Source of the DNA: an uncultured Mediterraneibacter sp.
Lineage (GTDB): Bacteria; Bacillota; Clostridia; Lachnospirales; Lachnospiraceae
Direction: 5' to 3'
DNA length: 64,000 nt
Assembly (NCBI GenBank): GCA_944383695.1
Contig: CALWQP010000003.1
Location: forward strand, 1-64,000
Every line of letters starts with the position of its first letter. The stretch's first letter is position 1. Under the pieces are notes generated by a model. That model worked only from the letters and a program-made list of their open reading frames with translations. It was not told the DNA's origin and searched no databases. Of this stretch, positions 1 through 64,000 are shown piece by piece. A program made the translations under genes and the position numbers.

Positions 1-488
1 GGATAATTGAGTATTATCCTTTTATAGTAATATACCATATAAAAACAGCATTTTACCATTATTATCCATTTTCTGTTTTTATATAAAGCGATTTCAGCAT
101 TTAAGCAATCCACTAATTTTCCTAATAATAGATACTAACTTTAATACTATAAATTTAAGCCAAAACTTCATGATATTATCTATCGTTAGTTGACTCTACA
201 ATAAAAAAAGTATAGTTGCTTTCAAAGCTCTCTTTATATAAAACTCAAAAAAACAAGCAATAACTAATACTACTTTTCAAATAGTATAGCTATTACCTGT
301 TCTCAAATTTCACCACAAAATAATTATATCACAATCTCCTTATTAATCAATAACCCTAACCCTGAAAACTAGAATCGCATGCATTTAACACAAAACACAC
401 TTTTATATATTTTTGTTAACCATGTTCTTCTTTTGTATTTTTTCATACAGTATCAACATAAAACACACGGATTTAGCTTAGTACAATT
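1..488. other. AT-rich non-coding flank ending inside comEC; possible end of an integrated element
   Basis: This stretch is strongly AT-rich, with many A/T runs, while the genes to its right are of moderate GC. I find no convincing gene in it. It meets comEC at about 488/489, exactly where the ComEC reading frame loses homology. A short inverted pair ATACTA/TAGTAT lies near 268-288. The best reading is the terminal non-coding part of an integrated element (prophage, ICE or similar) whose body lies left of the window. No integrase or second junction is visible, so the type of element cannot be stated. Confidence 0.5.
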
Positions 489-1166
489 TATGGCAAGCAG
501 ATGCCCGATGCCGTTCTTCTGATACAGTTTTTTCATCTCCGCGTCCAGCCCACTCTTGTCTCCCAGCAGGACAGCGCTCATGGTGCCACCATAATACTCT
601 CCCAGATGTTCTGTGAGAACCTTCTGCCAGCCGGAACGGAGCTCACAGAGAAAATGCTGTACCTGATCCGTTTCAGGAGAAATGATCTCCACGGATTCCG
701 CCCATACAAGGACCTGGATTCCCCATCTGCCATAATATGCCTTCTGGTCAAAATTGCCAGGGTTGCGTGCGGTTTCAAAAACGGACGCCTCCCCGGATAT
801 TTTGACCTTGTTTCCGATTTTGATTTCCGCCTGATCTGGTCTGACATAGACCATGATTCTTGATTCATTGAATTTCTGACCTGAGACAGACACGGCATTG
901 TCTCTCACACAGACTGCCGTCACTTTTGCTTTTTCTTCGATCTTGTATACAGTCCCTTCCAGAGTAACTCTTTCTTCCCGGGCTATCTGACTCTCTCCAG
1001 TGCTCTGACTTGCTTCAGCGCCCTGGCTCTCTTCAATGCCCTGACTCTCTCCTACGAGCTCTCCTGCCAGCGCGGAAGGCTCGGCTCCCGCGCCAAAAAA
1101 ACACACTCTTACTGCCTGTATCACAAGAAACAGGATACATATCGTACATAGCGGCCGCTTTCTCAT
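453..1166 (-). pseudogene. comEC: ComEC/Rec2 N-terminal fragment, interrupted in the conserved core
   Basis: ComEC is the membrane channel that passes single-stranded DNA into the cell during transformation. This copy has an N-terminal membrane segment (about residues 5-26), a low-complexity Glu/Ser/Gly stretch (about 30-65), then the OB-like DUF4131 region with NPGNFDQKAYYGRWGI, and reaches the start of the competence core at KNGIGHLLAI (residue 226). Intact family members continue SGLH and run for several hundred more residues. Here eleven unrelated residues follow, then a stop in AT-rich DNA. The gene starts 10 bp after gerM and ends the comEA operon. The remainder could lie across an inserted element to the left. 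Confidence 0.8.
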
Positions 1167-1176
1167 TTATTTCTGC

Positions 1177-2109
1177 TTACTCTTCGGCTGCGACCAGTTC
1201 TTCCTTTTCCTTAAGAGGCTGGGATAAGTCCACCGCCTCCATATATTTTGCATCGGTCTCCCCATTGATCGTGATCTGCACCTGCTGCGCCTCTGTTCCC
1301 TCAACCAGAGAATTCACGATCGAATATATCGTCACTTCCGGCAGGACGTCATAAGCTCCTGTCAGAAATGTACTGTCAAAATTAACATAGCAGATCCCAT
1401 CCTTGATCGTCACGCTCAGCAGGTTTGCATCTGGATTGATCGTCGGATAAGCTCCGCTTCCGGAAGGTCCCTGCATCAGCTTCTCTACGATCAGCTTTTC
1501 TCTGGACACATTGCTGCTGTACCGGACGTCTTTTTTCTGCGTTACAAGGCTGTCGCCCTCCCTGTCTGCAAAATACAGGATCAGTGTATCCGTCTGGTAG
1601 GCACTGGGGGATGAACCTGTATTTTCCACAAAATCATCTCCGTTCATGAGCCCGACAGGCACTCCGGCGCTGTCCTTAAGCTGCTCTCCATTCACTGTGA
1701 ACGACACGGCATTGACCCCATCAACCAGCACAAGGGACTGGACGACAGCCGCGCGCACCAGCTTTTCTTCAAGGGCTCCCATTGACAGATACGCACTGTT
1801 GAAATCCACATCCAGGATGCTTCCTCTCAGCCTGCATCCCTGGACTTCCACCCCTTTCGGAAGGGGCGCTGTATACTCGATCTCTTCCGCCGGCTTTTTC
1901 AGCTCCGCGAGCACTGCTTCAGCCGTCTCCGCCGCATCACCTTCCGAAAACTCATAGGCAATCTTTGTAAGTCCTGTCCTGTCCTCATTCAGACAGTAGA
2001 TGAAGGAATCTTCCTTCCCTACATCTGTCCGTTTTCCGCATGCGGCAAGCAGCACAGACAGGCAGAGACACGCGGTAAAAATCACTGCTCTCCACTTCAT
2101 TGTTTTCAA
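1177..2109 (-). CDS. Lipoprotein with two GerMN domains
   Basis: An N-terminal lipoprotein signal ends in a lipobox, LLAACGKRT, with Cys at residue 24, so the protein is predicted to sit on the outer face of the membrane. Two GerMN-type repeats follow, about residues 35-150 and 170-300; each ends in a ring-type segment with VNGE or INGE. GerM domains are known from spore cortex and germination proteins and from proteins linked to cell-wall sensing. The gene begins 4 bp after the histidine kinase stop, so kinase and lipoprotein are almost certainly cotranscribed. A role as an extracellular partner of the kinase is inference. Confidence 0.8.
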   Translation of the reverse strand: MKTMKWRAVIFTACLCLSVLLAACGKRTDVGKEDSFIYCLNEDRTGLTKIAYEFSEGDAAETAEAVLAELKKPAEEIEYTAPLPKGVEVQGCRLRGSILDVDFNSAYLSMGALEEKLVRAAVVQSLVLVDGVNAVSFTVNGEQLKDSAGVPVGLMNGDDFVENTGSSPSAYQTDTLILYFADREGDSLVTQKKDVRYSSNVSREKLIVEKLMQGPSGSGAYPTINPDANLLSVTIKDGICYVNFDSTFLTGAYDVLPEVTIYSIVNSLVEGTEAQQVQITINGETDAKYMEAVDLSQPLKEKEELVAAEE

Positions 2110-2113
2110 CCTC

Positions 2114-3589
2114 CTATGCCGCCATGTAGATCAGCGGGATCCTGACTGTAAATGTAGTCCCTTCCCCTTCATTGCTGTATATTTTGATAGAGCCCCGGTG
2201 CACGAGCACTGCGTTTCTCGCGATGGCAAGCCCAAGTCCGGTGCCGCCCATCTCCCGGGAATGGGATTTATCAACCCGGTAGAACCTCTCGAAGATATGT
2301 GCCTGATCCTGCTCTGGAATCCCAATCCCCGAATCTTCCACCTTCACATAGAAATATTTGTGGTCTGCATTCAACGATACGTGCACCCATCCGTTTTCAT
2401 GGTTATATTTGATCGCGTTTTCCACAAGGTTTGACACGGCAAGCGTGAATTTCGTCTCGTCAATCTCTGCAGTGACCGGACGGAAACTTTCCATGACCAT
2501 CTCCACATTTTTCTTTTCCGCTATCGGCTTCAGCCGCTTGAGAATCTGTTCCAGAAGCTCATTGATGTTCATGGTCTGGATATTCATGGTCTGTCCGGAT
2601 CTGTCCATCTTTACAAGGGAGAGAAGGTCTGTGATGATCTGGTTCTCCCTGTCAATCTCTTTTGCAATGTCCTGCATAAATTCCTGGTACATTTCCACAG
2701 GTACATTTTCCTGCTCCAGCAGAGAATCCGCCAGAACCTTCATGGAGGTCATGGGCGTCTTCAGTTCATGGGACACGTTAGAGACGAATTCCTCCCTTGA
2801 CTCATCCAGGAGCTTGAGTCTGCCCAGCATTTTGTTAAACGCCTCGCTGAGCTGCCTTGTCTCTGTAAATGTATCCACATGGAGCACGTCGTCGCTGTAT
2901 CCTTCTGTCACGTTTTCGATCGCCCCTGTGATCTTGTGTATCGGGCGCACCATCCGGTCTGCAAAAAACACGCTGAGCATGGCAAGAAGGATCAGTATGA
3001 TCCCCACGATCACGCTTCCATGTGTGTAGAGCACCTGCTTGGTCGTCTCGATATTATCCGTGGATACACTGGCAAGCATAACGCCGATCACCTTGTCCCC
3101 GCCGGAATCAACAATAGGAGACGTCACCTCGATATAGTGGTTCGTCCGGTCATAATAGTTTGTCCGTTCTCCCTTCATACAGCGGACTACATTTTCCGAC
3201 ACGTCTGTCTTGCCCTCATCCAGACTGTATGTATCCTTGATCACTTTCAGATCCTGGTCCACGACCATGACACGGCCATTGTAAATGTTAGTAAGCTGTG
3301 TAAGGCTGGTATTGATCACCTCTGAGGAAGTGTCTGCAAGATATCCATAATTGCTGAGCTGGTTGCTCAATATCGTACACTGGTTCTGGATTTCCGCGGT
3401 GCGAAGCTCTACCGCGCGAGACTCGTAGAATTTTACGATCCCGAAAAGCGCCGCCATGCACGGAAGGAGCCCTGCCAGCATGGCGAACAGGATAAAGCGG
3501 AACCGCATATTTTTAAAGATTTTATCTCTGAATCTGAATTGACGTTTAACCCTGGAAATAATAACCCACTCCCCACTTTGTATGTACAT
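2114..3589 (-). CDS. HAMP-domain sensor histidine kinase
   Basis: This is a classical membrane sensor kinase. It has a first membrane helix (about residues 30-52), an extracytoplasmic sensor (about 53-190), a second helix (about 190-212), HAMP, a dimerisation domain with the phosphorylated His in SHELKTPMTS (His274 counted from the upstream start), and the ATPase domain with DSGIGIP and GGTGLGLAI. The layout resembles WalK/PhoR kinases. The start is uncertain: the first ATG overlaps the response regulator end by 44 bp without a clear ribosome site, and the next ATG is at 3508. It follows the regulator and precedes the GerMN lipoprotein in one operon. Confidence 0.88.
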   Translation of the reverse strand: MYIQSGEWVIISRVKRQFRFRDKIFKNMRFRFILFAMLAGLLPCMAALFGIVKFYESRAVELRTAEIQNQCTILSNQLSNYGYLADTSSEVINTSLTQLTNIYNGRVMVVDQDLKVIKDTYSLDEGKTDVSENVVRCMKGERTNYYDRTNHYIEVTSPIVDSGGDKVIGVMLASVSTDNIETTKQVLYTHGSVIVGIILILLAMLSVFFADRMVRPIHKITGAIENVTEGYSDDVLHVDTFTETRQLSEAFNKMLGRLKLLDESREEFVSNVSHELKTPMTSMKVLADSLLEQENVPVEMYQEFMQDIAKEIDRENQIITDLLSLVKMDRSGQTMNIQTMNINELLEQILKRLKPIAEKKNVEMVMESFRPVTAEIDETKFTLAVSNLVENAIKYNHENGWVHVSLNADHKYFYVKVEDSGIGIPEQDQAHIFERFYRVDKSHSREMGGTGLGLAIARNAVLVHRGSIKIYSNEGEGTTFTVRIPLIYMAA

Positions 3590-4232
3590 ATTTCGGTTCG
3601 CTCGGGTTCATCTCTATCTTTTCCCTGAGACGCCGGATATGCACATCGACTGTCCTTGCATCTCCCGGATAATCATATCCCCACACAAGGTTTAAGAGAT
3701 TTTCCCTGCTGTACACCTTGTTCGGGTTCATGGCAAGCAGCTCCAGGACGTCAAATTCCTTTGCCGTGAGATTGATCTCGCGCTCTCCGATGAACACTCT
3801 CCGGCTCTCACAGTCAATCTTCATATTTCCTTTTATGAGCACCGGGCTTCCCGCCGGCTCTTTCTTCTTTGAAGTACGCCGCATGATCGCCTTGATCCTC
3901 GCCTTTACTTCAAGGATATTGAACGGCTTGGTGATATAATCGTCCGCGCCATATTCAAGACCCAGTATCTTATCCATGTCTTCGCTTTTCGCTGTCAGCA
4001 TCACGATCGGCATATCCGAAAACTCCCGGATCTGCTGGCACACCTGGAACCCGTCCAGCTTCGGGAGCATAACGTCCAGAAGCACCAGGTCATATTCACA
4101 GTTCCTGGCGCACTCCAGCGCTTCCTCGCCATCATATGCACAGTCCACTTCCATGCCTTCCTGCTCCAGACTGAACCGGATTCCCTTCACGATCAGTTTT
4201 TCATCGTCTACCACCAATATCTTCTTACTCAT
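3546..4232 (-). CDS. OmpR/PhoB-family response regulator
   Basis: The N-terminal receiver domain (residues 1-120) has the acidic pair VVDDE, the phosphoacceptor Asp in LLDVMLPKLDG, the switch Thr in MLTAKSE and the Lys in YITKPF. The C-terminal winged helix (about 130-228) ends in VHTKWGVGYYFQG, typical of PhoB/WalR-type regulators. The coding end overlaps the kinase reading frame, so the two are translationally coupled as a two-component pair. The gene lies 23 bp downstream of comEA, so competence and envelope signalling share one transcript here. The signal is unknown. Confidence 0.92.
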   Translation of the reverse strand: MSKKILVVDDEKLIVKGIRFSLEQEGMEVDCAYDGEEALECARNCEYDLVLLDVMLPKLDGFQVCQQIREFSDMPIVMLTAKSEDMDKILGLEYGADDYITKPFNILEVKARIKAIMRRTSKKKEPAGSPVLIKGNMKIDCESRRVFIGEREINLTAKEFDVLELLAMNPNKVYSRENLLNLVWGYDYPGDARTVDVHIRRLREKIEMNPSEPKYVHTKWGVGYYFQG

Positions 4233-4255
4233 ACTCCTCTTTCTGACTCCCTGTC

Positions 4256-4882
4256 CTAAATCGTTATATCGTCTTTTATTTTATTAAATACTCCCTCTTT
4301 GATTCCCTCGATCTGCATCAGCTCCTCAGCGCTTCTGAACTTCCCATGTTCTCCACGGTAGTCCAGAATGCTCTGAGCCTTCGCCTCACCGATCCCGGTA
4401 AGGGTCATGAGTTCCTCTTTTCCGGCTGTATTAATATTTACTTTCCCACTTACGTCCGCATTTCCTGTTACTGTATCTTCTAAAACCCCTGCGCCCCGCA
4501 TCTGCGCCTCCTGGACGGTCGGAATATATATTTGTTCTCCGTCCTCTACGGTCCGTGCCTGGTTGACTGCCTCAGCCGCAGCCTCCTCAGTCATGCCGCC
4601 TGCCGTCCCAATGGCTTCAAATACGCGCGCGTCTTTCCTTAATTCATATACTCCCGGAGCATTCACTGCTCCGCATACATACACAAAGACTGTCTCCTCA
4701 GTATCTTCGCCGCTCTCCAAAGCAGCCTCGCCTTCTTCTGATTCCCTGGCATCAGAAACAGACAGCTCTTCCAAACTCTCTTCTTCATCTTTTCCGCATC
4801 CCGAAAATACAAGAGATACCGCCAGAAGAGACATCATGATAAAACTCCGCACAGTCTTTGATTGTTTTAATCTGTCATGCAT
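4256..4882 (-). CDS. comEA: ComEA family helix-hairpin-helix DNA receptor (lipoprotein)
   Basis: ComEA binds double-stranded DNA outside the cell and hands it to the uptake machinery. The protein starts with a lipoprotein signal ending LVFSGCGKDE, then an acidic linker, an SLBB domain (VYVCGAVNAPGVYEL) and a C-terminal helix-hairpin-helix pair with VNINTAGKEELMTLTGIG. I place the start at the ATG preceded by GGAG rather than at an upstream in-frame ATG, giving 208 residues. A lipoprotein anchor instead of a plain membrane helix is a small variation. It leads the operon that ends in the broken comEC. Confidence 0.87.
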   Translation of the reverse strand: MHDRLKQSKTVRSFIMMSLLAVSLVFSGCGKDEEESLEELSVSDARESEEGEAALESGEDTEETVFVYVCGAVNAPGVYELRKDARVFEAIGTAGGMTEEAAAEAVNQARTVEDGEQIYIPTVQEAQMRGAGVLEDTVTGNADVSGKVNINTAGKEELMTLTGIGEAKAQSILDYRGEHGKFRSAEELMQIEGIKEGVFNKIKDDITI

Positions 4883-5046
4883 ATTTTTCTCCAAAGTCCT
4901 CAAACCAGGAGAGATACCCCTTTTATGCCGGACAGTAACATTGTAACGAACTTTTATCAAAATTACAATAGACAATTAATTCTTTGTTACGGTATTTACG
5001 TTTTGTTACAGGAATATTACATCACGGCCTTGTCTCTGATGCCCGG

Positions 5047-5478
5047 TCATTCCCACTGGAATACAGCGATTCCGATAACCGCCACAAGAAGCCCGCCCAG
5101 CTTCCGCCATGAGAAAGGCTCTCTGTCCATGCCGAACAGCCCAAAAAGCTGGATGACGTAAGATACCGCCAGCTGTGCGATCACAATGAGAAGCGCAGAC
5201 TTCGCAGGTCCCAGCGCCGCGATGCTCTTAATGACCGTCCAGGTGATCGCAGCGCCGATCACGCCGCCCAGGAGCATATACTTAGGCTCCACTTTGGTCA
5301 GAGCAGAAACACTGTCCCTCCCGGTAAAAAACCACGCTGCCAGACAGACTGCAAACGCCGTGATCTGCACCCAGCCGTTGCTGACCCATACTCCTGTTGT
5401 CTTTGTAACCTGTGTGTTAAATACTCCCTGTATGCTCATGAGCGCCCCGGAGATCAGGGCAATAAAAAAACCAGCCAT
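5047..5478 (-). CDS. YdcZ-type DMT family membrane protein
   Basis: A small, very hydrophobic protein of 143 residues with about five membrane segments. The start FFIALISGALMSIQGVFNTQ and the closing LGGLLVAVIGIAVFQW are characteristic of the YdcZ (DUF606) branch of drug/metabolite transporters, whose substrates are mostly unknown. The second in-frame ATG is chosen because the GGAGG is only one base from the first. It lies 65 bp downstream of argD and could be read through from the arginine operon; an amino-acid-related export role would be guesswork. Confidence 0.8.
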   Translation of the reverse strand: MAGFFIALISGALMSIQGVFNTQVTKTTGVWVSNGWVQITAFAVCLAAWFFTGRDSVSALTKVEPKYMLLGGVIGAAITWTVIKSIAALGPAKSALLIVIAQLAVSYVIQLFGLFGMDREPFSWRKLGGLLVAVIGIAVFQWE

Positions 5479-5543
5479 TTCCATACCTCCATGCAGTTTA
5501 TGCCTGCTTTTCCCATAGTATGTCCCATGACTGGTTTCTTATT

Positions 5544-6725
5544 CTATGCCAGCGCCCGCTTCATTTTTTCGATCATTTCGTCAATATGCTTTTCTTCTAC
5601 AATGAGAGGCGGCAAAAACCGGAGCACATTTCCCTGTGCCTGGATCACCAGAAGTCCTTCCTCTATAGCTCTCTGATTCACCTCGGCAAGAGGTTTCGTG
5701 ATGACGATCCCCTGCATCAGCCCTTTTCCTTTTCGTTCTGTAACGCAGTCTGACTCTGCCACCAGCTCGTCCAGCCGCTTTGTCAGATAGGGAGAGACCT
5801 TATTGACATGTCCCACGATGTCATCCCTCTCAAAAATCTTTATCACTGTCTTTACTGCCGTGCAGGCCAGCGGGTTTCCGCCATAAGTCGCGCCGTGGTC
5901 TCCCGGCTTTAAAGAATATTCCGCCACTCGTTCTGTCATGGCGAACGCGCCCACAGGGACTCCGTTTCCGATGGCTTTTGCCATGGTCAGGATATCCGGC
6001 TTCACTCCGAATCCCTGCCATGCGAACATGCTTCCCGTCCGCCCCATGCCGCACTGGACTTCATCACAGATCATAAGGATGTCATTCTCATCACAGATCC
6101 TGCGGATTCCTTCCATAAACTCCCGGGTGGCAAGGTTGATCCCGCCTTCTCCCTGAAGAGGCTCCAGGATGATGGCGCAGGTCTTGTCGTTTACAAGGGC
6201 TTTCACACTGTCCAGGTCATTGAAGCGGGCGAACTTCACGCCCGGGAGCAGAGGCTCAAAGGGCTCTCTGTAAGCCTCATGCCCTGTGACAGAAACCGCC
6301 CCTACACTCCTGCCGTGGAAGGAGTTCTCCATTGCGATGATCTCATAGCGTCCCATTCCCTTTGTATATGCGTAACGCCTTGCCGCCTTGATCGCGCCCT
6401 CATTCGCCTCGCCGCCGCTGTTAGTGAAAAACACCCTGTCCATTCCGGAGATACGGTTTAATTCCCGAGCTGCCTCGCCGCAGCTTTCGTGATAGTACAG
6501 GTTCGATATGTGGTACAGCTTATCGATCTGTGCCTTTAACGCCTCATTCAGTTCTTTGTTGTCATATCCGAGACCGGTCACGGCAAAGCCTGCCGCAAAG
6601 TCCAGATATTTCCTGCCCTCTGTGTCATACACATACATCCCCTCACCGTGGTCCAGCGCGATGGGGAAACGATTATACACATGGATCAGGTTTTCTTCTG
6701 CTGCTTTTATCTTTTCATTCACCAT
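5544..6725 (-). CDS. argD: Acetylornithine aminotransferase
   Basis: This PLP-dependent class III aminotransferase converts N-acetylglutamate semialdehyde to N-acetylornithine with glutamate as amino donor, the fourth step of arginine synthesis. Visible motifs are the early [18 protein letters not shown], the cofactor Asp in [16 protein letters not shown] and the PLP-binding Lys in [12 protein letters not shown]. The length of 393 residues is normal. Its ATG overlaps the argB stop by 11 bp, showing translational coupling in the operon argC-GNAT-argJ-argB-argD. Confidence 0.95.
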
Positions 6726-7614
6726 CGTAATACCTGCTTTCCTGACTGTTTAATATTGCCGTGCCGATCCCCTTGTTCGTAAAAATCTCGAGAAGAAGAC
6801 AGTGCGGGATGCGTCCGTCCAGGATATGGACTCTGGACACTCCACTCTCGATGGCGTCAATACAGTTCTGGAGCTTGGGCAGCATGCCCCCGCCGATATA
6901 GCCGTCATCCATCAGTTTTTTCGCCTCTGCCACCTCCAGCTCGGAAATCAGGGTGGATGGGTCGTCCGGATCTTTGTAAACCCCCTCGATATCCGTAAGG
7001 AATGCCAGCTTCTCCGCTTTCATGGCGCGGGCGATGGCGCACGCCGCGTCGTCTGCATTGATATTATATGTATTATACTCGTCGTCCAGTCCCACAGGGC
7101 AGACGATGGGGAGAAAATCTTTTTCCAAGAGATCGTATAAGATCTGGGCGTTTACTTTTTTAATCTCGCCCACGTACCCGATATCCTGTCCTTCAGAATA
7201 TTTCTTTTCCACCTTCAGGAGCTCTCCATCCTTGCCACTGATCCCGATGGCGCGCACGCCCAGACTCTCCACAAGCTGCACAAGGCTCTTGTTCACTCTG
7301 CCGAGGACCATCTCAGCCACTTCCATAGTCTCTTCATCGGTCACGCGCAGGCCGTTGATAAATTTCGGCTCCATACCGACTTTTCCGACCCATTTGCTGA
7401 TCTCCTTACCGCCTCCATGCACGATGATCGGCTTGAACCCACAGAGCTTTAAAAGCGTCACATCCTCGATGACACGCTGCTTTAAGCTCTCGTCCACCAT
7501 GGCGCTTCCACCGTATTTTACTACGATGATCTTCCTGTTAAATCGCTGGATATAAGGCAGCGCCTCAATAAGCACCTGCGCCTTGTCCAGATATTTCTGC
7601 ATATTCTCGTTCAT
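6715..7614 (-). CDS. argB: Acetylglutamate kinase
   Basis: The enzyme phosphorylates N-acetylglutamate, usually the step inhibited by arginine. The amino-acid kinase fold is marked by [11 protein letters not shown] near the N terminus, [11 protein letters not shown], and the nucleotide-site region with [18 protein letters not shown] start it at the ATG preceded by GGAGGG, giving 299 residues and leaving 16 bp after argJ; an upstream in-frame ATG would overlap argJ and has no ribosome site. The N-terminal helix before the kinase core is the type found in arginine-sensitive enzymes, so feedback control is likely but inferred. Confidence 0.95.
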
Positions 7615-7630
7615 AATACCCTCCCGCTGA

Positions 7631-8860
7631 TCAGCTTCTGTAATCTGCATTGATTTCAATGTACCCATGCGTCAGGTCGCAGCCCCATGCCGCTGCTTCC
7701 TCATTTCCTTCTTTGATGTCAGCGATCGCCGTCACTTCCGGCTGGGACAGGATCTCCGTTGCCTTCTCCTCGCTGTAATCCGTGGCAGTCCCATTTTCAA
7801 TGATCTTCAGCTTTCCAGCCGCACTCTCAAAATACAGGTCCACCTTCTCCGGGTCAAACCCGGCTCCTGAGTAGCCCATGGCGCAGAGAATCCTTCCCCA
7901 GTTGGCGTCATGCCCCGCGACCGCCGCCTTGGTCAGGTTGGAGCAGACAATGGATTTTGCCAGGGTCTTTGCCTGTATTTTTGTCTTTGCCCCGATGATC
8001 CTTGCCTCGAAAAGAGCAGTCGCCCCTTCTCCGTCCCCTGCCATCATCTTTGCCAGAGTCTCATTGACATAGTGGAGTGCTTCTTTAAATGCCGCATACT
8101 CTGGAGTGCCGCAGCGGATTTTCTCATTGCCCGCCCTGCCGTTTGCCAGGAGGAGCACCGTGTCATTAGTAGAAGTATCTCCGTCCACGGAAATCATATT
8201 ATAAGTGTCCTCCACATCCTCGCCCAAAGCCTTCTGAAGCGCTTTCTTTGAGATTTTTGCATCTGTGGTGATAAAAGACAGCATGGTGCACATATTCGGA
8301 TGGATCATGCCAGAGCCTTTGGCCATGCCTCCGATGGTCACGGTCTTCTCTCCGATCTCAAATGTCACCGCCGCTTCTTTCTTCCTTGTATCTGTTGTCA
8401 TGATCGCCTGGGCCGCCGCTGTGCCGCTTGCCAGATCTGCCTGTTTCGCCTCCGCCAGCATGGCGATGCCCGCTTTCACTCTGTCCATGGGAAGCTGCAT
8501 TCCGATCACACCTGTGGAACCCACCAGCACACTGTCCCTCTCCACGCCCAGCACTTTGGCCGCCTCTTCTGCTGTCTCCCGGCAGCATCTCATGCCTTCT
8601 TCTCCGGTACATGCATTGGCAATGCCGGAATTCACGATCACTGCCTGTGGTTTCTTCTCACTCTCCACCACGGCTCTGTCCCATTTCACAGGCGCGGCTT
8701 TCACGACATTTGTCGTAAAAGTTCCCGCTGCCTTACAGGGCTTCTCGCTGTAGATCAGAGCCATGTCTGTCCGGCCCTGGTATTTAATGCCTGCTGCCGC
8801 GACCGCAGCCTGAAATCCTTTTGCCGCGGTCACGCCTCCCTCGATCACCTTTATGCCCAT
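7631..8860 (-). CDS. argJ: Glutamate N-acetyltransferase / ornithine acetyltransferase
   Basis: ArgJ recycles the acetyl group from acetylornithine to glutamate, and many members also make N-acetylglutamate from acetyl-CoA. The self-cleavage site is recognisable in [16 protein letters not shown]; the Thr that becomes the nucleophile of the beta chain is kept, preceded by Cys where many relatives have Ala. The C terminus has the family sequence [20 protein letters not shown]. With 409 residues it is full length. A separate acetyltransferase gene sits just upstream in the same operon. Whether this copy is mono- or bifunctional cannot be read from sequence alone. Confidence 0.94.
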
Positions 8861-8881
8861 ATGCTCATCTCCTTTATGTAT

Positions 8882-9328
8882 CTACTGTTCATTAAATGCA
8901 GTAATGTTTTCCTCGTTCAAAGTGAAATCATAATAATTCAGATCCAGCCGCTCTGTCCAGCCGATGGTATTCCAGAATGCATTCCCTATATCATTTTCCG
9001 TAAACGCGATCAGGGACACTTTATTGATCTTCTCCTCTTTCAGCGCCCTCATGGCAAATACGACCATCTCTCTTCCAATACCATGCCTCCGGTATGCCTC
9101 GTCCACGCAAACATGGTAAAGGCATCCCCGCCTGCCGTCATGCCCGCAGAGAATGCTGCCCACGATCTTCCCATCTTTTACTGCCACCACGCTGGTCGTG
9201 GGATTGCGCTTTAAAAAGCGTTCCACGCCCTCCCGGGAATCGTCAATGCTGCGGATACCGAATCCCCGGATTTTTTTCCACAAGGCATACACCCCATCAT
9301 AATCATCTATTGTCATCACTCGTATCAT
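8882..9328 (-). CDS. GNAT-family N-acetyltransferase in the arginine operon
   Basis: A single GNAT domain of 149 residues. The acetyl-CoA loop is VCVDEAYRRHGIGREMV (about residues 75-91), preceded by the beta-strand VVAVKDGKIVGSILCG. The start is the second ATG, placed nine bases after GAAGGG; the first ATG is directly against that site. It lies between argC and argJ in the same direction. Position suggests acetylation of glutamate or an arginine precursor, possibly an auxiliary N-acetylglutamate synthase, but GNAT substrates cannot be told from sequence and it lacks the kinase-like domain of classical ArgA. Confidence 0.85.
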   Translation of the reverse strand: MIRVMTIDDYDGVYALWKKIRGFGIRSIDDSREGVERFLKRNPTTSVVAVKDGKIVGSILCGHDGRRGCLYHVCVDEAYRRHGIGREMVVFAMRALKEEKINKVSLIAFTENDIGNAFWNTIGWTERLDLNYYDFTLNEENITAFNEQ

Positions 9329-9393
9329 CGCATGCATCCCTTCAATAACTTTTCCTCTCCGGCGCAGACCTGTCGTCTGCTGCCCGGTGCCGT

Positions 9394-10434
9394 TTAGGGG
9401 AACATGGGGACCAGTTCCAGTCCCTCGCTCTCCGGAAGGCCGAACATCAGGTTCATGTTCTGCACCGCCTGACCTGCCGCGCCTTTTACCAGGTTGTCGA
9501 TCGCTCCCATCATGATGATGCGGTCCGTCCTTGGATCGATCTTAAACCCGATATCCACATAGTTGCTGCCCTCCACCCATTTCGTCTCCGGGCAGACGTC
9601 TTTATCCAGTACGCGGATGAATTTCTCATCTTCATAATATTTGTCATATACTGCTTTTACATCTTCCCAGCTTACGCTCTTTTTCAGCTTTGCATACTCT
9701 GTGGCAAGGATGCCGCGGTTCATAGGCGCCAGATGGGGCGTGAAACTGAGGACTACCTGTTCCCCCGCCGCATACCCGAGCTGTTCCTCGATTTCCGGGG
9801 TGTGCCGGTGAGACGCCACGCCGTATGCCTTCATATTCTCGTTGACCTCGCAGAACAGGTTCGGCACTTTCGCTCCCCGCCCCGCGCCGGATGTGCCGGA
9901 TTTAGCGTCAATGATAAGAGTGCTCATGTCGATCAGTCCCTCTTTTGCAAGAGGATATGCGGTCAGGATGGAACATGTGGTATAGCATCCCGGATTCGCC
10001 ACCAGCCTTGCATTCCTGACGTCCTCCCGGTTTACCTCGCACAGTCCGTACACTGCCTCATCGAGGAACCGGGGAGCTTTGTGCTCGATCTTATACCACT
10101 CCTCATAAATCTTTACATCCTTCAGACGGAAATCCGCGCTCAGGTCAATGATTTTCGTCTTTGAGAGGATTGCTTCATTCACAAAGGACGCGCACAGCCC
10201 CTGTGGGGTCGCGGTAAAGATCACGTCTGCCTGGGACGCCAGTTCCTCCATGTTGTCATCCATGCAGACTGCATCCACGATCCGGAACATATTTCTGTAT
10301 ACATCCGCGTATTTCTGGTCGATATAGCTCCGGGAGCCATACCATTTTATCTCTGCATCTTTATGTCCTGATAATATCCTTACAAGCTCGCCGCCCGCAT
10401 AGCCGGTAGCCCCGATGATTCCCACTTTGATCAT
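9394..10434 (-). CDS. argC: N-acetyl-gamma-glutamyl-phosphate reductase
   Basis: ArgC reduces N-acetylglutamyl phosphate to the semialdehyde with NADPH. The nucleotide-binding start VGIIGATGYAGGELVRIL, the active-site Cys in VANPGCYTTCSIL and the later HRHTPEIEEQL are all present. It has 346 residues, as expected. It is the first gene of the arginine operon, with a promoter and two ARG-box-like sites about 120-150 bp upstream, so arginine repression through ArgR is likely. Confidence 0.95.
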   Translation of the reverse strand: MIKVGIIGATGYAGGELVRILSGHKDAEIKWYGSRSYIDQKYADVYRNMFRIVDAVCMDDNMEELASQADVIFTATPQGLCASFVNEAILSKTKIIDLSADFRLKDVKIYEEWYKIEHKAPRFLDEAVYGLCEVNREDVRNARLVANPGCYTTCSILTAYPLAKEGLIDMSTLIIDAKSGTSGAGRGAKVPNLFCEVNENMKAYGVASHRHTPEIEEQLGYAAGEQVVLSFTPHLAPMNRGILATEYAKLKKSVSWEDVKAVYDKYYEDEKFIRVLDKDVCPETKWVEGSNYVDIGFKIDPRTDRIIMMGAIDNLVKGAAGQAVQNMNLMFGLPESEGLELVPMFP

Positions 10435-10553
10435 GTTCTTTTGTCCTTTCCTGCAGCACTATCCTGCATGGTACATGCTTATTACAGTTTTCTATGATAT
10501 ACCTCATTTAGTCGTAAGTAAAGTATTTCATTAAAATATCCGTCAGTTATACT

Positions 10554-10588
10554 TGCATAATAATACAACTTTTATGCATATTATGCAA
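10554..10588 (-). promoter_or_regulatory. argC promoter with overlapping ARG boxes
   Basis: On the minus strand a -35 TTGCAT (10583-10588) and -10 TATTAT (10560-10565) are 17 bp apart. TGCATAATAATACA at 10554-10567 fits the ARG-box pattern TGNATwwwwATNCA exactly and covers the -10. TGCATATTATGCA at 10575-10587 is a one-base-short second copy over the -35. This is the expected geometry for repression by ArgR with arginine. An AT-rich inverted pair (about 10523-10538 and 10608-10624) flanks the whole site. Confidence 0.75.
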
Positions 10589-10626
10589 GTATATTTTATA
10601 TTTATTAATATTTTTAATGAAATATA

Positions 10627-10675
10627 AAAGCACCTGATACCGAACCGTTTCTTTCCGATCGGTAACAAGTGCTTT
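10627..10675 (-). terminator. Terminator after proA
   Basis: Outer arms AAAGCAC and GTGCTTT with further pairing ACCG/CGGT inside form a hairpin, followed on the minus strand by TTTTATATTT. It separates proA from the argC promoter. Confidence 0.7.
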
Positions 10676-10705
10676 GCGCCTTTCTGTCCAATACCTGAAT
10701 CTTAT

Positions 10706-11953
10706 TTATCGAATCTGCCCGCTGCCGAAGATGATATACTTCGTTGTGGTCAGAGCCTCCAGGCCCATCGGCCCCCGTGCATGGAGCTTCTGAGTGCTGA
10801 TCCCGATCTCCGCGCCAAAACCAAACTCGAATCCATCTGTAAACCTGGTAGATGCATTAACATACACTGCCGCCGCGTCGATCTCATCTTGGAACTTCAG
10901 GGCGTTGCTATAATCTTTCGTGACAATGGACTCTGAGTGTCCGGTATTGTATTTATTAATGTGCTCGATGGCCTCATCAATGGAATCCACAATCTTAACC
11001 GAAATGATGGCGTCCAGATACTCTGTGCCCCAGTCCTCTTCTGTGGCGGGGATGATTTCCTCGCTGATCGCGCGAGCCCTCTCATCGCCCCGGATCTCTA
11101 CATTATGAGCTTTTAATCTGTCTACAATCTGCGGAAGCGCTTCCGGCGCGATCTCGCTGTGGACGACTAACGACTCGCACGCATTGCACACGCCAAGCCT
11201 CTGTGTCTTCGCGTTTTCTACGATATCTGCCGCCATGCGGACATCTGCCGACTCGTCTACATAGACATGGCAGTTGCCCGTGCCGGTCTCGATCACAGGA
11301 ACCGTGCTGTTCTCTACCACATTCGCGATCAGTCCGGCTCCCCCTCTCGGAATGAGCACATCGATCCCGCCATGCATCTTCATCATCTCACCTGCTACCT
11401 CACGGCTCGTATCCTCCACGAGCAGGATTACGTCCTGACAGAGCTTCTCCTTGCGCAGACCGGACTTGATGGCGCGTACGAGCGCCTGATTGGAGTGGAT
11501 CGCATCGCTCCCTCCTCGCAGAATTGCCGCATTGCCCGTCTTAAAGCAGAGCCCGAATGCATCCGCCGTCACATTGGGACGCGACTCATAGATAATGCCC
11601 ACCACGCCTAACGGAACTCTCTTCTGCCCGATCCGAAGCCCATTGGGCCTTGTCTTCATGTACAGGACTTCACCCACCGGATCATCCAGCGCAGCAATCT
11701 GTCTGAGACCTTCCGCCATATCAGCGATCCGTGCCTCTGAAAGCGCGAGCCGGTCGATGAGTGACTGTTTCACGCCTTTTGCCTTTGCCGCCTCCAAATC
11801 TTTTATATTTTCTTCCAGGATCATATCCTGCTGAGCGATGAGTTCATCTGCAACAGCAAGAAGTCCCCTGTTCTTATCTGCGGTTCCCAGCCTTGCTGCT
11901 TCAACAGCAGCATTTTTCGCACAATTTGTGAGCATCTGCATATATGATTCCAT
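10706..11953 (-). CDS. proA: Glutamate-5-semialdehyde dehydrogenase (gamma-glutamyl phosphate reductase)
   Basis: ProA makes glutamate semialdehyde for proline synthesis. It is an aldehyde-dehydrogenase-fold protein with [20 protein letters not shown], the active-site Cys in [14 protein letters not shown], and the family ending [19 protein letters not shown]. It has 415 residues with GGAG upstream of the ATG. The usual partner proB (glutamate 5-kinase) is not next to it, so the first step must be encoded elsewhere. Its own terminator follows. Confidence 0.95.
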
Positions 11954-12092
11954 TTTACTGGTCTCCTTTCTGTCTGCCCTGCGCGGGCGCTTGTTCTGCC
12001 CCCTATTGTACCATTATCCGGAACTTCCTGCCACATATTTTCTTCGGGAAAATCCTTAAGAAAATCTTATATATCACAGTTTTCATCCGTTC

Positions 12093-12305
12093 CTACACTT
12101 TAATACGTTCTGCGATTTCATTACCGAGGGCGAGCCTTACATCGTCCACTCCGATGATCACACTGTCCCTGCACTGCTGGATAACACGGACAGTACGCCC
12201 CTCTTCCACATGGCGGCTGTGCAGGAAATCGAGAACCTCCTGCAGCCCGAACATCCACTTGATCGTATAGTTTTCTCCTGCTTTTGCATTTGACAAAGCC
12301 TGCAT
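12093..12305 (-). CDS. feoA: FeoA-domain protein
   Basis: A 70-residue protein matching the FeoA SH3-like fold: an N-terminal MQALSNAKAGENYTIKW, a middle segment LHSRHVEEGRTVRVIQQ and the closing IIGVDDVRLALGNEIAERIKV. FeoA is a small cytosolic partner of the FeoB ferrous iron channel. No feoB is adjacent, so this is a stand-alone copy and might serve another metal system or a regulatory role. It has a strong GGAGGG site. The assignment rests on fold-like pattern only. Confidence 0.75.
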   Translation of the reverse strand: MQALSNAKAGENYTIKWMFGLQEVLDFLHSRHVEEGRTVRVIQQCRDSVIIGVDDVRLALGNEIAERIKV

Positions 12306-12351
12306 AGGTATCCCTCCTTTTCTCTATTTTAGGAATCCCCTGCAGGGTTAG

Positions 12352-12486
12352 TCAATCGCAATCTTTGTTGCATACGAGGGACACAGGTAAGCCGCCCCGC
12401 ACCCTGCACTCCGGGAGTTCCGGAATACTGGTATCGTGCCCGTCAGCTTCCGGGTCTATCCCGATATTATTGAATTTTTTTATCAC
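12352..12486 (-). CDS. Possible small protein, 44 aa (GTG start)
   Basis: A short frame fills the gap between feoA and the next gene. It starts at GTG, five bases after GAGGG, and reads VIKKFNNIGIDPEADG at its beginning, ending in a short Cys-containing tail VCNKDCD. It is hydrophilic with no membrane segment and resembles nothing I recognise. The gap is otherwise unexplained and all neighbours face the same way, which favours a real gene; the length is short enough for chance. Confidence 0.3.
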   Translation of the reverse strand: MIKKFNNIGIDPEADGHDTSIPELPECRVRGGLPVSLVCNKDCD

Positions 12487-12531
12487 TTACCCTCTCGCCC
12501 TGTGTGGCGTCCAAGCGCTGTCTGACCGCTT

Positions 12532-12894
12532 TTATGCCAGTATCTCTCCTTTTCGTTCAAGAATATCCTCCACTGCTGCGCACGCGGGGCAGTCGCAGTA
12601 TGCGGCTCCACCCGCCTTGATTTTTTTCGCATGGGCTGCTACACCCACAGCGGCTTCTGTCCCACCGAACACTTTTGCCCCTGCTTCTGACTCGGCAAAG
12701 CCGATCAGCATGTCAACAGGCATAATATCACCTTCCAGGTCAGAGATATATTTCTTCGTTGCCTCTGCTTCCTGCTCCGTTCCAACAGCCGCAAGCCATT
12801 CTTCAGCCGACGCCTTTGTCTCACTGCTACATGAGGGAGCATTGATCAGCTCATTGGTCTTTTCAACAACATATTCCAGTACTTTTTTATCCAT
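12532..12894 (-). CDS. Small conserved protein with a CDCPAC motif
   Basis: A 120-residue soluble protein, Ala- and Glu-rich, with CDCPACAAVEDIL near its end. A Cys-x-Cys-x-x-Cys cluster of this kind could bind a metal. The N-terminal half looks helical (VVEKTNELINAPSCSSETKA). Similar clostridial proteins are often labelled Hsp90 chaperones, but none of the ATPase motifs of Hsp90 is present, so I do not use that name. A GGAGG lies just before the ATG. Function unknown. Confidence 0.7.
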   Translation of the reverse strand: MDKKVLEYVVEKTNELINAPSCSSETKASAEEWLAAVGTEQEAEATKKYISDLEGDIMPVDMLIGFAESEAGAKVFGGTEAAVGVAAHAKKIKAGGAAYCDCPACAAVEDILERKGEILA

Positions 12895-13009
12895 AGTAAA
12901 ACCTCCTTGTTCAAAAATATCTCACTGCCTGTATTTTATCACTCTGTTCCGACTTTTACAATCTGCAGCCTGCGTTTTATTGCATCATATGTCTTATTGC
13001 ATCCTGCAT

Positions 13010-13540
13010 TTATACGATCTCCACCTGACACATTTTCATCGCTTCCAGCGCCTGTTCATGGCTCTGGGGCGTCACTCCCGCACAGCCGGAAGCATCCACG
13101 CGGATGGATACTTCCGGCAGGTATGACTTTAAGAGGAGCGCATTGGAAATCACACAGATATCCGTACACAGCCCGATCAAAGTAATCTCCTCCACCGGTC
13201 CTTCTGTTTCATCCAGTTTCTTTACATATTCCCCCAGCTCCACACTGCCGAATGAGGGCTTGTCAATGGTCATATACCCTGGTTTCTCACAGAGGGCTTC
13301 CTCCACCTCCCTGCGGATTTTCCAGCCTTCTGTTTCCTTCACGCAGTGCACCACCGGCAGATGCTTTCCTTCCTCGCTGTCCAGATAATCTTCCCCATGC
13401 GTGTCCCGCGTGGCAATGACTTTCCCATCAAACTCCCGGATTTTTCCAACAACGGCCGGAACGATCGCCTCTGCCTCTTTTGTACCAAGAGCACCGTCAA
13501 TAAAATCATTCTGCATGTCTACTGCTACAAGCACTTTCAT
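13010..13540 (-). CDS. Isochorismatase-like cysteine hydrolase (nicotinamidase type)
   Basis: This 176-residue hydrolase has the catalytic Asp in VAVDMQNDFIDG, the Lys in TIDKPSFGS and the nucleophilic Cys in LIGLCTDICVISNALLLKS, with RDTHGEDYLDSEEGKHLPV between, where metal-binding His lie in nicotinamidases. Nicotinamide-to-nicotinate hydrolysis for NAD recycling is the most likely role, but the family also splits other amides. It is followed by unrelated small genes and preceded by the DNA glycosylase, 18 bp away. Confidence 0.85.
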   Translation of the reverse strand: MKVLVAVDMQNDFIDGALGTKEAEAIVPAVVGKIREFDGKVIATRDTHGEDYLDSEEGKHLPVVHCVKETEGWKIRREVEEALCEKPGYMTIDKPSFGSVELGEYVKKLDETEGPVEEITLIGLCTDICVISNALLLKSYLPEVSIRVDASGCAGVTPQSHEQALEAMKMCQVEIV

Positions 13541-13558
13541 TTTCTCTTCTCCTTCCGC

Positions 13559-14431
13559 TCAATGTATGTCTGAACCACTGTTAAGATCATAGTAAAATAT
13601 GTACTGCTGCATCACTCCTGCACAGCCCTTATATTTCTCAAAAGGAAATTTTCCTCCATATCTGGAGTCCAGTACCTTCTGAATATGGGTGTCCACCGGG
13701 AAGGCGTCCATCTGATGCAGGGCAAACAGGCAGATGCAGTCTGCCACCTTGCCCCCGATTCCCGGAAGTTTCATCAGTTCCGCCCGAGCCTCTGAATGAC
13801 CCATGTTTTTCAGTTCATCAAGCTTCACCTCTCCGTCCGCGATCATCCTCGCCGTGCCGCAGATGTAGCGGCTCCGGTAACCCAGCTTCAGCGCACGCAG
13901 TTCCTCCTCCGGGGCCTCCGCCAGACGCCCGGGCGTCGGAAACGCGTCATACAGCGTTCCGTCTGCAGCCTCCATCCTCTGTCCGTATTTTTCGCTGACC
14001 GCCCGGATCAGCCCTTTGATACGCGGGATATTGTTCTGCTGGGACAGGATAAAAGTAATAATCATCTCCCACACATCCTGCCTCAGGATGCGGATGCCGC
14101 TGCCGAACTGCGCCGCTGTCCTCAAATATTCATCCTCCGGGTCAATCCCTGCAAGATAGCCTTCATAACTGTTTTCCAGATCAAAATACCTCTTCCAGAA
14201 AGACTCGTATTCATCCTGAGAACAGTACAGAACCGTCCTCCCGGGTTCGTCTTTCTTTCCCGCTTCACCATCTGCCGCGCCAGATGATGCCCGGTCTTCC
14301 ACCCTTATCCGCAGATACCGGTCAGACGCGACCATCTCATATGTGTCCACTGATACCGGATCGAGCCGGAAACACTGTCCGGACCTGCATATCTGCGGGA
14401 TGGAAAAATACTTATTTTCTATTATAACCAT
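13559..14431 (-). CDS. ogg: 8-oxoguanine DNA glycosylase (Ogg family)
   Basis: A base-excision repair enzyme that removes oxidised purines and nicks the strand. The N-terminal OggN domain has ICRSGQCFRLDP; the catalytic helix-hairpin-helix is MKLPGIGGKVADCICLFAL with the Schiff-base Lys in GGKVADC and the catalytic Asp in FPVDTHIQKVL. I start at the ATG with GGAGG four bases upstream, giving 290 residues; a longer frame begins 47 codons earlier but runs over the promoter. It shares its promoter region with the divergent GrpB-family gene. Confidence 0.9.
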   Translation of the reverse strand: MVIIENKYFSIPQICRSGQCFRLDPVSVDTYEMVASDRYLRIRVEDRASSGAADGEAGKKDEPGRTVLYCSQDEYESFWKRYFDLENSYEGYLAGIDPEDEYLRTAAQFGSGIRILRQDVWEMIITFILSQQNNIPRIKGLIRAVSEKYGQRMEAADGTLYDAFPTPGRLAEAPEEELRALKLGYRSRYICGTARMIADGEVKLDELKNMGHSEARAELMKLPGIGGKVADCICLFALHQMDAFPVDTHIQKVLDSRYGGKFPFEKYKGCAGVMQQYIFYYDLNSGSDIH

Positions 14432-14542
14432 AGCTCCTCCACACTTTCTCCGTACTTTTCTGTATACCACGCGCGCAGAAAAGAAAGCACCGCGCAGGCG
14501 GGGCAGACCGCGGAAGCGGTCTGGACTCCACATCGTGCAGAC

Positions 14543-14572
14543 ATTATACCATAAATCATCCCTGATTGACAA
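14543..14572 (-). promoter_or_regulatory. Promoter of the DNA glycosylase gene
   Basis: Minus strand -10 TATAAT (14543-14548) and -35 TTGTCA (14567-14572) with 18 bp between. The -35 lies on the same bases as the -35 of the divergent promoter. Confidence 0.6.
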
Positions 14573-14594
14573 AATGCCGTTAAGAAGGTATCTA
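14566..14594 (+). promoter_or_regulatory. Promoter of the GrpB-family gene
   Basis: TTGACA at 14566-14571 and TATCTA at 14589-14594 are 17 bp apart, about 95 bp before the chosen start. Confidence 0.6.
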
Positions 14595-14688
14595 AAAGAG
14601 ACATAATCTGATATACTGAAAGCACTGGAAACAGAACTCTATATCCGGCATGATCTATATGCGCATGAAGGAGGGAATCGATAGATAT

Positions 14689-15372
14689 ATGAGAACGATA
14701 GAAGTCGTTGACTACCGCCCGGAATGGGAAAAGATGTTTAAAGAAGAAGAAAAAGAGATCCGGAAGATCCTGGGGAAAAACTGCATTGCCGTCTACCATA
14801 TCGGAAGCACCTCCGTCAGAGAACTTCCCGCCAAGCCGATCATTGATATCATGCCCGTGGTAAAGGACATCTCTCTCGTAGATGCCCATAATCCCGAATT
14901 TCAGGCTCTTGGTTATGACTGCCGGGGTGAGTTCGGCATCCCCGGCAGGCGATTCTACGCCAAAGGCGGGGATAAACGCACTCACCATATCCATATCTTC
15001 GAAAAAAGCAGCCAGGCGGATATCAAGCGTCACCTGGCTGTCCGGGATTACCTGAGGTCCCATCCCGACACTGCCCGGGAATATGGAAATCTGAAGAAAC
15101 AGCTTGCCTCACTGTATCCTCATGACAACGACAGATACTGTGACGGAAAGGAAGCCTATATGAAGGAACTGGAGCAAAAAGCCCTCAAATGGCAGAAGGA
15201 TCAGGAAGCATCAGGCACTTCAGTCGCACTGGGTATCAGCCTTGGTCTCTGCCTGGGCACTGCACTCGGTACTGCACTTAACAATCTGGGCTTCTGGCTT
15301 CCAATGGGATTATGTCTCGGCATCTGTTTCGGCCTGGGCTTTAAGCGCCGCCCTCCAGAGTCTGATCAATGA
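14689..15372 (+). CDS. GrpB/UPF0157 family nucleotidyltransferase-like protein with C-terminal membrane tail
   Basis: The first 170 residues match the GrpB family, a nucleotidyltransferase-like fold: VVDYRPEWEKMFKEEE, AVYHIGSTSV and AKPIIDIMPVV, then HHIHIFEKSS and FRDYL-type helix RHLAVRDYLRSHP. After about residue 178 comes a Gly/Leu-rich hydrophobic stretch (VALGISLGLCLGTALGTAL, then LPMGLCLGICFGLGF) that looks like two membrane passes, unusual for this family. The start is the ATG before RTIEVV, where the family begins; GGAGG is 13 bases upstream. Its end overlaps the convergent ccdA-tlpA gene by 32 bp. Confidence 0.82.
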   Translation: MRTIEVVDYRPEWEKMFKEEEKEIRKILGKNCIAVYHIGSTSVRELPAKPIIDIMPVVKDISLVDAHNPEFQALGYDCRGEFGIPGRRFYAKGGDKRTHHIHIFEKSSQADIKRHLAVRDYLRSHPDTAREYGNLKKQLASLYPHDNDRYCDGKEAYMKELEQKALKWQKDQEASGTSVALGISLGLCLGTALGTALNNLGFWLPMGLCLGICFGLGFKRRPPESDQ

Positions 15373-16633
15373 TACTCCTCATGATATCCTCTGTCAGCTG
15401 TCCGCTCACATAACCGTACACATTCCCCTCCCGGTCGATCATAAACGTGGTGGGGAACGCAGAGATTCCGTAGTAGCTGAACATCTCCCCGGTCTCATCC
15501 ATGAGCACCGGATAAGTATAGCCGTTCTCTTCCATAAACGAAGCGATCTCTTCTTTTGAGCCTTCACCGCCCATTCCCGGACCTGCCACACCGATGACAG
15601 CCACCTCTGCAGCTTCGCCCTGAGCTGCATACTCTTCATACAGCTTCTGGATCTCCGGCATCTCACTGCGGCACGGCCCACACCATGTTGCCCAGAAATT
15701 CAGGAAAATAACCTTGCCTTTATAGTCTTCCAGTTTATGGGTGTTTCCAAACTGGTCAGCCAGTTCAAACTCATACGCCCGGGTTGTCTGGTCAGAATTG
15801 TCCTGATCCTGCGCGGAATCCGGATCTTCTTTCCCATCTTCCGGGTCATTGGCATCATCTCCTTCATTGCTGACGGAGTCTGTCTCCGCCTGATCCTGTG
15901 ATACGGAAGACAGATAGCCTGTGATATCGTTCATTTTCCCTGTAAACATGAGAAGTCCCATCAGGATCATGAGCACACCTCCTGCCTTCACAGTATACCT
16001 GACTGCTTTCATATGTTTCTTAAACCATGCCAGCAGTCCTGCGGTGAATATTCCCGCCGCAAGGAAAGGCAGGATAAATCCCAGGGTATATACACCGATA
16101 AGGAGAAATCCCTTTGCCCCGGACTCCGCGCTTCCCGCCATCAAAAGCACGCTGGTCAGCGCCGGACCCACGCAGGGAGTCCATGCAAAACTAAATGTAA
16201 ATCCCATGATAAACGCTGTCACCGGAGACATAGTCATTTTCCCCAGCTTGAGCGGCAGTCTGTGCTCTGAGCTAAGCATTCTGGAACTGCCGAAAACTCC
16301 GAGCTGGTACAGCCCGAACAGGATGACGATCACGCCGCCGATGCGGGCGAACAGCATCCGGTTTTCATTGAGGAAGCTGCCTGCCGCTGACGCCCCCAGT
16401 CCCAAAACAAAGAATGCGCCGCTGATGCCGATGGCGAAGCACAGCACGCGGAAAAACAGGCGCATCCGCTCTTTTCTTCCTGGTTTTTCCCCGCCTGTCC
16501 CCATGTTCAGGCCACCTGCCAGATATCCAAGATACAACGGCACAAGCGGCAGCACGCAGGGCGAAAAAAAGCTCAAAAGTCCCTGCACAAAAACCGTAAT
16601 TGCTGATATTCCTGTCTCTATCGTAAATCCCAT
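15341..16633 (-). CDS. CcdA-TlpA fusion: membrane electron relay with thioredoxin-like domain
   Basis: The first 235 residues are a CcdA/DsbD-type membrane domain with six or so helices and two conserved Cys sites, LSFFSPCVLPLVPLYLGYL and FAWTPCVGPALT. An acidic linker (about 240-275, rich in Asp/Glu/Ser) leads to a TlpA/ResA-like thioredoxin domain with LNFWATWCGPCRSEMPEIQK. The pair would carry electrons from cytosolic thioredoxin across the membrane to reduce disulfides outside. Usually these are two proteins; here they are one. No cytochrome maturation genes are near, so a repair or envelope redox role is more likely. Confidence 0.92.
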   Translation of the reverse strand: MGFTIETGISAITVFVQGLLSFFSPCVLPLVPLYLGYLAGGLNMGTGGEKPGRKERMRLFFRVLCFAIGISGAFFVLGLGASAAGSFLNENRMLFARIGGVIVILFGLYQLGVFGSSRMLSSEHRLPLKLGKMTMSPVTAFIMGFTFSFAWTPCVGPALTSVLLMAGSAESGAKGFLLIGVYTLGFILPFLAAGIFTAGLLAWFKKHMKAVRYTVKAGGVLMILMGLLMFTGKMNDITGYLSSVSQDQAETDSVSNEGDDANDPEDGKEDPDSAQDQDNSDQTTRAYEFELADQFGNTHKLEDYKGKVIFLNFWATWCGPCRSEMPEIQKLYEEYAAQGEAAEVAVIGVAGPGMGGEGSKEEIASFMEENGYTYPVLMDETGEMFSYYGISAFPTTFMIDREGNVYGYVSGQLTEDIMRSIIDQTLEGGA

Positions 16634-16818
16634 ATATGAAATCTCCCTTTTCTCTTTTAGCTAATCTCTTTTACTTAGTCGCTCTCACACAGACACAGAT
16701 GCAGTCCGCGGGACGTTCACATCTATAAAAATAGAATACCATATTTCCCCGGATCAGAACAGTGATAATCTCACAATATAGAAATTTTCTCTGCTCTGAG
16801 GAAAACTGCGCGCCAACA

Positions 16819-16845
16819 GAAAAAGGAGCCGCCCATACAGCTCCC
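16819..16845 (-). terminator. Terminator after gatZ
   Basis: GGGAGC and GCTCC arms with a ten-base loop, followed on the minus strand by TTTTTCTG. Between it and the ccdA-tlpA start (16634-16818) I see no gene. Confidence 0.7.
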
Positions 16846-16902
16846 TTTCCCAGCCCTGAAACATCTTTGCTTCTCGTTCTGTTTTCTCTGAATATATGCT
16901 GT

Positions 16903-18228
16903 TTACATCAGCTCTCTCTGATGTGTCGCATACAGATACTCGTCAATCATATTTGTGATCCTGTCCTCGATCAGGGCCACAGGATCGTTCTCAAGCAGAC
17001 CTTCCCGCACTTTTGTATACTGGATCGGCATGAACTGACTTAACAGGTTCAGCGGAATCCCATGCATACGCAGGTTGTTGAGCAAACGGTCCGAAGCAGC
17101 TTCCACTGCCGGCACAGGCATATAATACCTGCACCGGTCTGAGAAGGAATATTTCCTCTTCAGGCGCACTTCCAGCTCGGTTCCCTGATAATGCTTTCTC
17201 CAGTTCTTATCGTTCTTTAACATCTCCTCGTCCAGCACTTCCGCAAAACGGCTGAGCTCCACATCTGTGCCGTAGAGCAGCTCTTTCTCAATATTTTCCA
17301 GCGCGAACATTGCTTCACGCATGGCAAAGGTGAGACCCGGTCCAACCTTCAGGATACCTACGCCGTCTTCTACCAGCTCGCGCAGCTTGATCTTCGTCTG
17401 GTAATCCGTGGAATGCCCTTCGAATACAAGGCCCGGGAAATCCTTGATGGACGCCATCAGGTCCTTTGCCTTTTCACGATCGTACTCTGTGCATCCGCTG
17501 TCCTTTTCCTCCACGCCCGGCTGTACGACGACGCCGATAACGCGGTCCCATACATCCGCTCCAAGTCCGGCATCCGCAAATGCCTTCTCAAATGTTGCCA
17601 CAGTGTTCTTAAAATCTTCTACCTTCGTCACCTGGACTCCGTTATCCTCGCTTCCTACTGCCCCTCCAGGAATCGGCACTTCGCTTCCGATAATATATAC
17701 TGGCGGGATTGCATCCGGCTCTCTTGTCAGTAGGTCTTTGTATGTCTCCTCCGCAACCTGTGCCAGCCTTGCGCCGCGGCCTGCGATGATCTCATCCGAC
17801 AGACGTATATCCGGATCGTCACTGTTCACCTTCATGCTCGTGTCGATGTGGATCTTCGTAAATCCCGCGCTTACATAGCAACGGATCAATTCTTCTGCGT
17901 CCGCCATTGCCTCCGCCTCATCCTTTCCCGCAAAAGTCAGGGGACCTAAATGGTCTCCGCCAAGGAAAAGTCTGTCCTTGTCAAATCCGTTCTTTTCAGC
18001 AATATCAAGGACAAATTTCCTGAAGTCAGCCGGCGTCATGCCGGTATACCCTCCGTTCTGGTCACATTGATTCGCTGTGCTCTCGATCAGCACGCAGGAG
18101 CCATCTGACATCCCCCTCTTTAATGCTGCCTCGATTACATAGCCATTTGCGCTGCACACAGAGTAAATTCCCGCACTTTCTCCCTGCTTCTGCAGTTCTA
18201 CAATTTTTTTCAGTGGATTCTGACGCAT
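16903..18228 (-). CDS. gatZ: Tagatose-1,6-bisphosphate aldolase, non-catalytic subunit
   Basis: GatZ/KbaZ proteins are inactive aldolase-like chaperones that stabilise and activate the catalytic subunit. The family is clear from GIYSVCSANGYVIEAAL, LIESTANQCDQNGGYTGM, FLGGDHLGPLTF and VFEGHSTDYQT. The length, 441 residues, is slightly above enterobacterial GatZ. It is divergent from gatY, 208 bp away, with both promoters in the shared gap. The subunit completes the last step of N-acetylgalactosamine breakdown by the island to the right. Confidence 0.92.
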   Translation of the reverse strand: MRQNPLKKIVELQKQGESAGIYSVCSANGYVIEAALKRGMSDGSCVLIESTANQCDQNGGYTGMTPADFRKFVLDIAEKNGFDKDRLFLGGDHLGPLTFAGKDEAEAMADAEELIRCYVSAGFTKIHIDTSMKVNSDDPDIRLSDEIIAGRGARLAQVAEETYKDLLTREPDAIPPVYIIGSEVPIPGGAVGSEDNGVQVTKVEDFKNTVATFEKAFADAGLGADVWDRVIGVVVQPGVEEKDSGCTEYDREKAKDLMASIKDFPGLVFEGHSTDYQTKIKLRELVEDGVGILKVGPGLTFAMREAMFALENIEKELLYGTDVELSRFAEVLDEEMLKNDKNWRKHYQGTELEVRLKRKYSFSDRCRYYMPVPAVEAASDRLLNNLRMHGIPLNLLSQFMPIQYTKVREGLLENDPVALIEDRITNMIDEYLYATHQRELM

Positions 18229-18300
18229 CGTAATTTCTCCTTTTTTGTTTTCATCCTAGCACTTTAGGACAGACCGTACTTTGGATTTATTAAAGAATCG

Positions 18301-18360
18301 TTTGCATTTTTTGAGAAAGTGCAAAATGGAAAGACAGAGGCTGAAGTTCTGTGATATACT
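18301..18360. promoter_or_regulatory. Divergent gatZ/gatY control region with two TGCAAA boxes
   Basis: TTTGCATTTTTT at 18301-18312 (AAAAAATGCAAA towards gatZ) and AAAGTGCAAA at 18316-18325 (towards gatY) face outwards. For gatY a -10 TATACT lies at 18355-18360 with no good -35, as in activator-dependent promoters. The same motif recurs upstream of nagA/araC and of the PTS genes. A GCACCGG/CCGGTGC hairpin sits at 18373-18391 in the gatY leader. Confidence 0.55.
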
Positions 18361-18436
18361 GGTAGCGTAGCCGCACCGGGGGCTCCGGTGCAAAACAGAA
18401 AATTTATAAAATCTATAGAGAAATGAGGTAGAGCTT

Positions 18437-19288
18437 ATGCCATTAGTTACAACAAATGAAATGTTGAAGAAAGCACAGGAAGGACACTATGCTGTCGGTG
18501 CTTTCAATGTAGAAAACCTGGAAATGGTCATGGCAGTCATCAAAGCTGCCGAGGAGATGAATTCTCCTATCATCATGCAGACAACACCTTCTACTGTAAA
18601 ATATGCAGGTCTGGATTATTTCCTTGCACTGGTCAGGACAGCAGCGGAAAGATCCAGCGTTCCGGTTGCGATGCATCTTGACCACGGCAGCAGCTTTGAG
18701 CTGGCAATGCAGGCGCTCCGCACGGGATATACTTCTATCATGATCGACGGCTCTCATGAGTCCTTTGAAGAAAATATCGTTGTAACGAGCCGTGTTGCGG
18801 CAGCGTGCGCTCCGTCCGGCATCAGCGTGGAGGCAGAACTCGGAAAAGTCGGCGGAAAAGAAGACGATCTGGACGGCGGCGATGAGAATCCTTACACAGA
18901 CCCGCAGCAGGCAAAGGAATTCGCAGAACGCACAGGCGTTACTTCCCTGGCGGTTGCTATCGGCACGGCGCACGGTATTTACAAAGGCATCCCGAAACTG
19001 GACCTTGACCGCCTGAGCGAGATACGGGAAGTCGTATCCATCCCCCTTGTGCTCCACGGCGCTTCCGGCGTGCCGGATGAGGCGGTGCGCGAGTCCATCA
19101 GGCGCGGTATCTGCAAAGTGAATTTTGCGACAGAGCTCCGCATTGCATTCAGCAATGGCGTGAAGGAATATCTCAAGAAGAACCCGGATACATTTGATCC
19201 GAAAAAATACGGCGCAGTGGGAATGCAGCATGTGACTGAGCTCGTAAAACAGAAGATCAGCGTATGCGGTTCTGAGGGACAGGCTTAA
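18437..19288 (+). CDS. gatY: Class II tagatose-bisphosphate aldolase, catalytic subunit
   Basis: A zinc aldolase that splits tagatose-1,6-bisphosphate into dihydroxyacetone phosphate and glyceraldehyde-3-phosphate. The start AVGAFNVENLEMVMAVIKAA, the zinc His in VAMHLDHGSSFELA, the metal/phosphate site GTAHGIYKG and the VLHGASGVPDEAV motif are present. With 283 residues it has GatY/KbaY length. Fructose-bisphosphate activity is possible on sequence alone, but the divergent gatZ and the amino-sugar genes make tagatose-bisphosphate the likely substrate. Confidence 0.9.
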   Translation: MPLVTTNEMLKKAQEGHYAVGAFNVENLEMVMAVIKAAEEMNSPIIMQTTPSTVKYAGLDYFLALVRTAAERSSVPVAMHLDHGSSFELAMQALRTGYTSIMIDGSHESFEENIVVTSRVAAACAPSGISVEAELGKVGGKEDDLDGGDENPYTDPQQAKEFAERTGVTSLAVAIGTAHGIYKGIPKLDLDRLSEIREVVSIPLVLHGASGVPDEAVRESIRRGICKVNFATELRIAFSNGVKEYLKKNPDTFDPKKYGAVGMQHVTELVKQKISVCGSEGQA

Positions 19289-19297
19289 AAACCCTCA

Positions 19298-19361
19298 ATT
19301 AGGGACATAGTGAAATTGAATTGGGGACGTAGTAAAATCGAATTTTACTACGTCCCCAATT
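19298..19361. repeat. Perfect 20-bp inverted repeat plus a degenerate direct copy
   Basis: Arms AATTGGGGACGTAGTAAAAT (19319-19338) and its exact reverse complement (19342-19361) surround a 3-base loop. A worn copy, AATTAGGGACATAGTGAAAT, lies just left at 19298-19317. It sits between the convergent ends of gatY and a membrane-protein gene and could act as a two-way terminator. The unit looks like a dispersed extragenic palindrome rather than a plain terminator; no transposase is nearby. Confidence 0.75.
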
Positions 19362-19374
19362 GCAGTTTATAATG

Positions 19375-19932
19375 CTACTTCTTCTTATCTTTACCATTCA
19401 TCTTTACAAGCGCAATGATATGCAGCACGCCAAAATAAACTCCTACTACAGACAGGCAGCCGCTGAACACCCACAGCTTGACTGAGTAATCCTCTGTATA
19501 CGCATTCAGCACAACCAGTATTGCGAACAGGAAATACAGGATGATCAGCACGATCACTCTGCTCTTTTCTTTATTTTCAATAATATACTGAAGCGCAGAA
19601 ACACGGCGCTCAAAATCCACATCTGTAACAGGTTCCAGCTTTTTCAAGAAGACTCTGCGGAAAGCTAACTCTGCCAGCACCATCATGACCGCCCATGCGA
19701 TCACTGCCTGAATGACTGACAAAAACGTCGCCCCGAACAGGATTGCCGCAAATAAGATCACCACAAAACGGTTTTTAAAAAACACTGCGGAGTTCTCACT
19801 TTTCTTGTCGATCAGATAGCCTTTCTTTGTAAGCATGTCATAGAATATAACGCGCCCTTTTTTGTCCGTATAAATATTTCTTCCTGAGAGGCGGATCTTC
19901 TCCACCGGTTTTGACCTTTTTTTCTTACTCAT
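19375..19932 (-). CDS. Unrecognised membrane protein of the amino-sugar island
   Basis: A 185-residue protein with a basic N terminus (MSKKKRSKPVEKIRLSGRN), two adjacent membrane segments (about residues 55-90) and two more near 123-143 and 150-172, ending in KDKKK. I do not recognise a family. It lies 32 bp downstream of nagA in the same direction and is probably cotranscribed. The upstream ribosome site is weak (AAAGAGAG). Function unknown. Confidence 0.65.
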   Translation of the reverse strand: MSKKKRSKPVEKIRLSGRNIYTDKKGRVIFYDMLTKKGYLIDKKSENSAVFFKNRFVVILFAAILFGATFLSVIQAVIAWAVMMVLAELAFRRVFLKKLEPVTDVDFERRVSALQYIIENKEKSRVIVLIILYFLFAILVVLNAYTEDYSVKLWVFSGCLSVVGVYFGVLHIIALVKMNGKDKKK

Positions 19933-19964
19933 CTCTCTTTAACCACATCTTTCGTTTAGTATGT

Positions 19965-21110
19965 TTATTTATCCAGCATCGCCTTGCCCATGCAGTAGGT
20001 CTGGAGCACATTGTAGTCACGGTCGAGAACTGTAATATCCGCGTCCAGACCGACCTTGACAGAGCCTTTCCGGTCCTCAATGTGCAGACACGCCGCCGGG
20101 TTCTTTGTACAGGAATTAATTGCTGTGTCGATGGGGACCAGAGCCTCCTCGGTCAGGATGCGAAGTCCTTTGTTAATATTCAGGGTAGACCCTGCCAGCC
20201 CTTTTGAGGAAGTCAGGTGAGCGCTTCCATCTTCATAAATCTCGATCTCATTTCCACCAAAGATAAATTTCGACCCGGCAGGAGAGCCTTTTGCCATCAG
20301 CGCGTCGCTGACCATGATGCCATAGTGAGGACCTTTGGCGTCAAAGAACATACGCAGGGCAGCTGGCGTCGAATGGTTGCCGTCGCAGATGATCTCGCCG
20401 TACATGCTCTTTATGCGGAACGCTGCGCCTACAAGACCATTTACCCTGTGGTTGAACGGTGTCATGCCGTTGTATACATGAGTCATAGATGTCGCTCCAT
20501 GGGCAAACGCCTGAACCGCCTGCTTGCTTGTCGCTGCAGAATGCCCGATGCTGACGACTACTCCATGCTCCGAGCAGTAGCGTGTCAGGGCGAAATCATC
20601 ATCTGTCTCCGTTGCCAGTGTGATGTATTTGATCAGTCCGTCCGCCGCTTCCTGATATTTCTTGAACTGTTCGACCGTCGGTTTTACAATGTACTGCTCC
20701 GGCTGCGCTCCCTTGTACTTCATATCAAGATAAGGTCCCTCAAAATGAATCCCCAGGATCTCGGCGCCTTCATATCCGTCTTTTACGACTTTTGCCACGT
20801 TTTTAAGGGCATTGGTGAGAACCTCTTCGCTCTGTGTAATGGTCGTAGAAAGAAAAGCAGTCACGCCTTCGTTTACAATATTTTTCGCCCAGTAACGCAG
20901 ACCACCCTCTTCGGCGTCATTTGTATCGTATCCATATGCGCCGTGGCAGTGGATATCAATAAATCCGGGCAGTATCCAATTGCTTCCATAATCCTGATCC
21001 ACCGGTTTTTCGCCGTACTCACAGATATTGGCGATTTTTCCGTCTTTCATCTCAATCTGAGCTTCCACAAACTGATCTGCAAACCAAACCTTTTTACTCT
21101 GAATGATCAT
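19965..21110 (-). CDS. nagA: N-acetylglucosamine/galactosamine-6-phosphate deacetylase
   Basis: This amidohydrolase removes the acetyl group from an N-acetylhexosamine-6-phosphate. The metal site begins LPGFIDIHCHGAYGYDTND, followed by GIHFEGPYLD, the metal His pair in VVSIGHSAATSKQA and FAHGATSMTHVYNGM, and the catalytic Asp in IMVSDALMAKGSP. At 381 residues it is normal for NagA/AgaA. Because agaS, gatYZ and a mannose-family PTS surround it, GalNAc-6-phosphate is the likely substrate here, although NagA enzymes often accept both. Confidence 0.92.
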   Translation of the reverse strand: MIIQSKKVWFADQFVEAQIEMKDGKIANICEYGEKPVDQDYGSNWILPGFIDIHCHGAYGYDTNDAEEGGLRYWAKNIVNEGVTAFLSTTITQSEEVLTNALKNVAKVVKDGYEGAEILGIHFEGPYLDMKYKGAQPEQYIVKPTVEQFKKYQEAADGLIKYITLATETDDDFALTRYCSEHGVVVSIGHSAATSKQAVQAFAHGATSMTHVYNGMTPFNHRVNGLVGAAFRIKSMYGEIICDGNHSTPAALRMFFDAKGPHYGIMVSDALMAKGSPAGSKFIFGGNEIEIYEDGSAHLTSSKGLAGSTLNINKGLRILTEEALVPIDTAINSCTKNPAACLHIEDRKGSVKVGLDADITVLDRDYNVLQTYCMGKAMLDK

Positions 21111-21154
21111 AATAATACCTCCTGTCTTTTCTGGAATCTGCTAATTCCTAAATC

Positions 21155-21212
21155 TTGATTTTTAATAAAACCTATAATATAATTTAAAAAGTACAAAACA
21201 CTTTTGCACATA
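21155..21212. promoter_or_regulatory. nagA/araC divergent control region
   Basis: For the regulator gene, TTGATT (21155-21160) and TATAAT (21178-21183) are 17 bp apart. Downstream of this -10 lie AAAAAGTACAAAA (21186-21198) and TTTTGCACATA (21202-21212), variants of the boxes near gatY and the PTS genes. Placed at the araC transcription start they would allow autorepression, while the second box faces nagA. Confidence 0.6.
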
Positions 21213-21225
21213 ACGAGGGAAAAAG

Positions 21226-22410
21226 ATGGCAGACAAACAAACAATTGACAGCACCTTCAACTTATATGGATCGTTTTATGATGAACCGATTGACATCAAA
21301 AAACATTCCCTTACCCGCCAGGAAATCTCTTCAACTTCAAAAAAACTGACTCAGTTATTTGTATTTTCCTCTGATGTATATATTGAATGTCCGATAGGGC
21401 TTGCCATAATCCTTGTCGCAAGTTCACCTGACATGACCGATCTGAAGACATTTCCGGTCCGGCATTACATAAAACTAAAGGCAGGAATCTTCTTCAACCT
21501 GATCCCCCTGGCCACGCCTCTTACGTGGACGCTGGCAGCGCCGTACGCAGATTTAAAAACCGTGCTGCTTCCGTCTCCATATACTTATCAGCCGGTATCC
21601 GTGCCTCTCCATGTACGCAGGATACTTGACTGCTGGTTTACGAAACAGGAAAAACCCTGCCGTCTCACGAAACCGCTGCACAAAGCGTATGAACTCATCT
21701 ACGTATATGAGGGTGCGCTTAACATCCAGCTTTCCTCCGGCAGTTATTCGCTCCAGCCCCATGACCTGATCATATACCGCTCAGACCAGGCTGCCATGGA
21801 TATCGGCGAGGACTGTTCTTACCTGACAGTGGTCTTTGAGGTGAACCAGAAAAAATCTCTGCATATCCTGAACAATACCTTCCACTGTACCAGCGAGCTC
21901 CAGCAGATCCTCTGGAAGCTCCTCATCGAGAGCGGAGAAAATTCATACTACACAAGGACTCTCATGGTCTGCTATCTTCAGGAAGCGCTCCTGCTGCTGA
22001 TGCAGTTTTACGAGATGATCAGCCACAAGCCCCTGTTCGCAGACAATAATTCGGCAAGAAATGATCTTCTTTCAGAGATTCTTTCCTATATGAATAAGCG
22101 CATTACCGAGCCGATCACCATCGAGGAAATCTGCCATGAGTTTTATATCTCACGTTCCTCTCTGCAGGCGTTGTTTAAGACTCATCTGAATACCTCGCCA
22201 AAGAACTATCTGCTCAACATCAAACTCCAGAAGAGCAAAGAGCTCATCCGCCAGAATCAGTACACGATCAGCGAAATCGCATATATGCTTGGTTTTAGTT
22301 CCATCCACTATTTTTCACGCCTGTTCAAGAAATATTTTAACACTACACCAAGCGCCTATTTAAGAAAAATAGCAGAAAACCAGAACAGCCAAAAGCAAAA
22401 TAAACATTGA
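21226..22410 (+). CDS. AraC-family transcriptional regulator of the amino-sugar island
   Basis: A 394-residue regulator. The C-terminal 100 residues hold two helix-turn-helix units: ITIEEICHEFYISRSSLQAL and YTISEIAYMLGFSSIHYFSR followed by LFKKYFNTTPSAYL, the AraC signature. The middle region (about 150-220) has cupin-like ligand-binding strands (YELIYVYEGALNIQL, YSLQPHDLIIYR). The first 140 residues are an extra domain I do not recognise. It sits between divergent nagA and the PTS/agaS operon, so control of the island is likely; the inducer may be an amino-sugar phosphate. Confidence 0.9.
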   Translation: MADKQTIDSTFNLYGSFYDEPIDIKKHSLTRQEISSTSKKLTQLFVFSSDVYIECPIGLAIILVASSPDMTDLKTFPVRHYIKLKAGIFFNLIPLATPLTWTLAAPYADLKTVLLPSPYTYQPVSVPLHVRRILDCWFTKQEKPCRLTKPLHKAYELIYVYEGALNIQLSSGSYSLQPHDLIIYRSDQAAMDIGEDCSYLTVVFEVNQKKSLHILNNTFHCTSELQQILWKLLIESGENSYYTRTLMVCYLQEALLLLMQFYEMISHKPLFADNNSARNDLLSEILSYMNKRITEPITIEEICHEFYISRSSLQALFKTHLNTSPKNYLLNIKLQKSKELIRQNQYTISEIAYMLGFSSIHYFSRLFKKYFNTTPSAYLRKIAENQNSQKQNKH

Positions 22411-22424
22411 CGCTAAAAGAGCAC

Positions 22425-22466
22425 AGGATACAGGGTCAGCACATGCTGATCCTGTATCCGTTTTTT
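22425..22466 (+). terminator. Terminator between araC and yajC
   Basis: GGATACAGG and CCTGTATCC arms, extended by TCAGCA/TGCTGA, followed by TTTTTT on the plus strand. It serves the regulator gene and may also stop the converging PTS transcript. Confidence 0.85.
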
Positions 22467-22473
22467 ATACATC

Positions 22474-22755
22474 CTATTCGGATATCACATTCTGAATACT
22501 GTAGCGGGAAATCTGGATTACCGTGCTCTTATTGATCTCTACGTCGATCACATCGTTTTTGATCTTCACGATCTTTCCGTAGATACCGCCCGCAAACAGG
22601 ATCCTTGCCCCTACTTTGATAGCGCCCTGCAGGTCTTTCATGGCTTCCCTGTTCTTTTTCATGTTCCTTGATGAGATAAAGAGCAGTACGATCGCACAGA
22701 TTCCGATCAGCACAGCGACTGTAGCGCAGGTCCATATAATGACAGTCATGTTCAT
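22474..22755 (-). CDS. yajC: YajC-like small membrane protein in the PTS operon
   Basis: A 93-residue protein with one N-terminal membrane helix (about 4-27) and the YajC pattern GAIKVGARILFAGGIYGKIVKIKND VIDVEI-like strands. YajC is known as an accessory of SecDF, but copies also occur inside mannose-family PTS operons of Firmicutes. Here it is the last gene after agaS. A hairpin GTGCCTCAAA/TTTGAGGCAC (about 22777-22804) lies between agaS and yajC and may trim or stabilise the message. Confidence 0.82.
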   Translation of the reverse strand: MNMTVIIWTCATVAVLIGICAIVLLFISSRNMKKNREAMKDLQGAIKVGARILFAGGIYGKIVKIKNDVIDVEINKSTVIQISRYSIQNVISE

Positions 22756-22825
22756 AGCTGTAATTCATCCTCCTTATGGGAAGTGCCTCAAAGCTCATTT
22801 GAGGCACCCTCTTTTTCCGTCTGTT

Positions 22826-24007
22826 TTATTTTCTTGTGTACGGATACAGGGTCACACCCTGGACCACTCTGTTTACTTCTCCTGTCGGGCACGGATTATC
22901 CGGTGTGATATCCAGGGACAGGGATTTGAGCACTGCAAGCGTCTGTGCGAACAGGATGTAATCCAATCCCAGCAGCACATTTTCATTTGCACCATCCAGC
23001 CCATATACGACTGTATAATCTACGAGAGCCGCAGCCTCGTCGTCCTGGCTGCTCATAACAGCGACGATCTTATTTGCCTTGCGCTGTCCGCTCATCTCTT
23101 TGACCAGATCCATCTCGTACTGTCTTGTATACGGATCGTCGCTGAGATATACGACCGTAAGAGTCGTGTCATCTACGATGGACTTCGGGCCATGGCGGAA
23201 TCCCATCGGCGTATCATACATTGTAACGACCTTGCCCGCCGTCAGCTCCAGCATCTTAAGCGCCGACTCCTGTGATGTTCCCTTCAGTGTATTGCTTCCA
23301 AGGTAAACGATACGTTTGAAATCATACTCATCAACGATCTTCTGCGCAACGCCAAACTGACCGTCCAGGAAATCCTGTCCCGCCGAGGCGATCCTGCGTA
23401 CATTTTCGATGGTCTCATCAATCTCATCCAGATGGAAGCACAGATATGTTGCCAGGTACATGTTGGAGAAGCTTGATGTCATGGCAAAGCTCTGGTCGTG
23501 TGTCTCGTCTGTCAGATTGATGGCATAGCAGTTCTCAGTCTCAGCCGCGCGCTTGGAAAGAGCCCCATTTTTGTTGCATGTCACGAACAGATGATACACA
23601 TTGTCACATACCGCCTCAGCCGCATCGACTGCCCCGACTGACTCCGGTGAGTTTCCGGAACGTCCGAAGCTGATCAGAAGCGTCGGCTTAGTGCGGGAGA
23701 GATAAGCTTCCGGTGTGGCAACGATATCTGTTGTTCCATAAGATTTTACTTTGTGGTCCAGAAGGCCTGCCAGATGCGGAAACAGTGCATTTCCGACGAA
23801 TTCGCTGGTACCTGCCCCTGTCAGAATCACATCAAAATCATCACGCGTGATCACCTGGTCGATAAACTTTTTGAGTTCATCTTTGTTTTCTCTTATCTGA
23901 CTGCATGTCTTCTCCCATGTTGCGGGCTGCTGATAAATCTCAGTCAGTGTAAATGTTGAGGATGTTTCTTTCATTTTATCCTCTGTAATATTAAAGATCG
24001 TACTCAT
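22826..24007 (-). CDS. agaS: AgaS-type SIS-domain sugar isomerase/deaminase
   Basis: AgaS converts galactosamine-6-phosphate to tagatose-6-phosphate with loss of ammonia. The protein has two SIS domains: the first with VILTGAGTSEFVGNAL and LLISFGRSGNSPESV, the second with RIVYLGSNTLKGTSQESALK and PMGFRHGPKSIV. At 393 residues it fits AgaS rather than GlmS, lacking a glutamine amidotransferase domain. It lies in the PTS operon between EIIA and yajC and links nagA to the gatYZ aldolase. Confidence 0.9.
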   Translation of the reverse strand: MSTIFNITEDKMKETSSTFTLTEIYQQPATWEKTCSQIRENKDELKKFIDQVITRDDFDVILTGAGTSEFVGNALFPHLAGLLDHKVKSYGTTDIVATPEAYLSRTKPTLLISFGRSGNSPESVGAVDAAEAVCDNVYHLFVTCNKNGALSKRAAETENCYAINLTDETHDQSFAMTSSFSNMYLATYLCFHLDEIDETIENVRRIASAGQDFLDGQFGVAQKIVDEYDFKRIVYLGSNTLKGTSQESALKMLELTAGKVVTMYDTPMGFRHGPKSIVDDTTLTVVYLSDDPYTRQYEMDLVKEMSGQRKANKIVAVMSSQDDEAAALVDYTVVYGLDGANENVLLGLDYILFAQTLAVLKSLSLDITPDNPCPTGEVNRVVQGVTLYPYTRK

Positions 24008-24140
24008 TTTTCTACCCCTTTCCGTAGAGCTGCCGTGTATCCCGCGGCATTATACATACCATGTCGTTTTTCATATTTTATGCCGGTCCACATGCCCGGC
24101 TGAAGTTTTGCTTATTTCCATTTATAAAATGCAGCCAGCC

Positions 24141-24569
24141 TCAGATCCCGTCATCTGACGCGTCCTGTACTACCTGCTTGAATTCGTATTTTGTCACCTG
24201 CTCTTTTCCTGTCTCAAGCACAGAATCTACAAGCTCGTCCAGGTCATCCATGAACTTACGCGACATCACGATCTCTACCAGCATGGGCAGATTCGTTCCT
24301 GCAACGATGCGGATATTGTCCTTTCCGTGTCCGAGCTGTGCGGAAACATTAAACGGGGTTCCTCCCATAAGGTCTGTAAATATGATGACCCCCTCACAGT
24401 CCTTTAATTCATCGAGCGCTTTCGTTATTTCACGTGTCAGATCTTCCGTACTGTATGTCGGCAGAAAATCTACCGCCTTATATGCCTCCTGTTCCCCTGC
24501 GATCAGGTTCACGGAGCTTGTTATGCCAGTTCCAAAATTTGCATGTCCTGTAACTACTAATCCAATCAT
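24141..24569 (-). CDS. PTS mannose-family IIA component
   Basis: A cytosolic phosphocarrier of 142 residues. The phosphorylated His is in LVVTGHANFGTG (His9), near the start as in ManX/AgaF-type IIA domains. VIIFTDLMGGTPFNVSAQLG, the family loop, is also present. It takes phosphate from HPr and passes it to IIB at 27166-27642. Unusually the IIA gene is separated from the IID gene by an unrecognised gene. Confidence 0.92.
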   Translation of the reverse strand: MIGLVVTGHANFGTGITSSVNLIAGEQEAYKAVDFLPTYSTEDLTREITKALDELKDCEGVIIFTDLMGGTPFNVSAQLGHGKDNIRIVAGTNLPMLVEIVMSRKFMDDLDELVDSVLETGKEQVTKYEFKQVVQDASDDGI

Positions 24570-24632
24570 AATACCTCTCCTGTTCTAAACATGTTTAACG
24601 CCTGCATCTACAAAGCATGTTTTTTACTTTTC

Positions 24633-25283
24633 TCATGCCTCTGCTTCACTTAAATATTTGTCAACAACAGGCATATAAACTGCCTTTGGATGAAAACATG
24701 CCTTTGCACTCCTCATATATTCAAGTGCATTTCTGTCGTCTCCAAGATAGGAGTACTGTTTTGCAACCATAAACAGAACTACGCCCAGCGCAAATCCGTA
24801 ATAAAGCTTGGAGTTAATATCCTCCTCCATCTGATCGATCAGGCCGCTCTCCTTATCCAGCATTACCGCATAGGACTCTTCGCTGTAACGGATAAATTTG
24901 GCGTCTCCTGTCTTCCTGATCGCCTCCAGCAGCCAATCAGCGTATTTCCTGTTTTCTTTGATTAAAAACGTATGGAAATAGATTTCAAGAAAACTCTGCT
25001 TGTCATCTGACCTGTATTTCTCGCATGCGATCATATGGCGCAGCACCTTTTCAAACTTTTCCTGCTCTCCAGTGACATAGTAAGCTCTCAGCTTGTACAG
25101 GTCGCAGACGTACTCTCCGAGCAGTCTCCGCGCCATTCCCATGTCTGCGATCTTTTCTACTGTCTCACTGTCTTTGTTTTTCAGACTGATATTTAAATTA
25201 TGAAGTTGAAAGTTTTTCACGCCCTGGAAGATAAGGTATAAAACGAGCGCGATCACTACAATAAAAATAGTTATCGGATTCAA
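24633..25283 (-). CDS. Unrecognised membrane-anchored helical protein in the PTS operon
   Basis: A 216-residue protein with an N-terminal helix (NPITIFIVVIALVLYLIFQ) and a mostly helical body with paired-helix spacing that suggests TPR-like repeats (YKLRAYYVTGEQEKFEKVL; QYSYLGDDRNALEYMRSAKA). A second hydrophobic patch is near 165-180. I do not recognise the family. It lies between the IID and IIA genes, all in one direction, so it is part of the sugar operon; a scaffold or regulator for the permease is conceivable but unproven. Confidence 0.68.
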   Translation of the reverse strand: MNPITIFIVVIALVLYLIFQGVKNFQLHNLNISLKNKDSETVEKIADMGMARRLLGEYVCDLYKLRAYYVTGEQEKFEKVLRHMIACEKYRSDDKQSFLEIYFHTFLIKENRKYADWLLEAIRKTGDAKFIRYSEESYAVMLDKESGLIDQMEEDINSKLYYGFALGVVLFMVAKQYSYLGDDRNALEYMRSAKACFHPKAVYMPVVDKYLSEAEA

Positions 25284-25386
25284 ACAGCCACCTGATTTCT
25301 CATTAGATTAATATGAGGGGGGGATTAAAATCCCTCCCCTCACTTTACCTGACGCGCAATGCATCAGAGTATTGTTTTGTCTACTG

Positions 25387-26307
25387 CTATTCAGCAGCTT
25401 CCTCCGGTACCGGATACTCATACCACTCGACAAGCGGTGTATATCCGCCCGGAAGTGTATTTCCGTCAGCATCCATAGCCTGGGAGTTACCAGACCAGAT
25501 ACCGAACGCACATCCCACGATACCTACTACGAGGATAAGGATGATACATCTTACCGGTGTCCAGCCCTTCTTGATCAGTGCGTATATGCCAAGTGTGATC
25601 AGAAGCGGGATCAGTTTCGGCAGCACACCGTCAAGCAGGCTCTGGATATTGATCTGTGTGTCACCAACGATCATACGAACTGTTGTGCCGCCGTAGTTTG
25701 CGATAAGACCACCAACTACGAAGATACCAAGGATACTAGCTGCACGTGTAAACTCTTTCGCATTAGATGTGAGAAGAGTAACAGCTTTTGTTCCAAGTCC
25801 GTAGGACCAGTACATAAGACCAAAACGAACAATGAACTGAACTACGTTGAAGATGATCAGGAAGAGGATCGCACCAAAGATCTGTCCTTCCATAGCCATA
25901 TTCGCTGTAAGACCAGCTGTGATCGGAACGAGTGTCAGCCAGAACAAAGCGTCACCGATACCACCGAGAGGACCTGCCGCAGAAATACGTACGGAACGGA
26001 TCGTCTTTGTATCAGCTTTGTTCTGCTCCAGGGAGAGAACGATACCCATTACGAATGTTACAAGGAACGGGTGTGTGTTCAGAAAGTCCAGGTTGTGAGC
26101 CATGGAAGCCTTCAGGTCTTCTTTGTTTGTATGTATTTTCTGAAGACCCGGGAGCATGCCCCAGAGCCATCCACAAGCCTGCATTCTCTCATAGTTGAAG
26201 GATGCCTGTAAGAAACAGGACAGCCAAACCATCTTATTTAACGTCTTATTATCCAGCTTCGGTGCCGGAGTCAGGTCCTGATATTTATCTGGAATATTAT
26301 ATGCCAT
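25387..26307 (-). CDS. PTS mannose-family IID component
   Basis: The membrane partner of IIC in the sugar channel, about 306 residues. Typical IID features are SCFLQASFNYERMQACGW near the N terminus and ISAAGPLGGIGDALFWLTLV in the middle, with a C-terminal membrane segment. The start is the ATG eight bases after AGGAGG; that ribosome site lies within the last codons of the IIC gene, and the genes overlap by 11 bp, ensuring paired synthesis. A longer frame begins at an upstream GTG. Confidence 0.92.
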   Translation of the reverse strand: MAYNIPDKYQDLTPAPKLDNKTLNKMVWLSCFLQASFNYERMQACGWLWGMLPGLQKIHTNKEDLKASMAHNLDFLNTHPFLVTFVMGIVLSLEQNKADTKTIRSVRISAAGPLGGIGDALFWLTLVPITAGLTANMAMEGQIFGAILFLIIFNVVQFIVRFGLMYWSYGLGTKAVTLLTSNAKEFTRAASILGIFVVGGLIANYGGTTVRMIVGDTQINIQSLLDGVLPKLIPLLITLGIYALIKKGWTPVRCIILILVVGIVGCAFGIWSGNSQAMDADGNTLPGGYTPLVEWYEYPVPEEAAE

Positions 26308-27127
26308 CCTGGTCACCTCCTACAAAGCCAGCGCCTGCGCCTGCGTTCTGTTTGATCTTTGTCTGTGTTGTGAAGTCATAGATTGCAATAGCAGCACCTA
26401 CGAATGCACACAGAATCAGAGTTGCTCCTGAAGTTGTCGCATTTGCGCTGCAGAGCAGTGCCATAACGAAACCAGCCAGAAGGAAGCCCCACATCTCGCC
26501 AGACATCATAACCTTCATCAGGATAGCGAATCCGACGAACTTCATAGCGCCGCCTGCTGCGTCCAGACCAGCCATTACCCATGAGAAGTCATAGGAGAAG
26601 TTCTGGAGTGTCTCGCCAAGCGCGGAACCGCCGTACAGACCTGCAACTGCCAGAATACCGAACAGGCATCCAAGAACTCCCATCTCGAGGAAGTTGATAT
26701 TACGGATACCTTTTACATCTGCGTTCTCAGCACACTTGTCAGCTTTTGCCATCATACCTGACATAAATGTGAATGTCAGTGTAACTGCATACTGTCCGAA
26801 TACTGCGAACGGAATTGCAAGACCAAGTGCTGCACCAACGCCATCTGCGGTTGCCTCCATATTAAGTGAAACCGCGAAGATTGTTGCCATGATACCGCCA
26901 AGGATTGCGTTCGGCGGCTGTGCTCCACCGATCGGCATACTACCGATCTGGATCAGCTGGTAAGCACCACCTACTACGACACCAAGCTCAAAGTTACCAA
27001 GGATCGCACCGATGATCGGGCAGGTAACGATTGGCTGGTACAGAGACTCTAAGAAGCTGAACTGGTCGATTCCCATGATAAATGCAACTACGAAGACCAG
27101 TATTGCCTGGATAATTGAAATCTCCAT
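26297..27127 (-). CDS. PTS mannose-family IIC component
   Basis: The sugar-translocating membrane subunit, 276 residues with many hydrophobic segments. Family marks include FMGIDQFSFLESLYQPIV at the start, VGGAYQLIQIGSMPIGGAQPP and ANAILGGIMATIFAV-like strands. It is followed by overlapping IID and preceded by IIB. Sugar preference cannot be read from it alone; the surrounding enzymes point to N-acetylgalactosamine or galactosamine. Confidence 0.92.
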   Translation of the reverse strand: MEISIIQAILVFVVAFIMGIDQFSFLESLYQPIVTCPIIGAILGNFELGVVVGGAYQLIQIGSMPIGGAQPPNAILGGIMATIFAVSLNMEATADGVGAALGLAIPFAVFGQYAVTLTFTFMSGMMAKADKCAENADVKGIRNINFLEMGVLGCLFGILAVAGLYGGSALGETLQNFSYDFSWVMAGLDAAGGAMKFVGFAILMKVMMSGEMWGFLLAGFVMALLCSANATTSGATLILCAFVGAAIAIYDFTTQTKIKQNAGAGAGFVGGDQDGI

Positions 27128-27165
27128 ATTTACTCCTTTCCATTAACCAATAAAACCTTTTGCAA

Positions 27166-27642
27166 CTACTTGAATAATTTGTCAGTACTTTCTACCGGCG
27201 TATCCGGAACTCTCTTGATCTCAAGTTCCACGCCCAGATCCTGCAGCTTTTTAAAAGTTGCAACATCATCGTCATCCACAGCAACCGAGGTTGCAACCTG
27301 ACGCTTGCCATCAGCCATGTGCATATTACCGATATTTACCTTCTTGATCGGAACCCCGCCCTCAACAAGCTTGAGCACATCCTGTGGTGATTCGCAGATA
27401 ATCGCAATATGCTGATTCGGAGAAGCTTTGTGGATGATATCGATTGTCTTCTGAATGGTAAAGAACCTTGTCTGCGCATATGCAGGCGCAGCCATGTTCA
27501 TCAAGCTCTGACGGAACTCATCCGCCGCAACCGCATCATTTGCAACAAGCAGAAGGTTAGCGCCTACAACGCCGCACCACTGTGTCGCCACCTGACCGTG
27601 AATCAGACGATTGTCGATTCTTGTCAATCTAATATCTGGCAT
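27166..27642 (-). CDS. PTS mannose-family IIB component
   Basis: A 158-residue cytosolic phosphotransfer protein with the active-site His in LTRIDNRLIHGQVATQW (His15). It receives phosphate from IIA and phosphorylates the incoming sugar. It is the first gene of the operon IIB-IIC-IID-unknown-IIA-agaS-yajC, with AAAGGGGG ahead of its ATG and an activator-type promoter further upstream. Confidence 0.93.
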   Translation of the reverse strand: MPDIRLTRIDNRLIHGQVATQWCGVVGANLLLVANDAVAADEFRQSLMNMAAPAYAQTRFFTIQKTIDIIHKASPNQHIAIICESPQDVLKLVEGGVPIKKVNIGNMHMADGKRQVATSVAVDDDDVATFKKLQDLGVELEIKRVPDTPVESTDKLFK

Positions 27643-27764
27643 GTTCTCATCCCCCTTTCTTTAGGTATTTAGCATTCATCGGACAGGTCAAAGCCTTTCC
27701 CTCATGCTGTTTCAACAAGCACCTTCCGTAAAGATCGCGGAAAGTAAATCTGCTTACAATTGAT

Positions 27765-27823
27765 ATTATAACAAATTTCAAACCGATTAGTTTGCACTTT
27801 TTATGCATCCCTTTGCATTTTTG
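27765..27823 (-). promoter_or_regulatory. PTS operon promoter with paired TGCAAA boxes
   Basis: A minus-strand TATAAT (27765-27770) lacks a recognisable -35 at 17 bp (AAACTA). Directly upstream are two direct repeats, AAAAAGTGCAAA (27791-27802) and CAAAAATGCAAA (27812-27823), spaced 21 bp, about two helical turns. This is typical of AraC-type activation. Confidence 0.6.
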
Positions 27824-28134
27824 GTTATATAATTTTAATAAAAAATATAGGAAAATTTTACTTCTTTCTCACAAAAGTAACAATTTCTTCCTAAAAATAC
27901 CAATTACTTCTGCTCTTTTTGATTTCTCCGCAGTTTTGTTAATGAAAGAGACATTGATCATTCCGATAGACGCCGCTCTTATATAATAACATATTATATA
28001 TAGAAAAGAGAAAGAACTTAAGATGTTTCTCCTTTTTGTTCAATGACAGGCGGCAACGAACACAACCCGGCCACATCACATATGATGTAATGAAGGCAGA
28101 GCTCTCCTTTTACTATATATATGGAGGTAATATC
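27824..28134. other. Intergenic region before the VWA gene
   Basis: AT-rich DNA without a gene I can support. A short palindrome ACATCA-CATA-TGATGT lies at about 28073-28088, shortly before the VWA gene, and could be a regulator site. A clear sigma-A promoter is not evident; TATAAT occurs near 27981. Confidence 0.35.
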
Positions 28135-29517
28135 ATGGGTATTACAAATTCTAACAAACAGATCAGTACAGATCAGATAGACTGTAATGGAACACTGAGG
28201 ATAACACTTGCTCTCTCGGCAGCTCCAGACATTGCGTCCAACCCTGCAGACATCGTGCTGGTCCTCGACCGTTCAGGCAGCATGACAGGTACTCCGCTCG
28301 CTAATATGAAGACCGGAGCCGACACCTTCATCGATATAATTGATGAGGCGACAGACGGCTCACAGGATGGAACGATCGGTTCCGGGAGCCGGATCGGCAT
28401 CGTCAGCTTTTCCGATACCGCCACTGCCGACACCCAGCTCATCACTTCCGTGGCAGCGCTTAAGAGCGCGGTAAGCGGGTTAAACGCAGGCGGCTCCACA
28501 AACCATGCCGACGCCTTTACTAAGGCGGTCCAGCTCTTTGACCCTGCTTCCTCCAATGCCAGAGTGATCGTCATGTTCACGGACGGCAAGACCACCTCCG
28601 GAGTTCCTCCGGCTCCGGTCGCCGCGGCGGCAAGGGCATCAGGCATCATCATCTACTGTATTGGGCTGATCGGAGACGACGGCATTGATATCAGCGTGTT
28701 AAACGACTGGGCGACCGACCCGGACGCCTCTCATGTGGCAGTGACCCCGGATGACGCAGAACTGGAAGATTTATTTGCCGATCTTGCGGCAAACATCTCA
28801 AAACCCGGCGCCACAGACATTGTGATTGATGAGACTGTCAATCCTGATTTCCGTATCACCAGCATGATCCCACCTACCAAAGGCACTGCGATGATGGTCA
28901 GCAATACTGCCCTCCAGTGGAAGATTTCAGAACTGGGCGTATCGGCAAACGAAGGGGCAACCCTTGAATTCTATGTGGAGCACATCGGGCAGAGCACCGG
29001 TACGAAACCTGTCAACGCGTCTATTCTCTATACAGACAGCGAAGGAAATTCCGTTACTTTCCCTGACCCATCCGTATCTGTGGACTGCGGGATCGTAGTA
29101 GATCCAGAGCCTTGCCCGGTACCGGTAAAACTGACAGTCGAAGGATGTCATGATTCTCTTGTGACAGATCTGGGTGATGTCTATCTCGAATCTCCGGGCA
29201 GGATCGTCCAGCTCGACGTGACAGTCAAAAACGTGTGTCCTCACAAGCGTGTGGCGCTGGCTGTCATACTCACAGAGGTGGATTCCTACGGAGAGGAACA
29301 TCAGCGGGGCCTGAAGACGATCACTGTCCCGGCGCACAACTCGTCCGGCTGCCGTGATATTCTTGTAAAATGCATTAAATTCATACTCCCCGAAGACTTA
29401 AACGTCTCCGTGCCGTATCCGACAGGCATATGCAGCCCGAGAAATCTGAAGGTTCGTGTTTTTGCCCACAATATTGATACAGATTTCCGATGCTGCGAGA
29501 AAACTGTAACTGTATAG
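28135..29517 (+). CDS. VWA-domain protein with Cys-rich C-terminal domain, no signal peptide
   Basis: The N-terminal half (about residues 35-225) is a von Willebrand A domain with a complete metal site: VLVLDRSGSMTG, the Thr-like GGSTNHADAF and MFTDGKTTS. A middle beta-rich segment follows (about 230-320), then a domain with at least nine Cys (CPVPVKLTVEGCHDS to RCCEKTVTV). No signal peptide, anchor or sorting motif is visible, so export by a known route is not indicated. The ATG seven bases after GGAGG is chosen over an upstream frame. Spore-coat or surface assembly is possible; function is unknown. Confidence 0.78.
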   Translation: MGITNSNKQISTDQIDCNGTLRITLALSAAPDIASNPADIVLVLDRSGSMTGTPLANMKTGADTFIDIIDEATDGSQDGTIGSGSRIGIVSFSDTATADTQLITSVAALKSAVSGLNAGGSTNHADAFTKAVQLFDPASSNARVIVMFTDGKTTSGVPPAPVAAAARASGIIIYCIGLIGDDGIDISVLNDWATDPDASHVAVTPDDAELEDLFADLAANISKPGATDIVIDETVNPDFRITSMIPPTKGTAMMVSNTALQWKISELGVSANEGATLEFYVEHIGQSTGTKPVNASILYTDSEGNSVTFPDPSVSVDCGIVVDPEPCPVPVKLTVEGCHDSLVTDLGDVYLESPGRIVQLDVTVKNVCPHKRVALAVILTEVDSYGEEHQRGLKTITVPAHNSSGCRDILVKCIKFILPEDLNVSVPYPTGICSPRNLKVRVFAHNIDTDFRCCEKTVTV

Positions 29518-29568
29518 ACTTCTCTTCACTATTGAATGTATTCATGAGGTGTCTTCAGACTGAGAGAA

Positions 29569-29595
29569 GGGCTGCCGCTCATATTGCGGCAGCCC
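29569..29595 (+). terminator. Hairpin after the VWA gene
   Basis: GGGCTGCCGC and GCGGCAGCCC with a 7-base loop form a very stable stem, followed only by a weak pyrimidine tract (TGCATCCTTTCC). Confidence 0.6.
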
Positions 29596-29638
29596 TGCAT
29601 CCTTTCCATTATGTTTATGCATAACACAGAATAAAATT

Positions 29639-29728
29639 TGCATTTTTATTCACTATTTGTATATTTTTTGCATAAACATTAATTTTTTATAATTTTCTCT
29701 TGCATAATTATAAGTTGTGGTGTATAGT
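29639..29728 (+). promoter_or_regulatory. argG promoter and ARG boxes
   Basis: TTGCAT (29700-29705) and TATAGT (29723-29728) are 17 bp apart. TGCATTTTTATTCA at 29639-29652 fits the ARG-box pattern exactly, and a half-matching box TGCATAATTATAAG overlaps the -35. Two boxes about 60 bp apart suggest arginine-dependent repression by ArgR, with DNA looping possible. Confidence 0.7.
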
Positions 29729-29825
29729 AATTTCTAGCCTGCTAAAGCGGCACATAGAATCTGGTTTCCGCTCTGCTCTGGCATGTCGGAAAAACGAATA
29801 AAAATACATTCAGGAGGCAATTGAA

Positions 29826-31058
29826 ATGAGTAAAGAAAAAGTTGTATTAGCGTATTCAGGCGGTCTTGACACTACTGCCATCATCCCATGGCTGAAGGAA
29901 AACTTCGGTTACGACGTCATCTGCTGCTGCATTGACTGCGGGCAGGCCGAGGAACTGGACGGCCTTGATGAAAGAGCCAAACTTTCAGGAGCTTCCAAAT
30001 TATACATCGAAAACATCGTTGACGAATTCTGCGACGACTATATCATGCCATGCGTGAAGGCAGGCGCTGTGTACGAGAACAAATATCTTCTCGGTACATC
30101 CATGGCGCGTCCGGTCATCGCCAAGAGGCTGGTAGAGATTGCCCGCAAAGAAGGCGCTGTAGCCATCTGTCACGGCGCTACCGGAAAAGGAAATGACCAG
30201 ATCCGCTTTGAGCTCACCATCAAGGCGCTGGCGCCGGATATTAAGATCATCGCTCCCTGGCGTATGACAGACGTATGGACCATGCAGTCCCGGGAAGATG
30301 AGATCGAGTACTGCCGTCAGCACGGCATTGATCTTCCGTTCGACGCAAAACACAGTTACAGCCGTGACCGCAACCTGTGGCATATCAGCCATGAGGGACT
30401 GGAGCTGGAGGACCCGGCAAACGAGCCTAATTATGACGATCTTCTCGTTCTCGGCGTAACACCTGAGAAGGCACCGGATAAAGGCGAATATGTGACAATG
30501 ACATTTGAATCGGGCATTCCGAAGAGCATCAACGGCAGGGAAATGAAAGTATCGGATATCATTAAAGAACTGAACACTCTCGGCGGAAAGCACGGCATCG
30601 GCATCATCGATATCGTCGAGAACCGCGTTGTCGGCATGAAGTCACGCGGAGTGTATGAGACGCCGGGCGGAACGATCCTCATGGAAGCACACCAGCAGCT
30701 CGAGGAACTGGTGCTCGACCGCGCTACATACGAAGTAAAGAAAGACCTTGGGAATAAATTCGCCCAGATCGTATATGAAGGAAAGTGGTTCACACCGCTG
30801 CGAGAGGCAATCCAGGCATTCGTTGACGTGACACAGAAATACGTGACCGGCGAAGTGAAGTTCAGGCTCTACAAAGGAAATATCATCCGCGCAGGTGAGA
30901 CTTCCCCATATTCACTGTACAGCGAGTCTCTGGCAAGTTTCACGACAGGCGAGCTCTACGACCACCACGACGCCGACGGCTTCATCAATCTGTTCGGTCT
31001 GCCGCTTAAAGTCCGCGCCATGAAGATGCAGGAGCTTAACAATCAGAATAATCATTGA
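29826..31058 (+). CDS. argG: Argininosuccinate synthase
   Basis: ArgG joins citrulline and aspartate using ATP, the penultimate arginine step. The P-loop-like start [35 protein letters not shown] and the substrate region [14 protein letters not shown] are all present. It has 410 residues. argH does not follow, so argininosuccinate lyase and ornithine carbamoyltransferase are encoded outside the window. A strong terminator follows. Confidence 0.96.
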
Positions 31059-31064
31059 TCAGAA

Positions 31065-31132
31065 AAAGGCCTATAACATTCCTGCCTGCCATCCCTAAAA
31101 GGTTGGCAGGCAGGATTGCTGTAAGCCTTTAT
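31065..31132. terminator. Two-way terminator between argG and the ABC operon
   Basis: CCTGCCTGCCA and TGGCAGGCAGG form a long stem, enclosed by outer AAAGGC/GCCTTT arms, between convergent genes. Confidence 0.85.
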
Positions 31133-31156
31133 TTCATATTATCTCAGAATTGCATA

Positions 31157-31960
31157 TTATCCCAGCATCATTCTGTCATTAGCGAATTCATCACCGCTGG
31201 CTTCTTCAAACTTTGCCAGCAGATCCGAAACATGGAGCTTCTTCTTCTCTTCTCCCGACACATCATAGATAATACGTCCCTCATGCATCATGATAAGCCG
31301 GTTGCCGTGAGCGATCGCATCCTTCATATTATGCGTCACCATCATAGCTGTCAGGCCGTGCTCCACAATAATTTTATCCGAAATCTCCAGTACTTTTGAA
31401 GCAGTCTTGGGATCCAGAGCTGCCGTGTGCTCATCAAGGAGCAGAAGCTTCGGTTTTCTGGCCGCCGCCATAAGAAGTGTGATCGCCTGTCTCTGTCCTC
31501 CCGACAGAAGGCCGACCTTGGAGGAAAGTCTGTCCTCAAGACCAAGATTCAGCTCTCCAAGCTGCCGCCTGTACTCTTCCCGCTCCTTTTTCGCAATCCC
31601 CCATCGCAGTCCCCTGTGCGCTCCGCGCCTTGACGCGATGGCCATATTTTCTTCTATGGACATAGTCGCTGCGGTTCCCGTCATAGGATCCTGGAAAACG
31701 CGTCCCAGATAAACTGCTCTTTTATGCTCCGAAAGCCTGGTGATATCTGTGCCGTCCACAATGATCTGTCCCTCATCCACATACCATGCTCCTGCAATGG
31801 CATTGAGCGTTGTAGACTTTCCAGCGCCGTTTCCTCCGATGATCGTCACAAAATCTCCGGAAGCCAAATTCAGATCCACCCCATTAAGAGCCCTCTTCTC
31901 ATTGATCGTTCCCTTGTTAAAGGTCTTGCTGATATTTTTGATTTCAAGCATATATCCCAT
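31157..31960 (-). CDS. ABC transporter ATP-binding protein (TrpZ-like)
   Basis: A 267-residue ATPase with Walker A IGGNGAGKSTTLNAI, the signature LLSGGQRQAITLLMA, Walker B LLLLDEHTAALDP and the H-loop VTHNM. The Q-loop region reads LGRVFQDPMTG. It is of the type paired with PF04392-like binding proteins. Together with the permease 3 bp upstream and the lipoprotein it forms a complete importer. Confidence 0.9.
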   Translation of the reverse strand: MGYMLEIKNISKTFNKGTINEKRALNGVDLNLASGDFVTIIGGNGAGKSTTLNAIAGAWYVDEGQIIVDGTDITRLSEHKRAVYLGRVFQDPMTGTAATMSIEENMAIASRRGAHRGLRWGIAKKEREEYRRQLGELNLGLEDRLSSKVGLLSGGQRQAITLLMAAARKPKLLLLDEHTAALDPKTASKVLEISDKIIVEHGLTAMMVTHNMKDAIAHGNRLIMMHEGRIIYDVSGEEKKKLHVSDLLAKFEEASGDEFANDRMMLG

Positions 31961-31963
31961 ATC

Positions 31964-32908
31964 CTACGCCCCCTTTCTCACTGCCCTGCGTCCTTTCAGA
32001 TAGGGGACTGCCAGAAATACTGCAACTACAAGTGCAGAGAACAGTTTCATATAATCTGAAGGCATCTTAAGCCACAGTACCAGTGCATAAGCCACATAAT
32101 ACAGGATTGCTCCGATGAATACCGCTGCCAGAGTGTAGGCAAACGCGATCCGCTTCCCTGCGCACAGTTTTCCGAAGATGACTTCACTGATGATCACAGC
32201 GGCCAGACCGATGACGATCGCTCCGCGTCCCATATTCACATCGGCGGCGCCCTGGTACTGTGCAAGAACGCCTCCACACAGTCCTACCAGACCGTTAGAG
32301 ATCATCAGGGCGAGGACCTTTGTATAATTCGTATTGATTCCCTGTGCCCTGGCCATCTGCGGATTACACCCTGTTGCTCGTATCGCTGCTCCTGTCTCGG
32401 TCCCGAAGAACCAGTACACGATGCCTACCAGAATCAGGCAGAACAGTATCAGTTTGAGGAAAAAGAACGCGCTGTCACCTCCTGTAACATAGCGTGAGGA
32501 TGCAACCAGCCCCTGCTGCGTCAGACTGATTCCCTGATTGGATTTCCCCATGATTCCCAGATTGACCGAATAGAGCGAAACCTGCGTGAGAATGCTGGCC
32601 AGAATTCCGGGAATTCCGAGCAGGGTGTGGAAAATTCCCGTAACTAATCCTGCGGCCATCCCTGCCAGCACAGAAAAGACCAGCGCCAGAGCCGGACTCA
32701 TTCCCCCCTGTATGAGCATCACTGCCACTGCGGCGCCCGTTGCAAGGGAGCCGTCTACTGTCAGATCCGCAAAGTCAAGGATCCGAAATGTAATATAAAC
32801 TCCAAGTGCCATGAACCCCCATATGATGCCCTGCGCCGCCGTTCCCGGCATAGCGCGTAAAAGAGCCAGAGGGTCAAGAGACATAAAATAGTCTGCTATC
32901 ATTTTCAT
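31964..32908 (-). CDS. ABC transporter permease (TrpY-like)
   Basis: A 314-residue membrane protein with about nine helices, of the branched-chain-like permease type. Recognisable segments are GIIWGFMALGVYITFRILD near the start, ATGCNPQMARAQGINT (the cytosolic coupling loop) and SNGLVGLCGGVLAQYQG. It lies between the binding protein and ATPase genes with very short gaps, so all three are cotranscribed. Confidence 0.9.
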   Translation of the reverse strand: MKMIADYFMSLDPLALLRAMPGTAAQGIIWGFMALGVYITFRILDFADLTVDGSLATGAAVAVMLIQGGMSPALALVFSVLAGMAAGLVTGIFHTLLGIPGILASILTQVSLYSVNLGIMGKSNQGISLTQQGLVASSRYVTGGDSAFFFLKLILFCLILVGIVYWFFGTETGAAIRATGCNPQMARAQGINTNYTKVLALMISNGLVGLCGGVLAQYQGAADVNMGRGAIVIGLAAVIISEVIFGKLCAGKRIAFAYTLAAVFIGAILYYVAYALVLWLKMPSDYMKLFSALVVAVFLAVPYLKGRRAVRKGA

Positions 32909-32923
32909 CTCTGCCTTTCATTT

Positions 32924-33922
32924 TTATTCTGTAGCGATCGCTTCATATCCTTCCGGAATAGTGATCCCCAGTTCCTCACATATAGCCGGATTGTACATCT
33001 TCGTCACCTGAGAAGCGGTTTCCACCTCCATAGTGGTGATGTCAGCACCTTCGGCAAGGATCTCATAAGCCATCTCGCCTGCCCGGTATCCGATATCATA
33101 GTAGTCAATTGACAGTGTGGCAATACCGCAGCCGCTGCAGATCCCCTGCTCACCAGCAATTATCGGCACTCCTGCCGGAAGGCAGATATTGTTGATGATC
33201 TGTGTATTTGAAGCCATAGTATTATCTGTCGGAATGTAGATCGCATCACATTCACTTACCGCATTCGTAACGACAGACTGAATCTCATTGGAATCTGCCG
33301 CAGTGTACTCCTTGTACTCAATACCATCCTTCTTCAGTTCCGCCTCAAAAAGTTCCGCCTGATATTTTGAGTTTGATTCTGCAGAGCAGTACAGGATGCC
33401 TACTGTCTTTACATCCGGAAGGAGCTCGATAAGCATATCCTCCTGTTCCTCAATCGGAGCCAGATCGCTTGTACCGGAGATATTGACTCCGGTAGCTCCG
33501 GTCCAGTCACTGATACCGAGGGCAGTTGCAAAATCCGTAACAGATGTTCCCAGGATCGGGATATTTGCGGTCGCCTGAGCCGCTGTCTGGAGCGGGAGCG
33601 TCGCGTTTGCAAGGATCAGATCTACGTCAGATGAAATAAAATTATTGATGATCGTAGAACACATCGTCTGCTCTCCCTGTGCATTCTGCACATCAAACTG
33701 CACATTCTCTTCACCGAACTTCTCCTTACACGCATCCTGGAATCCCTGTGTCGCGGCATCCAGAGCCGGATGCTCCATCTGCTGGCAGAGGCCGATTGTA
33801 TATTTTCCGTCCGAACCGCCGCTTTCTGATGATCCTGTGCCTGATTGGCTGCTTCCACATGCTGCCAGAGACGCGGTCATACTCGCTGCTGTTAAAATTG
33901 CTGCTGCCTTTTTTAATTTCAT
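32924..33922 (-). CDS. ABC transporter substrate-binding lipoprotein (TrpX-like)
   Basis: A lipoprotein of 332 residues with lipobox SLAACGSS (Cys22) and a Ser/Gly linker. The body is a periplasmic-binding fold of the ABC_sub_bind type: YTIGLCQQMEHPALDA, TANIPILGTSVTDFATALG, LLPDVKTVGILYCSAES, AIYIPTDNTMASN. In Firmicutes such systems are often tryptophan (TrpXYZ) importers. No T-box or Trp-linked gene is next to it, so the substrate remains an inference. Confidence 0.88.
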   Translation of the reverse strand: MKLKKAAAILTAASMTASLAACGSSQSGTGSSESGGSDGKYTIGLCQQMEHPALDAATQGFQDACKEKFGEENVQFDVQNAQGEQTMCSTIINNFISSDVDLILANATLPLQTAAQATANIPILGTSVTDFATALGISDWTGATGVNISGTSDLAPIEEQEDMLIELLPDVKTVGILYCSAESNSKYQAELFEAELKKDGIEYKEYTAADSNEIQSVVTNAVSECDAIYIPTDNTMASNTQIINNICLPAGVPIIAGEQGICSGCGIATLSIDYYDIGYRAGEMAYEILAEGADITTMEVETASQVTKMYNPAICEELGITIPEGYEAIATE

Positions 33923-33994
33923 GATTCATTCCTCCCTGTTTACTTCTACAAGACAAAGCGTTGCGCTTTAAAGCGACAAAGTATTATGAGTGAA

Positions 33995-34023
33995 ATTATA
34001 CTACTGAACTTATCATAAGTCAA
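33995..34023 (-). promoter_or_regulatory. Promoter of the ABC transporter operon
   Basis: TTGACT (34018-34023) and TATAAT (33995-34000) on the minus strand are 17 bp apart. A small hairpin AAAGCG/CGCTTT follows in the leader. Confidence 0.75.
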
Positions 34024-34118
34024 ATTCTTTTTCTGCTATAACTCGTTTTCTGTTATAATCCCTTTTCACTAATAATCTGTTTGTTTTTTCTGTATACGCC
34101 TTCTCCCTTTCCATCTGA

Positions 34119-34259
34119 GAAAAAATCAGCCAGGACAGAGATTTCTATCAAAGGCCGCAGAGCAGCACCGGCACTTGGGCTGGTTCCATTGCAGCCCTAT
34201 GTACCGCTACGCCGCGGCCCGGGCGCAAGCGCGCCTGGGATTGAAACCTCTGTCCTGGC
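34119..34259 (-). ncRNA. Structured RNA candidate downstream of carB
   Basis: Perfect 12-bp arms GCCAGGACAGAG (34129-34140 on the plus strand) and CTCTGTCCTGGC (34248-34259) enclose a 107-base GC-rich interior and are followed, on the minus strand, by TGATTTTTTC. Inside are several further helices: GGGCTG/CAGCCC (about 34177-34197), GGCGC/GCGCC (about 34222-34235), CCGC/GCGG near 34205, and a longer GGCCGC/GCGGCC pairing; TTTC/GAAA extends the outer stem. This is far more than a simple terminator. It starts 14 bp after the carB stop. It matches no RNA family I can name; a MITE-like repeat is the main alternative. Confidence 0.5.
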
Positions 34260-34273
34260 GGACGATTATCTCA

Positions 34274-37200
34274 CTACACCGTCGCGATATCAATCAATGT
34301 AAGTTTCTTTATATCTGTATTCTCAAGACTTGTGATCAGAGCCTCTGCCGTATCGATCGCCGTCAGCACGTTCACGCCCGTCTCAATCGCATTTCTTCTG
34401 ATGACAAATCCATCCCTGGAGTGCTCTGCTCCCTGTGCCGGGATATCGATGACAAGATCGATCTTGTGTCCCAAAATGAGGTCAAGAAGGTTCGGAGACT
34501 CCTGCTCTATCTTGCGGACCGGCGTTGCCTTCACGCCTGCCGCGTTCAGCGCGCGCGCTGTTCCGCTGGTGGCAAAGATATGGTAGCCGACAGCCTCAAA
34601 CCTGCGCCCGATCTCCACTGCCTCCGGCTGATCCTCATCGCGGACCGTCATGATCATGTTCTTGAACTTGGGCAGCTTGATGCCTGCGCCGAGGAACGCT
34701 TTGTACAGCGCCTCATCAAATGTCTTCGCGATGCCAAGGCACTCGCCTGTGGACTTCATCTCCGGCCCAAGGCTGATGTCAGCGCCGCGGATCTTCTCAA
34801 AGGAGAATACCGGCATCTTGACCGCCACATAATCCGCCTCCGGCTGAAGTCCCGGTGTATATCCCAGTTCCTTTATCTTCTTTCCGATGATGACCTGAGT
34901 TGCCAGCGGCACGATCGGGATGCCTGTCACCTTGCTGATGTACGGCACAGTACGGCTGGATCTTGGATTGACCTCGATCACATATACATCGTCCTCTCCG
35001 CAGACAATGAACTGGATGTTGATCATACCGATGACATGGAGAGATTTTGCAAGGCGTCTTGTGTATTCGGCAATCTTCGCCTTTGCTCCCTCTGTCAGGC
35101 TCTGCGCCGGATAAACGGAGATACTGTCTCCGGAATGGATTCCCGCGCGCTCGATGTGCTCCATGATACCCGGGATAAGGATGTCTGTCCCATCACACAC
35201 CGCATCTACCTCAATCTCCTTGCCCTGGAGATATTTATCCACGAGGATCGGGTGATCCTGCGCGATCCGGTTAATGATGCCGATGAACTGGTCGACGTCA
35301 TTGTCATTGATGGCAATCTGCATGCCCTGTCCGCCAAGCACGTAAGAAGGACGCACCAGCACCGGATAGCCGAGCCGGTTTGCCACCTCTTTCGCTTCCT
35401 CCGCAGTAAATACGGTTCCTCCGGTGGGACGCGGGATCTCGCACTCTTCCAGGATTTCGTCGAAGAGTTCCCTGTCCTCTGCCTTGTCCACATTCTCCGC
35501 AGATGTTCCGAGAATCGGCACTCCCATCTTCATGAGCGCCTCTGTCAGCTTGATGGCTGTCTGTCCGCCAAACTGTACCACAGCGCCGTCGGGCTTCTCG
35601 ATGTCAACGATGCTCTCCACATCTTCCGGCGTGAGAGGCTCGAAGTACAGCTTGTCTGCAATGTCAAAATCCGTACTTACAGTCTCCGGGTTATTGTTGA
35701 CGATGATCGTCTCATACCCTTCTTTAGAGAATGCCCAAGTACAGTGCACGGAACAGAAGTCGAACTCGATTCCCTGTCCGATACGGATCGGTCCTGAGCC
35801 GAGGACAAGGACTTTTTTCTTGTCTTTTGTCTCTTCCACTTCATTCTCACTGCCGTATACAGAGTAATAGTACGGCGTCTCTGCCGCAAACTCTGCCGCA
35901 CAGGTGTCAACAATCTTGTACGCTGCCACAATTCCGTTCTCATGGCGCATATCGTGGATTTCCCGCTCGCTCTTTCCTGTCAGGCGTGCGATCACATTGT
36001 CCGGAAACTCAATGCGTTTCGCTTCTTTCAAGAGCTCCGGTGTAAGCTCCTGGCTTTTAAGCGCATTCTCCATCTCCACGATGATGGCAAATTTATCGAT
36101 AAACCAGCGGTCAATCCTGGTGATATTGAAAATGGTATCGTAATCAACGCCCCTGCGGATTGCCTCTGCGATCCTCCAGATCCTCATGTCATCCACGATG
36201 GCCATCTGTTCCATAAGATCATCCATAGAAAGCCCTGTGAAATCATAGGACATCAGGCTGTCCACATGCTGTTCCAGAGAACGGATAGCCTTCATGAGCG
36301 CACCCTCAAAATTGTCACAGATACTCATGACCTCTCCGGTGGCCTTCATCTGAGTCGTCAGCGTCCTCTTCGCGCTGATGAACTTGTCAAACGGCAGACG
36401 CGGAAGCTTTACGACCACATAGTCCAGCATGGGCTCAAAGCTTGCGTATGTCTTCTGCGTGATGGCGTTCTTGATCTCATCCAGCGTGTATCCCAGAGCA
36501 ATCTTTGCCGCCACCTTGGCGATCGGGTATCCTGTCGCCTTGGACGCCAGCGCGGAAGAACGGCTTACGCGGGGATTCACCTCGATGACACAGTACTCAA
36601 AGGATTCCGGGTTCAGCGCATACTGCACGTTGCATCCTCCGGTGATGTTCAGCTCGCTGATGATGTTCAGCGCGGAGGCACGGAGCATCTGGTACTCCTT
36701 GTCGCCCAGCGTCTGAGACGGCGCCACAACGATGGAATCTCCTGTATGCACGCCCACCGGGTCAATATTTTCCATATTACAAACTGTGATGCAGTTTCCG
36801 GCGCTGTCCCGCATCACCTCATACTCGATTTCTTTCCAGCCTGCGATGCAGCGCTCTACGAGAACCTGCCCCACACGAGAGAGCCTCAGACCGTTCTCCA
36901 GTATCTCCACGAGCTGTTGGGAATCATGGGCGATACCACCGCCGCTTCCTCCCAGTGTGTACGCAGGACGAAGCACCACCGGATATCCGATCTTGTTGGC
37001 AAACGCAAGGCCGTCCTCCACATTTTCCACGACAAGGGACGCTGCCACCGGCTCTCCGATCTTCTCCATTGTCGCCTTGAACTCCAGACGGTCCTCCGCC
37101 TTCCTGATCGTCTCAGATGTGGTTCCGATCAGGCGGACTCCATTTTCCTTGAGGAATCCCGCCTCTTCCAGCTCCATAGCCAGGTTCAGTCCCGCCTGTC

Positions 37201-37474
37201 CTCCCAGAGTGGGGAGCACGCTGTCCGGCTTTTCCTTCAGGATGAGCTGTTCAACCACTTCAACAGTCAAAGGCTCAATATAAACGCGGTCCGCAATATC
37301 TTTATCCGTCATGATGGTGGCCGGGTTAGAGTTCAGAAGTACAACTTCAAGCCCTTCCTCTTTCAGGGAACGGCACGCCTGAGTTCCGGCATAATCGAAC
37401 TCTGCTGCCTGTCCGATGACGATCGGACCGGAACCGATGACCAATACTTTCTTTATACTTAAATCTCTTGGCAT
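34274..37474 (-). CDS. carB: Carbamoyl-phosphate synthase large subunit
   Basis: CarB makes carbamoyl phosphate from bicarbonate, ammonia and two ATP, feeding both arginine and pyrimidines. The two homologous halves each begin alike ([20 protein letters not shown] near residue 10 and [20 protein letters not shown] near 555). ATP-grasp motifs such as [12 protein letters not shown] and [12 protein letters not shown] occur once per half, and the allosteric MGS-type domain closes the protein. At 1066 residues it is full length. Its ATG shares a base with the carA stop (TAATG). Confidence 0.97.
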   Translation of the reverse strand: [1066 protein letters not shown]

Positions 37475-38544
37475 TATTTCGCTCCTCCCATCATCTCAAT
37501 GAATCTGTCAAACAGGTATCCGGAATCCTGCGGTCCGGGGCATGCCTCCGGATGGAACTGCACGGTGAAAATATTCTTATCCACGTACGCAAGGCCTTCG
37601 TTTGTTCCGTCGTTTACATTCTTAAACGCCGGCACAGCCACTGCCGGATCAATGCTCTCGTCATCCACCACATAGCCGTGGTTCTGGGATGATATATATA
37701 CTCTGCCATTCTTCAAGTCTTTAACCGGGTGATTCCCGCCGCGGTGTCCGTACTTCAGTTTGTGCGTGGACGCACCTGTAGCAAGCGCCATGAGCTGATG
37801 CCCAAGGCAGATGGCAAAGATTGGAATATCTGTGTTGTAGAGCTTTCTGATTTCTTGGATAATAGATGTGCAGTCCGCCGGATCTCCAGGTCCGTTGGAA
37901 AGCATAATGCCGTCAGGATCGGATGAAATGATTTCCTCCGCGGTTGTGTGTGCCGGATAAACCGTCACTTCGCAGCCGCGTTTATTTAAAGACTTTGCAA
38001 TATTGTTTTTTGCTCCAAGGTCAAGAAGCGCTACTTTCTTCCCTGTTCCCTGAAGAATATATTTCTCTTCGCATGTCACTTTTGAGACAACGTCTCCGAC
38101 TGTGTACGCTTTCAGTTTCGGCAGGACCTGGTCCAGATTATAATTTTCATTCGTGGTGATCATGCCGTTCATGGTACCCTTTTCCCTCAGGATTTTTGTA
38201 AGAGCACGGGTATCGATCCCTGCGATTCCCGGAATATCCTGCTCTTTGAGAAAATCCTGGATGGTTCCATCACAGCGGAAATTACTGGGCATCCTGGATA
38301 ACTCCCTCACAATATACCCATCGGGCCACGCCTTTTTCGATTCCATATCCGGTGTGATACCATAATTCCCGATCAGGGGGTATGTCATGACAACAGCCTG
38401 TCCCGCATAGGATGGGTCTGTCAGCACCTCAAGATAGCCTGTCATAGAAGTGTTGAATACGATCTCGCTGATGCAGTCCCTCGTGGAGCCAATGCTTGTC
38501 CCCGTAAATACTGTACCGTCTTCCAATATTAGAAACGCCTTCAT
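37474..38544 (-). CDS. carA: Carbamoyl-phosphate synthase small subunit (glutamine amidotransferase)
   Basis: CarA supplies ammonia from glutamine. The N-terminal domain starts KAFLILEDGTVFTG; the class I amidotransferase domain has GIMLSNGPGDP, the nucleophile Cys in IFAICLGHQLMALA and the catalytic His/Glu in VQFHPEACPGP. I start at the ATG after AAAGGGTGA, giving 356 residues; a longer frame starts 17 codons upstream without support. It is the first gene of the carAB operon. Confidence 0.95.
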   Translation of the reverse strand: MKAFLILEDGTVFTGTSIGSTRDCISEIVFNTSMTGYLEVLTDPSYAGQAVVMTYPLIGNYGITPDMESKKAWPDGYIVRELSRMPSNFRCDGTIQDFLKEQDIPGIAGIDTRALTKILREKGTMNGMITTNENYNLDQVLPKLKAYTVGDVVSKVTCEEKYILQGTGKKVALLDLGAKNNIAKSLNKRGCEVTVYPAHTTAEEIISSDPDGIMLSNGPGDPADCTSIIQEIRKLYNTDIPIFAICLGHQLMALATGASTHKLKYGHRGGNHPVKDLKNGRVYISSQNHGYVVDDESIDPAVAVPAFKNVNDGTNEGLAYVDKNIFTVQFHPEACPGPQDSGYLFDRFIEMMGGAK

Positions 38545-38590
38545 CTGTTCACCCTTTCCCTTTGTTGTAAAACTTAATTTGCATAGGAAA

Positions 38591-38671
38591 GGCACTCTTG
38601 GAGTCTTTTGATCCAGAGCGCCCTCGTTCTCAAATTGTAAAGATTATACTACAACTGAGTTTATATTTCAA
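38591..38671 (-). promoter_or_regulatory. carAB promoter and leader hairpin
   Basis: TTGAAA (38666-38671) and TATAAT (38643-38648) on the minus strand are 17 bp apart. In the leader, GGCGCTC and GAGTGCC segments with TGGA/TCCA form a hairpin (38591-38622) followed by only TTTCC. No exact ARG box or PyrR loop is seen. Confidence 0.6.
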
Positions 38672-38703
38672 CATTTTTTATTGCGGTAAATACGCCCGCC
38701 AGA

Positions 38704-39543
38704 TCACGAACGTGATGTAAGGCGCTGGATATGAACTGCCAGATACGCAACTTCTTCATTAGGGATCGCCTTATCATATTCTTCAAAGATCAGGGCGCGT
38801 ATCTTCTCCGCACAGGTGACGGCCTTCGGATATCCAGCCTCCATCTGTTCATACAGGAAATCGTCATCTGCGTCCAGCATTCTGTCTGTAAAAAAACGCT
38901 CCGCAAAATACTGCATATGACTGAGGAACCTGGAATAATGGATGCTGCTTTTATTTGGCTGACACTTCATATAATATGTGACAAGAGTTACTACTTTCCC
39001 GATGAGCTTTGCCGCACGCATAGCGTCATACTGACTTTCAGCCTCTTTCTGTGCACTCACTATATGGAAAGCAATATTGGCTGCCTCTTCCTCCGGAAGC
39101 CCGATCTCCATCTTCTGTCTGATTATTTTCAGGGCATATAATCCAATCTGATACTCTTTCGGATAAAAGGTTTTCAACTCCCAGAATACCCTGTTTGTAA
39201 TCGTAATATTCTCTCTGAAACGTTCTACCGCAAAATTCAGATGATCTGTCAAAACAAGATAAATATGTTTATTCAGAGAAGTTTTGAGCTGCTGCTCTGC
39301 AAAAAGTACGATTTCCTGTGTGAGTTCAAGATAAATGGGCGGGATTGCACCTAACAGTTCAACCAGCTGCAGACGGTCTGCCTTTGCTACCGGCACAAAA
39401 ACTCTGCTGTCGCCAAGTGTTTCCACTGTCTCCCCCTGTTTTCTTCCATAACCGATTCCCTTTTTTAAAACAATATATTCTTTGTCATTTTTGTCAGAAA
39501 CCAGTATCACACTGGAATTCAATACTTTTTTAATATGCAACAA
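38704..39543 (-). CDS. licT: BglG/LicT-family transcription antiterminator
   Basis: The first 55 residues are the RNA-binding domain (IKKVLNSSVILVSD, ending in GIGYGRKQGE). Two PRD domains follow, about 65-170 and 175-279, with phosphorylatable His in LVLTDHLNFAVERF, NIAFHIVSAQ and YLAVHIQRL. The protein binds the RAT hairpin in the leader at 43008-43037 when sugar is present and lets transcription pass the terminator. Translation starts at TTG: two TTG codons follow AGGAGG and no ATG is available. It is the last gene of the operon it controls. Confidence 0.92.
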   Translation of the reverse strand: MLHIKKVLNSSVILVSDKNDKEYIVLKKGIGYGRKQGETVETLGDSRVFVPVAKADRLQLVELLGAIPPIYLELTQEIVLFAEQQLKTSLNKHIYLVLTDHLNFAVERFRENITITNRVFWELKTFYPKEYQIGLYALKIIRQKMEIGLPEEEAANIAFHIVSAQKEAESQYDAMRAAKLIGKVVTLVTYYMKCQPNKSSIHYSRFLSHMQYFAERFFTDRMLDADDDFLYEQMEAGYPKAVTCAEKIRALIFEEYDKAIPNEEVAYLAVHIQRLTSRS

Positions 39544-39567
39544 TTTTTCCTCCTTGTATATGGATTG

Positions 39568-42898
<3,331 letters not shown>

Positions 42899-42925
42899 AA
42901 TCTTTCTCCTTTTTCAGCGTACTCT

Positions 42926-42954
42926 TATTGTATTTCTGGCCAGGAAATACAATA
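42926..42954 (-). repeat. Perfect 11-bp inverted repeat ahead of EIIBCA
   Basis: TATTGTATTTC and GAAATACAATA surround a TGGCCAG centre, just downstream of the leader terminator T-tract and before the ribosome site. It may stabilise the released message or bind a regulator. Confidence 0.6.
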
Positions 42955-43012
42955 AAAAAAGACCGATCAAAATGAAAATAGCCCTATCAGCTATATCATT
43001 TCTAATCGATCC
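42954..43012 (-). terminator. Leader terminator of the beta-glucoside operon
   Basis: A long imperfect stem (GATCGATTAGAAATGA with TCATTTTGATCGGTC) ends in seven T on the minus strand. It overlaps the RAT element, the standard LicT arrangement. Confidence 0.85.
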
Positions 43013-43037
43013 TGCCTGCATCACCAGTAACATGTCC
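43008..43037 (-). promoter_or_regulatory. RAT antiterminator element for LicT
   Basis: On the minus strand the element reads TGTTACTG, a five-base loop GTGAT, then GCAGGCA, closely matching the LicT/SacY RNA target. Its last bases are also the first bases of the terminator stem, so the two structures exclude each other. Confidence 0.88.
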
Positions 43038-43051
43038 ACTAGATGAATCTG

Positions 43052-43080
43052 ATTATATCAATAGATGATCTAAAAATCAA
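43052..43080 (-). promoter_or_regulatory. Promoter of the beta-glucoside operon
   Basis: TTGATT (43075-43080) and TATAAT (43052-43057) on the minus strand are 17 bp apart, just upstream of the RAT. I see no clear catabolite (cre) site. Confidence 0.75.
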
Positions 43081-43156
43081 TCGTAGAAACTAATAAAAAA
43101 AGCGGCTCAACTTTGTAAAGAATAACTAATTTTTTTATTAACACTGATAGAAACTG

Positions 43157-43196
43157 AAAAGGAGATGCCGCTGTCAGCATTTCCCGGGCATCCCCT
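43157..43196 (-). terminator. Terminator after the transglutaminase-like gene
   Basis: GGGATGCC and GGCATCTCC arms followed by TTTTCAGTTT on the minus strand. Confidence 0.65.
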
Positions 43197-43201
43197 CATC
43201 A

Positions 43202-44452
43202 TTATTGTCCGTAATTCCAGAACACCATTATCTTATTATGTGTCTCATCTTCCACATATGTGTACTTCACTCTCTCCAGCCCATATACCGACGCCAGGTT
43301 CTGCGCCGCTCTCGGAAAGAGCTCTCCTATCATGGAATCTCTTGCCTTGGAATAGACTTCAGCATCGGAAAATTTGCACACGAATATCTCTTCTCCGGCC
43401 AATATACTGTCGTTCATAGCACTGAGGAGAATCTGAGCATCAAAAGAATCATAATACAGCCCATTCATCCTATAATAATCAAGATCATCTGAATCACAGA
43501 CCGGATAAATCACTTCTGAGCCAGGCTGATGATCTGTGAGAATATCAGCGTCTGTACAGCACAAATAATCATAATTGATGATATCAGCGGGAAGCCGCTG
43601 CCCTCCTTCCTCCGCAAGAAATACCGGATCACCAAAAGTCACATCCATCTGATAATACTTTCCGTCACAGTTCACGATATTCCACGCGTGCGCCCCCTGG
43701 CCCTCAACGCTGCCTACCACATAGACAGCCTCGATCCCCAGCTTTCCCAGCAGGTACTGGGCAGTTCTGGAATATCCCGCACAGACAGAGCTTTTTCCCA
43801 CAAGAGCACTGTAAATATTCTGGTTATCCGGAGCATTCTCATCGTAGTCCACTGTATTTACGATATATTCAAACACATATTTGAGCCGGTCATACTCCGA
43901 AGCCCCTGCATCTGTTCCGCTGACGCATTCTTCCGCCGCCGCGTCTATCTCCACCTGCCGCTGTTCCCGGACCTCAGCAGTACATGTATAACCGGGATAA
44001 AATTCTGTGTAACTGTCGTAGACTGTCATCCTGGAACTGCCGTCACACCAGAACAACTCCGGCCGGTCATACAGAAGATACTCATACACCTTCGCAGGCT
44101 GAGCCTCTCTCCCCGCATGGAGCAGGATGCACTCCTGCATGCCCTGCACGCCCTGAAGCAGCTCCCTGTATACGGTCTGCTCCTCTTCGCTGAGCTGCTG
44201 AAAATATAAGTTTCCTTCCACCTCTTCCACGGTGACTGTAAGCTCCGGAAAATCTACTCCCTGCTCTGCAGCCGTATTTACAGTCTCTTCCGCCTCTTTA
44301 CCGATAATGCTGTTCCGCATACCGGCAAATTCATGATAAGCCCACGGCAGGGCATATGCCGTAAAAGCCCCCAGTCCTGCCATAACCGCCAGGGCGCATA
44401 TACAGCCTGTGATCCGGGCTCGTTTTTTTCTTCTCCTGCTTCTGTCCGCCAT
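43202..44452 (-). CDS. Membrane-anchored transglutaminase-like protein
   Basis: A 416-residue protein with a basic start and one membrane helix (about 14-36, CICALAVMAGLGAFTAYAL), so the rest is probably outside the cell. The transglutaminase/protease-like core has the Cys in KSSVCAGYSRTAQYLL, the His in QGAHAWNIVNCDGKYY and the Asp in QMDVTFGDP. In bacteria such proteins are mostly peptidases or surface-processing enzymes rather than cross-linkers. It is followed by a terminator and preceded at 80 bp by the peptidoglycan-binding protein gene. Confidence 0.85.
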   Translation of the reverse strand: MADRSRRRKKRARITGCICALAVMAGLGAFTAYALPWAYHEFAGMRNSIIGKEAEETVNTAAEQGVDFPELTVTVEEVEGNLYFQQLSEEEQTVYRELLQGVQGMQECILLHAGREAQPAKVYEYLLYDRPELFWCDGSSRMTVYDSYTEFYPGYTCTAEVREQRQVEIDAAAEECVSGTDAGASEYDRLKYVFEYIVNTVDYDENAPDNQNIYSALVGKSSVCAGYSRTAQYLLGKLGIEAVYVVGSVEGQGAHAWNIVNCDGKYYQMDVTFGDPVFLAEEGGQRLPADIINYDYLCCTDADILTDHQPGSEVIYPVCDSDDLDYYRMNGLYYDSFDAQILLSAMNDSILAGEEIFVCKFSDAEVYSKARDSMIGELFPRAAQNLASVYGLERVKYTYVEDETHNKIMVFWNYGQ

Positions 44453-44531
44453 ACTTCTCCTCTCTGTACCAGCCGCACAGGACCTTTCTTTCGCATCAGC
44501 TATACAGTACCTTTTATGTCAAATCTGAAGG

Positions 44532-45794
44532 CTACGTCAGCTCCGCGATCCTGGATACCCCCACATAAATCTCAGAAATCTTATACCACGTGGAGTAATC
44601 TACCTTGCCTGTCACAGGCAGGCCAAAGACTGACTGGAACTTTCTCACTGCCTCCGCAGTAGCTGGTCCGTAGATACCATCTGCATTGATTTTCGGAAGA
44701 GCCGGGTATGCTCCTGCGATCACATTGAGCTGCTCCTGCATCTGACGGACCTTCTCTCCGCTGGAGCCTTCTTCCAGAGTATACCCCGGCCAGGACGACG
44801 GTATGCCTGATATTTCCTCTGCTGTGTTGATGTACATGTCGTCTCCGTAAAAATACCGGAGAATCTCAATGGGCGAATACCCCTGGTCACCCAGCTCCTT
44901 TGAGCCCCATTGAGTCATCCAGTTTGGACACGTCACCCGCCTGCCGTCACAGTATTGGGTCAGGATGGGCTGACGCACATTCGGTCTGGACAGATAATTT
45001 GCAAACAGCTCATCCACGATCACGGATATTGTATCATAATAATTTCGCTCCGGTATCCATTTGTGGTCAAAAGCCGTCGAAGAAGTGATCGTAAAGTCAT
45101 AGCCGCGGTTTCTATACCACTCAGTATAGACCCGGTTCAGCGTAAAGGACATGATAGCCAGCACATTTGCCCTTATAGTATTCGCAGGCCATGTGGCATA
45201 GATTTCGCTTGACGCCACATTTTTGATATAATCCTTGTATTTGACATAATAATTTGTGGCCGTGGTATCCCGGGGAGAACCGTCATGCACCACGATGTAT
45301 TCCGGCACGACTACACGGCTAAGAACAATCTCCCCGGTCTCATTCACCGGCTTGATCTCGTCCTCCGCAATCTTAGGCGGGTATTCTCCATATAAAGTGT
45401 GAGCAGGGATGACGAATACTTCTTCCTCCTCCCTGCCCACATCGCTCGGTCTCATCCTGACGTTCTGAATCGCTTTTACGTTCGCCAGTATCTCCGTACC
45501 CGCGATGCTCACAGGCTCAAATCCCGGTGCGCTGACGTCCAGTGTGTACTCTGAGTAGGGCTGTCTCTCATTATTCGGATCTAAGCTCCATTCCTCCGGC
45601 GGGGCGTCCAGTTCCAACACTTCCGTCTGTCCGGAAGAGTCTGTCTCCACTCTTTCCAGCGTGCTTTGAGGGACTCCGGTATAGGATATGGATATCCGCG
45701 CATCCCCTATTGGACGTCCGCCTACGGTGGAGGTCACATTGATCTGAAGTTCCCCTTTTTCAGTGGCTTCCTGCATTGCTCTTATATTTGCCAT
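44532..45794 (-). CDS. Peptidoglycan-binding protein with SpoIID-like domain
   Basis: About 420 residues. The N-terminal part (10-115) is a carboxypeptidase-regulatory-like beta domain (GELQINVTSTVGGRPIGDA). The middle (about 165-320) resembles SpoIID/LytB proteins (VASSEIYATWPANTIRANV). The C terminus (about 340-412) is a peptidoglycan-binding repeat with GSSGEKVRQMQEQLNVIAG and GIYGPATAEAVRKFQ. No signal peptide is seen, which fits a forespore or mother-cell role. The start is the ATG six bases after GGAG, not the upstream one. A part in spore cortex work is likely but unproven. Confidence 0.8.
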   Translation of the reverse strand: MANIRAMQEATEKGELQINVTSTVGGRPIGDARISISYTGVPQSTLERVETDSSGQTEVLELDAPPEEWSLDPNNERQPYSEYTLDVSAPGFEPVSIAGTEILANVKAIQNVRMRPSDVGREEEEVFVIPAHTLYGEYPPKIAEDEIKPVNETGEIVLSRVVVPEYIVVHDGSPRDTTATNYYVKYKDYIKNVASSEIYATWPANTIRANVLAIMSFTLNRVYTEWYRNRGYDFTITSSTAFDHKWIPERNYYDTISVIVDELFANYLSRPNVRQPILTQYCDGRRVTCPNWMTQWGSKELGDQGYSPIEILRYFYGDDMYINTAEEISGIPSSWPGYTLEEGSSGEKVRQMQEQLNVIAGAYPALPKINADGIYGPATAEAVRKFQSVFGLPVTGKVDYSTWYKISEIYVGVSRIAELT

Positions 45795-45970
45795 TAATGT
45801 CTCCTGCATCTGTCTATAATCTTTTTAATTATATATTAGGAGCAATGATTTTAGAACATACACATGATTCATACGATTTTGTAAACGGAATATTTCTCTT
45901 CTCGTTCTCACATAAAATTTATGAGACCTGCTCATGCAGATGCCATTTACTTCACTGTTCTGATAAAGCC

Positions 45971-47002
45971 TCAGAATAATTTCATAATATCATTATACAT
46001 CACGACAACCATGAGGATCATCAGCGCCGCAAATCCTGCGAAATGCACCATCCCCTCTTTCTCCGGGGGCACTCTCTTTTTCCGGATGGCTTCAATAATA
46101 AGGAATACAAGCCTTCCCCCATCCAGCGCAGGCAGCGGGAGCAGATTGATGACTCCCAGATTGGTGGTCAGGAGAGTCCCAAAGTTCAGCATATTCAGAA
46201 AGACTGCCCATCCCCCGGATGGAGACGCCGTCTCATATACATCATTTACAACATTTACGATCCCTACCGGACCGGACAGATCTTTCATGCCAGCCTGCCC
46301 TGTAACGAGCATCCTCAGGCTGTCCACGGTATAGTTGATCCAGTATTTAACCTTATAGACGCCGTACTTCATCGTCCCCAGGACACCGGGTCTTTCTACC
46401 TCCCCGCTGACCACGCCGAGGATGGGAGTCTCGCTGTCTTCCAGCACTCTCAGCTCCAACTCTGCCGTGTGCTTTTCTCCGTCACGTTCATAGACCACTT
46501 CGAAAGGAGCTTCATCTGCATGGGTCAAAGTATAAAGACTCATGTCATCCCATATATGGACATTGCGCCCATTGATCTCTTTGATGACATCACCGGCCTG
46601 CATTCCCTGTTCCTCTGCAGAGGAGCCTTCCATGACTTCCGCGATCACCGGCGGACGGTAACCTGTGGCTCCAATAAGGATCACACAGAAAATCCACGCA
46701 AGGATCAGATTAAATACCGGTCCTCCCGCAATGACTGACATTCTCGCCCATACAGACTTGCTGTTGAAACTGCCCGGGGAGATATCGTCCACATCGTCCT
46801 CCCCCATCATGCAGGCGCCGCCAAAAGGGAGCAGTTTGATACAGAAGAAAGTCTCCCCGAATTTTTTCCCGATCAGGGTCGGCCCCAGTCCGAGAGAAAA
46901 TTCATCCACCCGGATGCCGTTCTTCTTTGCCAGGAGGAAATGTCCCAGCTCATGAAATATTATAATAAAACTAAATAGTAGGATCGCTATGATTATGCCC
47001 AT
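45971..47002 (-). CDS. rseP: RIP metalloprotease RseP/RasP
   Basis: An intramembrane site-2 protease, 343 residues. The zinc motif is FHELGHFLLAKKNGIRVDEF in the first helix, a PDZ domain follows (about 115-185, EEQGMQAGDVIKEINGRNV), and the third catalytic residue is in NLLPLPALDGGRLVF. It cleaves membrane-bound anti-sigma factors and leftover signal peptides. Its start overlaps the dxr end by 10 bp; it is the last gene of the pyrH-frr-uppS-cdsA-dxr-rseP run. Confidence 0.94.
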   Translation of the reverse strand: MGIIIAILLFSFIIIFHELGHFLLAKKNGIRVDEFSLGLGPTLIGKKFGETFFCIKLLPFGGACMMGEDDVDDISPGSFNSKSVWARMSVIAGGPVFNLILAWIFCVILIGATGYRPPVIAEVMEGSSAEEQGMQAGDVIKEINGRNVHIWDDMSLYTLTHADEAPFEVVYERDGEKHTAELELRVLEDSETPILGVVSGEVERPGVLGTMKYGVYKVKYWINYTVDSLRMLVTGQAGMKDLSGPVGIVNVVNDVYETASPSGGWAVFLNMLNFGTLLTTNLGVINLLPLPALDGGRLVFLIIEAIRKKRVPPEKEGMVHFAGFAALMILMVVVMYNDIMKLF

Positions 47003-48147
47003 GTATTACCACCCTTTTTAATAAATTCATATGTTTCCCGCTCCGTCTTTAGTATTGTTTCCACATCCGGAGCGTCTATATTCTTGTGCGCTTCCATGCA
47101 CGCCTGTATGATCTCGGGAATCTGGAGATAACGGATCTTCCGGTCAAGGAACAGAGCAACCGCGCGCTCGTTTGCGGCATTGAACACTGTCGGAAGGGTT
47201 CCTCCCGCTCTCCCTGCCTGGTATGCCAGCTTCAGGCCATAGAACGTCTCCATGTCCGGCTGTTCAAAAGTAATCCGGGACAGCGTCCCAAAGTCCAGCC
47301 GGTCGCCCGGCAAAAATCTGCGTTCGGGATAATAGATAGCGTACTGGATCGGCAGCTTCATATCCGGCGTGCCCATCTGCGCGATCACAGCACCATCCTC
47401 ATATTCCACCATGGAATGAATGATGCTCTGAGGCTGTACGACCACCTGGATCTGGTCTACGCTGACGCCGAAGAGCCACTTTGCCTCAATCACCTCAAGC
47501 CCTTTGTTGACCATGGTGGACGAGTCGATGGTGATCTTCCTTCCCATCTCCCAGTTGGGGTGCTTCAGCGCGTCCTCAACCTTGATATCAGCAAGTTCTT
47601 CTCTCTTTCGCCCCCGGAACGGACCGCCGGAAGCGGTCAGCAGTATTTTGTGGAGCGCTTTTTCCTGTCCTCCCTGCAGCGACTGAAAGATCGCGCTGTG
47701 CTCGCTGTCCACAGGCAGGATGGACACATGATTCTCCTTTGCCAGGGGCATGATGATATGTCCCGCTGTGACCAGGGTCTCTTTATTGGCAAGAGCAATA
47801 TCCTTTCCCGATTTTATCGCTTCGATGGTGGGAAGGATGCCGATCATCCCTACAATGGCTGTCACCAGGATTTCCGCCGCCGGCTCTGATGCCATGGCAA
47901 GCAGTCCGTCCATGCCGGACAGGACCTGGACGTCCATATCCCGGACCCGGGTCTTAAGCTCTGCCGCCCGGGCTTCATCCCACACAGCCGCCAGTCTGGG
48001 GCGGAACTCCCGGATCTGTTCTTCCAGCAGGGCAATGTTGCTCCCTGCGGCAAGAGCCGTCACTTCTATATCTTGATTTGTCCTGACGATCTCAAGGGTC
48101 TGAGTCCCGATGGAACCGGTAGACCCGAGAACAGCTATTTTCTTCAT
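46993..48147 (-). CDS. dxr: 1-deoxy-D-xylulose-5-phosphate reductoisomerase
   Basis: Dxr makes 2-C-methylerythritol 4-phosphate in the non-mevalonate isoprenoid route. The NADPH-binding start is IAVLGSTGSIGTQTLEIV, with ALANKETLVTAG, VDSEHSAIFQSLQG, ASGGPFRG and WEMGRKITIDSSTMVNKGLE. It has 384 residues. In this order it supplies precursor for UppS further upstream in the same operon. Confidence 0.96.
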   Translation of the reverse strand: MKKIAVLGSTGSIGTQTLEIVRTNQDIEVTALAAGSNIALLEEQIREFRPRLAAVWDEARAAELKTRVRDMDVQVLSGMDGLLAMASEPAAEILVTAIVGMIGILPTIEAIKSGKDIALANKETLVTAGHIIMPLAKENHVSILPVDSEHSAIFQSLQGGQEKALHKILLTASGGPFRGRKREELADIKVEDALKHPNWEMGRKITIDSSTMVNKGLEVIEAKWLFGVSVDQIQVVVQPQSIIHSMVEYEDGAVIAQMGTPDMKLPIQYAIYYPERRFLPGDRLDFGTLSRITFEQPDMETFYGLKLAYQAGRAGGTLPTVFNAANERAVALFLDRKIRYLQIPEIIQACMEAHKNIDAPDVETILKTERETYEFIKKGGNTWA

Positions 48148-48223
48148 CTGCTTTTCTACCTCATTTCATTCGGCATACCCGCTCAGGCACTCTGCGGGCA
48201 TGCCTTACGCTGCTTCACTCCTC

Positions 48224-49036
48224 TTACAGCAGAACTGCAAGATAATATATGATGGGCGCGGTAACGATGACACTGTCGAACCGGTCCAGTATTCCTCCGT
48301 GTCCCGGGATCAGCTTGCCGTAATCCTTGATATTGTGATAACGCTTGATAGCAGACGCCGCCAGATCCCCGATCTGAGAGATTGCTCCTCCTGCTGCCCC
48401 GATGACCGCATACTGGACCAAATCTGCTCCTGCAGATCCCCAGTGATTGATCGCAAGTCCATACAGCACACCTATAAGCGCCGCCCCGATGATACCGCCG
48501 ATGCCGCCCTCCACGGATTTCTTTGGACTTAAGACAGGAGCCATCTTATGCTTTCCGATGAGCATGCCCACACAATAAGCGCATGTATCGCATCCCCACG
48601 CGCAGATGAACACCAGCCACACTGTGAACACGCCCCCTTCAAGGAGCCGTGTCTGATAGATGTATGACAGCATCACCGCTACATAAAACACGCCGAAAAA
48701 CGCGGCGAAAATCTGCTGCGTATTATATTTCGGATAGGCAAACACGAGCACCGCCATCTGGCAGATCAGGTGTCCCATAAAAAGAAGCATGAACCATGTC
48801 AGCTTCTCCCCCGGAAGCTGAGGCTCCAAATACACCAGCCCATAATACAGCACCGCAAAAAGATATCCTGCAAGCCCCGGGGGTTTCTTCTCTATCCCAA
48901 ATACTTTATACAGTTCCGACATCCCGATCAGGCTGATCAGGAGAAGGACTCCGAACAGGAGAGGGCCTCCTGCGATCACTGTGACCAAAGCGATGATCAC
49001 TAACAGTATCCCGCTTAACAGCCGCGCTTTAAACAT
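48224..49036 (-). CDS. cdsA: Phosphatidate cytidylyltransferase
   Basis: CdsA forms CDP-diacylglycerol for phospholipid synthesis. The 270-residue protein has about eight membrane segments. The C-terminal signature is SQIGDLAASAIKRYHNIKDY followed by GKLIPGHGGILDRFDS, with the metal-binding Asp residues. It is 2 bp downstream of uppS. Confidence 0.95.
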   Translation of the reverse strand: MFKARLLSGILLVIIALVTVIAGGPLLFGVLLLISLIGMSELYKVFGIEKKPPGLAGYLFAVLYYGLVYLEPQLPGEKLTWFMLLFMGHLICQMAVLVFAYPKYNTQQIFAAFFGVFYVAVMLSYIYQTRLLEGGVFTVWLVFICAWGCDTCAYCVGMLIGKHKMAPVLSPKKSVEGGIGGIIGAALIGVLYGLAINHWGSAGADLVQYAVIGAAGGAISQIGDLAASAIKRYHNIKDYGKLIPGHGGILDRFDSVIVTAPIIYYLAVLL

Positions 49037-49038
49037 GT

Positions 49039-49746
49039 TTACGCCTCCTCTACGCCACCGAATCTTCTGTGCCTGTGGTTAAACTCCTCGATTGCCTTCA
49101 CCAGCTCTTCCTTCGTAAAATCAGGCCATGGCACGTCAGCAAAATAGAACTCTGAATAGGCAAGCTGCCAGAGCAGATAATTGGACAGTCGCTGCTCTCC
49201 GCTGGTGCGGATCATCAGGTCCGGATCCGGGATGCCGTGGGTATCCAGATAAGACTCGAACACCGCCTCGTCGATCCGGTCAGGAGTCAGCTTACCATCC
49301 GCACAGTCCTGCGCCATTCTCCTCGCAGCACGGGTCATCTCATCCCGGCTGCCATAGTTGAGGGCAATAGTAAAGTTGAGCCCTCCGTTATTTACTGTAG
49401 CTGCCTCCAGCTCTCGTATCCTGTTCTTAATATCATCGTCCAGGGGTTCGATATCTCCGATCACGCGGATCTTCATATCGTTCTTCGCAGCCGTTTTGAG
49501 ACAGGTCTTCATATAATTGCGCAGCAGTGTCATGAGCGCCGCCACCTCGCCCTTGGGACGACTCCAGTTCTCTGTGGAAAACGCATAGACAGTCAGATAT
49601 TTGATTCCCATCCTCCATGCTTCTTCACAGATTTTCTCCACGTTCTTGCTGCCCTGAGCGTGGCCGTAATTCCGCGGCATTCCTTTTGCCTTGGCCCATC
49701 TGCCGTTTCCATCTAATATGATCGCAATATGCTGAGGTACTTTCAT
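49039..49746 (-). CDS. uppS: Isoprenyl transferase (undecaprenyl diphosphate synthase)
   Basis: UppS extends farnesyl diphosphate in cis to the lipid carrier for cell-wall synthesis. Motifs: IAIILDGNGRWAKAKGMPR at the start with the catalytic Asp, YLTVYAFSTENWSRP, and the C-terminal PDLMIRTSGEQRLSNYLLWQ. It has 235 residues. Confidence 0.96.
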   Translation of the reverse strand: MKVPQHIAIILDGNGRWAKAKGMPRNYGHAQGSKNVEKICEEAWRMGIKYLTVYAFSTENWSRPKGEVAALMTLLRNYMKTCLKTAAKNDMKIRVIGDIEPLDDDIKNRIRELEAATVNNGGLNFTIALNYGSRDEMTRAARRMAQDCADGKLTPDRIDEAVFESYLDTHGIPDPDLMIRTSGEQRLSNYLLWQLAYSEFYFADVPWPDFTKEELVKAIEEFNHRHRRFGGVEEA

Positions 49747-49874
49747 ATCCTTTTCCTCTCAAATTTTTCTTTTTGCCTCTTATAAAATTACGGTTTTTAA
49801 AGGGACTCCGCATATTCATACAAAAGGGGGCCTTACACCTGAAAGCCCCCTTCTTCTGTCTCTGCCTGATTGGA

Positions 49875-50426
49875 TCACACGGTCATGATTTCTTTGGATT
49901 TTGCCTCTACCATCTTGTCTATCTGCTCGACATATTTGTCTGTGATCTTCTGAAGTTCATCTTCCAGATCCTTGATTCCATCCTCTGAAATCTCAGTCCC
50001 TTTCAGTTTCTTGAAAGCAACATTCCCATCCCGGCGGATATTGCGGACAGCAACCTTCGCTGCCTCTCCTCTTTTCTTCACATCCTTTGCCAGCTCTTTT
50101 CTTCGTTCCTCGGTAAGCTCCGGGAACACAAGGCGGATGGAAGAACCGTCGTTTGTCGGGTTGATGCCGATATCTGATGTAAGGATCGCTTTTTCAATCT
50201 CCTTGAGCATGCTCTTCTCCCACGGCTGTATCTGGATCATGCGCGCCTCCGGCACAGATACATTCGCAACCTGCTGGATCGGGGTCGGAGCTCCGTAATA
50301 ATCTACAGTCAGCTTGTCAAGCACATGGGGATTGGCGCGTCCTGCGCGGATCGTCGCCAGTTCTCCGTCAAGGTTGTTGATGGTCTTCGTCATTTTCACG
50401 TCATATGCTGCCACTTTTTCGTTCAT
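49875..50426 (-). CDS. frr: Ribosome recycling factor
   Basis: RRF splits the ribosome after termination with EF-G. It has 183 residues: an N-terminal helix with the conserved LATIRAGRANPHVLDKL, the middle domain with YYGAPTPIQQVA, and the C-terminal helices with VRNIRRDGNVAFKKL. It is 34 bp after pyrH, the common order. Confidence 0.97.
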   Translation of the reverse strand: MNEKVAAYDVKMTKTINNLDGELATIRAGRANPHVLDKLTVDYYGAPTPIQQVANVSVPEARMIQIQPWEKSMLKEIEKAILTSDIGINPTNDGSSIRLVFPELTEERRKELAKDVKKRGEAAKVAVRNIRRDGNVAFKKLKGTEISEDGIKDLEDELQKITDKYVEQIDKMVEAKSKEIMTV

Positions 50427-50460
50427 ACTATAAGTCCTCCTGCTTTATATTGCTTTTATT

Positions 50461-51156
50461 TTAAACTGTGACTTTCGTTCCTGTGAAATTTCCGCTCAGC
50501 GTCTCCACGATGCTGTTTTCCTCATTGAGTCCGAACACAAGCATGGGCATCTTATTTTCCAGACACATGATGGATGCTGTCAGATCAACTGCCGCCAGCT
50601 TCTTATCGATCACCTCCTGGATCGAAACCTCATCATACTTCACTGCCGCCGGATTCACCTTCGGGTCGCTGTCATAGATGCCGTCGATGGCTTTCGCCAG
50701 AAGCATTGCGTCCGCCTCTATTTCGATCGCTCTTAAGACTGCTCCCGTATCTGTGGAGAAGTATGGATGCCCCGTGCCCCCGGCAAAGAAGATCACCTTA
50801 CCGTTCTCCAGTGCTTCCACTGCGGCGTCCTTTGAAAACAGAGCGGTGAACGCCCCGCATACAAACGGTGTGAACACTTCGGTCTTCATCCCCACATGGC
50901 GGAAGATATCTGATACATAAATACAGTTCATCACTGTCGCCAGCATCCCGATCTGGTCTGCCTTCGTTCTGTCGATCGTCTCGCTGGTCCTCCCTCTCCA
51001 GAAGTTACCGCCCCCTGTCACGATCGCGACCTGGATACCGTCATCGACAAGCTGCTTCACCTGCTCTGCAACACCGATACAGGTGACCTCGTCAAATCCG
51101 GTCTTCTTATCTCCCGCGAGAGCTTCTCCGCTCAGCTTTAGTAATACTCTTTTCAT
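50461..51156 (-). CDS. pyrH: UMP kinase
   Basis: PyrH phosphorylates UMP to UDP. It is an amino-acid-kinase-fold protein of 231 residues with RVLLKLSGEALAG, VTGGGNFWRG, FFAGGTGHPYFSTDTGA and AIDGIYDSDPK. In many Firmicutes rpsB-tsf lie just upstream; here the next gene upstream is lrgB, so that link is broken. Confidence 0.96.
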   Translation of the reverse strand: MKRVLLKLSGEALAGDKKTGFDEVTCIGVAEQVKQLVDDGIQVAIVTGGGNFWRGRTSETIDRTKADQIGMLATVMNCIYVSDIFRHVGMKTEVFTPFVCGAFTALFSKDAAVEALENGKVIFFAGGTGHPYFSTDTGAVLRAIEIEADAMLLAKAIDGIYDSDPKVNPAAVKYDEVSIQEVIDKKLAAVDLTASIMCLENKMPMLVFGLNEENSIVETLSGNFTGTKVTV

Positions 51157-51280
51157 TGTGTCTGCTCCTTTGATTTCTCTGTGCGGGATGCATCAGCCAT
51201 CCGCTCCCGCCGACCTAAAATGAAGTATAACATAAGTTTTCCATTTTGTCATGTATATATCCCGCATCCTGCTCATCTGG

Positions 51281-51961
51281 TCACAGTACAGCCATGGAAA
51301 GCAGCACGGTAATGATCCCGCAGACACCGATGGCCAGGCCGCTCATAGCTCCTTCCACCTCGCCCAGCTCAACCGCCTTCGACGTGCCTACCGCATGGCT
51401 GGAAGCGCCGATGGCAAGTCCTGCTGCCACGGGGTCTGTCACTTTAAATATCCGAATGAGCAGCGGCGCAATGATACTTCCCAGAATTCCGGTGCCGATC
51501 ACAGCCACCACCGTGATAGGCACCACGCCGCCTGCCGGCTCCGAAATGCTGACCGCAATAGGCGTAGTCACAGATTTGGGCAGCAGCGATATGGTCAGGC
51601 TCTCGTCCAGTCCGAACAGTCTGCACAGCCCATATACACTCAGCATGGACGCCGCTGATCCCGCAGTACATCCCACAAGAATCGGCAGCCAGTACCGCTT
51701 CAGTATCTTTATTTTTGTATAGATTGCCACTGCAAGGCACGACGTGGCAGGCGCAAGGAACATATTGATGACCTCCCCGCCCGCATTGTAGGCTTCATAT
51801 GGTATTTTAAAAATGAGAAGCACACCCGCTATCAGCACGATGGCAATGATCAGCGGATTGCACACCGGCGTCTTCAGCTTTTGCTGCAGCTTCACTCCTA
51901 TGCCGAACGCAGCCACGCTGAGCGCCACTCCAAAATACGGCGATGAAAATAGTTCACTCAC
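51281..51961 (-). CDS. lrgB: LrgB-family membrane protein
   Basis: A 226-residue membrane protein with about seven segments. NPLIIAIVLIAGVL, LPKSVTTPIAVSISEPAGG and GTSKAVELGEVEGAMSGLAI are family marks. With LrgA it forms a holin/antiholin-like pair, in several species linked to pyruvate uptake and cell lysis control. It overlaps lrgA by 8 bp. Confidence 0.92.
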   Translation of the reverse strand: MSELFSSPYFGVALSVAAFGIGVKLQQKLKTPVCNPLIIAIVLIAGVLLIFKIPYEAYNAGGEVINMFLAPATSCLAVAIYTKIKILKRYWLPILVGCTAGSAASMLSVYGLCRLFGLDESLTISLLPKSVTTPIAVSISEPAGGVVPITVVAVIGTGILGSIIAPLLIRIFKVTDPVAAGLAIGASSHAVGTSKAVELGEVEGAMSGLAIGVCGIITVLLSMAVL

Positions 51962-52370
51962 GGCTCTCCTCCTTTCCTGCCATACAGCTCTTCTGTCCTG
52001 CTTCTTCTGCTCTGTTTCCCCCTCTGTTCATCAGCCGCAGAGTCAGCTTCACACTCCAGGCCGTCACCGCAAACGTGATGATCGTTGAGACAACGCAGAT
52101 AATGACAAGCTGTATCACTGAGCTTTCCAGCACGTCAAAATAGTTGATGATGCTCACCCCGGCAGGGATAAAGAAAAATGCCATATTTTCCAGCAGGAAA
52201 TCTGCCTTTTCCTGAATGTATTCTATCCTGAGCAGCCCGGTGACCAGGCATGCCAGCAGCAGCGCCATACCAATCACGCTTGCCGGGAAGGCAAACGGCA
52301 GCACCTGCTCGATGACCTGGCTCAGCCAGCACACTGCAAAAATAATCCCAATCTGTTTGATGATCTTCAT
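51954..52370 (-). CDS. lrgA: CidA/LrgA-family membrane protein
   Basis: A 138-residue, four-helix membrane protein with IIFAVCWLSQVIEQVLPF, FPASVIGMALLLACL and LLENMAFFFIPAGVSIINY, all family patterns. The start is placed at the ATG before KIIKQIG, where relatives begin, 11 bases after GAGAGG. No LytTR-type two-component system, the usual regulator, is adjacent. Confidence 0.88.
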   Translation of the reverse strand: MKIIKQIGIIFAVCWLSQVIEQVLPFAFPASVIGMALLLACLVTGLLRIEYIQEKADFLLENMAFFFIPAGVSIINYFDVLESSVIQLVIICVVSTIITFAVTAWSVKLTLRLMNRGGNRAEEAGQKSCMAGKEESRE

Positions 52371-52761
52371 AAAATGTTTTCCTCTCTGTCCCTCACTTCC
52401 ATCTGTTGTCACAGATGCATAGCTGTGTATATAAATACCGCTGATATTTTACAACTGATATGTGCATGTACGAAGACATGTACGCGACCGGCTTTAATAA
52501 AATACCATCACACTTTCAAATATGCAACTGATTCTAAAAAGCAGGTCAATTCCAAAAACATATTGACATTTACTTGACAATGTTTTATGATACATGTGTT
52601 TTCACACTTTAAACAACTAAAGTTTTACAGTACGAAGTTATTGTTGATATTTTTATATCATTTGTTATTATATCAATTTATACAAATATAACGCCGGATT
52701 TGGAGAGCGGCAGTATCATTTTCCAAAAACCGGCGCATAACAAAACCGGAGGTAAACAACT
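52371..52761 (+). promoter_or_regulatory. aroF promoter and leader
   Basis: TTGACA (52563-52568) and TATGAT (52586-52591) are 17 bp apart. The leader of about 160 bases is AT-rich, then holds a long inverted repeat: CGCCGG (52692-52697) with TTTGGA, answered by TCCAAA and CCGGCG (52740-52745), just before the CCGGAGG ribosome site. With no T-run it is not a terminator; translational control is possible. A direct repeat CATGTACG lies near 52464-52485. I see no gene in this stretch. Confidence 0.6.
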
Positions 52762-53775
52762 ATGATCATTGTATTAAAACCACACACAACAGAAGAAAAT
52801 GTCACTCGCGTCGAAAACCTTATCAAAAACAGAGGACTGGACACTCATGTCGTACGTGGTACGGAAATGACCATCATCGGATGCATTGGCGATACGACGT
52901 TGATCGATCCCAGGCTTTTCGAAGTAGACAGCAGTATCGATAAAGTCATGCATGTCCAGGAGCCGTATAAACTTGCCAACCGGGCATTCCACCCGGAAGA
53001 TTCCGTGATCGACGTATCCGGCGTCAAAATCGGAGGCGGCCACATGGGACTGGTCGCAGGACCATGTTCTGTAGAATCTTTTGAGCAGGTGCTGGAAATC
53101 GCAAAAGCGGCAAAGGCGTCCGGAGCAAACCTTCTCCGGGGAGGAGCTTTCAAACCAAGAACAAGTCCATACTCTTTCCAGGGACTTGGCCTGGAAGGAC
53201 TGGATATCCTCTGCAAAGTAAAGGAAGAAGTCGGACTTCCCATCGTAACAGAACTGATGTCCTCTCAGCATCTGGATATCTTCAACGAAAAAGTAGACTT
53301 GATCCAGATCGGAGCCCGCAACATGCAGAACTTCGACCTGTTAAAACAGCTCGGCCAGGTGGACCGCCCAATCCTTTTAAAACGCGGATTAAACGCTACC
53401 TACGAAGAATGGATCATGTCCGCAGAATATATCATGGCTGCCGGCAATGAAAATGTCATTCTCTGCGAGCGGGGTATCCGCACCTTTGAGACATACACCC
53501 GGAATACCCTGGACCTCCAGAGCATTCCGGTCCTGCACAAGAAGACCCACCTTCCGGTCATTGTCGACCCAAGCCATGCCGGAGGAAAATGGTGGCTCGT
53601 AGAGCCCATGGCAAAAGCCGCCGTGGCTGCGGGGGCTGACGGACTTATGGTAGAGGTACACAACAATCCGGAGTGCGCCCTGTGCGACGGAGCACAGTCA
53701 CTGAAACCCGAAAAATACGACTCACTGCTCACTCAAGTGAAACAGATTGCAGAAGTTGTTGGAAAAATTCTGTAG
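52762..53775 (+). CDS. aroF: 3-deoxy-7-phosphoheptulonate synthase (DAHP synthase)
   Basis: This enzyme starts the shikimate pathway by joining phosphoenolpyruvate and erythrose-4-phosphate. The first 70 residues are the small ferredoxin-like domain of type I-beta enzymes (allosteric site). The barrel has MGLVAGPCSVESFEQ, LLRGGAFKPRTSPYSFQG, IGARNMQNFDLL and VDPSHAGGKWWLV. It has 337 residues. It is followed 60 bp later by aroB. Confidence 0.95.
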   Translation: MIIVLKPHTTEENVTRVENLIKNRGLDTHVVRGTEMTIIGCIGDTTLIDPRLFEVDSSIDKVMHVQEPYKLANRAFHPEDSVIDVSGVKIGGGHMGLVAGPCSVESFEQVLEIAKAAKASGANLLRGGAFKPRTSPYSFQGLGLEGLDILCKVKEEVGLPIVTELMSSQHLDIFNEKVDLIQIGARNMQNFDLLKQLGQVDRPILLKRGLNATYEEWIMSAEYIMAAGNENVILCERGIRTFETYTRNTLDLQSIPVLHKKTHLPVIVDPSHAGGKWWLVEPMAKAAVAAGADGLMVEVHNNPECALCDGAQSLKPEKYDSLLTQVKQIAEVVGKIL

Positions 53776-53782
53776 ACTTTTC

Positions 53783-53805
53783 TAAAAGGGGGCTGACCCC
53801 TTTTA
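53783..53805 (+). terminator. Weak hairpin between aroF and aroB
   Basis: TAAAAGGGG and CCCCTTTTA with a five-base loop. No T-tract beyond the stem, so it may only attenuate. Confidence 0.4.
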
Positions 53806-53835
53806 CCGAATTTGTCAGTAAAGGAGAGTCAACTC

Positions 53836-54888
53836 ATGAAATTGACAGTCAACTTAGATGAGAACAGTTATCCCATCTATATAGAGAATGGTATCCTCGC
53901 CAGGGCCGGCAGATATATCCCCCGGTGCTTCAGGGGGAAAAAGATCATGGTGGTCTCCGATGATCATGTATTTCCCCTGTACGGCGACGTTCTTCTAAGC
54001 TCTCTGAATGGATATGAATGTCATTCTGTCGTGCTCCCGCATGGGGAACCGACAAAGAACTTTCAGACTTTGCCAAAAATCTATGAAGCGATGCTTTCGG
54101 CAAAAATATCAAGAAGTGATCTTGTGATCGCACTTGGCGGCGGGGTGATCGGAGATCTGGCCGGATTCGCCGCAGCGAGCTTCCTGCGCGGTGTGAAATT
54201 GGTACAGATTCCGACTTCCCTGCTGGCACAGGTGGATTCTTCTGTAGGCGGTAAGGTGGCCGTGGATCTTCCCCAGGGAAAGAATCTCGTGGGCGCTTTC
54301 TACCATCCGAGACTGGTGCTCATAGATCCGGATGTACTTGACACACTGCCGCCCCACTTTATCAGCGACGGTATGGGAGAGGTCATCAAATATGGCTGCA
54401 TCAGGGACAGAGCGCTTTTCGATCAGCTCTGCTCCCACTCGTCTTTCGAAGACCTGAAGCCGGCACTGACAGAGGTCATTGCGCGGTGTGTGGATATCAA
54501 GCGCATCGTTGTGGAGACAGATCAGTTAGATACCGGCGAACGCATGCTCCTGAACTTCGGGCACACGCTCGCGCACACCATTGAGCAGTATTACCACTAC
54601 GAGCGGGAAAGTCATGGTGAGGCTGTTGGGATCGGCATGTATCAGATTACCAAAATTGCCGAAGAAAAAGGACTGACTGTTCCCGGATGCGCCAGAAAGA
54701 TCAAAGAAGCTCTGGACATCTATGGGCTGCCCTCTTCCTGCGGGCTTCCCATGTCCTCCCTGAAAGATGCCGTCACACTGGATAAGAAAAACCTGAACGG
54801 ACATCTCAATGTGGTGCTGTTGAAGGACATCGGGGACAGCTATATATATCCGACAGATATGGAGTTTTTCCCTGAATGCGAGTGTTAA
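53836..54888 (+). CDS. aroB: 3-dehydroquinate synthase
   Basis: AroB closes the ring to dehydroquinate, using NAD and a divalent metal. GGGVIGDLAGFAAASFLRG, QIPTSLLAQVDSSVGGK, NFGHTLAHTIEQ and SHGEAVGIGM are present. The ATG after GGAGAG is chosen, giving 350 residues; a frame from eight codons upstream overlaps the ribosome site. The rest of the shikimate genes are not here. Confidence 0.95.
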   Translation: MKLTVNLDENSYPIYIENGILARAGRYIPRCFRGKKIMVVSDDHVFPLYGDVLLSSLNGYECHSVVLPHGEPTKNFQTLPKIYEAMLSAKISRSDLVIALGGGVIGDLAGFAAASFLRGVKLVQIPTSLLAQVDSSVGGKVAVDLPQGKNLVGAFYHPRLVLIDPDVLDTLPPHFISDGMGEVIKYGCIRDRALFDQLCSHSSFEDLKPALTEVIARCVDIKRIVVETDQLDTGERMLLNFGHTLAHTIEQYYHYERESHGEAVGIGMYQITKIAEEKGLTVPGCARKIKEALDIYGLPSSCGLPMSSLKDAVTLDKKNLNGHLNVVLLKDIGDSYIYPTDMEFFPECEC

Positions 54889-54971
54889 AAGCCACATTTT
54901 CCGGCGGGAGGCTCCGACTCCGCTGTTTCCCGCATTTGCTTAAGTCAGAGGTCTTCCCTGAAAATCCAGTT

Positions 54972-57317
54972 TTATTTCCCCTGCATCCCCCGGTACACTT
55001 TCTCTGCTGTCATGGGCAGTTCTCTTATGATCACTCCCACCGCGTTCTGGATCGCGTTTGATATCGCCGGGGACGGTGTATTGATAACAATTTCCCCTAT
55101 GGATTTTGCACCAAAAGGTCCTGTGGGCTCATAGCTGCTCTCAAATTCCACTCGGATATTTCCCACGTCAAGGCGGCTGGGTATCTTATACTGCATGAAG
55201 GAATTACTGTAATTCTTTCCTTTTGCATTGTATACCACATCCTCGTAAAGCGCCATGCCAATTCCCTGGGCGATGCCGCCCTCGGTCTGGATGCGGGCGA
55301 GATTCGGATTCACGACGGTGCCGCAATCCACAACTGCAGCATAGTCTATCAGCTCTATTACTCCTGTTTCTTTATCGATTTCCACCTCTGCGATGCCTGC
55401 CATAAACGGCGGCGGAGAGGTCGGGGAAGAAAATGCTTCATTTGCGGAAAGCGGCGCATTGCTGCTGCACATCACGCGGTTTCCGATCTCTTTTCTGGAA
55501 ATAGAATCCCCTGTTTTCAAATTTGTCACTTTTTGTCCGTCAAATTCAACGTCATCTGAAGAGCACCCCAGATACTCTGCGCCCCTCTCACAAATCTTTG
55601 CCCGGAGAGTCTCACAGGTCTTTACGACAGCCATCCCGGTCACATAGGTCGTACTGGATGCATAAGACCCGCAGTCATATGGTGAAGTGTCCGTGTCCAC
55701 GCCGGATACAATGATATCCTCCAGCTCACAGTCCAGGCACTCTGCCGCCATCTGCGAGAGGATCGTGTCACATCCGGTTCCCATATCCGTGGCGCCGATC
55801 ATCAGGCTGTAAAAACCGTCATCATTGACTTTGATGGCAACAGAGCCTGTATCTACTCCGGAGATGCCCGAACCCTGCATTGCCATGGCAACTCCCACAC
55901 CGCGTACCTTGCCGTTCCCCATATCCCGGCGCGGGTATTTCCCATCCCAGCCGATCATCTCTTTCGCCCGCTTCAGGCAGCGGTCCAGAGCACAGCTACG
56001 GGCTGTCTCCCCATAATACGCGGGCATGACCTGCCCTTCCCGGACCATATTTTTCTCACGCAGTACAGCAGGATCCATCCCCAGCACCTGGGCAAGTTCA
56101 TTTACCGCTGATTCTATCGCGAAGATGCCCTGGGTCGCGCCGTACCCGCGGTATGCCCCGGCGGACATGACATTTGTATATACCACATCGTAAGTGAAAC
56201 GAAAGGCCTCCGCCTTCCCATAAAGAGGGATGGATTTATGTCCGGAAAGCCCGACGGTCGTAGGACCGTGTTCTCCAAACGCGCCTGTATTTGAAAGAGT
56301 ATAAAGGTCAATGCCCCTGATGTTTCCTTCCTTGTCAGCTCCCAGGCGGACATGCATCTCCATCTCGTGGCGCGGCGAGGATGCGATCAGGGATTCCTCT
56401 CTTGTATAAATGATCTTTGCCGGTTTTCCCGTCTTCCATGTGACAATCGACGGATAGACCTCTGACACTGAAGTCTGTTTCGCACCGAAACCGCCGCCGA
56501 TCCTTGGTTTTACCACACGGACTTTATGTTTCGGGATGTCCAGCGCGTTTGCGAGGATTCGGCGGACATGGAACGGCACCTGGGTAGAAGACACGACATT
56601 CAGCCTGCCGTAAGTGTCCAGATATGTGTAAGTGCGGAATGTCTCCATCATGGCCTGCTGGTTCGCCTTTGTGTGATAGACACGGTCGATCACATAGTCG
56701 CAGGATGCCAGCACTTCCTCTATATTCCCGCTCTCGCTCATTTCATGGGCGCACAGATTGCGCTTGTTATCTGCTCCCACCGGGCAGAGGCTTTTCCAAT
56801 TTTCCTCGGGATGGACGAGGATGGGATTGTCCTTTGCCGTGTGGAAATCAAGGACCGGCTCCAACACTTCATACTTGACCTTGATCAGTTTCATGGCCTT
56901 TTTCACTGCTTCTTCCGACGTGCCCGCCACGATCGCCGCCGCGTCTCCCACAAAACGGACTCTCTGATCCAGGATCAGACGGTCATAAGGGCTGGGCTCG
57001 GGATAGGTCTGTCCCGCCATTGTAAACCGCTTATCCGGACAGTCCTTATAGGTAAGTATACACTCGATTCCGGGAACTGCTTCTGCTCTTGTGATATTGA
57101 TATCCTTGATCAGCGCATGGGCGTGAGGACTTCTCAGCACTTTCACGATCAGGCAGTCCGAAGGGGCAAGGTCGTTTGTATAGACTGCTTTCCCTGTCAC
57201 AAGAGCAGGGGCGTCCACCTTTGACACCGGCTGATTGACAACCCGGAGTTTTCCGGGATTCTTTACAGTTCCGGCTTGTTTTTTATCCATTTTCTCAGTC
57301 ATTGCCGCTGCCATCAT
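54972..57317 (-). CDS. Molybdenum hydroxylase large subunit (xanthine dehydrogenase type)
   Basis: A 781-residue subunit holding the molybdopterin site. The N-terminal domain reads VNQPVSKVDAPALVTGKAVY; the cofactor-binding core has RIGGGFGAKQTSV, SAGAYRGYGATQG, and the C terminus carries the active-site Glu in GPFGAKSIGEIVIN. It fits the xanthine dehydrogenase/purine or nicotinate hydroxylase group; the substrate cannot be settled. Its start overlaps the iron-sulfur gene (ATGATG). No cofactor maturation genes are adjacent. Confidence 0.9.
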   Translation of the reverse strand: MMAAAMTEKMDKKQAGTVKNPGKLRVVNQPVSKVDAPALVTGKAVYTNDLAPSDCLIVKVLRSPHAHALIKDINITRAEAVPGIECILTYKDCPDKRFTMAGQTYPEPSPYDRLILDQRVRFVGDAAAIVAGTSEEAVKKAMKLIKVKYEVLEPVLDFHTAKDNPILVHPEENWKSLCPVGADNKRNLCAHEMSESGNIEEVLASCDYVIDRVYHTKANQQAMMETFRTYTYLDTYGRLNVVSSTQVPFHVRRILANALDIPKHKVRVVKPRIGGGFGAKQTSVSEVYPSIVTWKTGKPAKIIYTREESLIASSPRHEMEMHVRLGADKEGNIRGIDLYTLSNTGAFGEHGPTTVGLSGHKSIPLYGKAEAFRFTYDVVYTNVMSAGAYRGYGATQGIFAIESAVNELAQVLGMDPAVLREKNMVREGQVMPAYYGETARSCALDRCLKRAKEMIGWDGKYPRRDMGNGKVRGVGVAMAMQGSGISGVDTGSVAIKVNDDGFYSLMIGATDMGTGCDTILSQMAAECLDCELEDIIVSGVDTDTSPYDCGSYASSTTYVTGMAVVKTCETLRAKICERGAEYLGCSSDDVEFDGQKVTNLKTGDSISRKEIGNRVMCSSNAPLSANEAFSSPTSPPPFMAGIAEVEIDKETGVIELIDYAAVVDCGTVVNPNLARIQTEGGIAQGIGMALYEDVVYNAKGKNYSNSFMQYKIPSRLDVGNIRVEFESSYEPTGPFGAKSIGEIVINTPSPAISNAIQNAVGVIIRELPMTAEKVYRGMQGK

Positions 57318-57805
57318 GCCGTTGCCTCCCCTCTCCTCTGCGCCATCTTTTGCGTCTTCTTTGCCTGCATATATTTCTGTATGGCGCGGAGCTGACCCAT
57401 GTACCCGGTACAGCGGCAGAGATTTCCCGCCAGATATTCCTTGATCTCATCAATGCCCGGACTGTCCAGTTCCCGGAACATTGCCAGTACATTCATAATG
57501 AAACCAGGAGAACAGAATCCGCATTGTTCTGCCCCTTCTCCTGCAAGAAATGAGCCGAACTCCTCCGCCTCTTCCGCAACACCTTCCAGAGTTGTCACCT
57601 CATGTCCCGCGATGGATGCGGCAAGCACGGAGCAGGACAGGCGGGACTTACCGTCGATCCAGACCGTACACAGCCCGCAGTTGGTCGTCTCACACCCGCA
57701 CTTCACACTCTTGCATCCAAGGTCGCGCAGGACGTTCAGAAGAACCGCGTCCGCTCCGATCTCAGCTGTCACCTGTTTCTGATTTAAAATAAACTGTATC
57801 TCCAT
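57314..57805 (-). CDS. Molybdenum hydroxylase [2Fe-2S] subunit
   Basis: 163 residues with a plant-ferredoxin-like cluster (CGCETTNCGLCTVWIDGK and LSC) and a second helical domain with CGFCSPGFIM and CRCTGYM. It passes electrons from the molybdenum centre to FAD. It is packed directly against the FAD subunit stop (TAAATG). Confidence 0.93.
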   Translation of the reverse strand: MEIQFILNQKQVTAEIGADAVLLNVLRDLGCKSVKCGCETTNCGLCTVWIDGKSRLSCSVLAASIAGHEVTTLEGVAEEAEEFGSFLAGEGAEQCGFCSPGFIMNVLAMFRELDSPGIDEIKEYLAGNLCRCTGYMGQLRAIQKYMQAKKTQKMAQRRGEATA

Positions 57806-58609
57806 TTATCTTCCCTCCGCCAGGATCGAACTCATCTCACGGCGGATCAGGACCTCCGCCAGATGCCGCCTGTACTCTGCGCTTCCTCTCATATTCGTCC
57901 CATATGTGAATTCTGACGCCGCCTGCCGCGCATATTCCGCGAGCATTTCTTCAGAGACGTCTTTGGGGATTTCCCACTGCTTTTCCAGGAGGGCTGCCTT
58001 CATCGGTCTTGCTCCCACGCAGAAATACCAGGTCTCCTTCCCATGAACCATACCGGTGACAACGGAACAGGCGATCACCGGGAAATCCGTCTTTGTCTGC
58101 CGGATCGACTCATAACGAAATTTTCTCTTGCTCTTTCTGACAATGAGAGAGAGCAGGATGTCCTTATCCGGCTTCCTGTTGACGAATTCAGACAATCGGA
58201 TCGTCCCTCCGTCATACAGCTCGACAAACGTATCTAATGCGAGGAACGCAGTCAGCACGTCGGAAAATCCAAATCTCCCATAAATGCTCCCGCCCACAGT
58301 TGCCTGATTCCGGAACTGGACTCCCACGATATGGCGGACCGACTCCGCAATCCCATCGCCGTACATCTCTTTGAGTGCCTCACACTCCTCCAGCTGGCGC
58401 AAGGTGCACATAGCGCCGATTTTGATCACATTATCAGATTCCTCAATCTGGTCCAGCCCCAGCTCCGACAGATCGATCACTGTCTTGACTCTCGCATTTC
58501 CAAGGCGCATCCACATCATGCCGCCCATAACACGGCTGCTGCGCGCCTGATTCAGCTCATACGCCTCCTCCGGCGTCTTTGCTTTCACATAATTACTGAT
58601 CGTAAGCAC
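57806..58609 (-). CDS. Molybdenum hydroxylase FAD-binding subunit
   Basis: 267 residues with the FAD-binding pattern SSRVMGGMMWMRLG near the start and VGVQFRNQATVGGSIYGRFG in the middle; the C-terminal CO-dehydrogenase-type domain follows. Translation begins at GTG five bases after GGAGAG. It is the first gene of the three-gene operon. Confidence 0.9.
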   Translation of the reverse strand: MLTISNYVKAKTPEEAYELNQARSSRVMGGMMWMRLGNARVKTVIDLSELGLDQIEESDNVIKIGAMCTLRQLEECEALKEMYGDGIAESVRHIVGVQFRNQATVGGSIYGRFGFSDVLTAFLALDTFVELYDGGTIRLSEFVNRKPDKDILLSLIVRKSKRKFRYESIRQTKTDFPVIACSVVTGMVHGKETWYFCVGARPMKAALLEKQWEIPKDVSEEMLAEYARQAASEFTYGTNMRGSAEYRRHLAEVLIRREMSSILAEGR

Positions 58610-58676
58610 AATGGCTCTCCTTTCTCAATTCTGCCGGATGTTTCTCTCTGACAGATCCATGTGATGATAGATGAAT

Positions 58677-58727
58677 ATTATAAGATTTCACTTCTTTTAA
58701 ACCGCTAAACCGCGCAAAAAAAGTGCA
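58677..58727 (-). promoter_or_regulatory. Promoter of the molybdenum hydroxylase operon with tandem 8-mer
   Basis: TATAAT (58677-58682) on the minus strand. Its -35 position falls inside an exact tandem repeat of GCGGTTTA (58698-58713), a likely activator or repressor site. Just upstream, TTTGCACTTTTTTT (about 58715-58728) resembles the boxes of the amino-sugar island but in the opposite orientation. Confidence 0.5.
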
Positions 58728-58843
58728 AATGAAATTCCGGTCATTCACACTCTGAGCGGTCTAATCTTATCACAGATCGCGTATATTGTCAAAGGCTGCG
58801 GTGCTTTTTAAACCATTGCTTTTTGTCCTTTTTTCCAAAACTG

Positions 58844-58872
58844 TTGACAGCATCCCCTGCCGGTGTTATGAT
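58844..58872 (+). promoter_or_regulatory. dapA promoter
   Basis: TTGACA (58844-58849) and TATGAT (58867-58872) with 17 bp between, placing the start just before the riboswitch. Confidence 0.8.
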
Positions 58873-58891
58873 TTTCCTAAATACAGAAACG

Positions 58892-59055
58892 GAGATAGAG
58901 GTCGCATTTTTCATAAGTAGGATGACGGATGTGTCAGGCACAGAGGAACTCATCAGAAAGGGGAAGATGCCGAAGGGGCGGAGCGCCTGAAGCTTAGTTC
59001 CTGGGCATGACGTGAATAACGGCATGACTGTCATCGCAGGATGGAGAGCTATCTG
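58892..59055 (+). ncRNA. Lysine riboswitch (L-box)
   Basis: The leader of dapA has the L-box hallmarks in order: AGATAGAGGTCGC at the 5' side, GTAGGATGACG, AAGGGGAAGATGCCGAAG, a GGCG-GAGC-GCCT hairpin, CTGGGCATGACGTGAATAA and ACTGTCATCGC. The closing helix is AGATAG (58893-58898) with CTATCT (59049-59054). Lysine binding would favour the terminator just downstream and switch dapA off. Confidence 0.92.
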
Positions 59056-59085
59056 GTATACATGTATACATGGTGTATATTTCGA

Positions 59086-59110
59086 GACGGCACATCTTGC
59101 CGTTTCTTTT
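59086..59110 (+). terminator. Riboswitch-controlled terminator
   Basis: GACGGCA and TGCCGTT arms followed by TCTTTT, between the L-box and the dapA ribosome site. Confidence 0.8.
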
Positions 59111-59147
59111 CATGTTCACTATATCCATATTAAAAGGAGGAAAAAGA

Positions 59148-60032
59148 ATGGCAATTTTTAAGGGTGCAGGTGTAGCTATTGTTACTCCCATGAAAGAAAA
59201 CCTGGAGATCAACTATGACAAACTGGACGAAATACTCGAAGAGCAGATTGCTGAAGGCACAGATGCCATCATCATCTGCGGCACGACCGGCGAATCCGCT
59301 ACCATGACTGAGGCGGAGCACAGCGAAGCGATCCGCTTCACGGTCGAGCGGGTGAACCACAGGATTCCGGTCATTGCGGGCACTGGCTCCAACTGTACGA
59401 AAACAGCGGTCGAACTGTCCAGAGAAGCAGAAAAAGACGGAGCTGACGGTCTTCTGCTCGTAACTCCCTACTATAACAAAGCAACACAGAACGGACTTAT
59501 CACCCATTACACACAGATCTGTAACGAAGTAAAAATCCCTGCCATCATCTATAATGTGCCCAGCCGGACCGGATGCAATATCCAGCCGCAGACACTGGCG
59601 CATCTTGTGAAAAATGTAGATAATATCGTCGGGGTGAAAGAGGCTTCCGGAAATATCGGAGCTGTGGCGCAGATCATGCATCTCTGCGACGGAAACATTG
59701 ACCTGTACTCCGGAAACGATGACCAGGTCGTGCCTCTCATGTCACTGGGCGGCATCGGCGTGATTTCCGTACTGTCAAATATAGCGCCTGCCTATGTGCA
59801 CGATATGGTTTACAAATATCTTGACGGAGATGTGGAAGGCAGCCGGAAGATGCAGCTCGATGCACTCCCGATATGCGACGCGCTCTTCTGCGAAGTAAAT
59901 CCGATCCCGGTCAAAGCAGCTATGAACCTGATGGGCAAGGAAGTCGGCCCGCTGAGAGCCCCTCTGACAGAGATCGAGCCGGCACACAGAGAACAGCTTG
60001 AGAAAATAATGAAAGATTTCGGAATCTTCTAA
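59148..60032 (+). CDS. dapA: 4-hydroxy-tetrahydrodipicolinate synthase
   Basis: DapA condenses pyruvate with aspartate semialdehyde for lysine, cell-wall diaminopimelate and spore dipicolinate. Motifs: IICGTTGESATMTEAEH, LLVTPYYNKATQNGL, the Tyr in IYNVPSRTGCNI and the Schiff-base Lys in IVGVKEASGNIG. The ATG after AAGGAGG is chosen (294 residues); an upstream in-frame ATG lies in the leader terminator. No other lysine gene is adjacent. Confidence 0.96.
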   Translation: MAIFKGAGVAIVTPMKENLEINYDKLDEILEEQIAEGTDAIIICGTTGESATMTEAEHSEAIRFTVERVNHRIPVIAGTGSNCTKTAVELSREAEKDGADGLLLVTPYYNKATQNGLITHYTQICNEVKIPAIIYNVPSRTGCNIQPQTLAHLVKNVDNIVGVKEASGNIGAVAQIMHLCDGNIDLYSGNDDQVVPLMSLGGIGVISVLSNIAPAYVHDMVYKYLDGDVEGSRKMQLDALPICDALFCEVNPIPVKAAMNLMGKEVGPLRAPLTEIEPAHREQLEKIMKDFGIF

Positions 60033-60068
60033 GGGCAGGATGATCTTCCCTGTTTAATATGCACTTGG

Positions 60069-60118
60069 AAAGACGGCGCGGACATGAGAAATTTCTCAAA
60101 TCCGCACCGTCTTTTTTT
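60069..60118. terminator. Strong terminator after dapA
   Basis: AAAGACGG and CCGTCTTT outer arms, GCGGA/TCCGC inside, and seven T on the plus strand. It can serve both converging genes. Confidence 0.88.
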
Positions 60119-60162
60119 GTCTTTTTCCTTTATTTATTCTCTCCTTTGTTTATTATCTCCTT

Positions 60163-62313
60163 TTATTCTTCCGTAACCATTACTCTCACAAAAGCCTCTC
60201 CACCTGTCAGCCCTTCCCCGCACGCATAGGTCTCCCCATCTGGCTGTACGATATAGGTCCTGTCCGAAACATATGGGTCTGGCTCATCTGACAGATATCC
60301 CGGATATTCTCTCGCCGATGAAAATGACAGACGGTCAGGCCAGACCATCTGCACATTCTCCCTCACCTGTACCGGCTCCGCAAATGATACTGCCACATCG
60401 GTATTCACCCCGCACTGCTGTTTCCCATTATCACCCCACATCCAGAGCAAACCATCCGTCCGGATCACAGCCATTGTCCGCGCCCCTGCTGTGGCAAAGA
60501 CCGCATGGTCCATCACCTGTTCGAATCCGCTGTATTCCCGGATCACATTTCCACTTTCATCATACAGCTTTCCTGCACACCAGACACTGCCGTCCTCCTT
60601 AAGGATGATCAGCCCATATTCACTGCACTTTGCATACTGTACATCCTCCATTAGTTCCACGGGCGTATAGGAACTGCCGACTGAAGGAAGGTTCCCCGTA
60701 CCCATCAGTATTCCGCTGTCTGTCAGATAGACCATGAACTCATTTCCCGGAGAAACATGCTTTACTCCCTGGGCGATTTCCATCTCCCGGTAGAAGCCTT
60801 TTGCAGTAATATAGCTCTCGGTATTTCCAAGCCCCAGTTCTCCGTTCCTGTTCTCCGATGCTCCGTACAGTGTCCCGTCTGCAGAAATATAAAACCGCCC
60901 GGTCTCGTTTGTCTCATTGGAAGAATAGCAGTCATTCATCTGAACAGATGACGCAGTCAGACGGAGGGAATTCTTATCCGGCGTCAGTACATAGAGCGGT
61001 TCTTTGTTTCCCTGTTCGCTTACAGCCGCATTACTCCTCTGCTGCTCTTCTTCCTGCCGTCCTTCATAGAATTCCGCAATACGCCCACTGTCAGGGGTTC
61101 CGGTTTTCCATCCGTTCTGTACGGCAAATACGAAGGCCAAGAGCGCCACATAACAAAGGACCGGCAAGAATGCTTTGACTATTTCCCAAAGCGTCTGAGG
61201 TTCCGCCTCTATGTAATGATATTTTCTGCCCGCATACTTCTGGCAGAGGGCACGGATGTAACCTATCTGCTCCTCAGTAAATATTCTTTTGTCTATATAA
61301 ACGTTTCCAATTACTATAAAATTCTTCCCTTCGCAGACTTCCTTTATTTCTCTCCAGGAAGTCCATATTCGGGAATTCCCCTGCGGTTTCGCATCATTCT
61401 GAAAATAAAACCCGCTCTTCCCGATCTCCAGGACAACAGGAATCCCTTCCTGCTTCTGCTGTCTGCTCTTTCTCACAGCCCGCTTTGCCAGAAGCAGCAC
61501 GATCCACTTCGATACCGGTATGAGCACAACCGCCAACACAAGCCCTACCCTGGCTTCAATCGAGAGAAAAGAAACGTCGCCCATGGCAAACCGGATCAGG
61601 AAACACAGACACACACCCAGCAGCCACATTTTTGTCTCTGTATAGTAAAATCTGTACCTGCTGCGCACATACCTGATATAATCCTTCCCGCTTTCACTGC
61701 TGAACTCCGCGCCGTCCCGGGAAAGGGCGAGCTGCAGTCCTTCTTCCTCCTCTGAAAAGTTCTGCTCATAGCACTCCCCGCAGTACCTCATGAGATGATG
61801 TCTCACAGAACGCACGCCGTCCCGGGTCAGATACATTTTCGGTATTGTAAGTCGCTCCCCATCTCCTGTAATGCAATAACTGTCGGCAGTCTCTTCCACG
61901 GATGTGATATCATTATAGTAATAGAACTTCCGAACTCCGGCATGGTCCTCTGTCATCAGGAAATCCGGTGTAAATGTGCCGGCATACCATCCCTTCCCGG
62001 ACTCCCGGATCTTCTTCTCATAAGTCTTTCCTGTCAAATAGGACTGCCACTTCACCATGCCCAAAAGAGGCAGGAAATATATGATCCAAGACACCGGCAG
62101 GATCAGCAGGCTGTCCAGGATCACTCCGCCGAAGATCACAGCCGCTGCCAGAATCCCCGCCGCCACAGGATGCCTGCCCTTTCGTCCTTCATAATATTTT
62201 CTGTATTCATATGGAATCGGATCACAGACAAAATCCGGACCTCCTCCGTTTTCTTCCGGCTTTTGTACACCTTCTTCCGGCTTTCGCACGCCCTCCTGCT
62301 CTTTTTTGTCCAT
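60163..62313 (-). CDS. Large membrane protein with YcxB-like domains and RCC1-like repeats
   Basis: 716 residues. The N-terminal third has paired membrane helices (about 50-90) and a YcxB-like cytosolic domain (GWYAGTFTPDFLMTEDHAG, FYYYNDITSVEE), then two more helices (about 228-270) and a second YcxB-like domain (IGKSGFYFQNDAKPQG), then a helix near 380-397. The last 270 residues look like RCC1-type beta-propeller strands (ISADGTLYGASENRNGELGLG, LKEDGSVWCAGK, IRTDGLLWMWGDNGKQQCG). It is 15 bp downstream of the XRE membrane regulator and surely cotranscribed. Function unknown; signal sensing or protein binding outside the cell is a guess. Confidence 0.75.
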   Translation of the reverse strand: MDKKEQEGVRKPEEGVQKPEENGGGPDFVCDPIPYEYRKYYEGRKGRHPVAAGILAAAVIFGGVILDSLLILPVSWIIYFLPLLGMVKWQSYLTGKTYEKKIRESGKGWYAGTFTPDFLMTEDHAGVRKFYYYNDITSVEETADSYCITGDGERLTIPKMYLTRDGVRSVRHHLMRYCGECYEQNFSEEEEGLQLALSRDGAEFSSESGKDYIRYVRSRYRFYYTETKMWLLGVCLCFLIRFAMGDVSFLSIEARVGLVLAVVLIPVSKWIVLLLAKRAVRKSRQQKQEGIPVVLEIGKSGFYFQNDAKPQGNSRIWTSWREIKEVCEGKNFIVIGNVYIDKRIFTEEQIGYIRALCQKYAGRKYHYIEAEPQTLWEIVKAFLPVLCYVALLAFVFAVQNGWKTGTPDSGRIAEFYEGRQEEEQQRSNAAVSEQGNKEPLYVLTPDKNSLRLTASSVQMNDCYSSNETNETGRFYISADGTLYGASENRNGELGLGNTESYITAKGFYREMEIAQGVKHVSPGNEFMVYLTDSGILMGTGNLPSVGSSYTPVELMEDVQYAKCSEYGLIILKEDGSVWCAGKLYDESGNVIREYSGFEQVMDHAVFATAGARTMAVIRTDGLLWMWGDNGKQQCGVNTDVAVSFAEPVQVRENVQMVWPDRLSFSSAREYPGYLSDEPDPYVSDRTYIVQPDGETYACGEGLTGGEAFVRVMVTEE

Positions 62314-62328
62314 TCCGTCTCCCTCTCT

Positions 62329-63999
62329 TTATTTGATTCCCGCTACAAAGAAATGATAATTCTCATCATCCGCTGTGTCCCGCTCCATACTCATTGCCGG
62401 CGCATCCAGCCCCACGGCAGGATCCGTGCCGTAACCCACAGGAACAAGGAGATACGCCCCCTCTCCCTTCATGACGCGGTAAGTCTCTTCCAGCTCCGCC
62501 TGAGTGTCCTCCCCCATGCCGGAGTCATCAGGATAAGTCTCAAGTATATTTACTTTGACCACACAGTCATAGCTGTCCCCGGCTGTCAGTTCCATATGGA
62601 GGATCCGGCAGTCCACGTCCACGCCGTTCACCGCGAAAAGCTTCAGTCTCTCTTCCATACCACAGCGCACGATCCAGAAAATATCCTCCTCCCCTGTCAC
62701 AACCTTGATACCCCCATAGGCATCAGACTCAAATCGACTGAGCGTGGGATCATTCTTCAGGGTCTCTTTCATCATATCGCGCAATTCTTTGCCCTTCTCC
62801 TCTTTTGCTGGCATCTCCGTGATTTCCATATCCGCGCCCTCCGGCAGACTGGTGCGGGTAAAATACACCGGCGCGGATTTCTCCATCGTCACCTTGCACA
62901 GAGCGACTGTACCGGATTCCACCATATCTGTGTCATCCCCTACTACACAGTCATCCGTGAGCACGAGCGTCCACTGGGGAAGTCCATTTTTGCACAGTGC
63001 AATGGCAAGCGTCCCAAACTGTACACAGTCGTCAGCTTCATAAGTCTGCTCTCCGCCGGACGGCGACACCACCGTAATGCCCTCAGGTCCGGTCTTCAAC
63101 TCCCATCCTGCTGTGTTCTTTCCTTCCACGCTCCAGCCGCCCTGGATCACATTGTACACATAATAAGTGTAAATACCGTTTCCTCTGTCTCCGTAAGTCA
63201 TGACATACTGATGAGTCTGACCGTCATCCGGGGACTGGTATGTGACAGCACAGGCATCGTCTGCCAGCCACTGGAGCTTCATGTCTTCTTCCGCTGTATA
63301 AGGAAATGTGTCCGACATCCTTGCGAACCAGAGGATCTGGTTCTGATAAGTCGTTACTCTGCCTGTGCTTTTTTCATATTTCAGCACCATCATATGCCCA
63401 TCCGGGGAAATACCGACTACACTCTTCCGGGCGTTTGGCTCTGCCCCGGTATATATACCGAATGCGAGAAGCACGATCAGGACAGTCCCGGTCACAGCTC
63501 CACAGAGGATACGCACCATTCTGTTCCGCACCAGCACGCATACCGCGAAAGCTGCCAGAAAGACGGCAATCCCAAAAAACAGATAAGGCAGCCAGTCGAT
63601 GATGTATTCAAACTGAGTCCTTCTTCTCACGTACAGATATGCCGCCTGCATACAGAGCACGAGAAACAGCGGAAGGAAAAGTATTCCTGCAAGAATAATC
63701 CGCTTTGCAGACAAACCGGATTTGCCCCGGTCTTCCCCATCTGCCGCAGGATGCCCTTTCTCCGTCATTCTTTTCTCTGGAGGGCTCTCTTCCTCATATT
63801 TCCCGGCCAGCAGCTCATCCACGCTGACCTCCAGTATACGGCTCAGTTCCTGAAGCACACTGATGTCCGGCATCCCGCCGCCGGTCTCCCACTTTGACAC
63901 CGCCTTATTCGTCACGCCGAGCCGGTCTGCCAGTTCCTTTTGAGTCAGTCCGATCGCTTTTCGCCTCTTGGCTATAAACTGCCCTGTCCTGTTCTCCAC
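62329..63999 (-). CDS. XRE-family membrane-bound regulator
   Basis: The first 65 residues are a Cro/CI-type helix-turn-helix (RRKAIGLTQKELADRLGVTN, KAVSKWETGGGMPD, SVDELLAGKYEEE). A hydrophilic linker, three membrane segments (about 95-115, 126-150, 152-175) and a long beta-rich extracellular domain follow. Such proteins join DNA binding to sensing across the membrane. The start is read as GTG at 63999, one base from the window edge, so an earlier start cannot be excluded. It precedes the YcxB/RCC1-like gene. Confidence 0.8.
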   Translation of the reverse strand: MENRTGQFIAKRRKAIGLTQKELADRLGVTNKAVSKWETGGGMPDISVLQELSRILEVSVDELLAGKYEEESPPEKRMTEKGHPAADGEDRGKSGLSAKRIILAGILFLPLFLVLCMQAAYLYVRRRTQFEYIIDWLPYLFFGIAVFLAAFAVCVLVRNRMVRILCGAVTGTVLIVLLAFGIYTGAEPNARKSVVGISPDGHMMVLKYEKSTGRVTTYQNQILWFARMSDTFPYTAEEDMKLQWLADDACAVTYQSPDDGQTHQYVMTYGDRGNGIYTYYVYNVIQGGWSVEGKNTAGWELKTGPEGITVVSPSGGEQTYEADDCVQFGTLAIALCKNGLPQWTLVLTDDCVVGDDTDMVESGTVALCKVTMEKSAPVYFTRTSLPEGADMEITEMPAKEEKGKELRDMMKETLKNDPTLSRFESDAYGGIKVVTGEEDIFWIVRCGMEERLKLFAVNGVDVDCRILHMELTAGDSYDCVVKVNILETYPDDSGMGEDTQAELEETYRVMKGEGAYLLVPVGYGTDPAVGLDAPAMSMERDTADDENYHFFVAGIK

Positions 64000-64000
64000 A

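Follow-up and report, generated by a model that had tools for sequence, protein, structure and literature searches.

The window, by which we mean the whole 64,000-nucleotide stretch of Mediterraneibacter sp. DNA that was analysed, starts at base 1 of contig C3 in a 65-contig draft assembly. On its minus strand, positions 490–1166 encode the N-terminal part of ComEC, identified with Pfam by the DUF4131 domain (PF13567, E = 4.4e-14) and by the start of the Competence domain (PF03772, profile positions 2–28, 19.3 bits, which is below the cut-off of 23). A comEA-like gene with an open frame and matches to SLBB and helix-hairpin-helix domains (minus strand, 4256–4975) lies upstream of the broken comEC and belongs to the context outside the element described here. 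The comEC frame reads normally to GIGHLLA-I and then continues as NCTKLNPCVLC up to a stop codon at 453–455, so that its translation ends in a tail derived from the element (minus strand, 453–489). The DNA from the contig end to the break (1–489) is AT-rich and contains no recognised gene, with a GC content of 25.7% in 1–487 vs 51.2% in 488–2000. Its end is common to several relatives, and we assign it to the left end of an element, named family A, which is cut by the contig end at position 1. A preliminary description of the sequence had stated that comEC is cut at its conserved GHLLAI core, at about 488/489, by AT-rich DNA that adds eleven unrelated residues and a stop. This stands, with the break now placed at 489/490–491, 1–3 bp away. 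As the window begins at a contig end, the rest of the locus was out of sight for that description. A perfect 7-bp inverted repeat (GGATAAT-tgagt-ATTATCC) is present at the contig start, in window positions 1–19. The nearest comEC relatives of the window carry Mediterraneibacter names, and many of them come from chicken, judging by name.

The 3′ part of comEC, for which the preliminary description had suggested a search, was found in the same genome on contig C55 (L004:397–2115), beside the other end of the element. When the genome was searched with the Pfam Competence family only two places were returned, covering profile positions 2–28 in the window and 28–266 on C55; the two comEC parts are complementary and split the domain at position 28. 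The C55 part starts with ISGLHM and is open through the metallo-beta-lactamase-like domain. Ahead of it are 320 bp of element DNA, preceded by a 76–77-bp repeat that is found at the ends of three contigs of this genome, C55 (L004:1–77), C20 (L017:13898–13973) and C5 (L053:7215–7291). We read this repeat as the probable terminus of a multi-copy insertion sequence that was left unassembled, located inside the element on C55. The copy of the right end in a second genome, G419, lacks the repeat, and an open frame crosses that place. A second copy of the sequence next to window base 1 was not found in the window's genome. One contig of this assembly (L083, 5.9 kb) is unlike the rest, with 19% GC and low-complexity repeats, and is possibly foreign DNA.

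The crossover can be located by the species-specific letters of comEC on both sides, which end before and restart after the dinucleotide AT at window positions 490–491, common to comEC and the element. The left joins read GCC-AT-AAATTGTAC in the window, GCC-AT-AAATAGTAC in L024 and L028, GCC-AT-AAATAATAC in L031 and GCT-AT-AAATAGTAC in L034. In the right joins, GAAAATT-AT precedes ATCAGGG in the window's genome, ATCAGGC in G403, CTCCGGC in G399, CTCCGGG in G397 and TTCGGGT in G419. The sequence common to host and element is therefore AT, 2 bp and nothing longer, and in place of the short direct repeat that had been anticipated at both junctions only this dinucleotide is shared. The terminal ~110 bp of the left end are common to the window, L024, L028, L031 and L034, and the window and L031 ends have 72% identity over 265 bp. 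These ~110 bp hold two direct TGTGTTTTGTGT-like motifs of 12 bp, which sequence comparison places on the minus strand of the window at 456–467 (TGTGTTTTATGT, the first copy) and 388–399 (TGTGTTTTGTGT, the second copy). The right end comprises ~150 conserved bp forming an imperfect palindrome, in which TGTGTATTGTGT-like letters also occur. Mean column identity is 89% for the right end and 73% for the left end with its flank. The 12-bp motifs of the left end, kept in the relatives, and the TGTGTATTGTGT-like letters of the right end are candidate recombinase-binding sites. The element pieces have 31–34% GC vs 50–53% in host DNA.

The predicted single-stranded DNA fold of the G403 right-end strand beats its shuffles (z = −5.2, 0/200). 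In the fold of five right-end sequences, two of which (from the window's genome and G419) are identical in the element part, 4 of the 54 predicted pairs show changes in both partners, and 8 of 54 are interrupted by a mismatch or a gap in one or two of the sequences. A search of 10 sources (85,159 bases) with Rfam at the gathering threshold returned one tRNA only, and no group I or group II intron family at the ends.

To describe the recurrence of the break we used 21 comEC relatives, picked by N-terminal peptide patterns, so the proportions among them are not a population estimate. Fifteen are unbroken at GHLLAISG, including L040, whose frame stops early elsewhere. Four (L024, L028, L031 and L034) share the exact break position of the window and have a similar end (family A), and two (L033 and L039) are cut 6 bp further on and have another end (family B). 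With the window included, 7 of these 22 pattern-chosen loci are broken at the motif. At the level of the genus, the family A left junction was present in 5 of 58 Mediterraneibacter genomes (0 for a reversed-pattern control), and matches to the right end were present in 6, with 5 adjoining a comEC 3′ part. A 22-bp right-end match in G451 was excluded from the carrier count because it sits in a transporter-like gene region and not in comEC. Left and right ends combined give 6 carriers among the 58 genomes (G000, G397, G399, G403, G419 and G449), with one dinucleotide throughout. Both ends were seen in the window's own genome, G397, G399 and G403, and one end in G419 and in G449; the comEC 3′ part was not found in the G449 assembly, which is 84% complete. 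Although the two ends were searched for without presupposing an orientation, this is constant, with 5/5 left ends toward the comEC 5′ part and 5/5 right ends toward the 3′ part.

Sampling 397 genomes from across the family recovered the right end in the window's genome and as one 30-bp match, and the left end in the window's genome and in seven others as matches of 24–40 bp, which we judged to be due to chance. Three pattern searches of IMG/VR for the family A ends gave 0 matches, and a looser junction pattern retrieved three contigs whose translation is not ComEC. The comEC alignment A1 gave 15 stretches in IMG/VR, none of them confirmed, and the right end had no match in the plasmid and phage collections.

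The right ends of the window's genome and of G419 are identical in 320 of 320 bp, whereas the adjoining comEC sequences are only 63.5% identical over 1651 bp, which indicates that the element moved horizontally between the two species. Similarly, the elements of G403 and G397 agree in 766 of 777 bp, with comEC sequences that are alignable only in pieces, at 67–80%. Over 1785 bp, L030, whose comEC is unbroken, matches the G419 flank with 96.0% identity, and on this alignment L030 and G419 represent the empty and the occupied site in near sisters. The G419 sequence upstream of the common right end had no match in the window's genome, in a search that was run without a positive control.

Site-specific integration into comEC, which the preliminary description had put forward, is strongly supported by these sequence comparisons, namely by the recovery of the 3′ part, the same dinucleotide in six genomes, the constant orientation, the conserved ends and the existence of unbroken relatives. 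Very probably, comEC was broken by a horizontally moving, AT-rich element of family A, which enters at a fixed dinucleotide and in one orientation by means of a site-specific recombinase. This recombinase, encoded in the unassembled middle of the element or provided in trans, would join an attP site (GAAAATT-AT-AAATARTAC) to an attB site in comEC (GCY-AT-HTCNGG), the entry point being the codons for GHLLA-I-SG. Since these codons are the best-conserved stretch of comEC, the same attB would be offered by many species. As predicted from the reading frames, full-length ComEC is not makeable with the element in place, and this may protect the element from removal by transformation. The finding is relevant to the proposal that mobile elements switch off transformation in order to escape removal, and the attB and attP sequences supplied here are open to direct testing.

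The same codons are also used by other elements. The record of the Dorea phage NatCom_31361 (PV036443.1) ends in a comEC 5′ part, joined at ATTTCTGG-TGTTAAGAC, which places the integration site of this phage in comEC, and it encodes a large serine recombinase of 467 aa. The broken comEC 5′ part (PV036443.1:1–442, L015:19805–20246) is annotated there merely as similar to a hypothetical protein. L033 and L039 are likewise joined to comEC after GG, with TGTTCAAAC. The phage and family B resemble family A in joining within the GHLLAISG codons, but differ from it in joining after GG, 6 bp downstream, and in having other element ends. Judged by these joins, two element types with unlike ends occupy neighbouring positions of the same codons, most likely because these are the best conserved in comEC and so are kept across species. 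Family B was seen here in its joins on the comEC 5′ side, and its junction pattern gave 0 matches in IMG/VR. By eye, a DNA methyltransferase-like ORF lies beside the family B insertion in L033 (10681 onward), and type I specificity-subunit-like ORFs and a tyrosine recombinase-like ORF beside that in L039 (10627 onward). The GHLLAISG codons appear to be a recurrently used docking site, sharply defined within a DNA-uptake gene, at which two or more element families, unlike in their ends, insert.

Listeria phages insert into comK, and the likeness to phage insertion in a competence gene that was drawn in the preliminary description is apt, as the Dorea phage, which encodes a large serine recombinase, joins comEC at almost this position. 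In streptococci, Phi1207.3 (Tn1207.3) and relatives such as Phi10394.4 encode serine recombinases and enter comEC (comEC/celB) of Streptococcus pyogenes site-specifically at a GA dinucleotide, which is duplicated (PMC4260502). Family A likewise uses a dinucleotide in comEC, but its core is AT and no phage or linked serine recombinase was seen. Prophages in comYC and comFA, and a mefA cassette in pneumococcal comEC, are discussed as blocks to transformation in PMC4774983 and PMC12637031, the latter also mentioning transposons in pneumococcal comEC, and transposable elements are reported in Piscirickettsia comEC (PMC12955456). The prophages and islands in comYC, comFA and comM (PMC4774983) share with family A the breaking of a DNA-uptake gene by a mobile element, whereas the genes and the elements are different. 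A full-text search, with subscription papers and preprints outside its coverage and the papers retrieved judged by title, found no report of this element. Phage entry into comEC is thus already known, and the novelty lies in the element family, the sharply defined site and the hosts, which are gut Lachnospiraceae.

A recombinase gene had also been expected beside the break, and none is linked to family A in the pieces scanned, which comprise 9.2 kb in L028, 6 kb in L034 and 2.2 kb on the right side in G403, the scan covering the proteins of these pieces except for two small ORFs of L028 and not extending to the short end in L024. No single contig crosses a family A element in any assembly, and because the contigs end inside the element no recombinase could be tied to it. 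As for the class of the enzyme, which we leave open, a core of 2 bp favours a recombinase of the serine type, whereas the constant orientation with a palindromic core, together with the repeated motifs, points away from a simple one.

The integration reading has a narrower form, in which family A is a prophage or island that, like the Dorea phage joined to comEC 6 bp further on, is moved by a large serine recombinase of its own, encoded in the middle that was not assembled. We consider this somewhat less likely than not. Serine recombinases use 2-bp cores such as the one seen here, the Dorea phage combines its enzyme with a comEC junction, and the window's genome has one gene of this kind, on C20. 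Large serine recombinases (PF07508) were indeed found in most carriers (one in the window's genome, two in G397, one in G403, five in G419 and one in G449), but the G399 assembly, 94% complete, has none, and those of different carriers are at most 41% identical, with none common to the carriers in these incomplete assemblies. Furthermore, no phage structural or lysis genes were found in the element pieces scanned with Pfam, and the orientation is constant, which a palindromic AT core alone would not fix for a simple serine recombinase. The gene on C20, the sole large serine recombinase found in the window's genome (L017:11407–13353, 648 aa, at the contig end), was rejected as the integrase, because its neighbours are chromosomal sugar genes and its identity to the large serine recombinases of the other carriers does not exceed 41%. 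The tandem serine recombinases of G419 (C8) were also set aside, being located beside phage-lysis-like ORFs (by eye) and having no similarity to the element ends. Tyrosine recombinases are present in all six carriers, none of them linked to an element end: a pair in G403 and G419 is beside a chromosomal-looking 6-kb stretch of 96% identity, with for example a hisF-like gene, and a fragment on C59 of the window's genome adjoins a gpmI-like gene (both by eye) and has no link to the element.

Less likely, family A is a separate, non-autonomous, defence-carrying island with no recombinase at either end, whose palindromic right end and 12-bp motifs would be read in trans by a recombinase from the chromosome or from phages docking in the same comEC codons. 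The lack of a recombinase in the pieces beside the ends is in agreement with this, as is the second element family in the same codons, but most of each element is unseen, and we consider such a dependence unlikely. If true, the GHLLAISG codons would be a docking site contested by phages and rival defence islands in gut Lachnospiraceae, for which the host would pay with the loss of DNA uptake.

Returning to integration at a fixed site, a regulated switch, by which the element would exit and re-enter comEC to turn DNA uptake on and off, appears improbable. Both comEC halves of the window's genome are open, and their dN/dS against three unbroken relatives (0.16–0.29 for the 5′ part and 0.16–0.24 for the 3′ part) is near that of the relatives among themselves (0.22–0.31 and 0.15–0.17), which suggests that the break is either young or regularly undone. 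However, a young insertion predicts the same dN/dS, and the nearest 3′ pair, that with L021, has a somewhat high value (0.24), above the unbroken range. In G419 the 3′ part contains a stop codon (L063:1269–1271), absent from its near sister L030, so excision would not restore comEC there, and in G403 the 3′ frame ends slightly short of the matched stretch. Neither empty-site nor circle sequence was found in the carrier assemblies searched. By comparison, the island SpyCIM1, which breaks mutL in Streptococcus pyogenes, is reported to exit and return (PMC4689407), whereas no excision was seen for family A.

A chance hit in comEC by an ordinary transposon or insertion sequence is very improbable. 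The right end is palindromic, and 30 bp of it are similar to DNA next to an ORF in G079 that by eye is IS630-like, but one dinucleotide and one orientation recur in six genomes, the ends are long, conserved and unequal, and the cargo is large and varied. In addition, a target duplication of ~5 bp is expected for Tn7-like and DDE transposons, against at most 2 bp common here. Finally, an assembly artefact, which the preliminary description had allowed for as a join at position 488 and which the location of the junction 489 bp from the contig end of a draft might suggest, can be dismissed, because the same left junction occurs in four independent assemblies (L024, L028, L031 and L034) and the same right junction in four other genomes.

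The genes carried beside the left ends of family A differ between species. In G403 (L028) they encode a 634-aa protein with no Pfam match, an Xre-type regulator, a NUDIX protein, a protein with a weak TIR match below the cut-off, an adenylosuccinate synthetase and a deoxynucleoside kinase, and in G397 (L034) a 1305-aa SIR2-AAA protein and a second SIR2-like protein. The neighbouring genes on the right side also differ between three groups, namely the window's genome with G419, G403 with G397, and G399. PADLOC matched five of ten cargo proteins (proteins 1, 2, 5, 8 and 9 had no match), with the NUDIX protein assigned to PDC-S07 (5e-17), a Tmn-like piece on the right side of G403 (5.1e-7), a TIR effector (1.3e-6) and weaker values for the remainder. 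From these matches, part of the cargo is best termed defence-like, rather than defence. In the G403 island, the genes for the weak-TIR protein, the adenylosuccinate synthetase and the deoxynucleoside kinase follow each other in a run (L028:10933–13936), and together they may form a defence system, or one that alters nucleotides, of a kind not yet described.
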